Source: an uncultured bacterium (GTDB lineage Bacteria; Cyanobacteriota; Vampirovibrionia; Gastranaerophilales; Gastranaerophilaceae). From it: 64,000 nt of DNA. Below, piece by piece: positions 1-64,000 of the stretch. Location: assembly GCA_902777605.1 (NCBI GenBank), contig CACYUI010000001.1, positions 1 to 64,000 of the forward strand, read 5' to 3'. The notes under the pieces are model-generated. The model was not told where the DNA came from and ran no database searches. It saw only the letters and a program-made list of their open reading frames with translations. The translations under genes were made by a program, and so were the position numbers. Every line of letters begins with the position of its first letter. The stretch's first letter is position 1.

Positions 1-204
1 TTTAATATTTTCAGGATTTAGTATCAAATGTATGTGGTCAGGTAAAACACAAATTGCAACAATTTCAAATTTATAATTTTGCATTGTATTTTTAAATGCT
101 GTTCTTAAAATTTCAATGTTATCAATAAAAATATGCTTTCTTTCATAACTTGCGATGATTATGTGAACAAAACTGTTTGGAATATAAACTCTATGATAAT
201 TCAT
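1..204 (-). CDS. REP-associated tyrosine transposase (RAYT), N-terminal part, cut by window edge
   Basis: The first 68 codons of a Y1/HUH-superfamily transposase related to IS200/IS605 TnpA can be read from an ATG at 204; the rest lies beyond the window. Residues 54-62 read LPDHIHLIL, with His57 and His59 forming the HUH metal-binding signature of these single-strand DNA endonucleases. The catalytic tyrosine would be in the missing part. No Shine-Dalgarno precedes the ATG. A REP-type hairpin with a CTAC/GTAG foot lies 23 bp upstream (227-250), the arrangement expected for RAYT genes, which in known cases cut and move REP sequences rather than themselves. The family call is firm; activity cannot be judged from this fragment. 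Confidence 0.85.
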   Translation of the reverse strand, partial: MNYHRVYIPNSFVHIIIASYERKHIFIDNIEILRTAFKNTMQNYKFEIVAICVLPDHIHLILNPENIK

Positions 205-226
205 AATTTAATAATAGCATAAAGTT

Positions 227-250
227 GTTGGGCAGGTATGCCCAACCTAC
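227..250 (-). repeat. REP hairpin with GTAG foot, next to the RAYT gene
   Basis: Perfect 8-bp stem GTTGGGCA/TGCCCAAC with a GGTA loop, followed by CTAC, which reads GTAG at the 5' foot on the minus strand. Related hairpins lie at 6069, 25759, 28301, 44997 and 45068. Known RAYT proteins recognise a GTAG-like foot plus a hairpin. Confidence 0.75.
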
Positions 251-440
251 AAGCTTTTTAAGGGCTTGCCAATGGACTGATATAGATGTATATTTTTTGG
301 AACGCATACGCTATTACAATAATTTAGCGAAAAAGGCTAATTTTAGAACATTTTTACATGGTTGGTTAAATCGTATGTTTGCTTTAATTGACTATGTAAA
401 TAAATTGTAGCCTTTCTTTTTATTACGGTAAGCCAAACGG
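251..440. other. Intergenic stretch with no recognisable gene
   Basis: About 190 bp between the REP hairpin and a strong terminator. A 61-codon plus-strand frame (225-410) starts with TTG inside the REP palindrome, lacks a Shine-Dalgarno and resembles no family I recognise, so it is not called. The terminator at 441-466 implies that something on the plus strand ended here; this may be the eroded tail of a lost gene. Confidence 0.4.
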
Positions 441-466
441 GCGGGGGTAAAACCCCGCTTTTTTTA
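441..466 (+). terminator. Rho-independent terminator
   Basis: Stem GCGGGG/CCCCGC (441-446 and 453-458), 6-nt loop, then seven T (459-465). No intact plus-strand gene is seen upstream of it. Confidence 0.8.
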
Positions 467-535
467 TGCTTAAATTCTTTTAATTACTTTTAATTACTTT
501 TCAATTCTTATAATATCAAGTGGGGAAATAGTGGG

Positions 536-579
536 GAAAAATAAAATAAAGGCTTTTAGAAAAAAATCTAAAGGCCTTT
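536..579 (-). terminator. Terminator of the initiator tRNA gene
   Basis: A 13-bp stem with one mismatch (548-560 with 567-579) and an A6 loop lies just beyond the tRNA 3' end. Read on the minus strand it is followed by a T-rich tract. The flank further out (481-540) holds a doubled TAATTACTTT and a doubled GTGGGGAAA, of unknown meaning. Confidence 0.7.
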
Positions 580-586
580 ATATAAT

Positions 587-875
<289 letters not shown>

Positions 876-1006
876 GACTGTCGAAACCCTATCGACACAA
901 TTATTATCAAACGCTAAATCTTAAAAATCAACCCTCTATTATTTCGTTGCTAAAAATATTATGTATTATGTTACAATTCTTTATCTATACTATAAAACCA
1001 ATTATG

Positions 1007-1015
1007 TGGTATAAT
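1007..1015 (+). promoter_or_regulatory. Extended -10 promoter of the sugar transferase gene
   Basis: TG-G-TATAAT (1007-1015) lies 36 bp before the ATG at 1051. No good -35 is seen. Upstream, GTTACAATTCTT (970-981) equals the first 12 bases of the box at 27239 but its second half-site is degraded. Confidence 0.55.
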
Positions 1016-1050
1016 ATAATGGTTTAAAAGGTTTAACTATAGGAGTTATT

Positions 1051-2394
1051 ATGGGCATTTTAAAATATACAATTCCTTTGATTGACGGATTGATAATGGT
1101 TTTTGCTTCGTATTTTACATTCTCTAATTTTGTAGCAAAATCTTCTCAACTTGCTTATATTACATTATGGCTTGTTGTTTCTACATTATTAATTCTTAAC
1201 TTCAAAAAGTTTTATGCAGATGATTGTAAATGTTGGGTAAAATTATATAAGTTATTTGAGAGTTTAGCTATTTCCGCGGCTATCTCAGCTATTATTTCCC
1301 TGATTCTTAACAACGGTGCAATAACATATTTGCTTATTGCAATTTTCTCTTTTATAACCTTTACAGGAATTATCGCAACAAGAGTTATTGGATGGCTTGT
1401 TTCAAAATGTTTTAGGAGAACTAAAAATGTTCTGATTGTTGGTGCTGGCCAGGATGGAAAATTGATTGCAGAAGAAATTCAACAAAGACCTGAGCTTAAG
1501 TTAAATGTTGTCGGATTTTTGGACGATAACATGAACAGTATTGAAGATGAAGATTCTACTATTCCAATACTTGGGCTCACTTGCGACTCGGAAGCGGTTA
1601 TTAAAGATAACAATGTTAAATTAGTTATTGTAGCTGTCAAATCAAGAATGGATTCAGAAATTCTTACCGACCTTGTCAAAGGCATTCCGCTTGGAGTAAA
1701 GGTTTGGAGAATGTATCGTTTCTATGAAAAAATTACACACAAATTCTTGGTGTCAAAAATGTCTGTAAATTGGCTTTTCTACGATTGCGTAAGAAAAAAA
1801 GCTTTGTTATACGCATGTCTTAAACGCATATGCGATATTGTTGCATCTATTGCAATACTGATACTAACTTTACCTATCACTATTATTGCAATTCTTGGTA
1901 TAGAACTTTCTGACTTAGGTCCAATTTTCTTTACACAGATGAGAACGGGAAAATTCGGAAAACCTTTTAAAATGATTAAATTTAGAACCATGTATCAAGA
2001 TAAAGTTGAAGACGATTTTGACGATGATGTAAATGAGGTTAAGGTTGACGATAACAGAATAATGCCATTCTGCAAACTTTTAAGAAAATTCCATATTGAT
2101 GAGATTCCTCAATTGTTAAATGTTTTGAGAGGGGACATGAGTATAATAGGACCTCGTCCTGTCAGAGAAGAAGTTTTCTATGAAAATAAGGAAAATGTAC
2201 CTTTCTGGGAATGCAGAAATTGGGTTCACCCCGGTTGGTGCGGTTGGCAGCAGGTTAAAGTTAACGACCCAACTACAGAAGAAAGACTCGGGTACGATTT
2301 ATATTATATCAAGCATAGAAACCTTATTTGGGAAATCATTATATTCCTTCGCTATACTTGGAAAGTTATCCTAGGCAAAGCTAGAAGTAAATAG
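1051..2394 (+). CDS. Polyprenyl-phosphate sugar-1-phosphate transferase (WcaJ/CpsE type)
   Basis: A 447-residue integral membrane enzyme that probably transfers a sugar-1-phosphate to undecaprenyl phosphate, the first step of exopolysaccharide or O-antigen repeat assembly. Hydrophobic segments fill about residues 5-110. A Rossmann-like middle domain starts near residue 128 (VLIVGAGQDGKLI). The catalytic bacterial sugar transferase domain occupies about 255-447, with KRICDI, the FKMIKFRTM motif, DEIPQLLNVLRGDMSIIGPRP and PGWCGWQQV. An AGGAG Shine-Dalgarno sits just before the ATG. It is followed by a terminator at 2441, so it is transcribed alone; no glycosyltransferase cluster surrounds it. 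The sugar cannot be told from sequence. Confidence 0.93.
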   Translation: MGILKYTIPLIDGLIMVFASYFTFSNFVAKSSQLAYITLWLVVSTLLILNFKKFYADDCKCWVKLYKLFESLAISAAISAIISLILNNGAITYLLIAIFSFITFTGIIATRVIGWLVSKCFRRTKNVLIVGAGQDGKLIAEEIQQRPELKLNVVGFLDDNMNSIEDEDSTIPILGLTCDSEAVIKDNNVKLVIVAVKSRMDSEILTDLVKGIPLGVKVWRMYRFYEKITHKFLVSKMSVNWLFYDCVRKKALLYACLKRICDIVASIAILILTLPITIIAILGIELSDLGPIFFTQMRTGKFGKPFKMIKFRTMYQDKVEDDFDDDVNEVKVDDNRIMPFCKLLRKFHIDEIPQLLNVLRGDMSIIGPRPVREEVFYENKENVPFWECRNWVHPGWCGWQQVKVNDPTTEERLGYDLYYIKHRNLIWEIIIFLRYTWKVILGKARSK

Positions 2395-2440
2395 CGAGAA
2401 CAAATAAAGAGGTCAAATAAAGTGGTAAATTAATTTTTAA

Positions 2441-2472
2441 ATAGTGGTTTTAATAAAAACCACTATTTTTTC
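2441..2472 (+). terminator. Terminator after the sugar transferase gene
   Basis: Perfect 11-bp stem ATAGTGGTTTT/AAAACCACTAT (2441-2451 and 2456-2466), 4-nt loop, T-run to 2471. Confidence 0.85.
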
Positions 2473-2495
2473 GACCATTTCTGCATTCTACCATT

Positions 2496-2511
2496 TGTTA
2501 ACTTTTGTAAC
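2496..2511 (+). promoter_or_regulatory. HLR1-like direct-repeat box upstream of the Cys-rich repeat gene
   Basis: TGTTAA-CTTT-TGTAAC: two TGTWAH half-sites with 10-bp periodicity, 40 bp before a TTTATATA element (2551) and 79 bp before the ATG at 2590. The complement reads GTTACAAA-AG-TTAACAAA, close to the cyanobacterial HLR1 consensus. The same spacing recurs at 5770, 20600, 27239 and 34668. Confidence 0.6.
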
Positions 2512-2589
2512 AAAAGAAGTGTTTGCTGAAATCAACATATTTTTTTTTACTTTATATATATGTAAGCAGTATTTAATAAGGATCAGGTT

Positions 2590-2964
2590 ATGTTAGCAGC
2601 ATTTTGTACAACTAAAGAAGACAGCTCATCTTGTGCTAAGCTTTTAGGTTTAACAGGTAACAGACACGAAGGCGGATTGATTTCTGATAATACAAGTTTA
2701 ATATCATCAACACTTGCAAATGGTGGTATGGATACATGCAGTTTTTATTCAGGTCCTAGCGATGCTGCTATTATGGCATTTGGTGAAAGCGCAGAGGCTT
2801 GCGGTTCAATTGCATTTGTAGGCGGTGAATCTTGCGGTTCAATTGCATTTGTAGGCGGTGAATCTTGTGGTTCAATCGCATTTGCAGGTGGTGAATCTTG
2901 CGGTTCTGTTGCATCATCTTCATGCGGAAGTTTCTCCGGAGGCGGATGCAGTTATTCTTGCTAA
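2590..2964 (+). CDS. Cys-rich protein with 11-residue CGSIAFVGGES repeats
   Basis: A 124-residue protein of unknown function. Residues 1-67 form a non-repetitive leader with scattered Cys. From residue 71 the unit CGSIAFVGGES occurs three times nearly perfectly, then decays into CGSVASSS, CGSFSGGG and a CSYSC end. Cys recurs every 11 residues, Gly and Ser dominate, and there is no signal peptide or membrane segment. The codons are also repeated (33-bp DNA units), so expansion was recent or is ongoing. An AAGGA Shine-Dalgarno precedes the ATG, an HLR1-like box lies upstream and a clean terminator follows, so it is its own unit. It could be a metal-binding or structural repeat protein, or a ribosomal peptide precursor; no maturation enzyme lies nearby. 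Confidence 0.75.
   Translation: MLAAFCTTKEDSSSCAKLLGLTGNRHEGGLISDNTSLISSTLANGGMDTCSFYSGPSDAAIMAFGESAEACGSIAFVGGESCGSIAFVGGESCGSIAFAGGESCGSVASSSCGSFSGGGCSYSC
2800..2898 (+). repeat. 33-bp in-frame tandem repeat (3 units)
   Basis: Three consecutive 33-bp units (2800-2832, 2833-2865, 2866-2898), each beginning with TGC/TGT-GGTTCAAT and encoding CGSIAFVGGES, with few silent differences and one V-to-A change. Confidence 0.9.
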
Positions 2965-2985
2965 TCAACTTATTATTATAGATAT

Positions 2986-3012
2986 AAGACCGACTTCTGT
3001 CGGTCTTTTTTT
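2986..3012 (+). terminator. Terminator after the Cys-rich repeat gene
   Basis: Perfect 9-bp stem AAGACCGAC/GTCGGTCTT with TTCT loop, followed by a T7 run. Confidence 0.92.
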
Positions 3013-3046
3013 ATGAAATATTTTAATTTCTAATTATGTAAATTTG

Positions 3047-3075
3047 TTGTCAAATAGTTATGACAATGATATTAT
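3047..3075 (+). promoter_or_regulatory. Sigma70-type promoter of the pilT-recO-gatD operon
   Basis: TTGTCA (3047-3052), 17-bp spacer, TATTAT (3070-3075); the ATG of pilT is at 3097 with a GGAGGGG Shine-Dalgarno. Confidence 0.7.
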
Positions 3076-3096
3076 TGTATTTGGAGGGGATTTTGT

Positions 3097-4194
3097 ATGG
3101 AAGAGAATTTTAATATCATACAATTTTTAAAGAGTGCTGTCGCAACGGGCGCATCAGATGAGCATTTAAAAGTTGGTCATTCTCCTTTTATAAGGAAAAA
3201 CGGTTATATTAAAAAAACTAACATGCAGCCGCTCACAACAACTCAGTTAGAAAATGCAATTGTGGAAATTGCTCCTGATGCAATAAAAGAGAGCATTCTC
3301 TCTCAATGCGATGTTGATTTTATGTATGAAATAAAGGGGTTTTCGAGATTCAGAATCAACTATAATCGACAGCTAGGCACTCCCGGACTTGTTATCAGAA
3401 ATATTTCTTATAATATTCCTGAACTTAAAGAACTTTCTTTGCCTGATATATTGCATTCAATAATTGAATATCAAAACGGTATTATACTTGTTACAGGTCC
3501 GACGGGAAGCGGTAAATCAACAACTATTGCCTCTCTTATTAATCAAATTAATCAGACTTCTGCTAAGCATATAATAACAATCGAAGATCCGATTGAATAT
3601 GTTTATAATTGCAAAAGAAGTATCGTATCTCAAAGACAAGTAGGAGTTGACACAAAATCATTTGCTGACGGCATAAAATATGCACTGAGACAAGATCCTG
3701 ATGTTATTTTTATCGGCGAAATAAGGGATAAAGAAACTATGGAAGCGGCTTTAAAAGCGGCTGAAACAGGGCATTTGGTATTATCTACACTTCACACGAA
3801 CGATGCGGTTCAAACGATTAACAGAATTGTTAACATGTTTGAAGAGTCAAACAGATTTTTAATAAGAAAACAACTTGCTGAAACTCTAAGAGCAACAATA
3901 GCTCAAAAACTTGTTTTTTCCGAAAAAGAACAAAAGCGTTTTCCTGCTTGCGAAGTTATGGTTGTAACATCTACAATCAAGGATTACATAAACAAAGATA
4001 ATACAGATGAAATATATAATTTATTAAAAGAAAATACCGTAGATAACATGATTTCTATGAACACATCATTAGCAATCTTGCACGACAATGGTTCTATAAC
4101 CGAGGAAGAGGCTCTTGCAAATTCTAATGATGAAGCAGAGTTAGAAAAAATGTTTAGGGGTGTCTATCAAGGAACAAGAGCTTATTATGAATAA
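3097..4194 (+). CDS. pilT: Type IV pilus retraction ATPase PilT
   Basis: A 365-residue secretion-type ATPase that drives pilus disassembly for twitching motility or DNA uptake, acting as a hexamer at the cytoplasmic base of the pilus. Walker A is GPTGSGKST at about 133-142, followed by the ITIEDPIEY Asp box, Walker B region IFIGEIRD and the His box TGHLVLSTLHTNDA, in PilT rather than PilB order and length. The N-terminal PAS-like part carries FIRKNG where PilT proteins have a G-x-P-x-x-R-x-x-G loop. First gene of an operon: recO overlaps its end by 8 bp. A prepilin is at 61889; no pilus assembly genes are adjacent. Confidence 0.92.
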   Translation: MEENFNIIQFLKSAVATGASDEHLKVGHSPFIRKNGYIKKTNMQPLTTTQLENAIVEIAPDAIKESILSQCDVDFMYEIKGFSRFRINYNRQLGTPGLVIRNISYNIPELKELSLPDILHSIIEYQNGIILVTGPTGSGKSTTIASLINQINQTSAKHIITIEDPIEYVYNCKRSIVSQRQVGVDTKSFADGIKYALRQDPDVIFIGEIRDKETMEAALKAAETGHLVLSTLHTNDAVQTINRIVNMFEESNRFLIRKQLAETLRATIAQKLVFSEKEQKRFPACEVMVVTSTIKDYINKDNTDEIYNLLKENTVDNMISMNTSLAILHDNGSITEEEALANSNDEAELEKMFRGVYQGTRAYYE

Positions 4195-4951
4195 TTATGT
4201 TACAGAAGCAATAAACTTAAAATCATATAATTTGAATGATGCGGACAAAATTGTCGTAATGTATTCAAAAGATAACGGGCTTATTAAGGGAGTTGCAAAA
4301 GGAATAAAAAAACCTAAAAGTAAGCTGGGAGCGAGAATGGATTTGCTTGTCGCAAATACGCTTCAGCTACTAAAAGGTCGTTCTATGGATACCATTATTC
4401 AAGCTCAAACTGTTAATCATTTCCGTAAAACGAGAGAAGATATTGATAAATTGATGCTATCAACCTATGTTTCCGAGGTCGTAATGAATTTTGGTGAAGG
4501 CTCGGAAAGTGCTTCTAAAGAGATTTACGAACTTTTGTACAAGGCTCTTAACAGAATTTCCGATTCTACAGAAAAAAAAGATATGCTAATAGCTGCAATT
4601 AAATTCCAGTTAAAAATGCTTTTAATCATGGGGTTTTGCGTAGAACTTGATACTTGCCTTTGCTGCGGTGAAAGAATTTATGATGAGGACATGTATTTTT
4701 CTACTTCTATGGGCGGAGTAATTTGCAAAGACTGTTCAGAACCGCTTGGAGTAAAATTAAAAATGCATCACAAAATCAGAGACTTTATGCAGGCAATGTT
4801 ACAGTTTGATTTTGATTACGAAAGCGAATATGACAAAAAAGCGACGGAAAAAGTTTGTCAGGTTTGTTTTGATTTGTTAGACGAATACATAAAAACTCAC
4901 ACAAATAAGCGCCAAAAATCAACAAAACTCATCAAGGAGCTTGCTGTATGA
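4187..4951 (+). CDS. recO: DNA repair protein RecO
   Basis: RecO loads RecA onto SSB-coated DNA with RecF and RecR in gap repair. The N-terminal OB fold is visible as YVTEAINLKSYNLNDADKIV and GLIKGVAKGIKK. The C-terminal zinc site is CLCCGERI (about residue 150) plus CKDC some 25 residues later. I chose the ATG at 4187 because the family starts a few residues before TEAI; a TTG start at 4160 would add nine unsupported residues. The 8-bp overlap with pilT and the ATGA overlap with the next gene indicate translational coupling. About 254 residues, a normal length. Confidence 0.92.
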   Translation: MNNYVTEAINLKSYNLNDADKIVVMYSKDNGLIKGVAKGIKKPKSKLGARMDLLVANTLQLLKGRSMDTIIQAQTVNHFRKTREDIDKLMLSTYVSEVVMNFGEGSESASKEIYELLYKALNRISDSTEKKDMLIAAIKFQLKMLLIMGFCVELDTCLCCGERIYDEDMYFSTSMGGVICKDCSEPLGVKLKMHHKIRDFMQAMLQFDFDYESEYDKKATEKVCQVCFDLLDEYIKTHTNKRQKSTKLIKELAV

Positions 4952-5652
4952 AAACCGTAAAAATTGCGCATCTTTACCCTAAATTATTAAACATATACGG
5001 TGATGGAGGAAACATTCTTGCCCTAAAACGCAGATGTGAGTGGCGTGATTTACAGGTAGAAATAACCGAAATTAATGTAGGAGATGATATAAAGCCGCAC
5101 GACATTTATTTTATGGGCGGAGGACAAGATACTCAACAAATAGAGGTTTCTAAAGAACTTCAGAAGCATAAACAATTTTTGACGGAAGAGCGTGACAGAG
5201 GTGCTGTTTTTCTTGGTATTTGCGGTGGCTATCAGCTTTTTGGGCACTATTACCAACCGCATAACGGTGACCGTTTGGAAGGAATTAGTTTATTAGATGC
5301 ATACACTGTTGCAGGAAACAAAAGATTTATCGGCAATGTAACCGTAGAAACAGAATTCGTTACCCCAAAAACTCTTGTAGGATTTGAAAACCATAGCGGA
5401 CTAACTTATCTGCAAGGGGAAACAAAACCGCTTGGAGTAAATATTGTCGGAAATGGAAATAACGGGGAAGATAAAACAGAGGGGGCAAGGTTTAAAAATG
5501 TTTTCGGAACATATATGCACGGTTCTTTCCTTCCTAAAAACCCGCAATTTACAGACTATATGCTGGAACTTGTACTGGGTGAAGAACTCTCCCTTTTAGA
5601 TGATTCCATAGAAATCAATGCACATAATTCACTAATAAATAAGCCTTATTAA
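4948..5652 (+). CDS. gatD: CobB/CobQ-like glutamine amidotransferase GatD
   Basis: A 234-residue class I glutamine amidotransferase of the GatD group. In Gram-positives GatD pairs with MurT to amidate lipid II D-glutamate. The start AHLYPKLLNIYGDGGNI is characteristic of GatD. The nucleophile is Cys92 in FLGICGGYQLFG and the catalytic His is His191 in GTYMHGSF. It overlaps recO by 4 bp (ATGA). No murT-like Mur ligase is next to it, although murT and gatD are usually adjacent; the partner must be elsewhere or the protein serves another amidation. The subfamily call rests on the N-terminal motif. Confidence 0.8.
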   Translation: MKTVKIAHLYPKLLNIYGDGGNILALKRRCEWRDLQVEITEINVGDDIKPHDIYFMGGGQDTQQIEVSKELQKHKQFLTEERDRGAVFLGICGGYQLFGHYYQPHNGDRLEGISLLDAYTVAGNKRFIGNVTVETEFVTPKTLVGFENHSGLTYLQGETKPLGVNIVGNGNNGEDKTEGARFKNVFGTYMHGSFLPKNPQFTDYMLELVLGEELSLLDDSIEINAHNSLINKPY

Positions 5653-5769
5653 AGTTATAAATAAGTGTCAAAATCACTAACCGTCTTTCTGAGCTATTGT
5701 TAAGAAACACCATAACTTTTTCTATAAAATTCATAACTTTCTGACTATTAACAAAAGAAAGAATAAAAG

Positions 5770-5785
5770 TGTTAACTTTTGTAAA
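5770..5785 (+). promoter_or_regulatory. HLR1-like direct-repeat box next to a consensus promoter
   Basis: TGTTAA-CTTT-TGTAAA, nearly identical to the box at 2496. It ends 6 bp before the -35 element at 5792, a position suited to an activator contacting polymerase. Confidence 0.6.
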
Positions 5786-5791
5786 GATGTG

Positions 5792-5820
5792 TTTACAAGC
5801 CATAATTCAGTAAATATAAT
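5792..5820 (+). promoter_or_regulatory. Consensus sigma70 promoter without an adjacent gene
   Basis: TTTACA (5792-5797), exact 17-bp spacer, TATAAT (5815-5820). The predicted start is near 5827, over 300 bp before the next start codon at 6137. Confidence 0.75.
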
Positions 5821-5826
5821 AGTTTT

Positions 5827-5885
5827 AAGACAGTTTAGACATGCTAATCCTTTAACCATGAGCCGAAACATGGCAATTTTTATTT
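5827..5885 (+). ncRNA. Possible small RNA or long 5' leader
   Basis: Transcript expected from the promoter at 5792-5820. About 30 nt in, a hairpin CCATG-N8-CATGG (5856-5860 and 5869-5873) is followed by CAATTTTTATTTT, which could be a weak terminator. AATCCTTT (5845-5852) is partly complementary to a Shine-Dalgarno. The alternative is a 310-nt leader of the gene at 6137. No convincing ORF is present. Confidence 0.3.
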
Positions 5886-5966
5886 TGTCAATGTGTTTAT
5901 ATATGTAAGGCAAAAAAGATGTAAGGGAATAATGGGATTTTAACATTATTTGATTACATAGGGAAA

Positions 5967-6056
5967 CGGGTAAGTGTATTACCCCTCACCCCGACCCTCT
6001 CCCGCAAGGGGCGAGGGAGAAAAGAAAAAAACTCTCCCGCAGGGCAAGAGGTGAAA
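5967..6056. repeat. Palindromic intergenic repeat element
   Basis: Starts with the palindrome GGGTAA-GTGTA-TTACCC, then CCTCACCCCGACCCTCTCCC with a partly complementary GGGGCGAGGG arm and a trailing AGAGGTGAAAA. The CCTCACCCC-ACCCTCTCC core recurs at 45116-45151, and a GGGGTAAGTGGTTATTCCCC relative is embedded at 8450-8470 (complement). Confidence 0.65.
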
Positions 6057-6068
6057 AAGGAAAACTTA

Positions 6069-6089
6069 GTAGCGTGGGTCTTGACCCAC
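6069..6089 (+). repeat. REP hairpin with GTAG foot
   Basis: GTAG (6069-6072), then stem GTGGGTC/GACCCAC (6074-6080 and 6083-6089) with TT loop. Same architecture as the copies at 227 and 45068. Confidence 0.65.
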
Positions 6090-6136
6090 AAGCAACAGAA
6101 AACAAAGTAGATTGTAAAATATAGGAGTAATTAGTT

Positions 6137-8212
6137 ATGGCAGATGAAATTTCACAAGTACCTCAAACAGGAGTAAATCCTTTATGGCCGATTACGGGTG
6201 CTGCTATAGGTGGTGTAGGTACCGCTTATGCTGTTAATAGGGTTACAAAACCAAAATATGGTTCTTATGAAGAAATCATTAATAAAATGGCCCCTGATAC
6301 TTTTGAAAGTACAGTAAAAGATGCTGCAGAAGGTGACAAAGCTTTGCTAGAAAAAGTAAGACAAATTCGTAATGCAAGAGCTGAAGTTACAAAGACTGTT
6401 AATGATGAAATCAACGCATTAAAAACACCGGGTGCCTCTACAGAACTTCCTGAAAATCATCAAGCTTTAGCAGACTTAAAAGCTGCAAATGAAAAATTGG
6501 AAGCTAAGAAAAATGCAATAATTGAATCTAAGCTTGCAAATATAACTCCTGAACAACAAGCACATCTTGAAGATTTGAAGAAAAGACAAGCAAGTATTTA
6601 TAAACCAAGAAAAGCTGCAGTAGATAAAATCAATGCCGAATTACCAAAATTCGCAGAAGAATTAAAAGCTCTTGAGGCAAGACGACAAGCAATAAATGCT
6701 GAATTCGCAAATTTTGTAGAACAACAAAAACTAAACTCTGCAGAAGCAAAGTTAGCATTTGAAAAAGCAAAAGGTAAAAATGCAAATAAAGGTGTAATTT
6801 TAAATAGTTCAAAGCAAATAAAGAACTTCTCCAAACCTGTACAAGAAAAATTTGAACAATTAGCGGCATCTCTTAAAGCTCTTGAAAAAGAAGAAGTTGC
6901 TATTCAAGAAAGAATTGCCAACTTAGCAAACAACGAAGTTTTAGGATTTGGTAAAGATGCAGAAGCTAAGAAGCAATTTGTAAAAGAAATGCAAGAGGCA
7001 GTGGGTAATACAGTTGCAAGAGAAGAAGCAAAAATCCCTGTAGAAGTGAGCAAAGAGCTTGCTGAAAGACAAGCAAATGTTGAAAAGGTAACCACAAGTG
7101 TTGCTGAAAAATACAACAGTGCAGTTGAATCTTATATGACTAAGAAGGCAGGTATTCTTACAGAAATCCAGTTTGCTGCAGAAAACAATGACAAAAAAGC
7201 AATGGAAGCAGCTATCGCAAAATTAACAAAAGATGAACAAAAAATTGTTAACAAATATATCGATAAAAACGGTAAGATTTCCGCTTCTAATGTAGAGAAA
7301 GCAGCAAATGAAATTACAAGCCGTATAGATAACAAATTTACGGCAATGGTTGTCAAAAACCAAGAAAAACAAAGCTTGGAAGAAGCTAAGAAACTGGATG
7401 CTATTTATGAAAAAATACAAACTGCATTCAATAAAAAAGACCAAAAAGCAGTTAATGAAGCTTTCAATGAGCTAAGAGCTGCAAATCCTGAATATGCTGC
7501 AAAATTAGAAGAATTATATGTTAAAAACCAAAGTGCTGAGGGCTTAAAAGCGGCAATAACAGAAGTAAAAGCAGACCAAGCTAAGAAATTGGCAGATTTC
7601 AAAAAAGCAGTTGCTGATATTGATGCTCTAAAAGCCGAAGTTGAACAAATTGGCGGAAAAGGTGCAAGACTTGCAACAGTAGATGGAGCTGTCAGAGTTG
7701 TTGATGCTGAAGGAAATGTTGTTACAAGTGTTACAAGAAAACTTACAAAAGAACAATCAAGAAATCTTCGCACTAGGGTAAGTGTTCCTGAATTTGGAAA
7801 GCTAAAAGCTCTCAACGAAAGAATCGCAGAATTGTCTAACTCTGGTGCTTCAAGAGAAGAAATCGCAGCTGCCCTTCAAGAAAGCGAATATGCAGAAGAA
7901 CTTAAGGCTGTAAAAGAAGCAGAAACTAGAGTTGCAGAAGCAAAAGCTAAGTTACCAAAAGCAGAAGCTCTTACTGATCAACAAGCTTTAGAAAAATGGT
8001 TAAAAGACAAAGGCGTTACTTCAAAAGAAGAATATATCAACAAACAAGTTGAAGAAAAATCAAAAGGTTTGATGGATGAAGTAAAAACTCTGTTCGAAAG
8101 AAAACACGGTTTTGAAGGTAATTTCAAGACAAAAGCAACTATCGCAGCATTAACCGGAGCAGTTGTTCTTGGCGGTATCTTCAAAGCACTTGCTCCAAAA
8201 CATGAGGGGTAA
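6137..8212 (+). CDS. Long coiled-coil protein with hydrophobic ends, function unknown
   Basis: A 691-residue protein of unknown function. A Gly/Ala-rich hydrophobic stretch (PITGAAIGGVGTAYAV) lies near residues 18-34 and another (TIAALTGAVVLGGIFKAL) near 668-685. Between them, residues of about 50-660 are dominated by Ala, Lys, Glu and Gln in heptad-like patterns (for example EAKKLDAIYEKIQTAF), so a long alpha-helical coiled coil is likely. There is no cleavable signal peptide and no Cys. An AGGAG Shine-Dalgarno precedes the ATG and a strong hairpin follows at 8291. It could be a rod anchored at both ends to membrane, or a scaffold. The region upstream is full of repeats and one box-regulated promoter. 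Confidence 0.8.
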   Translation: MADEISQVPQTGVNPLWPITGAAIGGVGTAYAVNRVTKPKYGSYEEIINKMAPDTFESTVKDAAEGDKALLEKVRQIRNARAEVTKTVNDEINALKTPGASTELPENHQALADLKAANEKLEAKKNAIIESKLANITPEQQAHLEDLKKRQASIYKPRKAAVDKINAELPKFAEELKALEARRQAINAEFANFVEQQKLNSAEAKLAFEKAKGKNANKGVILNSSKQIKNFSKPVQEKFEQLAASLKALEKEEVAIQERIANLANNEVLGFGKDAEAKKQFVKEMQEAVGNTVAREEAKIPVEVSKELAERQANVEKVTTSVAEKYNSAVESYMTKKAGILTEIQFAAENNDKKAMEAAIAKLTKDEQKIVNKYIDKNGKISASNVEKAANEITSRIDNKFTAMVVKNQEKQSLEEAKKLDAIYEKIQTAFNKKDQKAVNEAFNELRAANPEYAAKLEELYVKNQSAEGLKAAITEVKADQAKKLADFKKAVADIDALKAEVEQIGGKGARLATVDGAVRVVDAEGNVVTSVTRKLTKEQSRNLRTRVSVPEFGKLKALNERIAELSNSGASREEIAAALQESEYAEELKAVKEAETRVAEAKAKLPKAEALTDQQALEKWLKDKGVTSKEEYINKQVEEKSKGLMDEVKTLFERKHGFEGNFKTKATIAALTGAVVLGGIFKALAPKHEG

Positions 8213-8290
8213 GGTAGTGGTAAAGGGGTAAGCATCCCATCCCGAAACAAGTTAAAAACAACCCGAATTACTCGGATATTTTACAAACAA

Positions 8291-8322
8291 CAGGCGGTGG
8301 ATTTTTCCACCGCCTGATTGTT
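8291..8322 (+). terminator. Terminator-like hairpin after the coiled-coil gene
   Basis: Perfect 10-bp stem CAGGCGGTGG/CCACCGCCTG (8291-8300 and 8307-8316) with a 6-nt loop, followed by ATTGTTATATATTT; strong stem, only moderate U-tract. Confidence 0.65.
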
Positions 8323-8346
8323 ATATATTTAATAAAAAAGTTATGA

Positions 8347-8479
8347 CGATTCTTCACTAGCGTTCAGAATGACGGTTGGGTTTATGATATGTTTTTCAAT
8401 TGAATATAAATTCAATATAAAACAAACCCTGCAAATATCGTCATTCTGAGGGGAATAACCACTTACCCCCGAAGAATCG
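8347..8479. repeat. Inverted-repeat element (about 133 bp) with internal palindrome
   Basis: The left arm (8347-8374) carries CGATTCTTC and CAGAATGACG; the right arm (8439-8479) carries CGTCATTCTG and GAAGAATCG. These arms are interrupted inverted repeats. Between them is a perfect palindrome ATTGAAT-ATAA-ATTCAAT (8399-8416). The right arm is expanded by an insert resembling the GGGTAA palindrome at 5967. It looks like a small non-autonomous intergenic element; no ORF inside. Confidence 0.6.
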
Positions 8480-8486
8480 CCATTAC

Positions 8487-9725
8487 TTATAAAGCGTCTA
8501 CATAAGCCCGAATATCTTCTTCGCTATTCATCTCTGTTGCAGCCACAAGAATATGTTTGTCATCAAGCTTAATACCGCCTAATATATTTGCACCCTTAAG
8601 TTTTGCTAAAAATTCATCTGCATTAGCAACTTCAATCACAAACTCGTTAAAGAAATTCTTATTTAAAGTCTTGATTCCTTTTTCTGCAAGTAAACTAGAA
8701 AGCATATGAGCATTATTAAATGACATTATACCAACTTCTCTGAATCCTTTTTCACCCATCAAGCTCAAATACAAAGTTGCTGAAAGTGCAATCAAAGATT
8801 GGTTTGAGCAAATATTACTTGTCGCTTTTTCTCTTTTAATATGTTGTTCTCTTGTTTGAATAGTGAGTGTAAAAGCTTGTTCTCCGTCTGCATCGACCGT
8901 TCTTCCGACCAGTCTGCCCGGAATTTGGCGCATATATGCTTCCTTACAAGCCATATATCCGGCATGAGGCCCGCCAAAATTTGTTGCAATACCGAGCGGC
9001 TGAATATCACCAACCACAATATCAGCTTCCACAGGCGGTTTAATAACAGAAAGCGCCGAAAGATTGGCACAAACTATAAATGTAGTATCAGGCTTACTTA
9101 ACATAGTTATTTCGCCATAATAATCAGGATATTGAACCAACACACAACAATACTCTGATGTGTTTTCAGGAATTTCATCAAACCATTCAACTTCAATCCC
9201 TTGCGCCCAAGTATATGTTTTAATAACCTCTTTGTATTCAGGGTTAAGTTTATTCGAAACAAGCGCTTTATTCTTTTTACCTTTCGCAATTCTATGAGAC
9301 ATAAGAACTGCCTCCGCACAAGCCGAACCGCCATCATACATTGAAGCATTAGCTATATCCATCCCTGTAAGTCTGGAAATCATCGTTTGATATTCATAAA
9401 TTATTTGCAATGTACCTTGCGATATTTCAGGCTGATATGGTGTGTATGCTGTCAAGAACTCAAATCTTCCTGCTACATAATTAACCCCTGCCGGAATAAA
9501 TTTGTTATACACTCCGCCGCCTAAAAAACTGATATACTCGGTATTGTTTTTATGAGCAAGCGCCTTAATCCTTTTTTGCGTTTCCATTTCGCTTAAGGGA
9601 TTTTTCATTTTAAAATCATTAAACTTAACAGGAATTTGCTTAAATAAATCCTCTACAGAGCTGTAGCCAATTTCTCTAAGCATATTTTGTCTTGTTTCAT
9701 CTGTATGTGCAATAAAATTTTTCAT
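8487..9725 (-). CDS. gcvPA: Glycine dehydrogenase (decarboxylating) subunit 1, GcvPA
   Basis: The N-terminal half of the split PLP-dependent glycine decarboxylase (P protein) of the glycine cleavage system; it forms a heterotetramer with GcvPB, which carries the PLP lysine. At 412 residues it is slightly shorter than the usual 440. Family landmarks include IAHTDETRQNMLREIG at the start, SFLGGGVYNKFIPAGVNY, YQPEISQGTLQIIYEYQ and GGSACAEAVLMS. It is the last gene of gcvT-gcvH-gcvPA and overlaps gcvH by 1 bp. gcvPB, usually next, is absent: the following DNA is a repeat element. Confidence 0.95.
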   Translation of the reverse strand: MKNFIAHTDETRQNMLREIGYSSVEDLFKQIPVKFNDFKMKNPLSEMETQKRIKALAHKNNTEYISFLGGGVYNKFIPAGVNYVAGRFEFLTAYTPYQPEISQGTLQIIYEYQTMISRLTGMDIANASMYDGGSACAEAVLMSHRIAKGKKNKALVSNKLNPEYKEVIKTYTWAQGIEVEWFDEIPENTSEYCCVLVQYPDYYGEITMLSKPDTTFIVCANLSALSVIKPPVEADIVVGDIQPLGIATNFGGPHAGYMACKEAYMRQIPGRLVGRTVDADGEQAFTLTIQTREQHIKREKATSNICSNQSLIALSATLYLSLMGEKGFREVGIMSFNNAHMLSSLLAEKGIKTLNKNFFNEFVIEVANADEFLAKLKGANILGGIKLDDKHILVAATEMNSEEDIRAYVDAL

Positions 9726-10099
9726 TATTCTACTTCTTCTTTATAATCTGAGTAATCTAAAAGATCTGCAAATTCAACTTGATCTGCTTTTGATTCAATT
9801 TTGATAAACCATTTATTTTCGTATGATTCATCATTTAAAAGTTCCGGGCTGTCAACGATTTCTTCGTTAATTTCTACAACTTTACCTGAAATTGGCATAT
9901 AGATTTCAGATGCTGCCTTAACTGATTCTATAGTTGCAAAAACTTCGTTTTTACCAAACTCTGAGTCTACTTCCGGCAACTCTACAAACACGATATCACC
10001 AAGCTGCTCAATAGCGTAATCCGTAATACCTATTTCATACTTGCCGCCTTTTTCAACAACATATTCGTGAGTTTTGGTACATAACATGTTTTCTTCCAT
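9725..10099 (-). CDS. gcvH: Glycine cleavage system H protein
   Basis: The lipoyl carrier that shuttles the aminomethyl group between the P, T and L proteins. The lipoylation lysine is Lys61 in ESVKAASE, and the flanking lipoyl-domain strands (GDIVFVELPEV, YMPISGKVVEIN) are intact. At 124 residues it is a normal length. I chose the ATG at 10099 rather than the TTG at 10102, because the AGGAG Shine-Dalgarno is then 8 nt away. It lies 27 bp after gcvT and its stop overlaps the gcvPA start, so the three are co-transcribed and coupled. Confidence 0.95.
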   Translation of the reverse strand: MEENMLCTKTHEYVVEKGGKYEIGITDYAIEQLGDIVFVELPEVDSEFGKNEVFATIESVKAASEIYMPISGKVVEINEEIVDSPELLNDESYENKWFIKIESKADQVEFADLLDYSDYKEEVE

Positions 10100-10126
10100 C
10101 AATTGTTCTCCTTTATAAAATTTATT

Positions 10127-11224
10127 CTATACTTTATTTCTTTTTTGTACAAACGGTAGTTTAACTATTTCGGCATCATGGAGTTTTTCTCTTATCATAA
10201 TTTGAATTTTAGCACCCGTTGTTAATTTATCCGATGACTTAATATATGCTAAACCAATATTTTCACCTCTTACGGGTGAAACTCCGCCAGAAGTCACAAC
10301 ACCTATTTTTTCACCATCTGCATATACCTCATATTCGTGTCTTGCAATAGATTTGTCAAGCATTCTAAAACCGATTAGTTTTTTATCAACTCCGTTTTGA
10401 AGCTGATTCATTATAACATCTTTGCCGTTATAATCTTCAGTCTTTGTCTTAGAAACTGACCAAGAAAGTCCTGCCTCAATTGGTGTAGTATTTTCGTCCA
10501 AATCATTTCCGTACAAGTGTAGAGCCGCTTCTAATCTCAAAGTATCTCTTGCACCAAGTCCAATCGGCATAACCCCAAATGGTTTACCATATTCAAGAAG
10601 CTTATCCCAAACAAATTCGGCATTCTGATTTTTTACCATAATTTCGGCACCGTCTTCACCTGTATATCCCGTTCTTGAAACCCAAACATCAATCCCAAGC
10701 AGGCTATCTTTCTTTATTGAGAAAAATTTCGGCAAATCTTTAAGCCCCATGCTGCATAGCAATTCGCAGGCTTTCGGACCTTGTACAGCAATAAGTGAGT
10801 ATTTGTGAGAAATATTATCAATTTCAACATCAAAACCTGTTTGATTTAGCGTCATCCAGTTCAAGTCTTCGTCAACACGAGAGGCGTTAGCAATAATAAA
10901 GTATTTTTCATCTTCAAGTTTATAAATAATTAAATCGTCAACAAGTCCGCCTTTTTTATTGGTAAGCTGGCAATAAACAGCCTTTCCGTCAGTAAGTTTT
11001 GCAATATCTTGAGGTACAAGCTTGTTAAGAAAAGCAAGCGAATCTTTTCCATATACTAATAGTTCGCCCATATGTGAAACATCAAAAAGCCCGACATTCT
11101 CACGCACATTTTTGTGCTCTTCAATAATAGATGTATACTGAACAGGCATATCCCAACCCGCAAAATCAACCATTCTTGCTCCGAGTTGAACATGTTTATC
11201 ATGTAAAAAAGTTTGTTTAGTCAT
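10127..11224 (-). CDS. gcvT: Aminomethyltransferase (glycine cleavage T protein)
   Basis: Transfers the aminomethyl carbon from lipoyl-GcvH to tetrahydrofolate, giving methylene-THF and ammonia. Family motifs include MVDFAGWDMPVQY, VGLFDVSHMGEL, YSLIAVQGPKA, SRTGYTGEDGAEI, IGLGARDTLRLEA and the C-terminal barrel with IGVVTSGGVSPVRGENIGLAYI. About 365 residues. The ATG at 11224 sits after an AGGTGAGGG ribosome binding site; a GTG at 11233 would lie inside that site. First gene of the gcv operon; its 113-bp upstream gap is mostly the flagellin terminator and shows no glycine riboswitch. Confidence 0.95.
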   Translation of the reverse strand: MTKQTFLHDKHVQLGARMVDFAGWDMPVQYTSIIEEHKNVRENVGLFDVSHMGELLVYGKDSLAFLNKLVPQDIAKLTDGKAVYCQLTNKKGGLVDDLIIYKLEDEKYFIIANASRVDEDLNWMTLNQTGFDVEIDNISHKYSLIAVQGPKACELLCSMGLKDLPKFFSIKKDSLLGIDVWVSRTGYTGEDGAEIMVKNQNAEFVWDKLLEYGKPFGVMPIGLGARDTLRLEAALHLYGNDLDENTTPIEAGLSWSVSKTKTEDYNGKDVIMNQLQNGVDKKLIGFRMLDKSIARHEYEVYADGEKIGVVTSGGVSPVRGENIGLAYIKSSDKLTTGAKIQIMIREKLHDAEIVKLPFVQKRNKV

Positions 11225-11297
11225 ATCCCTCACCTCTTTATCTTATTTTCTTAATAAATGCAAGTTATGTCAAGAAAAATTTAACAATACATAACAA

Positions 11298-11323
11298 GAA
11301 GCCCCCGCATACGCGGGGGCTTC
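11298..11323 (-). terminator. Hairpin after the flagellin gene
   Basis: Perfect 11-bp GC-rich stem GAAGCCCCCGC/GCGGGGGCTTC with a 4-nt loop, 14 bp beyond the flagellin stop. On the minus strand TTGTTATG follows, a poor U-tract, but the stem is very strong. Confidence 0.75.
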
Positions 11324-11337
11324 AATCAAATATTTCA

Positions 11338-12408
11338 TTATATTAAGTTCAATGCAATACTTGGAGTTTGGTTTGCTGTAGATAACAGAGTTGCTGATGA
11401 TTGTTGCAGAATTTGGTATTTGATATAATTTGAAGATTCTGAAGCAACATCTGCATCCTTTATTGAAGAGTTTGCTGATACGATGTTTTCCTTTTGAACT
11501 CCTATTGCATCAACAGCTGATGTTACACGGTTCATATACGCACCGATAAGAGCACGCCTATCTGATACATTTTCTATAGCATCGTCAATAAAGTACAAAA
11601 ATTCACGAGCAGTCGCATCATCTGTATAAACAGCATCACAGATAGCTGTAATACAGTAGTTAATCTTCTTAGCACTTCCATCATCATCCGGATCGTATGT
11701 TTTATTATCTATTGCTTCTAAATTGCTATAGTCATAGTATTTCCCATTTGGAAGTTGTTGTGGGTCTCCAGTAATTCTTGCTTTAAGAGCAAGTGTAGAC
11801 TCATTAGTGTTAGTTCTTTCATACCAAGAGGTAAGCCCTTTAGAATCTTCGTTATTTGTAATAAATAATGCTGTACATTTTGCGGACTCAAAAATTGATG
11901 AATCCAAGTTTATAATATTTGGTTTTCCTGCATTGTTACTTACTTGAAGATTTATACCGTTACCAGAAGTTGCAGCAATACTTGTTCCATCTAATAGCTT
12001 AATACCGTTAAAGTCAATAACGGAACATAGACGATTGATTTCTAACATTCTTTGTTCAACTTCTGTTCTGATTGCCTGCATAGAAGAAGTACCATATGTA
12101 CCGTTAGCGGCTTGTTCGGTTAAGTCTCTGATACGCTGAAGATAATCACCAACAATGTCTAATACTCCTTCTGCGGTATCCAAAAGAGACATACCCATTG
12201 TTGCGTTTGATTCAGCTACATCATATCCTGAAATTTGTGCTTCCATTAATGTTGATACTGCTGAACCTGCTGCATCATCAGCACCTGAGTTAATTCTGTA
12301 GCCTGTTGATAATCTTTCCATTGCTTTGTTCATGCCAGATGTAGCACGCGATAAGTTTCTTTGCGCAGTTAATGACGCAAGGTTTGTGTTGACTGTGATT
12401 GAAGCCAT
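11338..12408 (-). CDS. Flagellin
   Basis: A 356-residue flagellar filament subunit. The conserved N-terminal D0/D1 helices are clear (ITVNTNLASLTAQRNLSRA, RLSTGYRINSGADDAAGSA, MSLLDTAEGVLDIVGDYLQR) and the C-terminal D1/D0 helix reads IGAYMNRVTSAVD to QQSSATLLSTANQTPSIAL. The central variable domain is short. The start is the ATG at 12408 with AAAGGAAA upstream; an in-frame upstream start would add an unrelated basic stretch. No other flagellar gene lies in the window. Two stem-loops occupy the 5' leader (12432-12450 and 12463-12486). Confidence 0.93.
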   Translation of the reverse strand: MASITVNTNLASLTAQRNLSRATSGMNKAMERLSTGYRINSGADDAAGSAVSTLMEAQISGYDVAESNATMGMSLLDTAEGVLDIVGDYLQRIRDLTEQAANGTYGTSSMQAIRTEVEQRMLEINRLCSVIDFNGIKLLDGTSIAATSGNGINLQVSNNAGKPNIINLDSSIFESAKCTALFITNNEDSKGLTSWYERTNTNESTLALKARITGDPQQLPNGKYYDYSNLEAIDNKTYDPDDDGSAKKINYCITAICDAVYTDDATAREFLYFIDDAIENVSDRRALIGAYMNRVTSAVDAIGVQKENIVSANSSIKDADVASESSNYIKYQILQQSSATLLSTANQTPSIALNLI

Positions 12409-12431
12409 AATCGATTTCCTTTCTTTTTTTA

Positions 12432-12486
12432 CTGCAATTTCCATTTGCAGCACTACTGATTAGATCTGTGCAATTATGCACAAATC
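12432..12486 (-). promoter_or_regulatory. Two stem-loops in the flagellin 5' leader
   Basis: CTGCAA-N7-TTGCAG (12432-12450) lies just upstream of the Shine-Dalgarno. A longer inverted repeat, AGAT-C-TGTGCA-ATTA-TGCACA-A-ATCT (12463-12486, one mismatch), lies upstream of it. They could affect mRNA stability or translation, or the second could be an operator. No sigma28-type promoter was found. Confidence 0.45.
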
Positions 12487-12632
12487 TTGGGGTGTGGGGA
12501 GCAAATGTATATCTTCACTCTTTCCTTTACTCCTAACATATTAAATGTATTTTGTTATTTTTTTAATTAGAGCATGGTTAGATTTTTCTATAACTAAAGT
12601 TTGATTAAGTTAATGACTTGCTTTATTTTTTT

Positions 12633-12641
12633 TGATAAAAT
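12633..12641 (+). promoter_or_regulatory. Extended -10 promoter of the TPR-lipoprotein-ispF operon
   Basis: TG-A-TAAAAT (12633-12641), 20 bp before the ATG at 12661. The same TGATAAAAT occurs at 34717 before the degenerate kinase gene. No clear -35. Confidence 0.5.
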
Positions 12642-12660
12642 ATGGATGAGGGCTAAAAAA

Positions 12661-14667
12661 ATGAATAAAAAATTATATGTATCGTTATTGGGAATAGCAC
12701 TTTTGCTTTCCGGTATTCAAGCAGAAGCAAAGATGACAAAAGAGGCTCATGCTCTTTATCAGCAGGCATGCAGTTTTGAATACAAAGGTGATTATAATAG
12801 AGCTATTGGGATAATTCAGCAGGCAATCAATATGAATGGTGATGATGCCATGCTTTATACTAAGATAGCAGGTTTATATGCTGATACCGGAAAATATGAA
12901 GAAGCCCTCGGAGCATACAAGAAAGCTGTTAAACTCAGACCTAATGATGCTTTTATATATATCAGCATCGGTAATATTTTGCAAACAATGGGTGATTATG
13001 AAAATGCATACAACTCTTTTGCACAAGCTCAACAAATTTATCCTGAGTACAAATATAACTATTTAAACTTGGGTAACATCGAATATATAAGAAAAAATTA
13101 TAAAAATGCGATAGAAAACTATACAACATTTTTGAGCGCATACCCTGAACATATGGAAGCAAATGAAAACCTTGCAAATGTTTATTATGCTTCAGGTCAA
13201 TCAGAAAAAGCTTGCGATATTTATGCCGATGTTTATAAAAAGTATCCGACAGCTTTTAAAGAATACAAGAATTATGGCATGGCCTTATATGATTCAAAAC
13301 AGTACTATGCCTCAATTGATATTCTTACAAAAGCACTGCAAGAAAATAATGATAATGAAGCTATTATGGCCAAATTAGCACTAGCGTACCAGAATACCGG
13401 AAACAACGAAAAATCGTTAGAGTTTTTCCAAAAAACTTTTGAATTAAACCCTAATCTTACCGTATTGAAATTTGATTATGCGAACCTTTTGGGTAATATG
13501 GGCAAAAATGAAGAAGCTATTAATTTGTATAAGGAGTACATAGAGGCATTTCCTAATGATGCTAATGCATACAAGAATTTAGGTATCGTATACAGAAACA
13601 TAAATGAAAACAGTTTGGCATTATTTAATTTAGAAAAAGCTTACTCAAAAGACCCATCTGATATAGAAACAAAAAAAGAATTGGCTCTTTGTTATCATAA
13701 CAAGCAAGACTATATAAATGCTTTAAAATTCTATAATATGGCACTAAAAGCCGAACCTGACAATTATGAGCTTTTGGCAAACAAAGCTTTAACGATGCAT
13801 GCGATGAATAATTATGTTACAGCAATAGAGTTATATAAACAGATTTTGGATAAACATCCTAATGATAGATTAAAACAAAACCTCGAAGCTGCAACTGTGG
13901 CTTATGCATATGATTTATTAAATAAGCAGGATTACGGTCAATCAATTTTGTATTTTGAAGATGCAATTGAGCTAAATGACAAGGAACCTTCTGCATATTA
14001 CGGATTTGCAAAAGCTAATGAAAAAATGGGATGCATAGAAATTGCTATAGAAAATTACAAAAAAGCAGTTGAGTTAGCGCCTAAAAATGTAGACTATAAA
14101 GCTGCTCTTACTACATTAACGACTTCATCTGAAATAGAAAAAGCAAAAGCAGCAATTACAACACCTGACAAAAACAATAAACAGATTTCTTCAAAAGATG
14201 AAGTTACAGGCTATGATGAATTGATTAAAATCGGGGATGAAGCATACAAAAAGCAAAATTATAATGATGCAATTGATGCTTACACAAAAGCGGTTGTATA
14301 CAAACCTAATGATAAAAATACAATGCTTAAGATTGCAAATCTGTACAAAATAACGGGCAATAACACAAAGGCAATTAGTTTTTATGATAAATTAATATCT
14401 TTAGACAAAGATTGTACAGATGCTTATTTCAATAAGGGCTTAGTACTTGCGACACAAAAGAATTATGATGATGCTATCAAGTGTTTTGAAAGAGTAATAC
14501 AGCTTTCTCCAAATTATCCATATGCGTATTACTCTCTTGGAATGGCTTATGAACAGAAACAAGATACATCGAAAGCTTTGGAATATTACTATCTGTATTC
14601 GGGACTTGAGCAAAACGAACAGATGCTTAACACAGTAAAAGCTAAAATCAAAGCATTGGAAGGATAG
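12661..14667 (+). CDS. Exported TPR-repeat protein
   Basis: A 668-residue protein beginning with a Sec signal peptide (NKKLYVSLLGIALLLSGIQAEA), then an almost unbroken array of tetratricopeptide repeats from about residue 25 to the end, such as YEEALGAYKKAVKLRPNDA and YDDAIKCFERVIQLSPNYP. A short non-TPR linker rich in Lys, Thr and Ser lies around residue 500. TPR arrays bind partner proteins; here the location is periplasmic or envelope. The ATG at 12661 follows GAGGG; a TTG at 12601 would hide the signal peptide. The lipoprotein gene follows 15 bp on. No specific partner can be named. Confidence 0.9.
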   Translation: MNKKLYVSLLGIALLLSGIQAEAKMTKEAHALYQQACSFEYKGDYNRAIGIIQQAINMNGDDAMLYTKIAGLYADTGKYEEALGAYKKAVKLRPNDAFIYISIGNILQTMGDYENAYNSFAQAQQIYPEYKYNYLNLGNIEYIRKNYKNAIENYTTFLSAYPEHMEANENLANVYYASGQSEKACDIYADVYKKYPTAFKEYKNYGMALYDSKQYYASIDILTKALQENNDNEAIMAKLALAYQNTGNNEKSLEFFQKTFELNPNLTVLKFDYANLLGNMGKNEEAINLYKEYIEAFPNDANAYKNLGIVYRNINENSLALFNLEKAYSKDPSDIETKKELALCYHNKQDYINALKFYNMALKAEPDNYELLANKALTMHAMNNYVTAIELYKQILDKHPNDRLKQNLEAATVAYAYDLLNKQDYGQSILYFEDAIELNDKEPSAYYGFAKANEKMGCIEIAIENYKKAVELAPKNVDYKAALTTLTTSSEIEKAKAAITTPDKNNKQISSKDEVTGYDELIKIGDEAYKKQNYNDAIDAYTKAVVYKPNDKNTMLKIANLYKITGNNTKAISFYDKLISLDKDCTDAYFNKGLVLATQKNYDDAIKCFERVIQLSPNYPYAYYSLGMAYEQKQDTSKALEYYYLYSGLEQNEQMLNTVKAKIKALEG

Positions 14668-14682
14668 GAGCAAGCTGGGATT

Positions 14683-15090
14683 TTGAGATTTTTAAAACTT
14701 ATAATATCTTTTTTGTTTGTTTCTTTAATCATCTCATCTTGTACATTTGAAAGAGGGCTTATTCTCTTTAATACAGAGCCCATTAATGAGCAGAATTATT
14801 TGCATGACCAAAAAGTTTTTAGAGAAGGTACAAAAGTTTATTACCTCTTTATTGCACCAAAAAAAATGAAAAATGAATTTATTCGTGTACAGGTTTTCAA
14901 GATGACAGACAAAGCACCATGGGGCGGAAATGAGGTTGTCAGAACAAAAGATTACAGATTAATGAAGGATGAGAGATATTATCATACAAACTATTTTACT
15001 TTTTATGAAAAAGGAAGATATGTAATGCAGGTATTTTCGCATGAAGATTTTCAGCACCCGCTTGCGCTAAACGATTTTTATATAGAATAA
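14683..15090 (+). CDS. Small lipoprotein of unknown function
   Basis: A 135-residue envelope protein. It starts MRFLKLIISFLFVSLIISSC, a lipoprotein signal peptide with the lipobox IISSC and the modified Cys near residue 20. The mature part (about 115 residues) is a mix of beta strands with Tyr, Phe and Lys and no recognised domain. The start is a TTG at 14683; the TAGGAG 12 nt upstream, overlapping the stop of the TPR gene, is the only ribosome binding site. It sits between the exported TPR protein and ispF in one operon; a joint envelope role with the TPR protein is plausible but unproven. Confidence 0.8.
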   Translation: MRFLKLIISFLFVSLIISSCTFERGLILFNTEPINEQNYLHDQKVFREGTKVYYLFIAPKKMKNEFIRVQVFKMTDKAPWGGNEVVRTKDYRLMKDERYYHTNYFTFYEKGRYVMQVFSHEDFQHPLALNDFYIE

Positions 15091-15102
15091 AAGAGGTGAT
15101 AT

Positions 15103-15582
15103 ATGTCAGCAGAAAATTTTAGAATCGGAATAGGGTATGATTTGCACCAATTGACAGAAGGGCGCAAATTAATTATCGGTGGAGTCGAAATTCCTTATAA
15201 AAAAGGACTTTTAGGACATTCTGATGCGGATGTTTTAATTCATGCAATAATAGATGCGCTACTGGGTGCTGCAGGATTACCAGATATCGGAACACTATTC
15301 CCTGATACCGACAATAGTTATAAAGATGCTGACAGTACTCTACTTTTAAAAAATGTTTATAATCGATTGAAAGATTTGGGATACTCAATTATTAATATTG
15401 ATACAAACATAATTGCTCAAGCCCCCAAAATGATGACTTATATCCCGAAAATGAAAGAAGTTTTGGTACCAATTTTAGGAACAACAAATATTGCTATCAA
15501 AGCAAAAACTAAAGAACATTTAGATTCCGTTGGCGAAGGAAAGGCGATTGAAGCGCAGGCGGTTGTTTTGTTAACAAAATAA
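15103..15582 (+). CDS. ispF: 2-C-methyl-D-erythritol 2,4-cyclodiphosphate synthase
   Basis: The fifth enzyme of the MEP isoprenoid pathway. It converts CDP-ME 2-phosphate to ME-cPP with CMP release, as a trimer with zinc. Hallmarks are GIGYDLHQL (zinc Asp and His), GLLGHSDADVLIHAIIDALLGAAGLPDIGTLFPDTD, and SVGEGKAIEAQAVVLL at the end. The length of 159 residues is typical. AGAGGTG lies before the ATG, and the gene ends in a bidirectional terminator shared with fabZ. ispD, commonly adjacent, is not present. Confidence 0.97.
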   Translation: MSAENFRIGIGYDLHQLTEGRKLIIGGVEIPYKKGLLGHSDADVLIHAIIDALLGAAGLPDIGTLFPDTDNSYKDADSTLLLKNVYNRLKDLGYSIINIDTNIIAQAPKMMTYIPKMKEVLVPILGTTNIAIKAKTKEHLDSVGEGKAIEAQAVVLLTK

Positions 15583-15606
15583 AAAAGCCCTCAAAAGGGC
15601 TTTTTT
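15581..15606. terminator. Bidirectional terminator between ispF and fabZ
   Basis: Perfect 11-bp stem AAAAAAGCCCT/AGGGCTTTTTT with CAAA loop; both strands end in a T6 run, serving the convergent ispF and fabZ genes. Confidence 0.93.
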
Positions 15607-15628
15607 ATTATTAAAAATTAATTTAAAT

Positions 15629-16081
15629 TTACTTCAAAGCTACGGTCATATCTGCTTCTACACAGACCTTTCCGTCTACAGAACCTACTGCATGGCACTT
15701 GCTTATCGGTCCTTTTGTCTTTACCATTTCTACATGCATTTCAAATCTGTCTCCCGGGCGAACAATATTTTTGAATCTTACATTATCAACACCTGCGAAT
15801 AATGTTAATTTGCCTTTGTATTCAGGCATGCACATAAGAATTGGTGCTGAACATTGTGCCATAGCTTCCAACTGCAATACTCCAGGCATGATTGGATTGC
15901 CCGGGAAATGACCTTGGAAAAATTCTTCATTCATAGTTAAATTTTTGTAACCTTTAGAATACTTTCCAGGTACACATTCCGTAATTCTATCAACTAACAA
16001 AAATGGGTATCTGTGAGGTATCATCTCCATTATTTGTAAAGTGTCAAAGCTCAAAACTTCTTCTTTAATCTCTTCTGTCAT
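15629..16081 (-). CDS. fabZ: 3-hydroxyacyl-ACP dehydratase FabZ
   Basis: Dehydrates 3-hydroxyacyl-ACP in fatty acid elongation and competes with LpxA/LpxD for hydroxyacyl-ACP. The hot-dog fold motifs are present: MIPHRYPFLLVDRI with the catalytic His, and GHFPGNPIMPGVLQLEAMAQ with the catalytic Glu. At 150 residues it is normal. It is the last gene of the minus-strand envelope operon, 21 bp after lpxC. In many genomes fabZ sits between lpxD and lpxA; here it follows lpxC, and lpxA is not in the window. Confidence 0.96.
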   Translation of the reverse strand: MTEEIKEEVLSFDTLQIMEMIPHRYPFLLVDRITECVPGKYSKGYKNLTMNEEFFQGHFPGNPIMPGVLQLEAMAQCSAPILMCMPEYKGKLTLFAGVDNVRFKNIVRPGDRFEMHVEMVKTKGPISKCHAVGSVDGKVCVEADMTVALK

Positions 16082-16102
16082 TTTATACTCCTTCTGTGTT
16101 TA

Positions 16103-16939
16103 TTATAATTTTACCAATTTCGGCTTTAAAATTTGTGCTACTTTTGTGTGCACTGCATGTCCTGCCTCTTTTACAAGAATTTGGGCACGCATATTAAGAG
16201 GGGAAACTCCTGTAAGCCACAAATCACCAATCAAATCCAATATTTTGTGTTTAATCGGCTCATACTCAGAACGAAGTTCTGTAGTATAACCGACATCCTT
16301 TAAACCTACAGTATTATCAATAGTTACTCCTTTTGCAAATCCAAGTGCCTGATACTTTTTCAAGTCTTTATAAAAACCAAAGGTCCTTGCTTCAATAATT
16401 TCCTGCAAATTCTTATTATCCATTGTAACCCATTTACCCATCAAATCGGGGTGATCATAGTTCACAGCATAAGTTATTCTTAACTCTTTATCGGGAAGAA
16501 TTACCAAGCTTGTTTTACCATTCAGGTAATATACAGGCTCCGACAAAGTATAAATATCCTTATTCACACCCTCTATACCTGCCGCTTTAAATAAGTCCAC
16601 CCACACTTTTGAACTTCCGTCAAAAATTGGCATTTCTGTTTCTGACAGGTAAACATCAAGTGAATCAATACCACAGATTGCACAGGCTGCATTAAAGTGT
16701 TCGCAAAGCATTACTTTATATTTATAATCACCTAAAAGAGTGCGTTTATCTTTGCTGCACAATGTTACACAATGGTCTGTCGAATAAATATTTTCAATAC
16801 AAACATCAAACGAAGAATCAGCACCTTTTGAAAAAATTCTTATTTTTCCCAAATCAGAAGGTTTCAATGTAACCGCACATTCGCGGTTTTTCATCAAAGA
16901 TTTTCCATGAGTTTGTATTTCTTTCTTTATTGTAACCAT
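16103..16939 (-). CDS. lpxC: UDP-3-O-acyl-N-acetylglucosamine deacetylase LpxC
   Basis: The committed zinc-dependent step of lipid A synthesis. The first zinc His is in MLCEHFNAACAICGID, followed by ETEMPIFDGSSKVW. The second zinc His and Asp are in HKILDLIGDLWLTG, and the catalytic His in AGHAVHTKVA. At 278 residues it is slightly shorter than the E. coli enzyme but covers both domains. One base separates it from lpxD, so the genes are tightly coupled. Its presence shows that the organism makes a lipid A-type outer membrane. Confidence 0.95.
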   Translation of the reverse strand: MVTIKKEIQTHGKSLMKNRECAVTLKPSDLGKIRIFSKGADSSFDVCIENIYSTDHCVTLCSKDKRTLLGDYKYKVMLCEHFNAACAICGIDSLDVYLSETEMPIFDGSSKVWVDLFKAAGIEGVNKDIYTLSEPVYYLNGKTSLVILPDKELRITYAVNYDHPDLMGKWVTMDNKNLQEIIEARTFGFYKDLKKYQALGFAKGVTIDNTVGLKDVGYTTELRSEYEPIKHKILDLIGDLWLTGVSPLNMRAQILVKEAGHAVHTKVAQILKPKLVKL

Positions 16940-16940
16940 T

Positions 16941-18044
16941 TTATAACTTAGCTTCCTCGTTTACACTCTCTTCAAAAGACTTCAATAATGGTTCGTATTT
17001 TTTGAATTTAGCAATAAGTTCGCCTGCATCCTTCATAATCTTCAATTGCTTGATAAATTCTTTTCTCGGAACGGCAGGAGCACCCACAACAATTGATTTT
17101 TCAGGAAAACTCTTTGTTACACCCGCTTGCGCAGCAACGATTGTGTCGCTTCCAATTGAAATATGATCAGCAAGGCCTGCTTGACCTGCTATTACTACTC
17201 TATCACCTATTACACAGCTTCCAGCAATACCGACTTGAGAAACTATCATACAACCTTTTCCGATACGGCAGTTATGACCAATCATAACAAGGTCATCAAT
17301 TTTTGTATTGTCACCAATTATTGTATTCTCAATTGTTCCTCTGTCTATACAAGAATTTGCACCAATTTCTACATTATTACCGATAACAACAGAACCTATT
17401 GAAGGAATCTTGAATATAACTTGTTCGGTATTTTGTTCTTTAATTTCACCGTCTTTACGAGCTTGTTCTATGTTGTTAGGGTTTTCAGTAACAAAACTGA
17501 AACCGTCTGCGCCAAGAGAAACACCGTGATGAAGAATAACTTTATCACCAACTTTTACTCTATCGCCAATATTTACACCGGGATGGAAGAAACAAGCGGC
17601 ACCAACAACAGCATTATTACCTATATAGCAATTCGCTAAAATCTTTGTGTTATCTCCAATTACTGCGTTTTCTGCAACAACAACATTTTGCCCAATAGAA
17701 ACATTTTGACCGATTTTTGCAGTCGGACTAACAACTGCACTCGGGTGGATTCCTGAGTTAACAACAGGTTCTTCATAAAACATTGTAATAAGCTTCATCA
17801 TAGCCAAACGAGGTCTTTCAACTTCTATAGTTGTAAAACCATCTATATTAACTCCCAAAGGAACAAGAGCAGCTTTTGCCTTTGTAGAAGAAAGATTTGC
17901 AATTTCGTCTTCTCCCAATGCCAGCGCTAATGTATTTTCATCAGCAAGCTTTGGCGGTGCAATATTTGTAATTGCAACATCTGAAGCCTTAGTAAGCATA
18001 CCGCCCGTAATTTGAGCAATCTGTTCCAATGTAAAAGTTTTCAT
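16941..18044 (-). CDS. lpxD: UDP-3-O-acylglucosamine N-acyltransferase LpxD
   Basis: Adds the amide-linked hydroxyacyl chain to the LpxC product. The N-terminal uridine-binding domain is at about 1-100; the left-handed beta-helix of hexapeptide repeats (IGDNTKI, IGNNVEIGANSCIDRG, IGHNCRIGKGCMIVSQVGIAGSC) spans about 105-320, followed by a C-terminal helix. The catalytic His region is LHHGVSLGADGFSF. 367 residues. It lies 14 bp after rfaE2 and 1 bp before lpxC. Confidence 0.96.
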   Translation of the reverse strand: MKTFTLEQIAQITGGMLTKASDVAITNIAPPKLADENTLALALGEDEIANLSSTKAKAALVPLGVNIDGFTTIEVERPRLAMMKLITMFYEEPVVNSGIHPSAVVSPTAKIGQNVSIGQNVVVAENAVIGDNTKILANCYIGNNAVVGAACFFHPGVNIGDRVKVGDKVILHHGVSLGADGFSFVTENPNNIEQARKDGEIKEQNTEQVIFKIPSIGSVVIGNNVEIGANSCIDRGTIENTIIGDNTKIDDLVMIGHNCRIGKGCMIVSQVGIAGSCVIGDRVVIAGQAGLADHISIGSDTIVAAQAGVTKSFPEKSIVVGAPAVPRKEFIKQLKIMKDAGELIAKFKKYEPLLKSFEESVNEEAKL

Positions 18045-18058
18045 AATACACTCCTTAT

Positions 18059-18538
18059 TTAACTATTTATTTTATTAATTATATTTGTAGTAGATTTGCC
18101 TTGCACAAACTCTATAAACTCTACTTTTATCCCACATCTTTGAACAATCTCTCTCTCAGGAAGTGTCTCAAGAGTATAGTCTGCTCCCTTTGTATAGATA
18201 TCGGGTTTAATTTTTTCCAACAATTCTGCCGGAGATTTCTCTTCAAATAATACCACATAATCAACACAGTTCAAAGCGCTTAATATTTCAGCTCGATCAT
18301 TTTCATTATTAATAGGTCTGCTCTCGCCTTTCAGCATCTTTACAGACTTATCGGAGTTAAGCATTACGATAGAATAATCCGCTAAACTTTTTGTTTTTTG
18401 TAAATATCTGACATGCCCGACATGTAAAATATCAAAACATCCGTTTGTTGCCACAAATGTTTTTCCATCTTTTTGCTCTTCCCTTACTATATTTACAATT
18501 TCGTGCTGTGTAACAACTTTCCCCAATTTAATCTCCAC
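18059..18538 (-). CDS. rfaE2: D-glycero-beta-D-manno-heptose 1-phosphate adenylyltransferase
   Basis: The nucleotidyltransferase half of HldE as a stand-alone protein; it makes ADP-heptose for the LPS inner core. TNGCFDILHVGHVRYLQ carries the HxGH active-site motif, and YTKGADYTLETLPE and GKSTTNIINKI are typical of RfaE2. At 159 residues it matches single-domain versions. The frame opens with GTG at 18538, but that start has no good ribosome binding site; a TTG at 18526, with GGTGGAG 6 nt upstream, is an attractive alternative. No kinase partner (rfaE1) is in the window. Confidence 0.92.
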   Translation of the reverse strand: MEIKLGKVVTQHEIVNIVREEQKDGKTFVATNGCFDILHVGHVRYLQKTKSLADYSIVMLNSDKSVKMLKGESRPINNENDRAEILSALNCVDYVVLFEEKSPAELLEKIKPDIYTKGADYTLETLPEREIVQRCGIKVEFIEFVQGKSTTNIINKINS

Positions 18539-18543
18539 CCTTG

Positions 18544-18732
18544 CTAATTAGCGAGTTTATGCTTTAATTCTCCAAGTTTTTCTGCCGCTTTTTGTGCAAG
18601 CAACCTTATATCAGCAGAAGAAGTCCATTTTTGTGTTTCTTTTGCCATATTTTCCATCGTAGAAACTGTTTTAACAACTTTTCTTTTTGTAGGTCTTATT
18701 GTTATTCTGCTTCCGATTATTCCCTGTATCAT
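18544..18732 (-). CDS. Small basic protein in the lpx-asd operon, unknown
   Basis: A 62-residue basic protein between asd and rfaE2, with no recognised family. It starts MIQGIIGSRITIRPTKRKV and then has an amphipathic helix-rich part (SADIRLLAQKAAEKLGELKHKLAN). The ATG at 18732 has AGG close upstream and the gaps to both neighbours (26 and 5 bp) are operon-like, which supports it being real. There is no signal peptide or membrane segment. Confidence 0.65.
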   Translation of the reverse strand: MIQGIIGSRITIRPTKRKVVKTVSTMENMAKETQKWTSSADIRLLAQKAAEKLGELKHKLAN

Positions 18733-18758
18733 CCTAAACTTCCACTCCTAAATCTTTT

Positions 18759-19781
18759 CTATGCGCCTCTATATAATCCCATTTCAATAACTTTTTTGCA
18801 TATCCTTACAGTATTTAGTGCTGCGCCAATTCTCAAATTATCAGCAACACACCATAAAGAAATACCGTTATCAAATGCCAAATTTTTCCTTATTCTGCCG
18901 ACAAATACAGGATCAACCCCGTCCGCATCCCTTGTTGTCGGATATTCAAAGTTCTCAGGATTGTCTATAACCCTAATTCCGTATGAATCCTTAAGAATAT
19001 TTCTCACTTCATCAGGTTCTACTTTTTCACCAAACTCTATATCTACCGCTTCTGAGTGACCTCTAAAAACAGGCACTCTTGCTGCCGTACATGAAATTTT
19101 TGTACTCTCATCCAAGTGAAGAATTTTTCTTGTTTCATTAACAACCTTCATTTCCTCTTTTGTATAACCATTTTCGCAGAATACATCAATTTGAGGAATT
19201 ATATTGAAAGAAATCGGCTTTTTGAAGCATTTATTTTCAAAATCTTCTCCTTTCAATCTTGCTGCAGTATCATCTCTAAGTTCATTCATAGCTGCTAAAC
19301 CAGCTCCTGACACAGATTGATATGTCGAAACAATAAGTCTTTTAATGCCAAATTTCTTTAACGGTTCAAGAACTAACATTAATTGAGAAGTTGAACAGTT
19401 AGGGTTTGCAACAATACCTTTATGCCATCTTAAATCCTCATCATTTACCCCTGCAATTACAAGCGGAACATCTTTATCCATACGAAAAGCTGATGAGTTA
19501 TCAATAATCATAGCCCCACGCTTAACAATTTCGGGAGCAAAATGCTTACTTGTTGAACCGCCTGCAGATGCCATAACAATATCGACATCATCAAAAATTT
19601 CAGGAACCGCCTCTTCTACAGTATATTCCTCACCTTTAAACATAAGTTTTGAACCGGCACTTTTTGCACTTGACAAAAATCTAATACTTTCAAATTCAAC
19701 ATTTAGCTCTTCTGAAATCTTTAAGATTTCTCTTCCTACAACCCCAGTTGCCCCTAATACTGCTATTCTTGGTTTTCTCAT
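18759..19781 (-). CDS. asd: Aspartate-semialdehyde dehydrogenase
   Basis: Reduces aspartyl phosphate to aspartate semialdehyde, the branch point to lysine/diaminopimelate, threonine and methionine. The NADP-binding start IAVLGATGVVGREIL is clear. The catalytic Cys is in NPNCSTSQL, and QSVSGAGLAAMNEL and the substrate-binding RVPVFRGHSEAV are present. 340 residues. Nine bp separate it from dapB upstream, so the DAP branch feeds peptidoglycan from the same operon as lipid A genes. Confidence 0.96.
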   Translation of the reverse strand: MRKPRIAVLGATGVVGREILKISEELNVEFESIRFLSSAKSAGSKLMFKGEEYTVEEAVPEIFDDVDIVMASAGGSTSKHFAPEIVKRGAMIIDNSSAFRMDKDVPLVIAGVNDEDLRWHKGIVANPNCSTSQLMLVLEPLKKFGIKRLIVSTYQSVSGAGLAAMNELRDDTAARLKGEDFENKCFKKPISFNIIPQIDVFCENGYTKEEMKVVNETRKILHLDESTKISCTAARVPVFRGHSEAVDIEFGEKVEPDEVRNILKDSYGIRVIDNPENFEYPTTRDADGVDPVFVGRIRKNLAFDNGISLWCVADNLRIGAALNTVRICKKVIEMGLYRGA

Positions 19782-19789
19782 ACTTTCCT

Positions 19790-20536
19790 TTATAATATAT
19801 TTTCTAAACCGTATACGAAGTTTTTATTGTCAGCTACATACCTAATAGCTAATAATACTCCGGGCATGTAACATTCTCTATCTGTTGAGTCATGTCTTAT
19901 TTTTAATGTTTGACCATTTGAACCAAACACGACTTCCTGTGATGCCATGAACCCTGGCATGCGAACAGAATGTATATGAATATTGTTATAAGAATTGGCC
20001 CCTCTTGCACCTTCTATGGTTTCAGTCTCTTCGCAGTTTCCATATGCCAAATTCTCATTTACATCAGCCATCATTCTTGCTGTCTTTACAGCAGTACCTG
20101 ATGGGGCATCCTTTTTTTGATTGTGATGAAGCTCTATAATTTCTGCATTATTAAAATACTTAGCCGCAATCTGTGCAAATTTCATCATCAAAACAGCTCC
20201 AGTTGAAAAATTAGGAGCTATTAAACAACCTACTTGTTTTTCTTCAGAAAGCTTTTTTAATTCACTAATCTGTTCATCACTTAACCCTGTAGTTCCTACT
20301 ACAGTATGAATATTATTATTTAAGCAATATAAAGCATTTTCATAAATGGATTTCGGTTGTGTAAAGTCTACCAAAATGTCAATATTAACAGAGTTTTTTG
20401 CATCTTTTATCGTTACAAACTCTCCGTTGTTAATATCAATCTTTGCAACCAGTGTCATATCTTCAGCATCATTAACCGCATTAATGACCTGTTGTCCCAT
20501 CTTCCCGTTAGCACCACAAACTGCTATATTAATCAT
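19790..20536 (-). CDS. dapB: 4-hydroxy-tetrahydrodipicolinate reductase
   Basis: Reduces HTPA to tetrahydrodipicolinate in lysine/DAP synthesis. INIAVCGANGKMGQQVI is the nucleotide-binding start; VGTTGLSDEQI, APNFSTGAVLMMKFA and the catalytic ELHHNQKKDAPSGTA follow. At 248 residues it is normal. It is the first gene of the dapB-asd-small ORF-rfaE2-lpxD-lpxC-fabZ operon. dapA is encoded far away at 56188. The intergenic DNA upstream also holds the HLR1-like box and small RNA on the plus strand. Confidence 0.96.
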   Translation of the reverse strand: MINIAVCGANGKMGQQVINAVNDAEDMTLVAKIDINNGEFVTIKDAKNSVNIDILVDFTQPKSIYENALYCLNNNIHTVVGTTGLSDEQISELKKLSEEKQVGCLIAPNFSTGAVLMMKFAQIAAKYFNNAEIIELHHNQKKDAPSGTAVKTARMMADVNENLAYGNCEETETIEGARGANSYNNIHIHSVRMPGFMASQEVVFGSNGQTLKIRHDSTDRECYMPGVLLAIRYVADNKNFVYGLENIL

Positions 20537-20597
20537 TCACCCTCCAAGATAGTTCAATCATATCATAAAAATTGTTTAAAGTACACTAAATTTAATA

Positions 20598-20615
20598 TTT
20601 GTAACGATTTGTAAC
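20598..20615. promoter_or_regulatory. Exact HLR1-type box (RpaB-family site) between dapB and a small RNA
   Basis: The plus strand has TGTAAC-GATT-TGTAAC (20600-20615). The minus strand reads GTTACAAA-TC-GTTACAAA, an exact match to the HLR1 consensus (KTTACAWW-N2-KTTACAWW). It lies 62 bp upstream of dapB on one side and 20-51 bp upstream of three candidate -10 elements (20635 TATAAA, 20648 TATTAT, 20666 TATAAT) on the other. Confidence 0.65.
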
Positions 20616-20646
20616 AATATGCAGCGCATTGCGTTATAAAAAGTAT

Positions 20647-20740
20647 ATATTATGGTATATACAAATATAATCTCTTTTCTTTATTTTCTCCTCCACTCCT
20701 TTATCTAACGAGTTAATGCCGCAATGATATGCGGCTTTTT
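20647..20740 (+). ncRNA. Candidate small regulatory RNA with anti-Shine-Dalgarno tracts
   Basis: No ORF, but a complete transcription unit is visible: an HLR1 box and AT-rich -10 candidates, a pyrimidine-rich body, and an intrinsic terminator (20718-20740). The body contains CTCCTCC (20688-20694) and ACTCCTTT (20695-20702), both complementary to Shine-Dalgarno sequences used by genes in this window (for example GGAGG, AAAGGAG). The start is uncertain (20647 to about 20678), giving about 60-95 nt. In cyanobacteria the small RNA PsrR1 is controlled by RpaB through HLR1, so the arrangement has a precedent; homology to PsrR1 is not claimed. It could instead be an attenuated leader of the gene at 20826. 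Confidence 0.55.
20718..20740 (+). terminator. Terminator of the candidate small RNA
   Basis: Stem GCCGCA/TGCGGC (20718-20723 and 20730-20735), 6-nt loop, T5 run then GTTGT; 85 bp before the next ATG. Confidence 0.75.
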
Positions 20741-20825
20741 GTTGTAAAAACATCTGTTATTTATTTATACTGTGTAATATATTTGTGGTATTCCATACGG
20801 TATATATGTGAGTTAAAATATAAAT

Positions 20826-21140
20826 ATGAATACAGAAACGGAAGATACAGCTCTAAAGATGGTAGGATTGGAACTTATGTTCCTTACTCCCGAAAAATAC
20901 AGTAATGAAGACGGCATTACTGCAGTTGAGCTTGCTAAACTTGTTAATCTTCCGATTGATACGGTTAAAAAGAAGTTAAAAATATTACAAGAAAAAGATA
21001 TCGTAAGAGTAAAAGGAATAAACCCAAAATACTGGCTATTTGACGACTATAATTTCCAGAGATTGGACGATGACGATGAAATTTTTCATCTTCTCTGCAA
21101 TTTTGAAGATGTTGATTTTGACAAATACTTCACATATTAG
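20826..21140 (+). CDS. Small winged-helix protein, probable regulator
   Basis: A 104-residue protein with a helix-turn-helix at about residues 30-60: GITAVELAKLVNLPIDTVKKK followed by LKILQEKDIVRVKG, the wing pattern of MarR/ArsR-type readers. The C-terminus (after residue 75) is very acidic (DDDDEIFHLL) and may be a dimerisation or interaction tail. No ligand site is apparent. No Shine-Dalgarno precedes the ATG; TAAAAT at 20814-20819 would start transcription at about the ATG itself, so a leaderless mRNA is possible. It overlaps the convergent queH by 4 bp. Confidence 0.7.
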   Translation: MNTETEDTALKMVGLELMFLTPEKYSNEDGITAVELAKLVNLPIDTVKKKLKILQEKDIVRVKGINPKYWLFDDYNFQRLDDDDEIFHLLCNFEDVDFDKYFTY

Positions 21141-21682
21141 TGTTCTTTTGTAAACTCACATCCGCAGTAATTTTGGCGATATAGTCCCAAATCTTTTGAA
21201 AGTTTATTTGTTTTCAAAAAACCGTCTTTCTTCTTAAAATCAATCGCCACATACTCAATACCGTTTGCGACTTCTTTTCCTATATTTGTAATTTTTTCAA
21301 AGTTTTTGTGAGGGCTTATTACAAGCGAAGTTGTAAATTTATTTATTCCAAGCTCTTTAGCTTTTTTAGCAGCAGACTCAAGACGCATTTTTATACAAAT
21401 ATCGCATCTTTTACCTCGTTCGGGTTCGCTCTCATAACCTATAACTTTATTTAAAAAGAACTGATGATCGTATTCTTCGACTATCAAGTCTACCCAATTA
21501 TACATACATACTATCTTTTGAGCCTCTAGTCTTTTTAAAAATTCTTCCTTTGTATCCAAATTATTGTTGGAAAAATACACGACAGGTTCATATCCCATCT
21601 CTTTAAGCAATGAAATCGGATACCCCGAACAAATTCCGCAACATGCGTGGATTAATATTCTATTGTCGTTTTTTTGCTCCAT
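21137..21682 (-). CDS. queH: Epoxyqueuosine reductase QueH
   Basis: The last step of queuosine tRNA modification, by the non-QueG (DUF208) enzyme. The metal and cofactor cysteines are all present: Cys14-Cys15 in IHACCGICSG, the CDIC pair in KRCDICIKMR, and CGC in YRQNYCGCEF. KFTTSLVISPHKN is also conserved. 181 residues. Its ATG at 21682 lies inside the end of the VKOR fusion gene (23-bp overlap), so translation is probably coupled. No other que genes are in the window. Confidence 0.93.
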   Translation of the reverse strand: MEQKNDNRILIHACCGICSGYPISLLKEMGYEPVVYFSNNNLDTKEEFLKRLEAQKIVCMYNWVDLIVEEYDHQFFLNKVIGYESEPERGKRCDICIKMRLESAAKKAKELGINKFTTSLVISPHKNFEKITNIGKEVANGIEYVAIDFKKKDGFLKTNKLSKDLGLYRQNYCGCEFTKEH

Positions 21683-22838
21683 ATTTTTCCAACAATTCTT
21701 GCAGTTGATGATATTGCATAACCCCTACATGTTTATGACCATTGATTATCATAGTAGGAGTTGCATTAATTTCAAGAGAATCTCCTTGTTTTAATTCATT
21801 TTCCAACTCTTTAAATGTATTTTCCGATTCAAAATCTTGCATAAATTTTTTTTCGTCAAAATTTAGTTTTTTTGCGAGTTTCACCATGTCTTCAATTTTT
21901 GCAGGCTGATTTTCATATAAAAGCGAACTCATTTCCCAATAATTACCCTGTTTTCGTGCCGCTATTGCACCTTTTGCCATAAAACATGCATTAGGATGCA
22001 TATTAACACTTATATAAGGGTTACATTCTTTGTCAAACGGATAATTATGATGAATTATTTTAATATTTGAATATTCATGCACGGCTTTGTGCAGCATTAT
22101 ATTATGCACATAACATAGAGGGCAAACATAGTCTGAATAAAGTTCTATTACAACATCTGCCTTTTCGTTTCCAAGAAGATTTCCTTTTACTCTGTAAGGA
22201 TTTATCTTCATCCTCTGATATTTTTGCATTTCTTTAATTCTTTTTATTTGCGGAGTAAAAGGATACATTGTGCCGGTATATATTAGAAAAGTACATGTCA
22301 ATATTAATAATGTAATAAAAGTTTTTGTATATTTTTTTGCACCAGCTACAAAATCAACAAAAGTTGTTTTTATATCACTAATAATATTCTCAGAAGCTAC
22401 AAGTGCAATTGCCAAATCTACAAAATATGTTATTACACACAAAATACAGAGTTTATTTATCCTAAACACACTTATTCCGGCAAGAATCATCGAAATAATA
22501 AATGCTAAACATCCTAATACGGCAATATAAGATTTCGGATTTTTAAATACTTCCAAAAAACCTAAGAATTTAATATTCTTTAGTTTATCTACAATAGTCA
22601 GGAAAAACACTGTTAAGTAAAAAAACATTCCCCAATATGCAAGAGGGATCCCCCAAAATTGCGAAGATGTAGTTCTTGCTGCTCCATCACAATCTACAAA
22701 TTCATTTATATTACAAAAGCTTGGCAATGCATATTTTTGAAAATTTGCCACATAATATATCATTGCCAGTTTTATAGTTAACACAAAACCTATTACTGCA
22801 AGGATTTGAATAGTTAACTTTGCTTTATCAATCTTCAT
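21660..22838 (-). CDS. VKOR-DsbA-like fusion, disulfide bond formation
   Basis: A 392-residue membrane oxidoreductase. Residues 1-190 form a vitamin K epoxide reductase-like four-to-five helix bundle with the loop Cys pair (FCNINEFVDCDG) and quinone-proximal CILC near residue 132. Residues from about 210 form a periplasmic thioredoxin-fold domain with active-site CPLC in YSDYVCPLCY and the cis-Pro region INATPTMIING. VKOR-thioredoxin fusions are known from cyanobacteria, where they oxidise exported proteins and pass electrons to quinone. Here the partner domain resembles DsbA/DsbG more than plain thioredoxin. It is first in a two-gene operon with queH. Confidence 0.88.
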   Translation of the reverse strand: MKIDKAKLTIQILAVIGFVLTIKLAMIYYVANFQKYALPSFCNINEFVDCDGAARTTSSQFWGIPLAYWGMFFYLTVFFLTIVDKLKNIKFLGFLEVFKNPKSYIAVLGCLAFIISMILAGISVFRINKLCILCVITYFVDLAIALVASENIISDIKTTFVDFVAGAKKYTKTFITLLILTCTFLIYTGTMYPFTPQIKRIKEMQKYQRMKINPYRVKGNLLGNEKADVVIELYSDYVCPLCYVHNIMLHKAVHEYSNIKIIHHNYPFDKECNPYISVNMHPNACFMAKGAIAARKQGNYWEMSSLLYENQPAKIEDMVKLAKKLNFDEKKFMQDFESENTFKELENELKQGDSLEINATPTMIINGHKHVGVMQYHQLQELLEKYGAKKRQ

Positions 22839-22956
22839 ATTAGTCTCCCTGTATACTCCACATTACTAATTCTAATATATAATAAACCCATTTCAATAAT
22901 AAAAATAGTAAGATAACCTAGCCAAAAAGATTTAGCCATATCGTATAAAAACGCTG

Positions 22957-25254
22957 TTAATCAATATCTATAGGGCTGCGATTAATCTTTTCTATTGCTT
23001 CACGAGCAGTGAATACTAAATCTTCCGGAATGTTCGGTATCGTGCAGAATTGTCTTAAAACATCAATTACGCGTTTAAAACATCTTACAATGTCACCTTC
23101 GCCCATCTCGACTTCATCAATAATGGAATCCCATTCAGAACCGTTTACCCACATTTCAATAAGCGGAGAGTAAAAACCGTTGATATACATAGGATCTTCT
23201 ACATCATAAGTTTTTTGCTTTTTATCCAGTGCTCGTTTTATATCTTTAATTTTGTTTAATCTTTTTCTTACATTTGGGGAAAACGGAAGGTGAGAAAACA
23301 AATCCGCCCTCATATCTTCTGTAGTAATGGCACAAATTACCGAAGCAAGCTCTGCCGGAGTGAGCCCTTCCAAAACTCCTGAGAAGATAATTTGAGCCAA
23401 AAATAATTCATTCTCGGAACGGAGTTGAGAAATTATAACTCCCTGTTCATTCGGATAATCGTCCTTGAGATACCCGAATTCTGTTAAAACCGCTCTGTGG
23501 GATAGGAATTTGTTCCAAAAAATATCCTTCTGTTTTTCAATTTCTTTGGTTAAAGTTCTTTGTTTTGCTTCATACCGCTGCAAAACTTCTATAGATTTCA
23601 TATGCTTTTTGAAAAGTTTACAAGTATCACACTCATAAGAATGCATTTTATCAAGCATTATTTTTGTTTGACGCCCAAATTCTTTCGCATCATCTGAGAG
23701 CGGTCTGTTCTTTTTCTTTTCCTGTTTCTGAATCGTTTTAAATGTTCGTCTGTTTTGAACATAAATTTCTCTAATCTTGTTATAATCAAGCAAATCTTGA
23801 TTTGTCTTTTTTGCATAGCAGACAAAAGAGTTGCACTCGTCAATTTTTGCCTGATTATCTTCTTGCGCTTTTATTAAAGGTTCAATTCTTGAATTTGAAG
23901 AAAAATACCCAAAACTTTTGAGCACAAGCTCTTTAGCTTCTTCTAAAGTGAACCTTTGGAGAAGGTTTAGAACCATGGAATAGCTTGGCGAAAACTTACT
24001 TTCAAGAGGATTTGCATCGCTCAAAACAAGTTCTGCAACCTCTTCTGGAGTTTGGAAAGCCGTTCCTACAATTGTTACATACCCGACTTCATCCATTCCT
24101 CTTCTTCCTGCTCTTCCGGACATTTGCAAAAATTCACTCGGAGTTAAAGTTCTGTGCCCCGTATCGGTTCTCTTACTTATCGAACTTATAACAGTTGAGC
24201 GAGCCGGCATGTTTATACCCGCTGCAAGAGTTTCCGTTGCAAAAACAACTTTTATCAATCCTTTTTGGAAAAGCTTTTCGACAAGCACTTTCCACCCCGG
24301 AAGCAGTCCGGCATGGTGAGATGCCACACCCAAAAGCAGGTATTCTATGTGTTTGTTTTTATACAGATACGGATTTTCCGCTATGTATTCGTCAACAATT
24401 TCTCTGATTTGTTCCTGTTCTTTTGGTGTTACAAGACAAAGCTCTGCACATTTTTCCATCTGCTCGTCACATTTTTTACGGGAAAATGTGAAATAAATGG
24501 CAGGGAGCATGTCTTTTTCATGCAAAACTCTCACGACATCTTTAACAGTGTTCCTTTTTTGAACAGGCTTTCCTCGATGGAACTGTTTTTTCTCTGGTTT
24601 AATTTTGCTATTCAATACACCGTTCGGAGTCAACAACGGCAGAATTGTATTCGGTTTTGAAGAATCAAAATAGAAAAATCTTAGAGGAACAGGACGAAAA
24701 TCTGTATTAACAAGCTCTGTCTTTGAATGAACAGTGTTAATCCAATCGGTTAATTTATCAGCATTTGCAACCGTTGCTGACAGTGCAATAATTTGAACAT
24801 TGGTAGGACAATAAATTATACTTTCTTCCCAAACAGTACCTCGTTGTTCATCATTCATATAGTGAACTTCGTCTAAAATTACATATCTGACTTCTTTTAA
24901 ATTATCCTTTACAGAGCCGAAATTTGTGCCGTATAGCATATTTCTGAAAACTTCTGTTGTCATAACAACAATTTGCGCATCTCTGTTATGAGAAGTATCG
25001 CCTGTCAAAAGCCCTACTTTATCAGAGCCGTACTGCTCCGAAAAGTCGCTAAACTTCTGGTTTGAAAGCGCTTTAAGAGGTGTTGTGTAAAAAACTCTCT
25101 TACCTTCTTTTAGTGCACAGTGTATAGCATGCTGAGCGATAACTGTTTTGCCCGCACCTGTCGGAGCACAAACTACAACACTCTTGCCATCTGAAATATA
25201 ATTACACGCATCTTTCTGAAAATCATCCAGCTCAAAAGGAAATTCTTCAAACAT
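22957..25254 (-). CDS. SKI2/Mtr4-like superfamily II RNA helicase with DSHCT domain
   Basis: A 765-residue ATP-dependent helicase. Motif I is CAPTGAGKTVIA, motif II DEVH in VILDEVHYMND, motif III SAT in IALSATVANADKL, and motif VI QMSGRAGRRGMDEVG. The C-terminal DSHCT-like helical region begins near residue 560. Bacterial relatives occur in cyanobacteria, plant plastids (ISE2-like) and actinobacteria (HelY); a role in RNA processing or decay is likely from family knowledge. An insert with many Lys and Gln residues (about 450-580) corresponds to the arch position of Mtr4, but a folded KOW domain is not evident. Confidence 0.9.
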   Translation of the reverse strand: MFEEFPFELDDFQKDACNYISDGKSVVVCAPTGAGKTVIAQHAIHCALKEGKRVFYTTPLKALSNQKFSDFSEQYGSDKVGLLTGDTSHNRDAQIVVMTTEVFRNMLYGTNFGSVKDNLKEVRYVILDEVHYMNDEQRGTVWEESIIYCPTNVQIIALSATVANADKLTDWINTVHSKTELVNTDFRPVPLRFFYFDSSKPNTILPLLTPNGVLNSKIKPEKKQFHRGKPVQKRNTVKDVVRVLHEKDMLPAIYFTFSRKKCDEQMEKCAELCLVTPKEQEQIREIVDEYIAENPYLYKNKHIEYLLLGVASHHAGLLPGWKVLVEKLFQKGLIKVVFATETLAAGINMPARSTVISSISKRTDTGHRTLTPSEFLQMSGRAGRRGMDEVGYVTIVGTAFQTPEEVAELVLSDANPLESKFSPSYSMVLNLLQRFTLEEAKELVLKSFGYFSSNSRIEPLIKAQEDNQAKIDECNSFVCYAKKTNQDLLDYNKIREIYVQNRRTFKTIQKQEKKKNRPLSDDAKEFGRQTKIMLDKMHSYECDTCKLFKKHMKSIEVLQRYEAKQRTLTKEIEKQKDIFWNKFLSHRAVLTEFGYLKDDYPNEQGVIISQLRSENELFLAQIIFSGVLEGLTPAELASVICAITTEDMRADLFSHLPFSPNVRKRLNKIKDIKRALDKKQKTYDVEDPMYINGFYSPLIEMWVNGSEWDSIIDEVEMGEGDIVRCFKRVIDVLRQFCTIPNIPEDLVFTAREAIEKINRSPIDID

Positions 25255-25480
25255 TTATTAATCGGTCTCCCATTATATTTATTATAACATAATGTACTAG
25301 AAGATTGAATACGGGAGTTGTTAAGTTTAATTTTATGTGCTAAAATATTGGTGTCGATTTTTAAGACAACTGTCAAAAAGTCAATGAGAGAGTATATTTA
25401 AGCGTACATTTATCGCAAAATTTGACTTTAGAAAAAATAAAACTAAGAATAATATATACACATTGGATGAAGGTAACTAA

Positions 25481-25732
25481 ATGAATCTAATTAACAGACT
25501 AAAGGTTTTTGAACAACAGTATGTATTTCTAAGATGGGCAACAGGTGCGGAATATGGGAAGGTAACATATGTCGGTGACGATTACATTGAGTTTAATGTA
25601 ATAGATGTTGACACTATGGAGTACAGAGAAACTACCATAATTAATGCTAATCTTATACTTGAAGCAATCTTTGGCGGTCCCGATATTTCAAGAATTGTTG
25701 CCGAAATTTCTTCCATGATGTCCGAAGGCTAA
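25481..25732 (+). CDS. Small protein with Sm/LSm-like pattern
   Basis: An 83-residue protein not assigned to a known family. After a short helix (INRLKVFEQQ) come strands in the order FLRWATGAEYGKVTYV, DDYIEFNVIDVD, YRETTIINANLIL. This resembles an Sm fold: a G-x-x-x-G turn in the Sm1-like segment, an acidic residue after it, and a late I-hydrophobic strand. An Hfq-like RNA-binding role is only an inference. The ATG has AAGG upstream; TTGACT (25422-25427) could be its -35. The gene stands alone and ends in the bidirectional terminator shared with pgi. Confidence 0.7.
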   Translation: MNLINRLKVFEQQYVFLRWATGAEYGKVTYVGDDYIEFNVIDVDTMEYRETTIINANLILEAIFGGPDISRIVAEISSMMSEG

Positions 25733-25758
25733 GAGGAATTTGGCGGTTTTGAAATTCT

Positions 25759-25778
25759 GTCGGCATAGTAATGCCGAC
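25759..25778. repeat. REP-like hairpin
   Basis: Perfect 8-bp stem GTCGGCAT/ATGCCGAC with AGTA loop; no GTAG foot. A diverged member of the REP family at 227, 6069, 44997 and 45068. Confidence 0.55.
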
Positions 25779-25801
25779 CAATAATTAACAAAATAACAAA
25801 G

Positions 25802-25836
25802 AAGGCGGTTTGATATAATATCAAACCGCCTTTTTT
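25802..25836. terminator. Bidirectional terminator
   Basis: Near-perfect palindrome AAGGCGGTTTGATAT/ATATCAAACCGCCTT followed by T6, between the convergent genes ending at 25732 and 25853. Confidence 0.92.
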
Positions 25837-25852
25837 GTATAATAATTATTAA

Positions 25853-27151
25853 CTAAGAAATTCTTCCGGGAACTACTACTCCGCCTTTAAGGTTCTTTTT
25901 GTAGAACTCTACATGCGGTTGAAGTACACTGTCCAAAACTTCAGGAAGTTCTTTGTTTTGCATAACGGCTTCCACAATTTCTTGGTAGCAAGTTGCAAAT
26001 GCTCTTAATTGTGTCATTGCGCCTGCAGCCTCAGGAGTCAGTCCTAATTTTGAAGTTTCAACCGTTTCCATAAAGAATGCACCCGTAACTTCATAAGATT
26101 TAGACAAAGCTCCTATATATGCTTCTGCATTTTCTGAGCATACACCTTTATCGGAAGGAACAGTGAGCGCAAACACAAGTTTGTTTGCAGGGTTAAAGTG
26201 TGCTTCTGCAGAGTGGTGCATTGCATCAGGAACTTTTGCAATTTGTTTTAATGTATCTTTTTGAGATTCATTTTGCATTTGTGCATGCCAGTAAACAGTG
26301 TTTTCAAACATAGAACCCATATACTGGTGAACAGATGCAGTAATTCCGCTCATTTTTGCATTAGCCCAGAAAATACCTTCTTTTAATGCATCGTTCAGTT
26401 CCAAATCGGAAGTTAGTGACAGCGAAGAAATTTCTTGAGCACTTCTAAGCATTGATGCCATATCTTCTTTGCTCATACCTGCGAATGCAAGTGCAAATAA
26501 GGCGTGGTCATCAAATGCTGAAAATCTTCCGCCAACATCATCATGGATAAACAGGTCGCCCAGCCATCCGCTTTCTATAGAAGTTCTTCTAAGTTCGCTT
26601 TTTTCTGCGTTTTTATCGGTTACTGCAATAAAGTGTTTAGCGGTAGCCTTATCAGCATCGGCTTCAGATAAGCCTTTTGACAAATAAGCATCCTTAACCA
26701 TTTTTTGGATTCGTAAAAAACCGTCCTTTGTTTCAAAAGTAGAGCCTGATTTTGATGCAATAAGGTAAGCTGAAGATAAAACATCGCCTTTAAGTTTTGA
26801 TAAATATCTTTCCCAGCTGATAGAATCAACATCTGAATAGAAAAGAATTGAATCACCGCAAATATTTAAGCCGTTTATACCGAGCATGTGCTCAACTGTA
26901 TGTTTAGAACCGCCTATACCCATAACGCTTAGTTTTGATGTGCCTGATTGAGATTTTAAGCTTGATGCCAAAGAATAGATATCATCTAATCTCTTCAATT
27001 GGTGTTCAGGCAAATTAACCCAATTTAAGAATTTTCCTTCTTTGTTTGCACGAGAAGAAAATTCATTTACAAACTCAGATGTTTTTGATGAATATTTTGA
27101 AAAATCAACACCTGAGAAAACTGTTTTTAATGATGAATTCTTAGTTAACAT
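25853..27151 (-). CDS. pgi: Glucose-6-phosphate isomerase
   Basis: Interconverts glucose-6-phosphate and fructose-6-phosphate in glycolysis. The sugar isomerase domains are recognisable: VMGIGGSKHTVEHML in the first, IASKSGSTFETKDGF in the phosphate loop, DDVGGRFSAFDDHALFALAFAG, and the late MHHSAEAHFNP and QLRAFATCYQEIVEA. At 432 residues it is slightly short compared with the 450-residue bacterial form. It is a single-gene unit with a GAGAG ribosome binding site. The HLR1-like box at 27239 lies 88 bp upstream, oriented toward this gene. Confidence 0.95.
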   Translation of the reverse strand: MLTKNSSLKTVFSGVDFSKYSSKTSEFVNEFSSRANKEGKFLNWVNLPEHQLKRLDDIYSLASSLKSQSGTSKLSVMGIGGSKHTVEHMLGINGLNICGDSILFYSDVDSISWERYLSKLKGDVLSSAYLIASKSGSTFETKDGFLRIQKMVKDAYLSKGLSEADADKATAKHFIAVTDKNAEKSELRRTSIESGWLGDLFIHDDVGGRFSAFDDHALFALAFAGMSKEDMASMLRSAQEISSLSLTSDLELNDALKEGIFWANAKMSGITASVHQYMGSMFENTVYWHAQMQNESQKDTLKQIAKVPDAMHHSAEAHFNPANKLVFALTVPSDKGVCSENAEAYIGALSKSYEVTGAFFMETVETSKLGLTPEAAGAMTQLRAFATCYQEIVEAVMQNKELPEVLDSVLQPHVEFYKKNLKGGVVVPGRIS

Positions 27152-27238
27152 ATATTCTCTCCTTTATGTTTATATGAGTATTCTACAATAAACAGGAATA
27201 AATTTAGTTGTCCGAATAATTACTTTTTAAAATTCATT

Positions 27239-27254
27239 GTTACAATTCTTAACA
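27239..27254 (-). promoter_or_regulatory. HLR1-like box between pgi and a 50-residue protein gene
   Basis: The minus strand reads TGTTAA-GAAT-TGTAAC; the plus strand reads GTTACAAT-TC-TTAACAAT. It is 33 bp before TATAAG (27288-27293) of the plus-strand gene at 27332 and 88 bp before pgi on the minus strand, so it could control either. Confidence 0.55.
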
Positions 27255-27331
27255 ATTGGCGCAATTTTTCAAAAAAAATTGACTTTATATAAGTGTAAGG
27301 TTAATAAATAAAGTGTGTGGAGGTTTTTAGT

Positions 27332-27484
27332 ATGAATATCGCTCTTAGAAAATTGGCTATGTTAGAAAAAGAATTAAACGAACAAGCAGAACAAGCATTA
27401 ATTGAAGGTTATTGCAGCAGACCTATTGATCAGGATTTTAAAAACAGAGTTAACTATTTAATGGACAAAGTAAGAGCTTTATAA
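27332..27484 (+). CDS. 50-residue conserved-looking small protein, unknown
   Basis: A small helical protein beginning MNIALRKLAMLEKELNEQ and containing GYCSRPIDQDFKNRVNYLM. No family is recognised. Support for it being real: a strong Shine-Dalgarno (GTGGAGG, 9 nt before the ATG), an AT-rich promoter element TTTATATAAGTGTAAGG (27284-27300), and an HLR1-like box upstream. The composition, amphipathic helix plus a short acidic/basic tail, suggests a small regulator or adaptor; nothing more can be said. Confidence 0.7.
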   Translation: MNIALRKLAMLEKELNEQAEQALIEGYCSRPIDQDFKNRVNYLMDKVRAL

Positions 27485-27570
27485 GTTCATTAATAAAAAA
27501 TTAAGTTTGCGCAAAATCGGATAAATGCATGATATACTGTTACCATAGCAATATGGAGGAGGGTATATAA

Positions 27571-28296
27571 ATGGCAAATCCGATTTTAAACGAAGAAAAA
27601 TTCCTTGAACAGGAAAGAGTTCTTGATGGCGCACCAATGACTATAAACGGAACAATTCAAGTAACAGCGTTTCTTGGATTGCTTCTTGTTTTTGCGGCAA
27701 CTTTTTCCTGGTCAAGATTAACGACAGGATATACAGATTTAGCAATGATGCTTACTTGGGGAGGAGTTATTGCAGGTTTTGTGTTAGCCCTTATCGTTTC
27801 TTTTACAAGAAACAAATATCTCGTACCTGTTTATGCAGTTTGTGAAGGACTGGCTCTTGGAGGTATTTCGGCTGTATTTGAAGCAGAAATGCCGGGGATA
27901 GTAATTCAAGCAGTTGCAGGAACTTTTGCAGCACTCTTCAGCATGCTTTTATTGTACAGAATGGGTATTATAAGATGCACAGATAAATTCAGAAGTGTTC
28001 TTTTTATAACAACACTTTCCATAGGTGCTGTATATTTAGTGGATTTGATAGGTGGATTTTTCCATTTGCATGTTCCTCTTATAAATTCAGCTTCACCGGC
28101 CGGAATAGCAGTAAGCTTATTTGTTACGGCTATTGCATCATTAAACCTTATTATTGATTTTGATTTTATTGAAAGAGGAGCACAAAACATGCTTCCTAAA
28201 GATTATGAGTGGTATGGTGCATTCGGTTTAATGGTAACACTCGTTTGGGTATATTTGGAAATTTTGAGATTGCTGGCTAAAATAAACAGAAAATAA
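27571..28296 (+). CDS. Bax inhibitor-1/YccA family membrane protein
   Basis: A 241-residue protein with seven hydrophobic segments from about residue 28 to 235. The N-terminal MANPILNEEKFLEQE and the hydrophobic run from GTIQVTAFLGLLLVFAATFSW match the bacterial YccA-like subgroup of the Bax inhibitor-1 (TMBIM) family. The conserved late segment is FIERGAQNMLPKDYEWYGAFGLMVTLVW. Family members leak calcium or modulate membrane proteases; the role here is unknown. A GGAGGAGGG ribosome binding site precedes the ATG. A REP-like hairpin follows the stop. Confidence 0.88.
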   Translation: MANPILNEEKFLEQERVLDGAPMTINGTIQVTAFLGLLLVFAATFSWSRLTTGYTDLAMMLTWGGVIAGFVLALIVSFTRNKYLVPVYAVCEGLALGGISAVFEAEMPGIVIQAVAGTFAALFSMLLLYRMGIIRCTDKFRSVLFITTLSIGAVYLVDLIGGFFHLHVPLINSASPAGIAVSLFVTAIASLNLIIDFDFIERGAQNMLPKDYEWYGAFGLMVTLVWVYLEILRLLAKINRK

Positions 28297-28300
28297 TATA

Positions 28301-28321
28301 ATGTCGGGTTCTGCCCGACAT
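28301..28321. repeat. REP-like hairpin between the Bax inhibitor gene and rmuC
   Basis: Stem ATGTCGGG/CCCGACAT with TTCTG loop. It could act as a weak terminator or mRNA-stabilising hairpin; no GTAG foot. Confidence 0.55.
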
Positions 28322-28338
28322 CTTTATGAGGAAAAATT

Positions 28339-29553
28339 ATGATTTTGTTGTATTGTTCAATATCTTTTTGTATAGGCGCAATTATTTCTGCGCTGGCTGT
28401 TCGTATTATGATGTCTAAAAAAACATCCGAAAATCAGGAAGAATTGGTTAGATTAAAGACAAAACTTGAGACATTAGAAAATCTGCAGGAAATTATAAAG
28501 CGTGATTTTGTACAACTTGCAAATGAAACTATCAAAAACGAACAAGAAGATTTGAGAAAACAAAACAGAGAAACTTTAGAAGAAAAGATTCTGCCTCTTA
28601 CTAAAGAGCTTGGAGAATTTAAAGACAAAGTAGAAAAGTTCAATCTTGCGGGAGTTCAAAATACAACAAAGATTGTTGAACAAATCGGGAATTTGGAAAA
28701 GAATAACAAAATTATTGAACAAGAAGCAAAAAATCTTGTTGATGCGCTAACTAAAAACCAAAACACAAAAGGTTCATACGGTGAAAATCTTTTAGATACT
28801 ATTCTTCAGTCTTGTGGGATGCAAGAAGGAGTGCATTATACAAAACAGTTTGTGACAACATCCGCAAACTTGAAGGATGATTCTGAACACATAATAAGAC
28901 CTGATGTTGTTATAAATCTTCCTAACAACAGGCATCTTATTATTGATTCTAAAGTAACTCTTACAAGTTATTTGGAATATATAAAAGACCCTGACAAAAT
29001 AAAAGAATTTAAAACAGAAGTCAAAAAGCGTATTACAGATTTAGCAAACAAAAATTATCAAAATGCGGGAGATCTTTCACAGCCCGATTTTGTACTTATG
29101 TACATGCCGGTAGAAACCTCAGTTAATCTTCTCTACGAAGATTATGATTTGATAAGCAGTGCATACAAATCTAATATTATTATTGTAGGGACAGCTTCAC
29201 TTTTGACAGCAATAAGACTTGTTAATCAACTTCTTGCGCAACAAAAACAGAACGAAAGTGTTAACCAAATTGTTAATGCAGGAACAAATCTTTATGAAAC
29301 ATTTGTTCAATTCTGCGAAGATTTAATTGATGTTCAAAAAAGATTTGACGGAGTTTCATCTCAACTTAATAAAACTATAAACAGATTCAAGAGAGGAAAT
29401 AAAAATAAACCGAGCCTGTTTTCTCAGGTAGAAACACTAAAAGAGTACGGTATAAATTCGGTTAAGGAAATTCCTTCAGATTTGCTTATAGAAGATGATA
29501 TTATGGAAAAAGATTCGGCAGAAGAATTGGATGGAGTTTTTGCAAATGAGTAA
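28339..29553 (+). CDS. rmuC: DNA recombination protein RmuC
   Basis: A 404-residue protein with an N-terminal membrane helix (MILLYCSISFCIGAIISALAV), a coiled coil at about 30-150, and the RmuC nuclease-like domain after residue 150: KGSYGENLLDTILQ, RPDVVINLPNNRHLIIDSKV, and QPDFVLMYMPVE. RmuC limits inversions at short repeats in E. coli and belongs to the PD-(D/E)XK superfamily. Its last 8 bp overlap the start of the RpaA-like regulator, so the two are translated from one message. Confidence 0.93.
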   Translation: MILLYCSISFCIGAIISALAVRIMMSKKTSENQEELVRLKTKLETLENLQEIIKRDFVQLANETIKNEQEDLRKQNRETLEEKILPLTKELGEFKDKVEKFNLAGVQNTTKIVEQIGNLEKNNKIIEQEAKNLVDALTKNQNTKGSYGENLLDTILQSCGMQEGVHYTKQFVTTSANLKDDSEHIIRPDVVINLPNNRHLIIDSKVTLTSYLEYIKDPDKIKEFKTEVKKRITDLANKNYQNAGDLSQPDFVLMYMPVETSVNLLYEDYDLISSAYKSNIIIVGTASLLTAIRLVNQLLAQQKQNESVNQIVNAGTNLYETFVQFCEDLIDVQKRFDGVSSQLNKTINRFKRGNKNKPSLFSQVETLKEYGINSVKEIPSDLLIEDDIMEKDSAEELDGVFANE

Positions 29554-30241
29554 AATTCTTGTTATAGATGATGATCATGCAATAAATGAACTTATAAAAA
29601 TTAATCTTGAGCTTCAGGGCTATCAAGTCATACAAGCATTTAACGGTGTTGAGGGTTTTGCGTTAGCAAAACAAGAAGAGCCGTCATTAATAGTTTTGGA
29701 TGTTATGATGCCTGAAGTTGACGGGTTTACCGTAGCTCAGAGAATAAGACAATGTCCCGAGATAGCTGAAACTCCAATTATCATGCTAACAGCACTATCT
29801 GAACTGAATAACAAAGTTAACGGCTTTAATATAGGTGTAGATGATTATTTAACAAAGCCTTTTGAGATAGATGAGCTTGTTGTAAGAGTGAGAGCTCTTC
29901 TTAAGCGAACAAAACAAATTCCAAAATCATCAGCGGTCAGGGAGCTTTTAAACTACAAAGAAATTACACTTATTCCTGAAACATACAGCGTGCAAATAAA
30001 TGACAAAGTTCAAAAATTGACACCTATAGAATTTGATATATTTAATTTATTATTCCAAAATCACGGAAACATGGTTTCAGGCTCAAAAATTCTAAAAGAT
30101 ATATGGGGATATGAGCCTGACGACAATGTTGAAACAATAAGAGTTCATATAAGACATTTACGCTCAAAAATTGATAAAATCTCCGACGGAAAGCAATACA
30201 TTGAAACCATATACGGTGGCGGCTATAAATTAAATGTGTAG
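29546..30241 (+). CDS. rpaA: RpaA-like OmpR-family response regulator
   Basis: A 231-residue two-component regulator. The receiver has the acidic pocket DDD (8-10), phosphoacceptor Asp52 in LIVLDVMMPEVDGF and Lys104 in YLTKPFE. The winged helix covers about 130-231. Compared from memory with cyanobacterial RpaA, the match is unusually close in diagnostic places: ILVIDDD-AI-EL, LNY followed by TLIPE in the linker, and the recognition region WGYEPDDNVETIRVHIRHLR. RpaA is the circadian-clock output regulator in cyanobacteria and RpaB its HLR1-binding paralogue. The ATG at 29546 overlaps rmuC; a longer frame from 29495 lacks support. No kinase gene is adjacent. RpaA orthology should be tested by a tree. 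Confidence 0.85.
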   Translation: MSKILVIDDDHAINELIKINLELQGYQVIQAFNGVEGFALAKQEEPSLIVLDVMMPEVDGFTVAQRIRQCPEIAETPIIMLTALSELNNKVNGFNIGVDDYLTKPFEIDELVVRVRALLKRTKQIPKSSAVRELLNYKEITLIPETYSVQINDKVQKLTPIEFDIFNLLFQNHGNMVSGSKILKDIWGYEPDDNVETIRVHIRHLRSKIDKISDGKQYIETIYGGGYKLNV

Positions 30242-30299
30242 TTTTGTAACAAAAATTTAAAAATAGTCAATTATTTCGAAAATATATACTTTATATAAT
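30235..30299 (+). promoter_or_regulatory. Promoter with a degenerate HLR1-like box
   Basis: TTATTT (30271-30276), 17-bp spacer, TATAAT (30294-30299). Upstream is TGTGTA-GTTT-TGTAAC (30235-30250), one half-site imperfect, overlapping the end of the regulator gene. TTTATATA begins 40 bp after it, the same spacing as at 2511-2551. Confidence 0.45.
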
Positions 30300-30348
30300 T
30301 ATACGAGGAACGGAAGAGTTTTTGGATAATAATAAGCGGAGATTACAA

Positions 30349-31254
30349 ATGTTAACATCAGAGATTGAATGTGTTACAATACCTGCAGAACTTTTAGAAT
30401 ACAAAAAGACTAGTAATTCAGAAATTTTAGCGGATAAAAAATCCAATTGTAACTTCGGTGTAAAAATCATTAAAAATCAAAATGGTGAAATAGAGCGCAC
30501 TGATTATTACACAAATTATGGGGATTTGATTAAAAGTATTTATTATAAAGGTTCCTCCATTTCTGTTATTAAACATTATAGAAATCAACTGTTATTTTCA
30601 GAAGAAAGGTATTCTGACGGGAAACTTATAAGCAAAGGTATATATAGCAACAAAGGAGTTGTCATTTCAGGAATTGCTTATAAATACAACAGAGAAAACA
30701 GAATTATCAGCATAGAAAAGTCTGTAGAAAATAACCTTTACATGGTTGAATATGGATATGATGAACTTGATAGAGTTAATAGCAGAAAAGTTTCTCTAAA
30801 TAATAAAGTGATTAATGAGCAAACCTACAGGTTCGATATTCTTGATAGAATTGTAGAATATAAAGATTTTAATCAAAAAATAGATATCATGCAGATTAGC
30901 AAGAACAATGAGTTGATATCTTACAAAATAACTGATAGAATTGGAAATGAAATGTTGGTTGTAAATAAATTTATCGATAATTTATACAAAAGAACCGATA
31001 TTTCACTTAATAACCATCAAACATCAGTAATAGATAAAAGCTATGTGGATAATATTATGTTAAAGAAACCATACACAACAGAAGATGATTTAGATTTTAT
31101 TATTGCAAACCTATATAACTCATCGGATTGTTCTACGAAAAGAACTAGTAGTGCAGATATATCAGATGATTACATTGACAAGAATATTCAATACAGAGTC
31201 TTACCAATATCTATAAGGAAGAGACTTTTGTACAACACTGTTGTAAATTTATAG
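30349..31254 (+). CDS. YD-repeat-like protein of unknown function
   Basis: About 301 residues, not assigned to a family. The middle (residues 40-190) is a run of short beta hairpins with Tyr, Gly, Asp and Asn at turns (GVKIIKNQNGEIERTDYYTN, YGYDELDRVNSRKVS), reminiscent of YD/RHS repeats without their core motif. There is no signal peptide or membrane helix. I chose the ATG at 30349 with GGAG 8 nt upstream; a TTG at 30322 in the same frame is possible. It directly follows the RpaA-like regulator and a promoter with a degenerate box, so it may belong to that regulon. Confidence 0.7.
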   Translation: MLTSEIECVTIPAELLEYKKTSNSEILADKKSNCNFGVKIIKNQNGEIERTDYYTNYGDLIKSIYYKGSSISVIKHYRNQLLFSEERYSDGKLISKGIYSNKGVVISGIAYKYNRENRIISIEKSVENNLYMVEYGYDELDRVNSRKVSLNNKVINEQTYRFDILDRIVEYKDFNQKIDIMQISKNNELISYKITDRIGNEMLVVNKFIDNLYKRTDISLNNHQTSVIDKSYVDNIMLKKPYTTEDDLDFIIANLYNSSDCSTKRTSSADISDDYIDKNIQYRVLPISIRKRLLYNTVVNL

Positions 31255-31272
31255 TCTTAAGACCTTTATTAT

Positions 31273-31301
31273 TTTACAAAACATATAAAATCGTGTATAA
31301 T
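31273..31301 (+). promoter_or_regulatory. Sigma70-type promoter
   Basis: TTTACA (31273-31278), 17-bp spacer, TATAAT (31296-31301), 32 bp before the ATG at 31334; one of the best promoters in the window. Confidence 0.8.
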
Positions 31302-31333
31302 AGACCTGTTAGTATGTTATCTGGAGGTCTTTT

Positions 31334-31732
31334 ATGAAGGAAGAGTTTAGTACAAATGCAAGACGCTGGTATGACAAAGACCCTGTTTTGTCTTCTGCAA
31401 TGAAAACACTTGAAGAATCTGATGATGAAACTCAGATTAAAGTAGCATTAAATTTAATCAAGATTATCACAGAACACCATCTTTCAAGTACGGAATACGA
31501 ATCAGTTGAAGATATCGTTTCTGCAACAGAGGATGTTCTTGATGATTCAAAACATGGACGCTGGTACGACTTAGACGGAACTCTTAGAACCGCAATAAGC
31601 TTGTTACAGAACTGTCCTGAATCCACAAGACATGTTATCGCTAAAGAAATGGCAAAAAATGTTATCGAAACAATAAAAAAAGAAGATCAGGACGATGTCG
31701 ATGACATAGAAATCGAAATTCCTGAAGAATAA
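31334..31732 (+). CDS. Acidic protein with internal RWYD duplication, unknown
   Basis: A 132-residue acidic protein. Two related halves are visible: RRWYDKDPVLSSAMKTLEES and GRWYDLDGTLRTAISLLQNC share RWYD-x-D-x-x-L followed by a helix, with further resemblance in the following helices. It ends in a DDVDDIEIEIPEE tail. No known family is recognised; fully helical and soluble by composition. It has a GGAGG ribosome binding site, its own consensus promoter and a perfect terminator, which indicates a well-expressed single gene. Confidence 0.75.
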   Translation: MKEEFSTNARRWYDKDPVLSSAMKTLEESDDETQIKVALNLIKIITEHHLSSTEYESVEDIVSATEDVLDDSKHGRWYDLDGTLRTAISLLQNCPESTRHVIAKEMAKNVIETIKKEDQDDVDDIEIEIPEE

Positions 31733-31746
31733 TTTGAAACCAAATA

Positions 31747-31780
31747 AAAAAAGTCGACCAGAAAACAGGTCGACTTTTTT
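31747..31780. terminator. Bidirectional terminator
   Basis: Perfect 13-bp stem AAAAAAGTCGACC/GGTCGACTTTTTT with 8-nt loop between the convergent genes ending at 31732 and 31795. Confidence 0.95.
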
Positions 31781-31794
31781 GTGCTTATAAATAT

Positions 31795-32430
31795 TTATTC
31801 AGCATCAACAAATTTGTAAACTAATGCTGCACAAACACCTGCAACAATATTGATTATAGCAGTATAACCTGCACAAGCCCATCCTGCTTTATGTAACAAT
31901 GCCAACCCTGTTGCTACTGCTGGATTGAATGCACCATAGCAGAGCAATCCACCTACTGCAAAAGCACCTACGGTAACGACAGAACCAATAGCCAATCCAT
32001 AGAATGAATTTCCTTCCGTTCTCTTACTTGTTGCAACATTCAGAACAACATAGCAAAGTAAGAATGTAAATAAAAATTCGCCTGTTATTATTGCACACAT
32101 ATTAAACGGACATGCTTCTACCGACTGTATAACGAAGTGTTTTGCCGCAATGAAAGCTGCACATCCTGCACCTGCAAGTTGTGCTATCCAATATGGAATA
32201 AGTTGTTTCCATTCTAAAGCACCTCTAATTGCCGCAGCTACAGACACTGCCGGGTTATAGTGTCCACCAGAAATATGACCGCCTGCATAAACACAAACCA
32301 TCAGCGCGAATCCTATTGCTATAGCTCCAATAACACCGGGATTGTTTGCCATAACTACACAAGCTACCGTAAACACCAGAAAAAAGGTACCAATAAATTC
32401 GACTAAGTACTTTCCAAAGTTTTCTCTCAT
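31795..32430 (-). CDS. Aquaporin-type MIP channel
   Basis: A 211-residue channel with six membrane helices and two half-helices. The first NPA is in HYNPAVSVAAAIRG, the second in YGAFNPAVATGLALL. Most aquaporins and glyceroporins have Arg right after the second NPA as part of the selectivity filter; here it is Val, so selectivity is hard to predict. Length and N-terminus (GKYLVEFIGTFFLVFTVACVV) look like AqpZ. An AAGGAG ribosome binding site precedes the ATG and a 9-bp hairpin sits in the leader (32460-32485). Confidence 0.88.
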   Translation of the reverse strand: MRENFGKYLVEFIGTFFLVFTVACVVMANNPGVIGAIAIGFALMVCVYAGGHISGGHYNPAVSVAAAIRGALEWKQLIPYWIAQLAGAGCAAFIAAKHFVIQSVEACPFNMCAIITGEFLFTFLLCYVVLNVATSKRTEGNSFYGLAIGSVVTVGAFAVGGLLCYGAFNPAVATGLALLHKAGWACAGYTAIINIVAGVCAALVYKFVDAE

Positions 32431-32459
32431 TGTTTTCTCCTTTTCTTAAATAATAAACA

Positions 32460-32485
32460 AAGGTAAATTAGTCTATATTTACCTT
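32460..32485 (-). promoter_or_regulatory. Hairpin in the aquaporin 5' leader
   Basis: Perfect 9-bp inverted repeat AAGGTAAAT/ATTTACCTT with 8-nt loop, 30 bp upstream of the start codon at 32430. It may be an operator or a leader stem-loop; it has no U-tract. Confidence 0.4.
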
Positions 32486-32543
32486 AAGACCATAGTTATA
32501 TTATAGAAATTTTTCAAATTAATAGATCGTTTTTAAGTATGAT

Positions 32544-33200
32544 TTATAATCTTATAGTTCTGAATAAAGTATAATACTTATGATTTCCGTAATATATGAT
32601 TATTGATAAAAAGTAATTATCTAAATCATTAACTTCTAAATAAGTTTTCACAGGTTCTTTTCTTTTAGAACTTTTTGCCTTGCCTATTGTTTTTAAAATA
32701 CCCATATGAACCTTTTGTGACGGAGTCAACTTTGGTTTGGGAATGTGTTCATCATAAAATCTTTCAGGAGTGTAATCCCTTTCATAAACAGGTATTATAT
32801 ACTTTACAGCACCGTTTTGTTTAAACAACATGTACCATTTTCCGTCATGTTCTCTCGGTGTAAGTAAATAATATCCGGGTTCTACTGTTATATTTTTAAA
32901 AAAGATATCAGAATTCAATCTTAACAAAGGATATACAGACCATGCCGCATCCTTATCGTCATAATATTCATCAGGATCTATATTATGCAAATACGAAAAA
33001 TCAGCCGGTTCTAAATTGTTATAAATACTTGCATAATCCTTAGTTGCTTTAACATTTGAAGATGGCGGAATAATAATTTCTCCGTCATTATGTATTTGAG
33101 GATATGCCTCATTTTCTTCTCTATAATCGTATGACTGTGCAGCACAGAGGGGAAGCATAGAAATTATTAAACCTAATGCAATCAAACTTTTCTTTAACAT
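32544..33200 (-). CDS. Exported protein of unknown function
   Basis: A 218-residue secreted protein with a Sec signal peptide (LKKSLIALGLIISMLPLCAAQ). The mature part is rich in Tyr, Pro and charged residues; a segment around 95-145 (DIFFKNITVEPGYYLLTPREHDG, GKWYMLFKQNG) looks like beta strands. The C-terminal part contains VHMGILKTIGKAKSSKRKEP, a basic stretch, then strands. No family is recognised. Single gene between aquaporin and pheS, divergent from pheS. Confidence 0.75.
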   Translation of the reverse strand: MLKKSLIALGLIISMLPLCAAQSYDYREENEAYPQIHNDGEIIIPPSSNVKATKDYASIYNNLEPADFSYLHNIDPDEYYDDKDAAWSVYPLLRLNSDIFFKNITVEPGYYLLTPREHDGKWYMLFKQNGAVKYIIPVYERDYTPERFYDEHIPKPKLTPSQKVHMGILKTIGKAKSSKRKEPVKTYLEVNDLDNYFLSIIIYYGNHKYYTLFRTIRL

Positions 33201-33265
33201 ACTATTTATTTTAATTGTTTTAAAAACAAAATCAACCCTTTTTTATGCTTCAACTTAGTTTTAAC

Positions 33266-33294
33266 TTTACTTTTACTTCCTCCCGCGGTATCAT
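33266..33294 (+). promoter_or_regulatory. Promoter of pheS
   Basis: TTTACT (33266-33271), 17-bp spacer, TATCAT (33289-33294); ATG at 33316 with AAGGGAG ribosome binding site. No T-box or attenuator is seen in the short leader. Confidence 0.6.
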
Positions 33295-33315
33295 TCTTTT
33301 TAAGGGAGAAAAATA

Positions 33316-34350
33316 ATGAAAAAACAATTGGAAAATATTTATAATTCAGCAAAATCTGACATAGAAAAAGCTCAAACAATTAGTGATATTGATGAAATAA
33401 GACTAAAATACCTTTCTAGGAAGGGCGAATTTAATTCTATAAAAAAAGGGCTTAAAGATTTATCTGATGATGACAAAAGAACTATAGGCGCTCTTGCAAA
33501 TCAAATCACACAGGATTTAGAGAGTTTACTTAGTCAAAAACATGAAGTTTTTTATCAAAAAGAATTGAATGAAAAACTTCAAAAAGATAGAATTGATATC
33601 ACTCTAAGCGGCAAATACATTCCTGAAGGAAAAGTTCATCCGCTTACTTCTACTACAAATGAGATAGTTTCTATTTTTCAGAATTTAGGATTTTCTGTTG
33701 TATCTCCTGAGCTTTCACCTGAAGTTGAAACAGAATATTATAACTTTGATATGTTAAATGTTCCTAAAGACCATCCCGCAAGAGATGTTCAAGATACATT
33801 TTATGTAAAAGACTTGGCTGGCGTAGTTTTAAGAAGCCAAACATCAGGTGCGCAAATTCATGTCATGGAAAACCAAAAACCGCCAATAAAAGTTATCGCT
33901 CCGGGAAGAGTTTACAGAAATGAAAACATCAATGCAAGAAAAAATAACTTTTTCCACCAGATAGAAGGTCTATATGTTGATAAAAATATAACATTTGGAG
34001 ATTTAAAAGGTGTTTTAAACGAATTTATCAGATTATATTTTGGCTCTGCTCGTCCTACTAGATTCAGAAGCAGCTTTTTCCCATTCACGGAACCTTCTGC
34101 AGAAGTAGATGTTCAATGCATTATGTGTCAAGGGAAAGGTTGTCGTACCTGTTCAGGAACAGGTTGGTTAGAAGTTCTCGGATGCGGCATGGTTGATACA
34201 AATGTACTTAAAGGAGTCGGCATTGATCCTGATATATACACAGGATTTGCATTTGGCATGGGAGTTGAAAGACTTGCTATGCTTAAATATGCAATCGATG
34301 ACATCAGACTGTTCTTTAATAATGACAAAAGATTCTTAGAACAATTCTAA
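33316..34350 (+). CDS. pheS: Phenylalanyl-tRNA synthetase alpha subunit
   Basis: Catalytic subunit of the class II PheRS heterotetramer. The N-terminal coiled coil covers about 1-90. Motif 2 region GRVYRNENINARKNNFFHQIEGLYVD and motif 3 GFAFGMGVERLAMLKY are intact. VQCIMCQGKGCRTCSGTGW carries the CxxC pairs found in many PheS proteins. The length of 344 residues is normal. pheT, usually directly downstream, is missing: the next gene is on the opposite strand 2 bp away, so the beta subunit must be encoded elsewhere. Confidence 0.97.
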   Translation: MKKQLENIYNSAKSDIEKAQTISDIDEIRLKYLSRKGEFNSIKKGLKDLSDDDKRTIGALANQITQDLESLLSQKHEVFYQKELNEKLQKDRIDITLSGKYIPEGKVHPLTSTTNEIVSIFQNLGFSVVSPELSPEVETEYYNFDMLNVPKDHPARDVQDTFYVKDLAGVVLRSQTSGAQIHVMENQKPPIKVIAPGRVYRNENINARKNNFFHQIEGLYVDKNITFGDLKGVLNEFIRLYFGSARPTRFRSSFFPFTEPSAEVDVQCIMCQGKGCRTCSGTGWLEVLGCGMVDTNVLKGVGIDPDIYTGFAFGMGVERLAMLKYAIDDIRLFFNNDKRFLEQF

Positions 34351-34352
34351 AA

Positions 34353-34589
34353 TTATTTTTTCATAGCTTTTTTTGCAAATGCACCCGTACTCAACAATCC
34401 CAGCGTAAACATCGCTGCCATAGTTGTTGAATCGTTCAATGGAGTTTTTTTGTTCTCTTTTGGTGTAGTTTCTGTATAATTAGTCAATTCTTGATTTGCC
34501 GGTTTTGGTTTTATAAAAGAATTCACCAAAAGACATCCTGCTACAAAAGTAGCAATACCAGTAGTTTTAGCTAATGTAACATATTTCAT
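34353..34589 (-). CDS. Small two-helix membrane protein, unknown
   Basis: A 78-residue protein with hydrophobic helices at about residues 8-26 (TTGIATFVAGCLLVNSFI) and 56-72 (TMAAMFTLGLLSTGAFA) joined by a polar Pro/Lys/Thr loop. No family is recognised. The ATG has AAAGGAG at good spacing, so it is very likely translated. It is convergent with pheS (2-bp gap) and its promoter region shares the HLR1-like box at 34668, whose minus-strand orientation points to this gene. Confidence 0.7.
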   Translation of the reverse strand: MKYVTLAKTTGIATFVAGCLLVNSFIKPKPANQELTNYTETTPKENKKTPLNDSTTMAAMFTLGLLSTGAFAKKAMKK

Positions 34590-34667
34590 ACTTAAGACTC
34601 CTTTTAATCAAACACACATTATTTAAAAGTTAGACAATAAATATAATTGCCTGTTTTCAGAATTAAA

Positions 34668-34683
34668 GTTACAAAATGTAACA
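34668..34683. promoter_or_regulatory. HLR1-like box, partly palindromic, between divergent genes
   Basis: The plus strand has GTTACA-AAA-TGTAAC (34668-34682), a perfect inverted repeat; on the minus strand it also reads TGTTAC-ATTT-TGTAAC, the 10-bp direct-repeat form. It lies 78 bp upstream of the 78-residue membrane protein (minus) and 38 bp upstream of TAAAAT (34720) for the degenerate kinase (plus). Confidence 0.55.
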
Positions 34684-34716
34684 TATTAGAACAACCCTAT
34701 AAACTATTTATTTACA

Positions 34717-34725
34717 TGATAAAAT
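34717..34725 (+). promoter_or_regulatory. Extended -10 promoter
   Basis: TG-A-TAAAAT, 22 bp before the ATG at 34748; same hexamer and TG extension as at 12633. No good -35, consistent with activator dependence on the upstream box. Confidence 0.5.
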
Positions 34726-34747
34726 TATTTCAGTAGGGGAGTACCAT

Positions 34748-35824
34748 ATGGATATTAAGAAAATTTTATTTAAAACAAGTTCGTTTGATGTAGAAAAATC
34801 TCTTCCGGACGCACTTATATACATATCAAAAGACGGTAAAATTCAATGGGTAAATGATATTGCATCAGAGATTTTTGAAACTTCAAAAATGCACCTGATG
34901 ACATCAAATATCACTGATTTTATAGAAAATGCTATGAATTTAATAACAAATGCAATTATTATGCAAAAGCCTATTATTACCAAGTTTGTAGACAAAGAAA
35001 TGTATTATGATATGACCGTTAGAGAAGTAGAATCAGGTTATATGCTTGATTTTAGAGATAGCGTTCAAGATAGCATAGAAGAAAATAAAGAAATTGAACC
35101 TGTTATTAACAGAGAAAAAAACCATTTTCTGATGAAACTTGCAAACGATTTAAAATCACCGATACAATCAATTGTAGGATTTTCACAAGCTATGACAGAC
35201 GGACTTGGCGGAAGCATGTCTGAACAACAGGAAAAATATATCAGAATTATAAATAAAAATTCTTCCGATTTAATGTATTTTGTCGGAAAGTTAATTGAAC
35301 TTTCTCAAACAGAATCTTTTCCAAAACAGCAAGAAAGAAAACCTATGGATATAGTTGCTCTTATTAATTCAATTGTAAAGTTCAACGAGCAGCTTTATAA
35401 AGATAAAGAAATTATAGTTAATGTGAAGACTGAGGAGGGATTCAAGAAAACAATAAATTCAGATTCAGATATATTAAAAAACATTATACAAGATTTGCTT
35501 GAAATTATACTTAAAACAGTCGATATCGGTGAAATATCAATCAATTTGTCAACTCCTGATGACATGTTACTGGATACAAAAGGAATTCCACACTCAAATT
35601 ATGCATTAATAAACATTTCAAGCTCATCATTGCTGCTATCTGAGAACGATTTGGATTGCCTTTTTGATCCGTATAAAATTGTTGACTCTACAAACAGAAA
35701 GAATGTTTTAAGAGCCATGGTTTTAGCAAGTGTTAAAAATTTAGTTCAGTCTTTAAATGGGTACATATGGGTTGAGTCACAAATTTTGAAAAGCACAAGT
35801 TTTAATATAATTATTCCTGCATAG
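34748..35824 (+). CDS. Degenerate PAS-histidine-kinase-like protein (pseudokinase)
   Basis: A 358-residue cytosolic protein laid out as a sensor kinase: PAS-like domain at about 15-105, DHp-like helices at 121-190, ATPase-like domain at 215-358. The H-box segment [20 protein letters not shown] has Asn133 where the phosphorylated His normally is, and Asp follows in place of Glu. The ATPase-like domain lacks a recognisable DxGxG motif and the GLGL glycine loop. It is therefore unlikely to autophosphorylate by the standard mechanism; it may bind or modulate another kinase or regulator. An HLR1-like box and extended -10 lie upstream, and an ABC ATPase gene follows 31 bp on. Confidence 0.8.
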
Positions 35825-35855
35825 TTGCAAAGATAAATTAGAGGGGATTGCTTTA

Positions 35856-36884
35856 ATGAGCAGTGTTGTTTTAAAAAATCTTATCAAAAGTTACGACGGC
35901 AAAAAAAATATAATTGATAACATTAATTTGGAAATCAAAGACAAAGAATTTATAGTTCTTGTCGGCTCTTCTGGATGCGGCAAATCTACAATTCTCAGAC
36001 TTATTTCCGGTTTAGAGGATATTTCATCAGGAGAAATATTGATTGACGGTAAAGTTGTTAACAACACTCATCCGAAAGACAGAGATATCGCATTTGTTTT
36101 TCAAAGCTACGCACTGTATCCTCATATGAGTGTATACGACAATATTGCCTTTGGTCTAAAAATGAGGAAGTATGATAAGATAACTATTGATAAAAAAGTT
36201 AAAGAAGTTGCAAAATCATTAAATCTTGAGGAACTTCTTGATAGAAAGCCCAGACAATTATCAGGTGGTCAAAGACAAAGGGTTGCTCTTGGAAGAGCAA
36301 TTGTCAGAAATCCTAAAGTGTTTTTAATGGATGAACCTCTTTCAAATTTAGATGCAAATTTGAGAGTTCAAATGCGTTCTGAAATAAAAAAACTCCATCA
36401 AAATTTGCAAACAACATTTATCTATGTAACACATGACCAAACAGAAGCTTTAACCATGGGTGACAGAATTGTTATTCTTGATAAAGGCAAAATACAACAA
36501 GTTGATACACCCGAAGTTATCTATAACAATCCTAAAAACAAATTTGTAGCAGGTTTTATTGGTCAAATGAATTTTATTGATGTAAATATAAATAATCATA
36601 AATTTATTATTGAAGGTCAAGAATTTATTACTGATAAAGAAATTGAGGGTGATATTACTGTTGCGATTCGTGCGGAAAAAATGATAAACGGAGCCGTTTC
36701 CGTTTTTGTTAAACCTGAAATAATTGAAATGACAGGCGGAGAAAGAATAGTTTATTTTTATTTAAACGGAAATAAGTGTTCTGCCAAAATTCCTTTAGAC
36801 TATAAAATTGGCAGCACAATTGAATTAAAAATATCCACAGATGATATGTATTTCTTTAATAAAGATAGCGGAGAAGTAATCTAA
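35856..36884 (+). CDS. ABC transporter ATPase, MalK/UgpC type
   Basis: A 342-residue nucleotide-binding subunit of the CUT1 sugar-importer type. Walker [11 protein letters not shown]-loop [14 protein letters not shown], signature [19 protein letters not shown], Walker [13 protein letters not shown] and the switch His in [10 protein letters not shown] are intact. The C-terminal OB/TOBE domain (about 240-342) is typical of MalK and UgpC. No permease or binding protein is adjacent: the neighbours are a degenerate kinase and an AsmA protein (2-bp gap). It may serve several distant importers, as MsmK does. Confidence 0.92.
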
Positions 36885-36886
36885 TT

Positions 36887-39800
36887 ATGAAAAGATACAG
36901 AAAGTATTTTATAATAGCACTTGTTGTTATTGCATTTTGCATTTCTATTTGTTTTATACCATTTGATGCATCAAGATTTATTCCTGAAGTAGAAAACCAA
37001 GTTGCAAAAGATTTAGGAATAAAAATTCATATAGAACGCCTTATTTTTAGATTTGGACCTGCATTAAAAGTTAAAGCACCAATTATGCACTTGATGTATG
37101 AAGATGGGCAAAAATTTGGTCAATTTAATAATGTGAAAATTTTTATACCTTGGTCAGCGTTAGTAAAAAAAGATAACATAGCAATCAAAAAGGTTTATGC
37201 AGATAAGTTTATATTAAAAGTTAATTCTAATGACAAACATTTGCCAGCTTTAATTGAAAAATTAGCAAGCAAAAATTATAATGAAAATCCTAATATTACT
37301 ATTAAACACTACAACATGACATATACTGATACAGTAAAAAATAAGCATTACAGGATTTCAGGGCCTTTGTTAGAAATAACTAAATTATTAAAGTTTCAAA
37401 ATTACAAACTTAACACTAACGGAGAATTTTTCATTAATGACAAACAGTTTATCAATTATGATTTAGCAATTGTACCAAATATCATCATGCCGGAAGCAAA
37501 AAAACAAAGCGTTGACATTGCCGGATTTTTAACTCAATTAGAGAATTTAGATTGTCATGCAGACATAATGGCAGATTTAAAAATATATGAAGACACAAAC
37601 GGAGAATATTTAGCTTCAGGACTGGTAAATTTAGACAACATTTCTGTATTGGATAAAGAGAAAAAAAGTCCTAAGAGTTTTATTTATTTAACATTTTTAG
37701 GTAATAAAGTCGGGATTTTGTCAAACATATACACTTCTCCAGATAAAAAAGTGTATATAGACGGAATGATTAACAATTCAAAGAAACCAGAAATAGATTT
37801 AAAAGTTAAGACTGATAAAATAAATCTGAGTGACATATACACTAAAGTAAAGCTCTTAGCAGATTATTCTAAATTTAAAGGTATTGATTCAATAACAGGT
37901 GTACTAAATGCGGATTTTAGTATAAAAGGAGATTTAAATAAAATAAAATCATCAGGTTTTATGAAAATTGCAGATGCTTCTATCAAAGCAAACGGAATTG
38001 ATATCAATAAAATAAATTCAGACATAGATTTTTCAAACAATATAATTAATATCTCTAATGCAATCGGATATGTAAACAATGCTCCGATAATGCTAAAAGG
38101 TAAAATTGCAAAAAACATCGACTTAGAACTGTTGATGAGCAAAGTTGAACTAAAAAAACTGTGCCCATCGGATTTTGGAATTCAAAGCGGAATTGTTTCT
38201 CTTGCTGCAAATATTAGCGGAACATTAGATAATGTTATTCACAAAGAAAACTTGCAAATTGAGAACTTGAAAGCACAAAAGGAAGGAAATTCACTAACAT
38301 TTTCTGCTCTAAAAATTGATACAAATAAAGAAAACATTGCATATATTAACAATATTGCTATAAAACCTATTGAAACAGAAATTATAAAAATTCCTGCACT
38401 AAAATTGCAAATAGACAGAGATGTAATAAAAATACCTGAAACTAATATTTTTATGCCTAACTCTCGTTTTAAAACAAAAGCAGAAATTACAAACTACAAT
38501 AACTCCGACCTGTCATTCAACTGTAGTTTAGATGGCTCTCTGTATTCTCGTGATGTAAAAGTTCTATCCTCGCATATAGCGAACTATCCTGTAAAATTGA
38601 ATATTAACGGAGATATGTCCGTACAAAATACAGAAGCACAAATTCTTTTAGACAAAGCTGTTATATTGGATGAACCTTCTATAATAAATTTTGTATCTAA
38701 ATACGAGAATAACACTCTTAAAATTGATGATTTGAGTATACAGTCATTACATAATAAACCAGCAAGTACAATTAAACAAAACTTAAAAGGTTCAAAAAAA
38801 ATTATAATTTCAGGAAATATCGAAAACACAAAAACGCCTTCTTTTAAAAATTTAAGAATCTATATTCCTCAACAATTAAATATTTCAGCAGCAGATACTG
38901 TTGTCCTACTGAAAGGAGATTTATTTGTAAACGGAAAAATTAATCAACCCGAAATCGTAGGACAATTAGGCATTCAAAATTTGGTAAATCAGTATCTGCA
39001 GCTAAACATGACAAATGCAACTATAGATTTCAATAAAGATGTTGCAATTTTCAATTCTCCCAATGTTAAAATTGCCGATTCATCTTTGGGTATAAGCGGT
39101 ACTGCTTCGACAGATTTTTCAAAAGAACTAAACCTCAAAAATATAAACATCAAATCTAAGTTCCTTAATATGGATACAGTCTTAATGTATAAAGATAGTC
39201 CACTATTAAAGATTATTCCGATTACCATTAATGACGGTAAATTATATTCAGAAAAAGCCGGCATGTCAGTATTTGGTTCTCCGCTTAAATTATCAGCTCT
39301 TTCTGCAGATTTTAAATTAAAAAATAATATTCTAAATGCCAAAAATATAGCAGCAGAAATGTTTAATGGTAAATTATCAGCAAACATAGATTTCAATTTA
39401 AGAGATGAAAACTTTAACTCTAAAATTCAAGCCAGAGGAGTTAGTGCAGCACCCATTTTTGATATTATAGCGGTCAAAAAAGATACCGTTAGCGGAGTAA
39501 TGGACTTTGATACAAATATAAGCGGTAACTTAACTTCTAAACAAACATTGAATGGCAATGTTAAATTTAGAGTCCACAATGGACATATGGGAACATTAGG
39601 AAAGTTAGAACACCTGTTGTATGCTCAAAATGTTATTGCAGACAGTATGCTAAGGACTTCGTTGAGTGTTGTTACAAAGGCAATCACTCTCAAAGATACA
39701 GGATTATTCAAATACCTTCAAGGGGATATTGATTTAAGAAACGGAGTTGCAAACATCAAAATCCTTCAATCACAAGGTCCGTTAATGTCCTTGTTCATAA

Positions 39801-40159
39801 AAGGTCAATATTATCCTGCAACTGATTATGCAAAACTAGTTGTTTTAGGAAGATTATCCGATGAATTGGTTTCCGGCTTGGGAGCTTTTGGGGAGTTTTC
39901 TATGAACAAGCTAATGATAATGCTTACAGGAGAAGAAAACAATAAGATTAATATTCCTGCAGAAGATTTGGATAAACTCCCACAACTTCCAATGAAAAAT
40001 ACAAAAGAATTTAGGAGTATAATTAACGGAATTCTTGAAAAACCTAGTTCTGTAATATTATTTAACTGGATTTCGTACTCTCAAAAATCTTTAAGACAAA
40101 AAGAAATTCCTCAAGGTGATGGAAAAGTGCCTGATTTTATAGAAGCATTACCATACTAA
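36887..40159 (+). CDS. AsmA-family envelope protein
   Basis: A 1090-residue protein with one N-terminal membrane anchor (YFIIALVVIAFCISICF, about 7-24) and a very long beta-strand-rich periplasmic part. ASRFIPEVENQVAKDLGIKIHIERL and the NVKIFIPWSALVKK segment are typical of the AsmA N-terminus; the C-terminal AsmA domain is seen as NGHMGTLGKLEHLL, LQGDIDLRNGVANIKILQSQGPLMSLFIKG and VVLGRLSDELVSGLGAFG. AsmA/TamB/YhdP proteins form grooves that move phospholipids toward the outer membrane. Co-transcribed with the MalK-type ATPase (2-bp gap); any functional link between them is unknown. Confidence 0.88.
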   Translation: MKRYRKYFIIALVVIAFCISICFIPFDASRFIPEVENQVAKDLGIKIHIERLIFRFGPALKVKAPIMHLMYEDGQKFGQFNNVKIFIPWSALVKKDNIAIKKVYADKFILKVNSNDKHLPALIEKLASKNYNENPNITIKHYNMTYTDTVKNKHYRISGPLLEITKLLKFQNYKLNTNGEFFINDKQFINYDLAIVPNIIMPEAKKQSVDIAGFLTQLENLDCHADIMADLKIYEDTNGEYLASGLVNLDNISVLDKEKKSPKSFIYLTFLGNKVGILSNIYTSPDKKVYIDGMINNSKKPEIDLKVKTDKINLSDIYTKVKLLADYSKFKGIDSITGVLNADFSIKGDLNKIKSSGFMKIADASIKANGIDINKINSDIDFSNNIINISNAIGYVNNAPIMLKGKIAKNIDLELLMSKVELKKLCPSDFGIQSGIVSLAANISGTLDNVIHKENLQIENLKAQKEGNSLTFSALKIDTNKENIAYINNIAIKPIETEIIKIPALKLQIDRDVIKIPETNIFMPNSRFKTKAEITNYNNSDLSFNCSLDGSLYSRDVKVLSSHIANYPVKLNINGDMSVQNTEAQILLDKAVILDEPSIINFVSKYENNTLKIDDLSIQSLHNKPASTIKQNLKGSKKIIISGNIENTKTPSFKNLRIYIPQQLNISAADTVVLLKGDLFVNGKINQPEIVGQLGIQNLVNQYLQLNMTNATIDFNKDVAIFNSPNVKIADSSLGISGTASTDFSKELNLKNINIKSKFLNMDTVLMYKDSPLLKIIPITINDGKLYSEKAGMSVFGSPLKLSALSADFKLKNNILNAKNIAAEMFNGKLSANIDFNLRDENFNSKIQARGVSAAPIFDIIAVKKDTVSGVMDFDTNISGNLTSKQTLNGNVKFRVHNGHMGTLGKLEHLLYAQNVIADSMLRTSLSVVTKAITLKDTGLFKYLQGDIDLRNGVANIKILQSQGPLMSLFIKGQYYPATDYAKLVVLGRLSDELVSGLGAFGEFSMNKLMIMLTGEENNKINIPAEDLDKLPQLPMKNTKEFRSIINGILEKPSSVILFNWISYSQKSLRQKEIPQGDGKVPDFIEALPY

Positions 40160-40189
40160 TAATATAAAATGATTTTTTATACAATATTA

Positions 40190-40218
40190 TTGTTTTTATT
40201 GAGTTTATAATTTATAAT
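40190..40218 (+). promoter_or_regulatory. Promoter that would give a leaderless mRNA
   Basis: TTGTTT (40190-40195), 17-bp spacer, TATAAT (40213-40218). The expected start (about 40225) coincides with the ATG at 40226, which has no Shine-Dalgarno. A second TATAAT (40206-40211) would give a leader of only a few more bases. Confidence 0.6.
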
Positions 40219-40225
40219 ATTTTAT

Positions 40226-40846
40226 ATGGACTTATTGCAACAAGGACAAAAACTTGGAATATGCTTCCAAAAAGAAGAGAAACTTGTAGAAATTTATTGT
40301 ACGATTTCCAAAGTTTTTGACGATAGGATAAATATTGAATTACCGCAATATTTTATGCGTTACATAGAATATCTAGAAGTTGGGAAAAGACTGACTTTAA
40401 AAGTATTTTCTAAGCTGGGAACAATTGATTTTAACGGAGTTATAATAACATCTCCTTTAGAAGATGATTTTTCTGTTGAATTGGATTATAACGCAATGAA
40501 ATTAACTCCGGGAGAAGAGATACCAACTATAGAAGCATTTGAAAGGTTAAATATAAAAGTTGGCAATGAAACAATTTCAGTTAAGACTATAAAAATTTCT
40601 ACAGAAACACTGTGTTTTTATTCGGATAAACAGTTTAAACAAGATGAAAGTTTTAATTGTGAATTAATTTTACCAAAAGATTATGGTACAATAAGTTTTA
40701 GAGCAACCGTGATTGATGTTGATGATGTATACCAAAACGAATACACCGTATCCTATTCATATATGAACGAATATGACAGACAATCACTATTGTATTATAT
40801 GTATTTGTACACGAATAATATTAATCAGAATCAGGATCAGATATGA
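40226..40846 (+). CDS. PilZ-like domain protein lacking the c-di-GMP motif
   Basis: A 206-residue soluble protein with two beta-barrel-like halves: residues 1-90 resemble the YcgR N-terminal domain (GQKLGICFQKEEKLVEIYCTI) and 95-200 resemble PilZ. The canonical RxxxR and D/NxSxxG c-di-GMP motifs are not seen; EAFERLNIKV occupies the RxxxR position. It may thus be a non-binding PilZ-like adaptor. The family call is tentative. It starts at an ATG next to the predicted transcription start and is coupled by ATGA overlap to the TPR gene downstream. Confidence 0.6.
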   Translation: MDLLQQGQKLGICFQKEEKLVEIYCTISKVFDDRINIELPQYFMRYIEYLEVGKRLTLKVFSKLGTIDFNGVIITSPLEDDFSVELDYNAMKLTPGEEIPTIEAFERLNIKVGNETISVKTIKISTETLCFYSDKQFKQDESFNCELILPKDYGTISFRATVIDVDDVYQNEYTVSYSYMNEYDRQSLLYYMYLYTNNINQNQDQI

Positions 40847-42432
40847 AAAAGCTAATGGATGACGAAACAAAACAGTTGAATGTAAAAAATAAAATGTTTG
40901 CACAAATCGAAAGATGCAAATTAGATTTGCAAAAAGATCCTACAAATCCAGCATTGCATGTTAGAATGGGTGATTTGTATTTAGCATGGCATTTAGACAT
41001 ATTTAATGCCGGACAGTACATTGATGATGCAATTACCGAATATCAACTAGCAATGGAGTCTTTGATTGATTCACACGAAATCTATTATAAATTAGGATGT
41101 GCTTTTTATCATAAGGGAGATTTAGATAAAGCTATTAACTACCTTACAACTGCCCTAGAAAAGAAAAATAATTATTATGAAGCATACTATATGCTTGCAG
41201 AAACATTTGTAAAAAAAGCACACTTTACGGATGCAATAGATGCAGCAGAAGCCGCTATTATATGTTCTAAAATAGGTTCTTCAAGTGCACACTTCCTGTT
41301 ATATAAGTTATACGAAGCGCTTTCGTTTAAAAATCCTAAAACTAAATTTAAAGCATTTTGCGAAAGATTAAAAGCTATATTTCTTGCCCCATTTGATGCT
41401 ACTGCAAGGAAAAATATTGCAAACAACTTATCGTATTTGAGATTTCTGCCTCTGTTTTTAAAAGGTTTTTACGCAATTCAAGTAAAGGATTATGCAGGAG
41501 CTATTGAACTTTATAAAAATGCAACAGAGACTGCACCAGGGTTTGCACCGTTATACTGTGTATTAGGAGATATCTATTTATCTACAGGATATTTTGAAGA
41601 TGCAATCACTGAATACAAAATGGCTATATGGTTGGATTCATTTAATATAGCTGCATATAGACACTTGTGCAGAGCATATGAAGAGCAAGGTGATTATAAC
41701 CAAGCAATAGAAATTTACAACAAGCTTATAGCTATGGCTCCTAATATTCCGGATTTGTATTCTAATTTGGCAAATATTTATTATATAAAAGGCGAATTTG
41801 ATTTAGCCATTTCGAATTACCAAACCGCAATAACTCTGAATCCTAATCCTTCTTGGACCAGTGTTATAGCTCAAACTATGGGTTTTGTATATCAAGAAAA
41901 CAAGTCTGATCCTGATGCAGCAATATCAGCATATCAAACGGCCTATGTTTTGACTCCTGACGATATAGACATTTATGTAAATTTAGGAAGCGCTTTTTAT
42001 GATAAAGAAGATTTCCAAAATGCACTATCTATCTACAGACAAGCACTTGAGTTTCAGCCGCACAATGCCAAAATACATTGTAACTTAGGTTTCTTATACT
42101 GGGGTAAAGGTGATACAGAAGAAGCGATGAAATCTTATGAACTTGCAATTAAGTATAATGAAGCATACGATATTGCTTACAATAACCTTGGTGTAATATA
42201 TCTTGATGATTTGGGAAGAGTAAAAAAAGCAATTGAATTATTCAAAAAAGCCGTTGAAACAAATCCTAATTATGCACTCGCTCACTTCAATCTTGCGAGA
42301 GCCGTCACTATTATAGGAGATAAAGTTGAGGCTGCAAAACTCTATCAGATGGCACAAGACATAAATAAGATAACAGGCGAAATTGACCCTAAGGATATAG
42401 CAGACAAAATAAGTGAACTGTTTGAATCTTAA
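40843..42432 (+). CDS. Cytosolic TPR-repeat protein
   Basis: A 529-residue protein without signal peptide, made of roughly 12 tetratricopeptide repeats from about residue 30 to 515, for example GDLDKAINYLTTALEKKNN, YFEDAITEYKMAIWLDSFN and YAEAAKLYQMAQDI-like units. Between about 165 and 190 a non-TPR segment with many Phe, Leu and Lys residues breaks the array. It overlaps the PilZ-like gene by 4 bp, so the two proteins may act together. Function beyond protein binding is unknown. Confidence 0.88.
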   Translation: MKKLMDDETKQLNVKNKMFAQIERCKLDLQKDPTNPALHVRMGDLYLAWHLDIFNAGQYIDDAITEYQLAMESLIDSHEIYYKLGCAFYHKGDLDKAINYLTTALEKKNNYYEAYYMLAETFVKKAHFTDAIDAAEAAIICSKIGSSSAHFLLYKLYEALSFKNPKTKFKAFCERLKAIFLAPFDATARKNIANNLSYLRFLPLFLKGFYAIQVKDYAGAIELYKNATETAPGFAPLYCVLGDIYLSTGYFEDAITEYKMAIWLDSFNIAAYRHLCRAYEEQGDYNQAIEIYNKLIAMAPNIPDLYSNLANIYYIKGEFDLAISNYQTAITLNPNPSWTSVIAQTMGFVYQENKSDPDAAISAYQTAYVLTPDDIDIYVNLGSAFYDKEDFQNALSIYRQALEFQPHNAKIHCNLGFLYWGKGDTEEAMKSYELAIKYNEAYDIAYNNLGVIYLDDLGRVKKAIELFKKAVETNPNYALAHFNLARAVTIIGDKVEAAKLYQMAQDINKITGEIDPKDIADKISELFES

Positions 42433-42441
42433 AATCTTTTA

Positions 42442-42471
42442 TTGCAATTATTTTTATGTTTGGAATATAAT
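42442..42471 (+). promoter_or_regulatory. Promoter placing the start within 5 nt of an ATG
   Basis: TTGCAA (42442-42447), 18-bp spacer, TATAAT (42466-42471). Transcription should begin about 42478 and the ATG is at 42483, leaving no room for a Shine-Dalgarno. Confidence 0.65.
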
Positions 42472-42482
42472 TTAAGAACAGT

Positions 42483-43367
42483 ATGAATGAAGATGATAAA
42501 CAGGGTTTTTCCCGCTTAATAGAGAAAGAACTTAGTTCTTCTGATAAAATACTTAAGCCCGACTGTTCACAAAAGACAGGGCGAGAACTTCTTGCGTTTT
42601 ATCTACAATCAAAATTTAAGCAAGTACTTGCATTTGATAATAAAGCAACCGAACCTATTTTTACTGAGGTTCGGTATGATTTTATACAAAAGTTTTCAAG
42701 GAGACTTATACAAAATCCAAATAAACGTATTATGATTGGAATTACAGGCGAGTCGGCATCAGGAAAATCAACTATCTGTAAAACAATAAAGAGCATTATT
42801 GAAAAATTCAATATGCCGGTAACGATTTTAACTACAGACAACTATTTCAATGATATTTCTGCTCTTATTCAAATATATGGTTCTTTTGATGCTCTCAGAG
42901 ATAACGGTTATGATGTAGATTCTCCAAAGAGTTTTCAATTAGATATTTTAAAAGAGGATTTGGAAAAAATTTCTCAAGGCGAGGATGTATATTCTCCTGA
43001 ATATCTTTTAAACGGTACCGGAGTTTCTGTGCCGAGAGCAAAACTTGTTAAATCAAACAAGATTGTTGTCGTTGAAGGTATGGCATCGATGTATGGCGAA
43101 AATAAAGATATTTTCGATGTGAAATTATATGTCGAAACAGATAATGGAATTAGAAAAGACCGATTTTTAAAACGCGCATGTACAGAAAGAAATCAAGATT
43201 TAGAGAACGCTGAAAAACATTGGGAATATATTTTAGGTGCAGGTGAAAAATATGTTCAACCATACAAAAATGAGGCTGATATAATTATAAACGGCAATGC
43301 CGATTTGGGATATTTTGCACAAATTTTAGAGTATATTCATACAATTACCAACAATTTTGAAGAATAG
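42483..43367 (+). CDS. Uridine kinase/phosphoribulokinase-like P-loop kinase
   Basis: A 294-residue P-loop kinase. Walker A is GITGESASGKSTICK at about 84-98, followed by LTTDNYFND where uridine kinases have DDFY/DSFY, and by SFQLDILKEDLEKISQGEDVYSPEY, corresponding to the family lid and substrate region. VVVEGMASMYG precedes DIFDVKLYVETD, and RFLKRACTERNQD is the usual R-rich lid. Substrate is probably a nucleoside or sugar phosphate, but the N-terminal 75 residues are unlike uridine kinase and substrate cannot be fixed. The mRNA looks leaderless. Confidence 0.82.
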   Translation: MNEDDKQGFSRLIEKELSSSDKILKPDCSQKTGRELLAFYLQSKFKQVLAFDNKATEPIFTEVRYDFIQKFSRRLIQNPNKRIMIGITGESASGKSTICKTIKSIIEKFNMPVTILTTDNYFNDISALIQIYGSFDALRDNGYDVDSPKSFQLDILKEDLEKISQGEDVYSPEYLLNGTGVSVPRAKLVKSNKIVVVEGMASMYGENKDIFDVKLYVETDNGIRKDRFLKRACTERNQDLENAEKHWEYILGAGEKYVQPYKNEADIIINGNADLGYFAQILEYIHTITNNFEE

Positions 43368-43385
43368 TTATTGTCGTTTTAACTC

Positions 43386-43414
43386 TTTACTTTTAGCCCT
43401 GTTTGTCATAAAAT
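43386..43414 (+). promoter_or_regulatory. Promoter of gpmI
   Basis: TTTACT (43386-43391), 17-bp spacer, TAAAAT (43409-43414); ATG at 43451 with GAGGAG ribosome binding site. Confidence 0.65.
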
Positions 43415-43450
43415 AACTGGGTTAAAGATACATTAAAGAGGAGACAAATA

Positions 43451-44989
43451 ATGAACAGAGTATTGTTATGCATAATGGATGGATGGGGAATTTCTTCCGG
43501 GAAGGAAGAATATGATGCTACAAAGCTTTCACACCCTGTTAATGTTCCAAACTTAATTAATAAAGAACCTTCAACATTAATCCACGCTGACGGAGAATAT
43601 GTAGGGCTTCCTGCCGGTCAGATGGGCAACAGCGAAGTAGGCCACTTAAATTTAGGCGCAGGAAGAATTGTTTATCAGGATTTATCCAAAATAAATAATG
43701 CAATAAAAGACGGTTCTTTCTTCAAAAACGAAAAATTTTTAGAAGCAATAAAACACGCAAAGAAGAATAAATCATCGCTTCATATTTACGGACTTGTTTC
43801 AACAGGCGGGGTTCACTCATCTTTAGATCATTTACTTGCTTTGATAAAATTAGCTTCTGATGAAGGTTTGACTAAAGTTTATATTCACGCTTTTCTGGAT
43901 GGTCGTGATACACCACCTTCAAGTGCTTGCACATATCTGCAAACAGTTGAAGATGAACTAAAAAAATATAATTTGCCGAAAATTGCTTCTGTTGTAGGAC
44001 GCTACTATATAATGGACAGAGATAACAGATGGGACAGAGTAGAAAAAGGCTATAACTGTTTGCTATTTGGCGAAGGAGAAAAAGCATCGTCAGCAGTTGA
44101 AGGTGTTCAAGAGTCATATAAAAACGGTGTTACGGATGAATTTGTTCTTCCGACTACTATAGGCGGTGAAGAATCAAGAATTCATGATAATGATGCTATT
44201 ATATTTTTCAACTACCGTCCTGACAGAGCAAGAGAAATTTCTAAGGCTATTAACTTCTCTGATTTTGACGGATTTGAAAGAAAAAAAGTTTTATCAAACA
44301 TCTACTATTGCACGATGACAAGCTATGATGCAACATTCACATTCCCTGTTGCATTCCCAAAAACTAAGCCTGTTAACATTTTAGGAGATGTTTTGGAAGC
44401 TAATGGAGTTAACCAGTTCAGAACAGCAGAGACAGAAAAATATGCTCATGTAACCTTCTTCTTTAATGGTGGTATTGATGAGCCGCAGCCTCACGAAATA
44501 CGCAAACTTGTTGCATCTCCAAAAGTTCCGACTTACGATATGCAGCCTGAAATGAGCGCTCCTGAAGTTTGCGAAAATGTATTATCAGCAATAGAAAACA
44601 AAGATTACGGATTTATTCTTGTAAACTTTGCTAACCCCGATATGGTAGGTCATACAGGTGTTCTTGAAGCAGCAGAAAAGGCTTGTAAGACAGTTGATAC
44701 TTGCGTGGGGAAAATTGCAGAAAAATGTAAAGAATACGGTGTTACAATGCTTTTAACCGCTGACCACGGAAATGCAGAGGTTATGTTTAATGAAGAGACA
44801 GGAAAACCACATACTGCACACACAACCAATGTTGTTCCGTTTGTTGTTATAAATGCACCATACGAAGTTGAGCTAAGAGAAGGCGGGGCTTTATGCGATG
44901 TTGCTCCTACAATACTTCAAATTATGGGAATTGAGCAACCTGCAGAAATGACAGGCAAGAGTATGTTGAAAGTACCGGCTTTGAAATAA
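43451..44989 (+). CDS. gpmI: 2,3-bisphosphoglycerate-independent phosphoglycerate mutase
   Basis: Interconverts 3- and 2-phosphoglycerate in glycolysis, using two Mn ions. The metal and Ser motifs are intact: LLCIMDGWGIS, the active-site GQMGNSEVGHLNLGAGR with the phosphorylated Ser, HAFLDGRDTPPSSA, GRYYIMDRDNRWDR, NYRPDRAREI, NFANPDMVGHTG, TADHGNAEVM and PHTAHTTNVVPF. 512 residues, full length. Its own promoter is upstream; a REP cluster follows the stop codon. Confidence 0.97.
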   Translation: MNRVLLCIMDGWGISSGKEEYDATKLSHPVNVPNLINKEPSTLIHADGEYVGLPAGQMGNSEVGHLNLGAGRIVYQDLSKINNAIKDGSFFKNEKFLEAIKHAKKNKSSLHIYGLVSTGGVHSSLDHLLALIKLASDEGLTKVYIHAFLDGRDTPPSSACTYLQTVEDELKKYNLPKIASVVGRYYIMDRDNRWDRVEKGYNCLLFGEGEKASSAVEGVQESYKNGVTDEFVLPTTIGGEESRIHDNDAIIFFNYRPDRAREISKAINFSDFDGFERKKVLSNIYYCTMTSYDATFTFPVAFPKTKPVNILGDVLEANGVNQFRTAETEKYAHVTFFFNGGIDEPQPHEIRKLVASPKVPTYDMQPEMSAPEVCENVLSAIENKDYGFILVNFANPDMVGHTGVLEAAEKACKTVDTCVGKIAEKCKEYGVTMLLTADHGNAEVMFNEETGKPHTAHTTNVVPFVVINAPYEVELREGGALCDVAPTILQIMGIEQPAEMTGKSMLKVPALK

Positions 44990-44996
44990 TTGCGGT

Positions 44997-45088
44997 GTCG
45001 GGTTTTAACCCGACCTATTTTTACAATATAAATGGTGAACTAAAACTCACCTTGCATGAGAAAGAAAGTAGGTTGGGTGAAACCCAAC
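44997..45088. repeat. Pair of REP hairpins in opposite orientation (BIME-like)
   Basis: The first hairpin is GTCGGGTT-TT-AACCCGAC (44997-45014) followed by CTAT, so its foot faces right. The second is GTAG (45068-45071) then GTTGGGT-GAA-ACCCAAC (45072-45088), foot facing left. Between them is a small GGTGA-N8-TCACC hairpin (about 45033-45050). This opposing pair resembles bacterial interspersed mosaic elements built of REPs. Confidence 0.7.
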
Positions 45089-45115
45089 AAAAATAAAATA
45101 CTAAGTGGGTGGACA

Positions 45116-45151
45116 CCTCACCCCAACCCTCTCCTCAATGAGAGGGAGGAG
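45116..45151 (+). repeat. Repeat element whose right arm forms the ribosome binding site of the SNF2 gene
   Basis: CCTCACCCCAACCCTCTCC followed by a partly complementary arm ending GAGAGGGAGGAG. It shares the core of the element at 5982. Its last bases, GGGAGGAG (45144-45151), lie 7 nt before the ATG at 45159 and are the only Shine-Dalgarno there. Confidence 0.65.
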
Positions 45152-45158
45152 ATAATAA

Positions 45159-48100
45159 ATGGAACAAGAAACAAAAGCATTAGATATAGATTTATCACTA
45201 AAGAAAAATAATGTTGATGAGTTTTTCTACAATCTTAGTGAAAACCCAAACGGGTTTAAAAACAAAGATTTTAGATACACTTTGAGCCTTATTTATCAGC
45301 TTGTAGAAGATGAGTTTGAAGGAATTTTTCTTTCTCCGAATTCACCTGTCCGTAACACTGATTTTTTCTTAATTAATGATGGTACTGCAACAAATCCAAA
45401 GCTTAGTTTCTTTGTAACACCTACAAATAACTTTCAATTTTACTTAAAATCAAAAGGCTCAATGTTTAGATTTTCTTCAAAAGAGGTAGAGGGTGAAATT
45501 GGGTATGTAATGCCTTTAGACTTAGTTTTAGACTATTTTGGAGGATTTGGAGAGCTTGTAGATTTTTCTTCACTTACCCCGACTTTTGCATACTTTAACA
45601 AGCTTACACACTTTGTAATGAAACTTATTGAAAAGCTCTACTTTGTTCCAACCGTACACAAGAAGGAAGCTGCAAATGGAATAAGCGGCGGGATGTTCCG
45701 AATAGTATATGAGCCTATAGTTTCAAATAAAGAATCTGCAAGAATTATTAACGAACTTGAAAACAATATTCCTGAAAATTTATTTATTAAGGGTGAGAAA
45801 CCGAAAGATTTTGTTGACAGATTCGTAAGGGAATATTTAAACTACCTTATTTATAAGTTTTTAGGTATTAAAGCATACCGTTTCAAAGACATTAAATCAG
45901 GTCATTATATGCTCAAAGATCTTGAACAAAAATGTTTATTGAAAGGTAAAGATGTTGCGGAAAACATAGCGCAATGGTTTGATGAACTTTATTTAGGCAA
46001 ATACGACTTAATACCGTTTTTCAAGGTTAACAAGATTGCTGACGATAAATTTGAACTCAAAATTCATATCAAGAACCGTAAAAACAACGAAGAAATTATA
46101 CTTGACGATTTGTATCACGAAGAAAAAATATGGGAGCTTAATACTCAGGATATTGCCAAAATTATAGAAAAGCAGCTTAATTATGCCCTTCGTTACATGC
46201 CTGAGCTTGAAACACTTTTTGAGGATGAAGACAAGCTTGCTTTAACGCTAAACTTAAATGAAGTATACAAAATAATTGCACAGACTGCATACTATCTTCA
46301 AAAAGCACAGATTGAGGTTATTCTACCCGAAGAACTTACAAATATTATTGTTCCTAGAGCATCGATTAATGCGAGAGTAAAAGCTGCACGCTCTGACGAT
46401 TTGATGAATATATTCAATACAGTTTCTTCAAGCGCTATTTCCCTTGACGATATTTTGGAATTTTCTTACGAAGTATCATTAGGTGACGAAAAGATTTCGC
46501 TTGAAGATTTTGAAAAACTTGTCGGTGACTCTAACGGTCTTATTCAGTATAGAGGCAAATATATTTTAGTAGATAAAGAAGAGGGTTTGAAGCTTGTTGA
46601 ACAAATAAAGGGTGCTAACCACAAGAAAATGACTAGATTGGAGCTTATTCACGCATCTATGTCAGGTCAGCTTCAAAATTACGAGTTTAATTATGACGAA
46701 GCTTATGCAAATGTAATAAAAGACTTTGCAAAGCCTGTTGAAGTTACACAGCCAAAAAATCTCACAGGAGAACTCAGACCTTATCAACAAACAGGTTTAA
46801 AATGGCTTTGGACCAATGTTTCTAAAGGTTTTGGATGCTGTATGGCAGACGACATGGGGTTAGGTAAAACAATACAGGTTATAGCACTGATTCTAAAACT
46901 TAAAGAAGAAAATAAGCTCAAAAACCCTGTTCTTGTTGTATGTCCTACAACTCTGATGGGGAACTGGATGAAAGAATTGCAAATGTTCGGTCCTACACTT
47001 AAAGTTTCCACATATCACGGTCTTGCCAGAGAGCTTGATTTAAAGTCAGATGTTATTCTAACCACATACGCAATAATGAGAATAGATATTGAAGAGATGA
47101 AGAAAAATGCTTGGGGTATGGTTGTAGTCGACGAAGCTCAAAACATCAAAAACCCTGATACAGCCCAAACTATAGCAATAAAATCTATGAAATCAGATAT
47201 TAAAATCGCGATGACGGGTACTCCTGTAGAAAACAGATTAACAGAACTATGGAGCATTTTCGATTTCATTAACAAAGGATACTTAGGTTCGCTAAAAGAA
47301 TTCCAAAAAAGCTACGCGGTGCCTATCGAAAGGTTTAAGGAAAAATCAAGAGCATCTAAGCTTAAACTTTCGGTTTCACCTTTTGTACTCAGAAGGCTAA
47401 AAACAGATAAAGCCGTAATTTCAGACCTGCCTGACAAAATGGTTATCAATGATTATTGTTATCTTGCAAAACCACAGGCAATTCTTTATGAGAAAACGCT
47501 TAACGAGATGATGGACAAAATATCTGGATTTACAGGTGTAAACAGAAGAGGAAATATCTTTAAACTAATCACCGCCCTAAAACAAATTTGCAACCATCCT
47601 TACCAATTCTTGAAATCGGGTGAAACAGCAAAGGAACTTTCAGGAAAGGCTGAAAAATGTGTTGACCTAGTTAACAGTATTATTGATAACGGTGAAAAGA
47701 TGTTAATTTTCACCCAGTATAAAGAAATGGGAGATTTGCTTGTAAAAATTCTTACGGATGAATGTAACACAGAGCCGTCTTTCTTCCATGGCTCATTAAC
47801 AGTTCCTCAAAGAGAGAATTTGATTGAAGATTTCCAAAACAATGAAGAAAGAAAGGTTATGATACTTTCTCTTAAAGCTGGCGGAACGGGTTTAAACCTT
47901 ACAAGCGCAACAAATGTTATTCACTACGACTTGTGGTGGAATCCTGCTGTTGAAGATCAGGCAACCGACCGTACATACCGTATTGGACAAGATAAAAATG
48001 TTATGGTTCACCGTATGATTACACTCGGTACCTTCGAAGAAAAGATTGACGAAATGTTAAAATCGAAAAAAGAACTTGCAGATCTTGCGGTATACGAAGG

Positions 48101-48167
48101 AGAAAAAATAATAACAGAACTATCTGACCAAGAAATTTACGATATCTTTTCTTTAAGTGCAGGCTAA
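45159..48167 (+). CDS. SNF2-family helicase-like ATPase
   Basis: A 1002-residue SWI/SNF-type DNA translocase. Residues 1-540 form a large, mostly uncharacterised N-terminal region. From about 545 the motor begins: LRPYQQTGLKWLW, Walker A DDMGLGKTIQ, DEAQ box in VVDEAQNIKNP, TGTPVENRLTELWSIFDF. The second lobe has LIFTQYKEMGDLL, LSLKAGGTGLNLT and QATDRTYRIGQDKNVMVHRMI. Bacterial relatives (RapA-like or HepA-like groups) act on transcription or repair complexes. The ribosome binding site comes from a repeat element. Confidence 0.93.
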   Translation: MEQETKALDIDLSLKKNNVDEFFYNLSENPNGFKNKDFRYTLSLIYQLVEDEFEGIFLSPNSPVRNTDFFLINDGTATNPKLSFFVTPTNNFQFYLKSKGSMFRFSSKEVEGEIGYVMPLDLVLDYFGGFGELVDFSSLTPTFAYFNKLTHFVMKLIEKLYFVPTVHKKEAANGISGGMFRIVYEPIVSNKESARIINELENNIPENLFIKGEKPKDFVDRFVREYLNYLIYKFLGIKAYRFKDIKSGHYMLKDLEQKCLLKGKDVAENIAQWFDELYLGKYDLIPFFKVNKIADDKFELKIHIKNRKNNEEIILDDLYHEEKIWELNTQDIAKIIEKQLNYALRYMPELETLFEDEDKLALTLNLNEVYKIIAQTAYYLQKAQIEVILPEELTNIIVPRASINARVKAARSDDLMNIFNTVSSSAISLDDILEFSYEVSLGDEKISLEDFEKLVGDSNGLIQYRGKYILVDKEEGLKLVEQIKGANHKKMTRLELIHASMSGQLQNYEFNYDEAYANVIKDFAKPVEVTQPKNLTGELRPYQQTGLKWLWTNVSKGFGCCMADDMGLGKTIQVIALILKLKEENKLKNPVLVVCPTTLMGNWMKELQMFGPTLKVSTYHGLARELDLKSDVILTTYAIMRIDIEEMKKNAWGMVVVDEAQNIKNPDTAQTIAIKSMKSDIKIAMTGTPVENRLTELWSIFDFINKGYLGSLKEFQKSYAVPIERFKEKSRASKLKLSVSPFVLRRLKTDKAVISDLPDKMVINDYCYLAKPQAILYEKTLNEMMDKISGFTGVNRRGNIFKLITALKQICNHPYQFLKSGETAKELSGKAEKCVDLVNSIIDNGEKMLIFTQYKEMGDLLVKILTDECNTEPSFFHGSLTVPQRENLIEDFQNNEERKVMILSLKAGGTGLNLTSATNVIHYDLWWNPAVEDQATDRTYRIGQDKNVMVHRMITLGTFEEKIDEMLKSKKELADLAVYEGEKIITELSDQEIYDIFSLSAG

Positions 48168-48229
48168 GTTGGGATAAATATAAACTTTTTGGATGAAACA
48201 ATATGCTTTTTTATATAAAGGAGTTTAAA

Positions 48230-49492
48230 ATGGCATTAAAATCCACAGACAAGATTTTAGAATATATTCCTGAGCTTTTTCAAACAAATTTGAAGGGCGA
48301 AGTTGATATTTTTAGAAAGCTTGAAAAAGTTCTGATTTTTGATGAAGGATTTATTTATTTTGCAAACCCGGACAGTTTGCAGCTTAAATATAGTTACAAA
48401 AAGCATAGCGCGTACAAACAAGACTCTGTTTATCCTATGAATAAAGAGGGAAAAGACTTTGTTTTCACAAGCGATGGGAAGATTTTTGATACACAAAAAA
48501 ACAAACATGCGTTGATAAATCTGCTTAAGTTAGACGGATTAAATAATAATTCATATATAGTTGCAAAATTGAATATTAAATCAACAGTTTTTGGAATTAT
48601 TATTCTCGCAAAAAAAGAAGCAGATTTTTATAAAAAAGAAGACATCGATACACTAAGTGCTTGTGCATCAATTCTTTCTTATGTTCTCAAAGACCAAGAG
48701 CTTTCTAATGTATTTAAAATTCAATTAAAGGCATTAAAAGACGGAATTGTTGAAAAAAATAATGCTTATAAAACAATAAAAGAACAAAATGAGAAAATTC
48801 TTGAGGCTGACAAAGCAAAAAACGAGTTTTTAGCAAATATTTCACACGAACTTAGAACCCCCCTAAATACAATACTGGGTTTTGCTGATATTTTAGGTGC
48901 AGAATTATACGGAAACTTAAATGACAAACAAAAGGAATACATTGACGATATAAAAGCCTCGGCTACCCATCAGCTTGGTATGATTAATGAAATATTGGAT
49001 ATGTCAAAGCTTGAAGCAAACGCGATGAAAGTTGTTAAGAGCCATTTTGCAATATCAAGAGCGGTAGGTGAGGTGTCAAACCTTTTAATGCCGTTAGCCA
49101 AGAAAAAGAATATAAATATAAACTCAGAAATCGGGCAGGATTTTGAAGTCTTTGCGGATTACCAAAAAATTCAGCAGGTTTTATATAACCTTGTAAGTAA
49201 TGCAATCAAGTATTCACCTAACGGTGACTGTGTTGATATTGCGGTTATGCAAGGAGAAAACTGTTTCAGAATAGCGGTTCATGATAACGGAATCGGAATT
49301 GACCCAAAATATCACGGCAAAATTTTTGCAAAGTTTGTACAACTGGATAATGCTTATACAAAAAAAGAAAGCTCTACGGGGCTTGGCTTAACTATAACAA
49401 AAGAGCTTGTAGAACTCCATGGGGGAAAGATTTCCGTAATAAGCGAAATTAACAACGGCTCAACTTTTATTGTAGAAATACCGCAGGAGTAA
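48230..49492 (+). CDS. GAF-type sensor histidine kinase, cytosolic
   Basis: A 420-residue soluble kinase. Residues 1-165 form a GAF-like sensor (FDEGFIYFANPDSLQLKYSY, STVFGIIILAKKEADFYKKEDIDTL), followed by a coiled coil (165-195) and an intact catalytic core: His206 in FLANISHELRTPLNTILGF, N-box LYNLVSNAIKYSPNG, G1 HDNGIGID, and GLGLTITKELVELHGG. No receiver domain or membrane segment. Start at the ATG 48230 with AAAGGAG; a frame from 48203 adds nine unlikely residues. GAF-kinase architecture is also that of CikA, which acts on RpaA in cyanobacteria; a link to the RpaA-like regulator is only a guess. Confidence 0.9.
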   Translation: MALKSTDKILEYIPELFQTNLKGEVDIFRKLEKVLIFDEGFIYFANPDSLQLKYSYKKHSAYKQDSVYPMNKEGKDFVFTSDGKIFDTQKNKHALINLLKLDGLNNNSYIVAKLNIKSTVFGIIILAKKEADFYKKEDIDTLSACASILSYVLKDQELSNVFKIQLKALKDGIVEKNNAYKTIKEQNEKILEADKAKNEFLANISHELRTPLNTILGFADILGAELYGNLNDKQKEYIDDIKASATHQLGMINEILDMSKLEANAMKVVKSHFAISRAVGEVSNLLMPLAKKKNININSEIGQDFEVFADYQKIQQVLYNLVSNAIKYSPNGDCVDIAVMQGENCFRIAVHDNGIGIDPKYHGKIFAKFVQLDNAYTKKESSTGLGLTITKELVELHGGKISVISEINNGSTFIVEIPQE

Positions 49493-49549
49493 ATGTATAA
49501 AATATTGAGTATTTATAAAATACTTTATCACACTATCAATAACTATTAT

Positions 49550-50305
49550 TTAAGCCAAATCGTTATTAAAATACCCAACGACATATTTAAATGTATTGAG
49601 AGCAGATTCTATACTCATTTCTCTTGGTTTATTACCTCGTTTTTCTTTAACAGTAACAGTTCCTTTTTCTAAGTTAACATCTTCTAGCACATACACATGC
49701 CATGTTCTTCCGTCAAGCATCTTCATGCCAGTACCGATAAGCAAACTGTGTTCTTTTTCCTTATCCATGCGCTCAAAAACCTTCATAACTTCATCCTTGT
49801 ATGAGGACAAATCCATATTGAAGTCTTTTTCTGCAATATTGACGGTTGGTTCTTTTCCCGTAAATATTTTTAAGAAGTGTGATGGTAAATTATTTTCGAA
49901 TTCATAGCTCTTAAAATCATCCGTAACTCTGCATATCCAAGGCTTAGTCTTGTATCGTTTTTCATACTCACCAACTGAAATATCCATACTCCTAATAATC
50001 TCATTATCTTGCTTTTCGTACAATGATTTATATCCTTTTACAACAGCATTGGTGGGAATTGCATACTTTTCTCTTGTACCCATAGGAGTATAAAGATAAC
50101 AATTTATTAAGTGTGGGTTATTATCATCATGTTTAATCTGTTTTTTAAGTATCTTACGACCATTTGGAGTGTGGGAAAGAGTTTCCAGCGAAGTCATGAG
50201 ATAACAATCGCTAAAGTGTTGTTTTGTATTTCTAAAATTATCAATCTCTTTATCGGAAATTGACGCACGAAAATTCATATTCATACTATTTAAACCACAC
50301 TTCAT
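49550..50305 (-). CDS. Calpain-like cysteine protease candidate
   Basis: A 251-residue protein whose middle recalls the calpain (C2) family. HFSDCYLMTSLETLS resembles the calpain active-site segment GDCWLLAAIASL, placing the nucleophile at Cys34. GRTWHVYVLEDV offers His203, and KEKRGNKP offers Asn225, in the order C-H-N expected for this fold. The whole protein is close to a minimal catalytic domain. There is no signal peptide. The ATG at 50305 lacks a Shine-Dalgarno, and TAATAT (50312-50317) would start transcription at the ATG. A peptidase or effector role is inferred from motifs only; structure prediction could refute it. Confidence 0.5.
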   Translation of the reverse strand: MKCGLNSMNMNFRASISDKEIDNFRNTKQHFSDCYLMTSLETLSHTPNGRKILKKQIKHDDNNPHLINCYLYTPMGTREKYAIPTNAVVKGYKSLYEKQDNEIIRSMDISVGEYEKRYKTKPWICRVTDDFKSYEFENNLPSHFLKIFTGKEPTVNIAEKDFNMDLSSYKDEVMKVFERMDKEKEHSLLIGTGMKMLDGRTWHVYVLEDVNLEKGTVTVKEKRGNKPREMSIESALNTFKYVVGYFNNDLA

Positions 50306-50384
50306 ATATATATATTAAAATTTAAAAATGTAAATTATTGCTTAATTGTATCAAAAATGTTACAATTTGTGTAAAGAGGGCTTT

Positions 50385-50807
50385 ATGACAAAAATTCTTA
50401 TCGGTTCAGACCATGGTGGATACAACCTCAAAACAAAAATTATAGAACACCTTAGGGAAAAAGGATACGAAGTGGAAGATTTCGGAACCCACAGTACGGA
50501 ATCTTGCGATTATCCTGTTTTTGCAAAAAAAGTTGCTAAGGCTGTTTTAGATACCGGTCACAAGGGGATTTTGGTCTGCGGAACAGGAATAGGGATGTCT
50601 ATTGCTGCAAACAGATTTGATGGAATAAGAGCTTCACACTGTACTGATACCTTTACTGCAAGAATGACGAGAATGCACAATAACTCTAATATTTTGTGCT
50701 TGGGCGAAAGAGTCACAGGAACAGGTTTGGCTTTGGATATTGTTGATATTTGGTTAAATACTGATTTCACGGGCGGCCGCCATCAAGCTAGAATTGACAT
50801 GATTTAG
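50385..50807 (+). CDS. rpiB: Ribose-5-phosphate isomerase B
   Basis: Interconverts ribose-5-phosphate and ribulose-5-phosphate. ILIGSDHGGYNLK, DYPVFAKKVAKAV, the catalytic Cys region GILVCGTGIGMSIAANR and HNNSNILCLGERVTG are typical of RpiB/LacAB. 140 residues. I chose ATG 50385, right after AGAGGG; a frame from 50346 would place the ribosome binding site inside the gene. TGTTACAATTTGTG just upstream is a weak box-like sequence. First gene of an apparent operon with rsfS and the following TPR gene. Confidence 0.96.
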   Translation: MTKILIGSDHGGYNLKTKIIEHLREKGYEVEDFGTHSTESCDYPVFAKKVAKAVLDTGHKGILVCGTGIGMSIAANRFDGIRASHCTDTFTARMTRMHNNSNILCLGERVTGTGLALDIVDIWLNTDFTGGRHQARIDMI

Positions 50808-50818
50808 CGGAGAAATTA

Positions 50819-51226
50819 ATGAAAAAAGAAATTACATCATATAAATTTGCATGTGTTGTTGCAAGGTTTTTGGATGATAAAATTGCAAGCAATATTTCAA
50901 TACTAAATATCTCAAATGTTTCATCTTTTGCAGACTATTTTGTAATTTGTTCAGCTCAAACTAATACACAAGTAAAGTCTTTAACAGAAAACCTTTCTGA
51001 CAAAGTTAAATCAACATTCGCCAGACTTCCTTTGGGCAAAGAAAATGATGCTAAAAACAGATGGAATTTAATAGATTATGGTGATGTTGTTGTTCATATT
51101 TTGCAGGACGAAGAACGCTCAACATATGCAATCGAAAAATTTTGGAATCACGCATTCAGTATTCCGCGTGAAACTTGGTTAAAAGAGTCGGAAGAATTTT
51201 CCGAATACAGTGAAATTAAAAAATAA
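50819..51226 (+). CDS. rsfS: Ribosome silencing factor RsfS
   Basis: Binds ribosomal protein L14 and blocks subunit joining during slow growth. The family core is clear: ISNVSSFADYFVICSAQTNTQVKSL, then KENDAKNRWNLIDYGDVVVHIL with the DUF143 signature, and RSTYAIEKFW. 135 residues. It lies 11 bp after rpiB and 18 bp before the TPR gene. In many bacteria rsfS is next to nadD, which is not present here. Confidence 0.95.
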   Translation: MKKEITSYKFACVVARFLDDKIASNISILNISNVSSFADYFVICSAQTNTQVKSLTENLSDKVKSTFARLPLGKENDAKNRWNLIDYGDVVVHILQDEERSTYAIEKFWNHAFSIPRETWLKESEEFSEYSEIKK

Positions 51227-51244
51227 ATTGAAAGATAGGATTAT

Positions 51245-52315
51245 ATGGATAAAAAAGAGTTAGAAAAAGCTATTGAAAAAACTGTTCTAAAAATGGCAAT
51301 AGAGCCTAAAAATACTGAACATTATCACGAGTTGGCAAAATATTATGCAATGGATAATCAGTACGAAAAGGTTATTTCCGTCTACGAAAGTTTATTGGAA
51401 ATTGACCCTAAAGATTTGCAAACTCTTTTGAATTTAGGCAGCATATGGTTCTTTGCAAAAGAGTACAAAAAGGCTCTTAAGTATTTTAACCAAGCTATGT
51501 TGGTAAATCCAAGCAACTACCTTGTATATTACAACATGGCAAATACTTATGCTGAACTTAAAAATTTCTCAAAAGCCTTGCATTTCTATAACAGAACTCT
51601 TGATTTCAACTCCCAAGATCCTGAAATATATAATGCCATTGCACTTTTATACCACGATTTTGAGGACTATGTTGAATCAAGAGCATACTACGAAAAAGCA
51701 CTCTCTTTAGACCCAAACAACTTAACTGCGCTTGTGGATTTAGGAAATGTTTGTTTCAAACTTTTTGATTACAACAAAGCTCTCGAATATTATTACAAAG
51801 TATTTAACCTTGCTCCTGACAATAAAACAGTTGCTCTTTGTATAGCAAATACTTTAGCTGTAAACAAAGACAAAGAAAATTGCTACAAATACTTTGACAA
51901 AGCCATAGAACTTGACGGTGACAATTATAAAGCTTACACATGTTATGCAATTGCAAAATCTGATTTCAAAGACTATGATGAAGCCATAGAACTATACAAA
52001 AAAGCAATTGAGCTTAATCCAAATGATGCAAATGCGCATATATTAATGGGCAATTTGTATTCAAATATCAAAAAGTTTAAAGAAGCAGAAGATGCGTACA
52101 AAGAAGCTCTTAAAATTAATAAGCTTGATCCGAGCATTTATGTACTTATTGCTAATGTATTCTACATGAATAATGAAATTGAAAGATCAATTCACTCATA
52201 TAGGGCAGCCGTAAATATGCGACCGGAAAATGATGAATACAAACTTGTATTTATTCAAGTACTAGAAGATTTTATCGAACAACACAGAAAGGATGACATA
52301 ATTGCAGCATTCTAA
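51245..52315 (+). CDS. Cytosolic TPR-repeat protein
   Basis: A 356-residue protein without signal peptide, composed of about nine tetratricopeptide repeats from residue 15 to 340, such as YEKVISVYESLLEIDPKD and YDEAIELYKKAIELNPNDA. It probably binds protein partners in the cytoplasm; the partner is unknown. It is co-transcribed with rsfS and its last 14 bp overlap the start of the membrane protein gene, which suggests the two may work together. Confidence 0.9.
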   Translation: MDKKELEKAIEKTVLKMAIEPKNTEHYHELAKYYAMDNQYEKVISVYESLLEIDPKDLQTLLNLGSIWFFAKEYKKALKYFNQAMLVNPSNYLVYYNMANTYAELKNFSKALHFYNRTLDFNSQDPEIYNAIALLYHDFEDYVESRAYYEKALSLDPNNLTALVDLGNVCFKLFDYNKALEYYYKVFNLAPDNKTVALCIANTLAVNKDKENCYKYFDKAIELDGDNYKAYTCYAIAKSDFKDYDEAIELYKKAIELNPNDANAHILMGNLYSNIKKFKEAEDAYKEALKINKLDPSIYVLIANVFYMNNEIERSIHSYRAAVNMRPENDEYKLVFIQVLEDFIEQHRKDDIIAAF

Positions 52316-52709
52316 TGAAATTTATCCTATTGAAAGGATTATATCAGCAGCCACATATATGACAGCAGGCGGAGCGGGTTTTATTTGGCTTATTATAGCA
52401 GCTCTTGCTAAAAAGCGCGTTACACCGTTTTTAATGTACCATATTTTGCAATCAATATTTCTTGCGATTGCCTATTTCTTGCTTACGGTTTTATGCAATA
52501 TGATTTATGTAATTCTTTATAGAATTCCTTTGATTAATGCAATTCCATACTTTATAAACATGCCATTACCGTTTGCGTTTGGGCTTTCAATAATCCAAAT
52601 TATTACAACAGTTGTAATTCTATACCTTGCAATAACTTCTTTTATGGGTATATACAGTTACATTCCTTGGGTATCAAATATAATCAATCAAAACACAGGC
52701 AGAAAATAA
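52302..52709 (+). CDS. Four-helix membrane protein, possibly Tic20-like
   Basis: A 135-residue protein with hydrophobic segments near 18-35, 42-70, 85-110 and a final amphipathic stretch. ERIISAATYMTAGGAGFIW and PFLMYHILQSIFLAIAYFLL resemble the pattern of cyanobacterial Tic20/Ycf60-like proteins (charged start, loop, then F-x-x-x-H/Q helix), but identity is too low to assert it. The start is a TTG at 52302 with AAGGA upstream, within the end of the TPR gene. Convergent with the WG-repeat gene (3-bp gap). Confidence 0.65.
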   Translation: MQHSNEIYPIERIISAATYMTAGGAGFIWLIIAALAKKRVTPFLMYHILQSIFLAIAYFLLTVLCNMIYVILYRIPLINAIPYFINMPLPFAFGLSIIQIITTVVILYLAITSFMGIYSYIPWVSNIINQNTGRK

Positions 52710-52712
52710 ATT

Positions 52713-53609
52713 TTATTCTGATACTTCTTTAAGTGTAGTTTCATCATATAATTTGGATTTCAGATTATCTCTCCAATCACCTAAAGGTCCGTTGTTTGGA
52801 GATTTTAGAATATTAAAGTATCTTTTTGCATAAACAAACGGAAATTTGGGAATCCATGACATTTTTACAAAGAGAGAAACCGTATCGGCTCCTTGAGAAA
52901 ACATTAGTTCGTCAATCGTTTCTTCATAAGCAGGTGATATTGATGAAAACAGTTTTAGAGCATAATTTGTCACTTCTAATCCGTAATAACCGGTTGATGT
53001 AAACGGATATGTCATAAATTTTGAAACTTTAACCGATGCCGTATTGTGAATTGATTGTAAATCATAAGGAACAGTTAAAAGTTCACCGTCTTTTCGCTCA
53101 ATTTGATAAGTTTCATGACCGTACAAAATAACCAATGTATTAAAATCCGGCATAAAAATATCATCAAAAAGATTGTCTAATATTATCATTCCGTTAAAAT
53201 CAGCTATGCCGTATTTATAATTTTTACAAGTTACAAAACGCCCGCCATAAAGAAGGTCAATTGAAGAGTATTCAACAGGCAAGATTTCAAATCCCATCTC
53301 ATCAAAAATACCGTATTTATCGCCTTTTCTAAATTTTACAAATTTCCCTATAACCCTTTCTGCTTGATTATATTTTGGCTTAACAATAACAGTACCATCA
53401 TCCCTTATTATTCCAAACTTTGTGCCACTTTGCATTATCCAAGCTGATTCTCCAAGGCGCACAAGTTTTTTATATTTAGCTTCAGTTATTATCTTACCAT
53501 TTTCTTCTTTTAATCCGAATTTTCCACTATCGGAATATGTTACAACTTCTGACAGAGCAATATTTTGCATGAAAATAAGTGTCAATATAATTAAAGCAAA
53601 CTTCTTCAT
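52713..53609 (-). CDS. Exported WG-repeat protein
   Basis: A 298-residue protein with signal peptide KKFALIILTLIFMQNIALS and several WG (KWG) repeats, seen as YGLKEENGKII-type units: GKFGLKEENGKIITEAKYKKL, TKFGIIRDDGTVIVKPKYNQA, DKYGIFDEMGFEILPVEYSSI and YKYGIADFNGMIIL. The C-terminal third is not repetitive. WG repeats form beta propeller-like or strand arrays of unknown ligand. Located in the periplasm or outside the cell. Confidence 0.85.
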   Translation of the reverse strand: MKKFALIILTLIFMQNIALSEVVTYSDSGKFGLKEENGKIITEAKYKKLVRLGESAWIMQSGTKFGIIRDDGTVIVKPKYNQAERVIGKFVKFRKGDKYGIFDEMGFEILPVEYSSIDLLYGGRFVTCKNYKYGIADFNGMIILDNLFDDIFMPDFNTLVILYGHETYQIERKDGELLTVPYDLQSIHNTASVKVSKFMTYPFTSTGYYGLEVTNYALKLFSSISPAYEETIDELMFSQGADTVSLFVKMSWIPKFPFVYAKRYFNILKSPNNGPLGDWRDNLKSKLYDETTLKEVSE

Positions 53610-53647
53610 ATTAAAAGTTTATCATAAAATAAACTTTTTATTATAAA

Positions 53648-53680
53648 CAAAAAGGAAGCAAACAAGTCGCTTCCTTTTTT
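53648..53680. terminator. Terminator of the secD-secF unit
   Basis: Stem AAGGAAGC/GCTTCCTT core (GGAAGC 53654-53659 with GCTTCC 53669-53674), A-rich and T-rich on both sides, so it works in either direction; for secF it is read on the minus strand. Confidence 0.8.
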
Positions 53681-53705
53681 ATTAATTACATATATTGTTC
53701 TTCTA

Positions 53706-54665
53706 TTAACCGGCAATTGCAGGTGCAGAAGAATTCTTCTTATCTTCCCATATATCAATAAGAGTTGAACAGAAGAATATACTTGAATAAGTACCAATAA
53801 ATATACCTAAAATCATTGCAAGTACAAAATCTCTGGTTGTTACACCACCCAAGAAATAAAGTGCTAATAAGGTTATTAAGGTTGTAACTGAAGTATTGAT
53901 ACTTCTTGCAAGTGTTTGATTGATAGATGAGTTCATAATCTCGCCAAAAGACATTTTCTTTCCGTAATATTTTAAATTTTCTCTCACACGATCGAACACG
54001 ACAATTGTATCATGAACTGAAAAACCGATTACGGTAAGAACTGCCGTTACAAATAATGCATCTATTTGTACATTATAGAAAAGTCCTAATATTGAAAATA
54101 CCCCGAGAACAAATATTGTGTCGTGCACCAAACCCAAAATTGCAGCTAATGCATAATTGAATTGAAATCTAAATGTCAGATATGCAACAATACCCAACAG
54201 TGCTAAAGATAGTGCTATCATTGAGTTCTTAAATAGTTCTGAGCCTAATGTTGGACCTACTGAATCAACCTGAACTAAGCTTGCACCTTCAAAGTCTTTT
54301 GACACAATATTGGTAATTATTTCTTGGTCAGTTGACTTTTCATCAATAAATTTTGTTCTGATAGACAGAATTGATTTTAAATCCGTATCTTGAGAATTTA
54401 TATTTATTATCTGCAAGTATGGATTATCAATTCCGCCTTTTTGCAAATCATCTCTTACAGATGATAATTTTTCATTAGTAACATCTTGTTTAACACCATA
54501 TTGCAAAGTTGTACCACCTGTATAGTCAATACCGACCTTTAATGGTGTATGTGTCGGATAAGTAACTGTAGAATATATCATTGCTATGATTCCGGGTGTC
54601 AACAATATAGCTGATAGTGCCAAAAATATAAATCTGTTTTTTACTATATCTAATTTTAACTTCAT
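53706..54665 (-). CDS. secF: Protein translocase subunit SecF
   Basis: Part of SecDF, which uses the proton gradient to pull preproteins from SecYEG. First helix at about 12-31 (FLALSAILLTPGIIAMIYS), then IDYTGGTTLQYGV, which matches the GxDxxGG motif, a periplasmic domain to about 135, and five further helices including VHDTIVVFDRVREN. 319 residues. ATG 54665 has AAGGG upstream; an in-frame start at 54692 would place the ribosome binding site inside. It lies 115 bp after secD, with an inverted repeat in the gap. Confidence 0.95.
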   Translation of the reverse strand: MKLKLDIVKNRFIFLALSAILLTPGIIAMIYSTVTYPTHTPLKVGIDYTGGTTLQYGVKQDVTNEKLSSVRDDLQKGGIDNPYLQIININSQDTDLKSILSIRTKFIDEKSTDQEIITNIVSKDFEGASLVQVDSVGPTLGSELFKNSMIALSLALLGIVAYLTFRFQFNYALAAILGLVHDTIFVLGVFSILGLFYNVQIDALFVTAVLTVIGFSVHDTIVVFDRVRENLKYYGKKMSFGEIMNSSINQTLARSINTSVTTLITLLALYFLGGVTTRDFVLAMILGIFIGTYSSIFFCSTLIDIWEDKKNSSAPAIAG

Positions 54666-54683
54666 TTTTTTAACCCTTCTATC

Positions 54684-54733
54684 GGAGCACATTCCCTTAC
54701 TTTACTTACTACAAGCGACTTGCCAAGTGCTCC
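54684..54733 (-). promoter_or_regulatory. Inverted repeat in the secD-secF spacer
   Basis: GGAGCAC (54684-54690) and GTGCTCC (54727-54733) form a 7-bp stem with a 36-nt loop. A shorter stem CTGCC-TTTA-GGCAG lies at the secD stop (about 54768-54781). The 115-bp spacer may regulate SecF output relative to SecD; no ORF is present. Confidence 0.4.
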
Positions 54734-54780
54734 TCAATGTTATCACCACTGATTGGCTGCGCTTATCTGCCTTTAGGCAG

Positions 54781-56085
54781 CTAATCCAAGATACCAAACT
54801 TAGCTTTTTCGCGTTTTGTTTCAACAGCTTGATACTCAGCATTAATCTCTTCTGCCCTCAATCCAAATATAGCAGGATTTTTAAGTTTTCCCGTACCAAA
54901 AATTAAGTGCATAAAGTTCTTTGTAATCGTAATTGCGGAGAACATTGAAACCATAACACCTATTGCAAGGGTTAATGCAAACCCTTTTACAATACTTGTT
55001 CCCAAGCAATAAAGAATTGTACAAGTAATAATTGTTGTCATGTTAGAATCAAAAATACTTGTAAATGCTCTGTCAAACCCTGAATTAATAGCCGTAAACA
55101 ATGTTCTTCCTGCCCTTAATTCTTCTTTTGTTCTTTCAAAAATAAGAATGTTAGCATCAACAGCCATACCTATTGAAAGAATAAAACCGGCAATACCAGC
55201 CAAAGTAAGCGTTACAGGTATTGCTTTAAATAGAGCAAATAACATTAAACCATATATAATAAGAGCAACATCTGCAATAAGTCCGGGCGCTCTATAATAA
55301 AGTGCCATAAACACCATTACAAAACCTAAACCGATTGCACCTGCAACTTTAGATTTAGCGATACTATCAGCACCTAAAGTAGGTCCAACTGTATTTTCTT
55401 CTATAATTTTTGCCGGAACAGGAAGTGCACCTGCATTAAGAAGGTCTACCATTTTCTTAGCTTCTTCAACAGAAAAACCTTGATCTCCGCCTGAAATTTG
55501 AGCTCTTCCGCCTGTTATAGGTTCTCTGATAACTGGAGCTGATTGCATTTCTCCGTTAAAGAAAATTGCCATCGGTTGTCCGACAAGTTTCTTAGTTAAA
55601 TCAGCAAACTTTTTAGTCCCTTCTGCATTAAATTCCAAATCGACAACCCATTGTCCGTTTGTTGCATTTGAGCTCAGATTTGCTCTGTCTAAATCTTTAC
55701 CCGTCAATCCTGTAGCTTCCCATTCTGCTTCACCGTTTCTCATAACAGGTTTTCTAAAATCTAATTCTGCAGTTTCACCTAAATATGCTTTTGCTTGATT
55801 TAAGTCTGAAACATCAGGAATTTCAACTACTAATCTTTTTTCGCCTGCTCTTTGCACAACAGTTTCAGAAACACCAAGTTTATTAACTCTGTTTTCAATT
55901 GCAAATTGCAAGCTTGACATCATATCAGGTGTCACTTGTGCATTATTTGCAGGCTGAGCCTCAAGAACCAATCTTGATCCGCCAACCAAATCTAATCCGA
56001 GTTTTGTAGGCTTAACGCAAATTGTCACGATAGAAGCTATGACAATAATCACGATTGCCCAAAACATAATCAGTTTATTTTTCAT
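54781..56085 (-). CDS. secD: Protein translocase subunit SecD
   Basis: The larger SecDF subunit. An N-terminal helix (about 6-24) precedes KLGLDLVGGSRLVLEAQP, the D-x-x-G-G motif; the P1 periplasmic region spans about 40-230 with RVNKLGVSETVVQRAGE and GEMQSAPVIREPITGG. The membrane part has SIGMAVDANILIFERTKEELRAG, the most conserved segment. 434 residues, slightly compact. Its stop is separated from secF by a short structured spacer. Confidence 0.95.
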   Translation of the reverse strand: MKNKLIMFWAIVIIVIASIVTICVKPTKLGLDLVGGSRLVLEAQPANNAQVTPDMMSSLQFAIENRVNKLGVSETVVQRAGEKRLVVEIPDVSDLNQAKAYLGETAELDFRKPVMRNGEAEWEATGLTGKDLDRANLSSNATNGQWVVDLEFNAEGTKKFADLTKKLVGQPMAIFFNGEMQSAPVIREPITGGRAQISGGDQGFSVEEAKKMVDLLNAGALPVPAKIIEENTVGPTLGADSIAKSKVAGAIGLGFVMVFMALYYRAPGLIADVALIIYGLMLFALFKAIPVTLTLAGIAGFILSIGMAVDANILIFERTKEELRAGRTLFTAINSGFDRAFTSIFDSNMTTIITCTILYCLGTSIVKGFALTLAIGVMVSMFSAITITKNFMHLIFGTGKLKNPAIFGLRAEEINAEYQAVETKREKAKFGILD

Positions 56086-56187
56086 CCTCGTACTCCTTTT
56101 TATACTCTATGTCATTATTATAAAACAAACATAAATAATAAGAGTAACTGATTGACTATCAAATTTTATAGCTAATCGGGCATAAAA

Positions 56188-57066
56188 TTATATTGCATCT
56201 AAAGTAAAGAATAAATCTGCCTTTTCCGATTTTGTTAACTCAACAAGAGGTCTTCTTACATACTCCTCTATGAGTCCCTTATATGCTAAAGCCGCTTTGA
56301 CAGGAACAGGGTTTGGAGCCATAAAGAGTTTTTTAAAGATTGGATAAAGTTTTCTGTGCATATTGCCTGCAGTAGCAGCATCACCTGTCTTAAAGTTTCT
56401 AATCATTGATTTAATTTCTACTCCAAACAAATGTGATGCAACAGAAATTACACCGTGAGCACCAACTGAAAGCATTGGAAGTGTTAAACTGTCATCTCCT
56501 GAATATATTGCAAAGTCACTCGGACAACTCATTTTGAGTTCAGTTATTGTATCCATATCACCAAAACTTTGTTTCAATGCAACAATATTTGAATATTTTT
56601 TTGCAAGAGTTTTTACAGTATCAACACTCATATTAACCCCTGTTCTTGAAGGGATGTTGTATAAAATGATCGGAAGCTCCACTGCTTCTGCAACAGCTGA
56701 AAAATGTTCAATCATACCGGCTTGCGATGGCTTATTATAATAAGGAACAACTGTTAAAATAGCATCAGCTCCTTCCTTTTCTGCTCTTTTTGCCGTCATA
56801 ACAGCTGTTTCAGTTGAATTAGAGCCAGTTCCCATTATTACTTTTCCTTTATTAGAAACAGCTCTTCTTACGCTTGATAATATTTCCAACTCTTCTTCAT
56901 AAGACAATGTTGGAGCCTCTCCTGTTGTCCCGGTTACTAATACTGCATCAGAACCGTTAGCAACCAAATAACTTGCAAGCTCTTCTACTTTATCATAATC
57001 AACTTCTCTTTTATCGTTAAATGGCGTCACCATTGCTGTTATTACTTCTCCGGCATCATATCTCAT
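56188..57066 (-). CDS. dapA: 4-hydroxy-tetrahydrodipicolinate synthase
   Basis: Condenses pyruvate with aspartate semialdehyde in the DAP/lysine pathway. GEVITAMVTPFNDKREVDYDK, VTGTTGEAPTLSYEEE, YYNKPSQAGMIEHFSAVAE with the catalytic Tyr, YNIPSRTGVNM, and VALKQSFGD with the Schiff-base Lys are present. The lysine region usually reads KEASG or KEATG, here KQSFGD. 292 residues. It is the last gene of the yvcK-panBC group. dapB and asd are on the minus strand at about 19-20 kb. Confidence 0.95.
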   Translation of the reverse strand: MRYDAGEVITAMVTPFNDKREVDYDKVEELASYLVANGSDAVLVTGTTGEAPTLSYEEELEILSSVRRAVSNKGKVIMGTGSNSTETAVMTAKRAEKEGADAILTVVPYYNKPSQAGMIEHFSAVAEAVELPIILYNIPSRTGVNMSVDTVKTLAKKYSNIVALKQSFGDMDTITELKMSCPSDFAIYSGDDSLTLPMLSVGAHGVISVASHLFGVEIKSMIRNFKTGDAATAGNMHRKLYPIFKKLFMAPNPVPVKAALAYKGLIEEYVRRPLVELTKSEKADLFFTLDAI

Positions 57067-57098
57067 AAATCTACACTCCTTATTTTTAATAAATTGTA

Positions 57099-57950
57099 CT
57101 ATAAAACTTCTTTAAATTCATGCAACTCAAGAGTACCGCCTTCATATTGAAAAATGCCTGCTTGCACTAACTGATACCTTTTATCCTCGTTAAATCCATA
57201 ACGATAAGCAGTATCAGATGCCATTGTTATTTTACCAAAATTTTTCAATTCGATAAGTTTATTAAGTTGAGAAGCATTATCACCTATCTGAACACATATT
57301 GCATAATTCAATGGTGCTTGAGAATTTATTATCTTAAATAAAACATCTAATACAGCATCAACTCGTTCAAAATTATTAAACATATACATATAACCGCCTT
57401 GATAAACCATCGGTTTTACATTCAATTTTTCAGAAATAAATTTGTTCATTAGTTGATTTTGCTCGTCTAAATTTACCTGAACTTCTTGATGCGCATATTT
57501 TACTTTTATCTGTGTATGTATCGTAACTGTATACTTTGTAAGCTTTTTTTGTTCATTTTTCATATCGTTTTGCAATTTTTTATTGAAAATGACTTCCTCA
57601 GTTTTTTTGCAAACAGCTCTGGCACCTTTATACAAGCCTTCTAACACATTAAAGCCAAAACTTAATAATTTTAGTACCAATGACAAAATAACCAAAATAA
57701 TAACCGCACTGAGATATTTGAGTTCAAATACTGTTCCAAAAACATCAAATGATATTGAATAAATACTATTTGCTAACTCTAATAAACCGTCAAGAAAAGG
57801 CTTTATAAACCCAAGCCAAGACCACTCGGCATGAATAAGGTTCTGTATCCAATACAATACAAGCATTACTATACAGAACACAGAAACCATTCTTAGAAAA
57901 TATATAAAACTTTTTATAAAACTGAATATTCCAAGGATAAATTTATGCAC
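57099..57950 (-). CDS. Membrane protein of unknown function in the pan operon
   Basis: A 283-residue protein with hydrophobic helices near 15-35 (RMVSVFCIVMLVLYWIQNLI) and 75-100 (LKYLSAVIILVILSLVLKLLSF), then a soluble C-terminal region (about 135-283) with alternating strands and helices, including TVTIHTQIKVKYAHQEVQVN. No family is recognised. It shares 1 bp with panC and lies 32 bp before dapA, so it is in the operon. Possible roles in signalling or envelope are not supported by any motif. Confidence 0.75.
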   Translation of the reverse strand: MHKFILGIFSFIKSFIYFLRMVSVFCIVMLVLYWIQNLIHAEWSWLGFIKPFLDGLLELANSIYSISFDVFGTVFELKYLSAVIILVILSLVLKLLSFGFNVLEGLYKGARAVCKKTEEVIFNKKLQNDMKNEQKKLTKYTVTIHTQIKVKYAHQEVQVNLDEQNQLMNKFISEKLNVKPMVYQGGYMYMFNNFERVDAVLDVLFKIINSQAPLNYAICVQIGDNASQLNKLIELKNFGKITMASDTAYRYGFNEDKRYQLVQAGIFQYEGGTLELHEFKEVL

Positions 57951-58810
57951 TAATCCTCCTTAAGATATATATTATCTATTAATCTTACTCCCTCAACTCT
58001 GCAAGCTATTAAAGCTATAGACTCGTCATCTGCAATCATTTTAGCTTCCAAAGTATTCCTGTCTACTATTTCTAAATATTCTAAATCATGTTTATCTGTC
58101 AAAAAACTGTAAGCAGTTTCTTTTAAGGCTAAAACATCTGTTATTCCTTTTTCATAACAAGTTTTAATATTATTGAGAATACGACTCAGAACTAAAGCAT
58201 CTTTTTTTCCCTCTTCCGTAAGATACTTATTTCTTGAACTTAAAGCCAAACCAGATTCTTCTCGTACAATCGGACACTGAACAATATTAATTGGCACATT
58301 TAAATCTTTAACCATTTTTTTAATGATAATAACCTGCTGCGCATCTTTTTGACCAAAAAATGCATAATTTGGCTGAACAATATTGAACAACTTTAATACA
58401 ACCGTACAAACACCATCGAAATGCCCTGTTCTTGACTTTCCGCAGAGAGTATTAACATAGAAAAACGGTGGACAAACATATGTCAAAGTGTCATTAGAAA
58501 GCCTTTGACCTTCTCCGTACATTTCATCTGCGCTTGGCGCAAAAACAATATCAACACCTTCTTTATCACACAGTTCAACATCAGCTTCAAGTGTTCTCGG
58601 GTATTTATCAAAATCTTCCGATGGCCCAAATTGAATAGGATTTACAAAATCTGATACAACAACCTTATCACAAGTTTCTTTTGCTTTCTTAATAAGGCTC
58701 ATATGCCCATTATGTAAAGCTCCCATTGTAGGAACTAACCCTACTGTTAAACCTTCTTTTTTCCACTTTTGTACTTCAACTCTTAGTTCTTCTATTCTGT
58801 GATACAACAT
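57950..58810 (-). CDS. panC: Pantothenate synthetase
   Basis: Joins pantoate and beta-alanine with ATP to make pantothenate for coenzyme A. GLVPTMGALHNGHMSLIKKA carries the HxGH motif, then NPIQFGPSEDFDKYPRTLE, RSRTGHFDGVCTVVLKLFN (here KSRTGHFDG), FGQKDAQQVIIIKKM and IVREESGLALSSRN. 286 residues. The start overlaps the end of panB by 19 bp and the stop touches the next gene, indicating tight coupling. Confidence 0.96.
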   Translation of the reverse strand: MLYHRIEELRVEVQKWKKEGLTVGLVPTMGALHNGHMSLIKKAKETCDKVVVSDFVNPIQFGPSEDFDKYPRTLEADVELCDKEGVDIVFAPSADEMYGEGQRLSNDTLTYVCPPFFYVNTLCGKSRTGHFDGVCTVVLKLFNIVQPNYAFFGQKDAQQVIIIKKMVKDLNVPINIVQCPIVREESGLALSSRNKYLTEEGKKDALVLSRILNNIKTCYEKGITDVLALKETAYSFLTDKHDLEYLEIVDRNTLEAKMIADDESIALIACRVEGVRLIDNIYLKED

Positions 58811-59631
58811 TTTAATTTATTTTTTTCCTCTTCTTCTAAAATAAAAGACTCTTTTTCCGATGGAAAAAGTTCTTCCTTAACTTCTCTTTTATATTCTTGA
58901 ACTCCATGCAAAACTTCATCATGAAGGTTCATATATTTTTTTACAAACTTTGGAGTAAAATCTGTAAACTTACCTAAAATATCATCAGTAACTACAATCT
59001 GACCAGAGCAGTATTTTCCAGCACCAATTCCTATTGTCGGTATATTTAAATTTTCTGTTATATATTTTGCGCTATCTGACGGCATAAGCTCCAGCACAAC
59101 CCCAAAACATCCTGCTTCTTGAAGTCTTTGAGCACTCTCTAATATAGCTTCAATTTTTTCGGAAGTTTTACCTTGTATCTTATATCCGCCAATTGTATTC
59201 ATAAGCTGGGGAGTAAAGCCGAGATGTCCGAGAACCGGTATTCCTGATTCCACACATCTTTTTACAAGCGAAATTATATGCTCATTGCACCCTTCAAGTT
59301 TTACGGCATTTGCACCTGCTTTTATCATTTTTCCTGCATTTGCAAGTCCTTGTTCAACAGACAAGCTATAGCTTAAAAAAGGCATGTCACCAATAATAAA
59401 AGAATTTTTTGCACCTCTTGCAACTGCGCGTATGAAAATAAGCATATCTTCTATTGATATATTATAGGTATTTTCATAACCCAAAGCCACCATTGCCAAA
59501 GAGTCACCTACTAAAATCCCATCAATTTCAGCTTTATCCAACACTTGTGCCGTTGAATAATCATAAGCTGTCAAAAGCGCTATTTTTTCATTATTATTTT
59601 TTAATCTTTGAAATGTTGATATGGTTTTCAT
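58792..59631 (-). CDS. panB: 3-methyl-2-oxobutanoate hydroxymethyltransferase
   Basis: First committed step of pantothenate synthesis, using methylene-THF. LLTAYDYSTAQVLDKAEIDGILVGDSL, GDMPFLSYS, GANAVKLEG, GHLGFTPQLMNTIGGYKIQGK and TIGIGAGKYCSGQIVVTDDILG are all intact, including metal Asp residues and the catalytic Glu region LELMPS. 279 residues. It follows yvcK by 12 bp. Supply of methylene-THF could come from the gcv genes at 8.5-11.2 kb. Confidence 0.97.
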   Translation of the reverse strand: MKTISTFQRLKNNNEKIALLTAYDYSTAQVLDKAEIDGILVGDSLAMVALGYENTYNISIEDMLIFIRAVARGAKNSFIIGDMPFLSYSLSVEQGLANAGKMIKAGANAVKLEGCNEHIISLVKRCVESGIPVLGHLGFTPQLMNTIGGYKIQGKTSEKIEAILESAQRLQEAGCFGVVLELMPSDSAKYITENLNIPTIGIGAGKYCSGQIVVTDDILGKFTDFTPKFVKKYMNLHDEVLHGVQEYKREVKEELFPSEKESFILEEEEKNKLKCCITE

Positions 59632-59643
59632 ATATGCCTCAAA

Positions 59644-60957
59644 TTATTTTTTCAAAGTTTTTTTATACCAATAATACACCGCCCTTGCAACACGGTTTGA
59701 GCTATGCCTTACAAGTCCTTCTTTACTTTCTTGGATAAGTTTTTGTGAAACCACTTCTATTCCAATCGGTGCAATATTTTCCATATCCAATCTTACAGGA
59801 ATTGAGCCTGATTGAGCATAACCTTCAGATATATTATCAGGTAAACTGTTATTAACAAGCACCGCATCTACTATATGTCTGCCCTTTGCATGCTTAAATA
59901 ATGCGTTCACATGGCTTGCAACAGTATAATCAGTTGTTTCTCCTGGTTGAGTCATTATATTGCATACATAAATCTTTTTAGCTTTTGATTTAGAAATCGC
60001 ATCAGCAATTCCATTAACTAATAAATTTGGAATAACGCTTGTATACAAACTTCCCGGCCCTAAAATTATCAAATCCGCATCAGCAATAGCAGAAAGCGCC
60101 TCGGGAAGTGCCTCACAGTTTGCGGGTTCAGTAAATAATTGTTTTATTTGTCCGTTTGCCTCAGGAATATTTGATTCTCCATGAATAATTCTTCCATCCT
60201 CAAATTCTGCACCTAATTTCATATCATCTAATGTTGCAGGTAATACAACACCTCTAATATTAAGTACATTTGCGGATTCTTTTATTGCCTTAACCATATT
60301 ACCTGTAATTGCACAAAGTGCAGTAAGGAAAAGGTTTCCAAAACTATGCCCTTCGAGCCCTTCTCCGTTTTTAAATCTGTATTGAAAAAGTTCTGTAATC
60401 AAATCTTCATCATCGCCTAAAGCCGCAATACAGTTTCTTATATCTCCAGGAGGAAGTATACCCAACTCTTCTCTTAATCTGCCTGAGCTTCCGCCATCAT
60501 CACCAACTGTTACAATTGCAGTAATATTGCTGGTATATTTTTTTATCCCCCTTAACAACATTGATAGCCCTGTACCACCACCTATTGCAACAATTTTAGC
60601 ACCTTTATTAAGTTTTCTTCTTCTGTACAAGTTTTCAAGAATTGATTCATTTCCTTTTGCAGAGTTCATATCCATTATAGATAAGGTGGTTTTTTGCCAT
60701 CCTTTAAAGAATACAACTGCTCCTACAAGAATAAATAATGCTGCCAAAATATTTGACGGCAACACTAACGCCGCTTTCCTTATCAATTCCAAAGTTATAT
60801 AAATGGGTCTTACATTAGCCAAGACCATAAAACCCAAAACTATCATAACCGAGCCAAAAAATATTAAAAGAAACCATCTTTTTACTTCCAGCCCCGGAAG
60901 CAGCCACCCTACTTCCTTTGTTACATTCATATTATCTTTAAAATTAAATGACATCAC
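59644..60957 (-). CDS. yvcK: YvcK/CofD-like protein (gluconeogenesis factor)
   Basis: A 437-residue member of the YvcK family, implicated in cell shape and carbon metabolism through UDP-sugar binding. Two membrane helices at about 28-45 and 66-90 precede the cytosolic domain, which is longer than in Bacillus YvcK. The diagnostic motifs are KIVAIGGGTGLSMLLRGIK, VTVGDDGGSSGRLREELGILPPGDIRNC and ADLIILGPGSLYTSVIPNLLV. It lies between pxpA and panB in the same operon; whether membrane anchoring is a lineage trait cannot be judged here. Confidence 0.93.
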   Translation of the reverse strand: MMSFNFKDNMNVTKEVGWLLPGLEVKRWFLLIFFGSVMIVLGFMVLANVRPIYITLELIRKAALVLPSNILAALFILVGAVVFFKGWQKTTLSIMDMNSAKGNESILENLYRRRKLNKGAKIVAIGGGTGLSMLLRGIKKYTSNITAIVTVGDDGGSSGRLREELGILPPGDIRNCIAALGDDEDLITELFQYRFKNGEGLEGHSFGNLFLTALCAITGNMVKAIKESANVLNIRGVVLPATLDDMKLGAEFEDGRIIHGESNIPEANGQIKQLFTEPANCEALPEALSAIADADLIILGPGSLYTSVIPNLLVNGIADAISKSKAKKIYVCNIMTQPGETTDYTVASHVNALFKHAKGRHIVDAVLVNNSLPDNISEGYAQSGSIPVRLDMENIAPIGIEVVSQKLIQESKEGLVRHSSNRVARAVYYWYKKTLKK

Positions 60958-60993
60958 ATTCGTCCTTTATTACATGCTTAAAAAATTTACCCA

Positions 60994-61788
60994 TTAATCA
61001 ACCCATCCCGAAGCTTTTGCATTAATGTAATTTACAGGAGCAGGAGTAATTATTCTTGAAGCTTCTTTTATCAAATCAACAGCTCCCTGATATTTGTTAG
61101 AAAAATGTATTGTATCTGCTTCTACATAGCTCATTCCACCTAGGTTATTTCTCAATTGCGATGTATGAAGCAAGTGTTGAAAGCGTTTTATAATATCATA
61201 ATTATTTGTATTATCAGGAACACTATAGTCTACGGTCAAATCAGCATTATATGTCTTTTCAAGACATACTTCTTGTGCAACAGGAAGCCCAACATAATCA
61301 CCTACTTTTGAAGTTATATCACCAGCTGGAGCATAAAATACCAACCAATCAGAACATTTCTTTATTGCTTTTGCAACAGAAGATGCGAAAGTAAAATCTT
61401 CACCACATAATTTATACATAGCTCCATGGGGTCTTACATGCTCTATACTTAACCCGTAAGCTTTTGCAAAAGACATAATTGCTCCAACTTGATAAACAAC
61501 TATGGATTCAAGTTCATCTTCTTTAAGTTCAACAGGTCTGTATCCAAAACCTTGAATATCATTAAAACCTATATGAGCTCCTATTGCAACATTTTTGTCT
61601 TTTGCTTTTAATAGAGCTTCCTTTATTGCAATCGGATCACCTGCATGAAATCCGCAAGAAATATTTACTGAACTTACATAATCCAACAATTCATACTCAT
61701 GACTATTCTTATATACCCCGTACGCTTGAGCTAAATCACAATTAAAATCTATATTTTTAATTGTTTTTTTCTCTATAATCTCCGGCAT
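60994..61788 (-). CDS. pxpA: LamB/YcsF family protein, 5-oxoprolinase subunit A
   Basis: A 264-residue member of the LamB/YcsF family, the A subunit of the PxpABC 5-oxoprolinase in known cases. DFNCDLAQAYGVYKNSHEYELLDYVSSVNISCGFHAGDP is the family start with its metal-binding GFHAGD; GAHIGFNDIQGFGYRPVEL and VRPHGAMYKL follow. Subunits B and C are not adjacent, so activity needs partners elsewhere or a different function. First gene of the operon that continues through yvcK and pan genes (36-bp gap to yvcK). Confidence 0.9.
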   Translation of the reverse strand: MPEIIEKKTIKNIDFNCDLAQAYGVYKNSHEYELLDYVSSVNISCGFHAGDPIAIKEALLKAKDKNVAIGAHIGFNDIQGFGYRPVELKEDELESIVVYQVGAIMSFAKAYGLSIEHVRPHGAMYKLCGEDFTFASSVAKAIKKCSDWLVFYAPAGDITSKVGDYVGLPVAQEVCLEKTYNADLTVDYSVPDNTNNYDIIKRFQHLLHTSQLRNNLGGMSYVEADTIHFSNKYQGAVDLIKEASRIITPAPVNYINAKASGWVD

Positions 61789-61888
61789 TCAACACTCCTT
61801 TATCAAACAACTATTAGTAATAACTTTATCTATCCAAACCAATTATACAACCAACAAGCTTTTGTAGTAAATATTGGTATAGTATTTT

Positions 61889-62695
61889 TTAATAATTAAT
61901 TTTATATCCTTCATCGATTAATCTTCCGGTACATCCCCAACCGTTATTACCCTTGGAGCCATCAGTACATCTGCTGCCATAAGTTGAACTACTCCAATCT
62001 TGTCCCGTATCTCCTTCATAATTTGCAACATCTTTTCCGCCAAACGGATAAAGAATACCTTCTGCACCTACATAAAAATGAAATAAATCTCTCCCAACTG
62101 TATTTGGACCTTCTTTTCCATTTACATCTATAAATATGTCAGCAGGATTTGCATTAAGAGAAGTCTGTCTGCTAAAAGCAACATTATCTGAAATTATATC
62201 TCCTCCACCTGTAGCACGGGTATCACTTTTGTCAAAGGCTCGAATAAATATTGTTGCACCTTGTGTAGTATTTAAGACTATACAATTATTAAATTGATCT
62301 ATAACATTCGCTTTCTTACGACCCCCATTATCATCTAATCCATACACGGTTTTACCGCTATAAAAATTTGCAGGAGCATTTGTACCAACATCGTAAGATA
62401 TTACAGATAAATACTTGGTTAATTCGTTCGCAAAATGGCGCTTATTAGAATCTGATGATGCATTTGTTATTCTGCCGTTGCTCCATGGCGTCGTTTCAAA
62501 TAAAGAATCTGCATTTTGCATTGCAACTATATTCGTCAAAGCTTGTTCCACAGACTGAACAGATGTCTGCAGCCTTGTAGCATTGATCTTATTTTGTTCA
62601 TTTGATACAATATTTGGAATTGTCAAAGAAGCTATGACTCCAATAACTGTTATTGTTACCAACAATTCAGATAATGTAAAACCGTATTTTTTCAT
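61889..62695 (-). CDS. Type IV pilin-like prepilin
   Basis: A 268-residue prepilin. The leader MKKYGFTLSELLVTITVIGV has the class III signal: short basic peptide, processing site after Gly5, Phe6, then the hydrophobic helix with Glu in position +5. The C-terminal globular domain has many Asn, Thr and Gly residues and Cys pairs near the end (SRCTDGSKGNNGWGCTG), suggesting a disulfide-bonded loop as in pseudopilins or major pilins. Its own promoter lies upstream. The PilT ATPase at 3097 is a likely functional partner. Confidence 0.9.
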   Translation of the reverse strand: MKKYGFTLSELLVTITVIGVIASLTIPNIVSNEQNKINATRLQTSVQSVEQALTNIVAMQNADSLFETTPWSNGRITNASSDSNKRHFANELTKYLSVISYDVGTNAPANFYSGKTVYGLDDNGGRKKANVIDQFNNCIVLNTTQGATIFIRAFDKSDTRATGGGDIISDNVAFSRQTSLNANPADIFIDVNGKEGPNTVGRDLFHFYVGAEGILYPFGGKDVANYEGDTGQDWSSSTYGSRCTDGSKGNNGWGCTGRLIDEGYKINY

Positions 62696-62719
62696 TGTTC
62701 ACCTCGTTTTCATATGCCA

Positions 62720-62748
62720 ATTTTACCATATTTAAACTGTTATGTGAA
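62720..62748 (-). promoter_or_regulatory. Promoter of the prepilin gene
   Basis: On the minus strand TTCACA (62748-62743), 17-bp spacer, TAAAAT (62725-62720), 25 bp before the ATG at 62695. Confidence 0.6.
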
Positions 62749-62753
62749 TAAAG

Positions 62754-63095
62754 TTACTTAACTTTAAAAATAAAAAATACAGCAAGAATGATAAAAATAA
62801 AACCTATTAAATAATTCCATTTGAATTGTTCTTTTAAATACAGAACAGAAAAAAATGTAAAAACCGTAAGTGTAATAACTTCTTGTATAGTTTTTAGTTC
62901 AACTGCATTATAAACAGAATACCCTATTCTGTTTGCAGGCACTTGAAAACAATATTCAAAAAACGCAATCCCCCAACTTGCCAATATAACAATTAGCAGA
63001 GGCATTGAACGAAATTTTAAATGACCGTACCAAGCAAATGTCATAAATATATTTGATATGAGTAATAATATTATTGGTGTCAGATATCTTATCAT
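62754..63095 (-). CDS. DUF486-type small membrane protein
   Basis: A 113-residue protein with four hydrophobic segments (ITPIILLLISNIFMTFAWY-like start; LLIVILASWGIAFFEY; VITLTVFTFFSVLYLKEQF; YLIGFIFIILAVFFIF). FEYCFQVPANRIGY and FTFFSVLYLKE are characteristic of DUF486, a branch of the drug/metabolite transporter superfamily. Transport has not been shown for the group. Between prepilin and groES, transcribed with neither as far as can be seen. Confidence 0.87.
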   Translation of the reverse strand: MIRYLTPIILLLISNIFMTFAWYGHLKFRSMPLLIVILASWGIAFFEYCFQVPANRIGYSVYNAVELKTIQEVITLTVFTFFSVLYLKEQFKWNYLIGFIFIILAVFFIFKVK

Positions 63096-63207
63096 AATAA
63101 AATTGTAAAATAAAAATATTAATTTTTCCTTAACTTTTAATTAAAACTTTATTTTTTGTTATATAAATATGTTTGTAGGTTAAGTTTAAATAAAGGAGGA
63201 TTATATT

Positions 63208-63495
63208 ATGGCACTAAAACCATTACAAGACAGAATTGTTATTAAAGTTATCGAAGATACTGAGCAAACTGCAGGCGGAATATTTATTCCTGACAGCGCA
63301 AAAGAAAAACCGCAAAAAGGTGAAGTTGTTGCAGTAGGTGAAGGAAAGACTAATGACAAGGGCGAAAAAGAACCAATGGAAGTAAAAGTTGGTGATATCG
63401 TTCTTTACGCAAAATATGCAGGTACAGAAGTTAAAATGGACGGAGTTGAATACAAGATTTTGTCTATTAAAGATGCATTAGCTATTGTAGAATAA
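63208..63495 (+). CDS. groES: Co-chaperonin GroES
   Basis: The 10-kDa lid of the GroEL chaperonin. [42 protein letters not shown] contains the mobile loop and the roof motifs; [19 protein letters not shown] completes the barrel. 95 residues. AAGGAGG before the ATG and a 19-bp gap to groEL show a classical operon. The upstream region has no CIRCE element (TTAGCACTC-N9-GAGTGCTAA), so HrcA control is not evident. Confidence 0.98.
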
Positions 63496-63502
63496 GTGTT
63501 AA

Positions 63503-64000
<498 letters not shown>

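Follow-up and report, generated by a model that had tools for sequence, protein, structure and literature searches.

The question raised by positions 20598-20740 of this 64,000-nucleotide stretch of DNA (hereafter the window) is whether a non-photosynthetic relative of the Cyanobacteria carries a small RNA gene under the control of RpaB, and if so, how such an RNA would act. The original prediction was of a compact non-coding unit following an HLR1 box, a candidate small RNA analogous to the cyanobacterial small RNA PsrR1.

Organization of the small RNA gene

A strict HLR1 match (KTTACAWWNNKTTACAWW) lies in minus-strand orientation at 20598-20615; it agrees exactly with the consensus KTTACAWW-N2-KTTACAWW, and it is conserved and phased upstream of a promoter. 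The elements of the unit are as follows.

20598..20615, minus strand: HLR1 box, predicted RpaB site (GTTACAAATCGTTACAAA on the minus strand, TTTGTAACGATTTGTAAC on the plus strand)
20633..20638, plus strand: -35 element GTTATA, at near-fixed spacing to the RNA across loci
20653..20661, plus strand: extended -10 element, TGG plus TATATA (TATATA at 20656-20661; WATAYA in relatives)
20668..20740, plus strand: predicted small RNA of about 73 nt, with an inferred 5' end and the terminator T-run as its 3' end
20672..20709, plus strand: 38-nt CU-rich, invariant single-stranded region CTCTTTTCTTTATTTTCTCCTCCACTCCTTTATCTAAC, the putative pairing region
20706..20715, plus strand: possible small hairpin, UAAC-loop-GUUA (alignment columns 35-38 with 43-46)
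20718..20740, plus strand: Rho-independent terminator, a 6-bp stem (20718-20735) and T5, GCCGCA-ATGATA-TGCGGC-TTTTT

The first anti-Shine-Dalgarno tract, CTCCTCC, occupies 20688-20694 and the second, ACTCCTTT, occupies 20695-20702; the box, both tracts and the terminator are all present, as had been proposed. The body, which had been described as CU-rich and unstructured, is mostly unpaired over its 38 nt in folding prediction, the 3' terminator stem being the sole stable stem and the unpaired region extending to approximately 40 nt. As for the AT-rich -10 candidates, a promoter is indeed present, but its conserved form, GTTATA-N17(TGG)-TATATA, is more specific than was claimed; a consensus promoter scan missed it. 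Taking GTTATA as the -35 and TATATA (20656-20661) as the -10 element, we infer a start site near 20668. TATAAT at 20666 was rejected as the -10 element because it is restricted to this genus and close relatives. The UAAC-GUUA hairpin is weak in the window species, in which the loop is shorter, and relatives with two extra bases have a GNRA-type loop; its columns are 97.7% paired yet almost invariant, and hence uninformative for covariation.

The terminator scan gave an expectation of 0.1 such sites in a region of equal size, and CTCCTCC occurs 27 times on both strands of 840 kb of the organism's own genome. These single-genome statistics are modest by themselves, and the reality of the unit is settled by its conservation.

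Conservation and distribution

A BLASTN search with 20598-20745 recovered this stretch from 31 of the 34 genomes of the genus, with DNA identities of 82-97%, and the three genomes with no match are all incomplete (83-91% complete). The 38 nt, with both anti-Shine-Dalgarno tracts, are invariant across all 30 aligned species of the genus, as is most of the terminator stem. Covariance searches of related genomes, the check suggested with the original prediction, revealed homologues throughout the family: among 383 genomes of the order, a narrow model built from the genus sequences found them in 198, and a broad model built from 41 sequences found them in 216 of 382 genomes of the class, representing 31 genera, nearly all of one family, and almost always in single copy. 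The body has diverged in other genera, with types such as UUCUUUAUUUUCUCCUACACACUAACCUUUUACC and CUCUUUAUACUUUCUCUUCCACUCCUUUUCUCCAUG; UUCUUUAUUUUCUCCU is retained in two of the three sequence types and the second anti-Shine-Dalgarno tract is gone from many genera. Across the family compensatory changes preserve the terminator stem: there are 33 double-changed cells as compared to 8.8 in shuffles, and 97.8% of cells are paired, in an alignment fitted to a stem-containing model and thus with counts biased toward pairing. Divergent homologues also turned up in two further families of the order, with E between 2.9e-4 and 7.6e-4, and an HLR1-like box lies upstream of each even though the model used for this search excluded the box. 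In photosynthetic-class genomes the model gave chance-level matches only (best E 0.018), and homologues in photosynthetic Cyanobacteria were rejected on this basis.

An exact 22-base pattern matched at least 114 stretches in 84,980 named GTDB genomes; 113 of the 114 among the matches listed are this unit, while the remaining one (L301) is on inspection a chance match. The titles of most of the listed matches are Candidatus Gastranaerophilales, Melainabacteria, or uncultured gut or rumen bacterium. Three MAG contigs with the full Gastranaerophilales RNA unit are titled Fusobacterium (L291), Clostridiaceae (L314) and Acinetobacter (L323), which suggests misbinned or mislabelled records. A BLAST match in G051 (L123) and the weak matches L434-L438 were rejected on inspection as chance or antisense. 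Genome G012 carries a second RNA copy (L165, G012:C31) that is nearly identical to that of another genus (L163 in G326, L164 in G140); L163 has the same flanking genes, and either horizontal transfer or bin contamination might be responsible.

Searched against Rfam at gathering thresholds, the whole window yields tRNA alone and the small RNA has no family match; at E<=5 the small RNA gives weak chance matches alone. A literature search of open-licence papers found no account of a small RNA in this lineage. Judged by these comparisons of sequence, the predicted RNA is a real new family, missing from Rfam, that in a non-photosynthetic lineage has kept an RpaB box, and we hold it to be almost certain that 20598-20740 is a stand-alone small-RNA gene. 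There is thus strong support for the central proposal, that a cyanobacterial relative without photosynthesis has a compact non-coding RNA gene preceded by an HLR1 box; RpaB itself is encoded too, as described below.

Independence from neighbouring genes

In the window the unit is flanked by dapB (19790-20536, minus strand, TIGR00036) and a wHTH-like ORF (20826-21140, plus strand, 104 aa). The placement between these two genes was described correctly but is incidental, as other genera, and some species within this genus, have the whole unit without either of them. The neighbours vary and lie on either strand; dapB is nearby in much of the genus and in 42 of the 79 loci examined for it, and unrelated genes take its place between genera, including those for an Era GTPase, an asparaginase-like protein, an ABC ATPase, FtsZ-like and Nus-like proteins and unrelated ORFs (names from sequence reading). 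Box, promoter and RNA nevertheless stay together across genera despite these differing flanks. Among the relatives fetched, the wHTH gene adjoins the small RNA only in the window, and its upstream context is different in every relative. The wHTH-like gene (no NCBIfam match) is itself conserved in unrelated neighbourhoods (window, L002-L028), and in many relatives a promoter-like motif, GAGTTATAAT, precedes its ATG by approximately 10 bp, as would fit a leaderless transcript.

These neighbourhoods bear directly on whether there is a separate RNA at all. The terminator and box might instead serve dapB or the downstream wHTH gene as an attenuator or leader, and dapB does start 61 bp from the box and accompany more than half of the examined loci; this is already contradicted, however, by the variable neighbours and by the loci that lack both genes, and we consider it very improbable. 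A cis-acting leader of the wHTH gene was rejected because of that gene's changing upstream context, and the terminator precedes the gene while relatives have GAGTTATAAT just before its start. The box was likewise rejected as a dapB element, since it stays with the RNA where dapB is elsewhere and since boxes in this genome usually have their gene on the side opposite to that of dapB here. Because the flanking genes differ between genera, a cis-acting main function is ruled out and a trans-acting RNA is the natural reading. Equally improbable in our view is that the unit encodes a small protein or is a DNA element that is never transcribed. Strong DNA conservation alone is no proof of transcription, but the promoter and terminator are conserved too, with compensatory pairing; as for a protein, no conserved ORF was found in the predicted small RNA region, the sole ATGs of the RNA in the window come after the invariant block, beside or inside the terminator, and relatives differ by out-of-frame indels.

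RpaB and its predicted sites

Homologues of RpaB, RpaA and NblS in Melainabacteria were noted in 2013 in eLife, possibly with another function (PMC3787301). The genome studied here encodes three OmpR-type regulators, one of which (C1:216764-217555) scores 353 bits against the RpaB equivalog NF045944, above its cut-off of 330 bits, while the other two score below; it shares 71-74% identity with putative orthologues in photosynthetic-class genomes. Within the window, an OmpR-type response regulator (29495-30241) is closest to the RpaB model but reaches 204 bits, well below the cut-off of 330, and no histidine kinase is among the listed ORFs beside it.

The strict HLR1 pattern occurs at 53 sites in this genome versus 2 for a reversed-pattern control (approximately 25-fold). 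Across the genus there are 32-102 sites versus 0-6 for the control, and in other families of the order 4-13 versus 0-5. Of the 25 sites sampled within 840 kb of this genome, 23 fall between genes, in sequence of which approximately 11% is intergenic by our script's own simple gene calls. A gene start lies in one consistent direction from 20 of these 23 (exclusively there for 14) and only in the opposite direction from two; applied to the box at 20598, this direction points to the small RNA and not to dapB. HLR1 boxes stand before three flagellin genes, a Na/Pi cotransporter gene and, in the opposite direction, dnaN. Boxes also precede two long proteins with no Pfam match (MGMAASQARL...). This photosynthesis-free gene set, with examples in the genome (G000) at C11:134588, C11:136905 and C10:28470, is expanded in the genus as compared to other families of the order. 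No HLR1 boxes were seen at flagellin genes in the examined stretches of G119, a genome of a different genus, and we therefore do not claim the flagellin link family-wide.

At the small RNA itself, 79 distinct loci share the upstream order HLR1 - GTTATA - N16/17 ending in TGG - WATAYA. GTTATA is present in 53 of the 79, with near-variants in most of the remainder, and TGG or GGG precedes the -10 element in 73, 16-17 nt after GTTATA. An HLR1-like score of >=22/26 is found upstream of the RNA in 79% of family loci versus 1.9% of shuffles. Box and GTTATA are separated by 16-18 bp in 58 of 72 loci, by 6-7 bp in seven and by 27 bp in seven, spacings that differ from one another by a helical turn. 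With TATATA as the -10 element the box would lie at approximately -70 to -53; were TATAAT at 20666 used instead, it would fall at -80 to -63, beyond the range published for activation. HLR1 activates at approximately -66 to -45 and represses at -38 to +23 (PMC13421787). The predicted position is close to the activating range, so activation is favoured, and from position, orientation and helical phasing we regard it as probable, although not proven, that RpaB activates this promoter.

Predicted targets and mode of action

Strong ungapped pairing scores with the RNA were reached by 30 of 814 start regions, versus a mean of 10.7 (maximum 16) in 25 dinucleotide shuffles. When G119 was included, in which the RNA has the same pairing region (1.05 Mb, 257 orthologue pairs), nine orthologue pairs paired strongly in both species, versus 1.2 (maximum 5) in shuffles and 2.7 (maximum 7) when the anti-Shine-Dalgarno core was kept and the flanks alone were shuffled. 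Pairing at start regions thus exceeds shuffled controls, in statistics that are modest: an anti-Shine-Dalgarno sequence complements many ribosome-binding sites by default, and gene starts came from a simple script. A gapped duplex ranking (duplexfold) was dropped in favour of ungapped scoring with shuffles because its duplexes were unrealistically long. The candidate targets include a FlgE/F/G-type flagellar gene at C1:140909 and flgC at C14:44068 (both Pfam-supported), along with groEL at window position 63515, asd at 18759-19781 of the window and a CoA ligase (names from sequence reading); all are predictions, and we name them with low confidence.

On present evidence the best account, and quite a probable one, is of a trans-acting RNA of approximately 73 nt, activated by RpaB via HLR1, that represses several mRNAs at their ribosome-binding sites. 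RpaB bound approximately 53-70 bp upstream of the start would most likely activate the promoter, the transcript would end at its own terminator, and the unpaired CU-rich region would pair with the ribosome-binding sites of several mRNAs, blocking translation initiation. The proposed pairing step draws on the sequence itself and on a complementarity to start regions that exceeds the controls, and such translational repression is, in our estimation, probable. The gene, promoter, box and terminator are conserved and RpaB is present; transcription, the direction of regulation and the targets are predicted from the sequence.

Alternatively, RpaB might repress the RNA, which would then rise on RpaB release. 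PsrR1 sets the precedent (PMC13421787, PMC12850537), our start site is a predicted one, and in seven of 72 loci the box is 6-7 bp from the -35 element. We nonetheless think repression unlikely, as 16-27 bp separate the box from the downstream GTTATA in 65 of the 72, which places it outside the repressing range of -38 to +23, at constant helical phase. Slightly less likely still is a real RNA that acts mainly on a protein or another RNA, as a sponge or by chaperone binding, with its conservation imposed by that partner and RpaB control being secondary. An invariant stretch of 38 nt across 30 species exceeds the usual seed, the uneven retention of UUCUUUAUUUUCUCCU and the second tract would fit such a partner, and Yfr1 is titrated by Yfr2 in Prochlorococcus (PMC6778093); the Shine-Dalgarno-complementary CU tracts and the conserved start-region pairing above controls, however, fit mRNA targeting.

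Comparison with known small RNAs

PsrR1 (SyR1) of Synechocystis belongs to the RpaB regulon and is a post-transcriptional repressor of target mRNAs (PMC13421787, PMC12850537). Its induction follows a shift to high light, as RpaB lets go of the promoters it represses, and it controls photosystem I and phycobilisome genes. The likeness lies in an HLR1/RpaB-linked small RNA with, as predicted here, anti-Shine-Dalgarno pairing. In contrast to PsrR1, the box geometry suggests activation by RpaB, and the photosystem I and phycobilisome target genes are absent. The comparison with PsrR1 covered the Rfam search at E<=5, in which no cyanobacterial small RNA family matched, and the model search of photosynthetic-class genomes, which gave chance-level matches only. 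The proposed PsrR1 analogue thus holds only in outline, for the box and the predicted pairing; the box position favours activation, and these searches found no relation in sequence.

Yfr1 is a near-universal cyanobacterial small RNA of 54-69 nt in which a GC-rich terminator hairpin comes after a CU-rich core that is left unpaired (PMC2190773), a layout shared by the present RNA; the core UCUCCU(A/C)CAC bears a loose resemblance to ACUCCUCACAC. Yfr1 is reported as constitutive (PMC6778093), whereas the RNA described here stands behind HLR1. The Yfr1 undecamer ACUCCUCACAC is absent from the small RNA, with no exact occurrence in 19 genomes of the order, and folding gave no 5' hairpin of the Yfr1 type, in which two stem-loops surround a 16-20 nt unpaired stretch; on these two grounds Yfr1 membership was rejected. 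RsaE/RoxS of Firmicutes has an anti-Shine-Dalgarno action. It is C-rich, conserved and controlled by a two-component regulator; in B. subtilis, RoxS responds to nitric oxide (PMC4409812). The present RNA is similarly conserved, C-rich and, as predicted, linked to a two-component regulator, but in another phylum and with another regulator, and there is no Rfam match between them. PsrR1, Yfr1, RsaE/RoxS and the present RNA would be alike in outline, each setting an unpaired C-rich tract against ribosome-binding sites.

Implications

We speculate, tentatively and in the knowledge that it may well prove otherwise, that gut relatives of the Cyanobacteria possess an RpaB-HLR1 small RNA circuit without photosynthesis, which would restrain translation of flagellar, chaperone and metabolic mRNAs and tie in the HLR1 boxes before three flagellin genes of this genome. 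RpaB and HLR1 are, to our knowledge, known almost solely from the control of photosynthesis. If the circuit is real, control by RpaB and a small RNA is not bound to light and may predate oxygenic photosynthesis. For RpaB in a non-photosynthetic gut lineage there is now a specific candidate output, itself ultraconserved, together with a set of HLR1 sites, and its role outside photosynthesis becomes directly testable.
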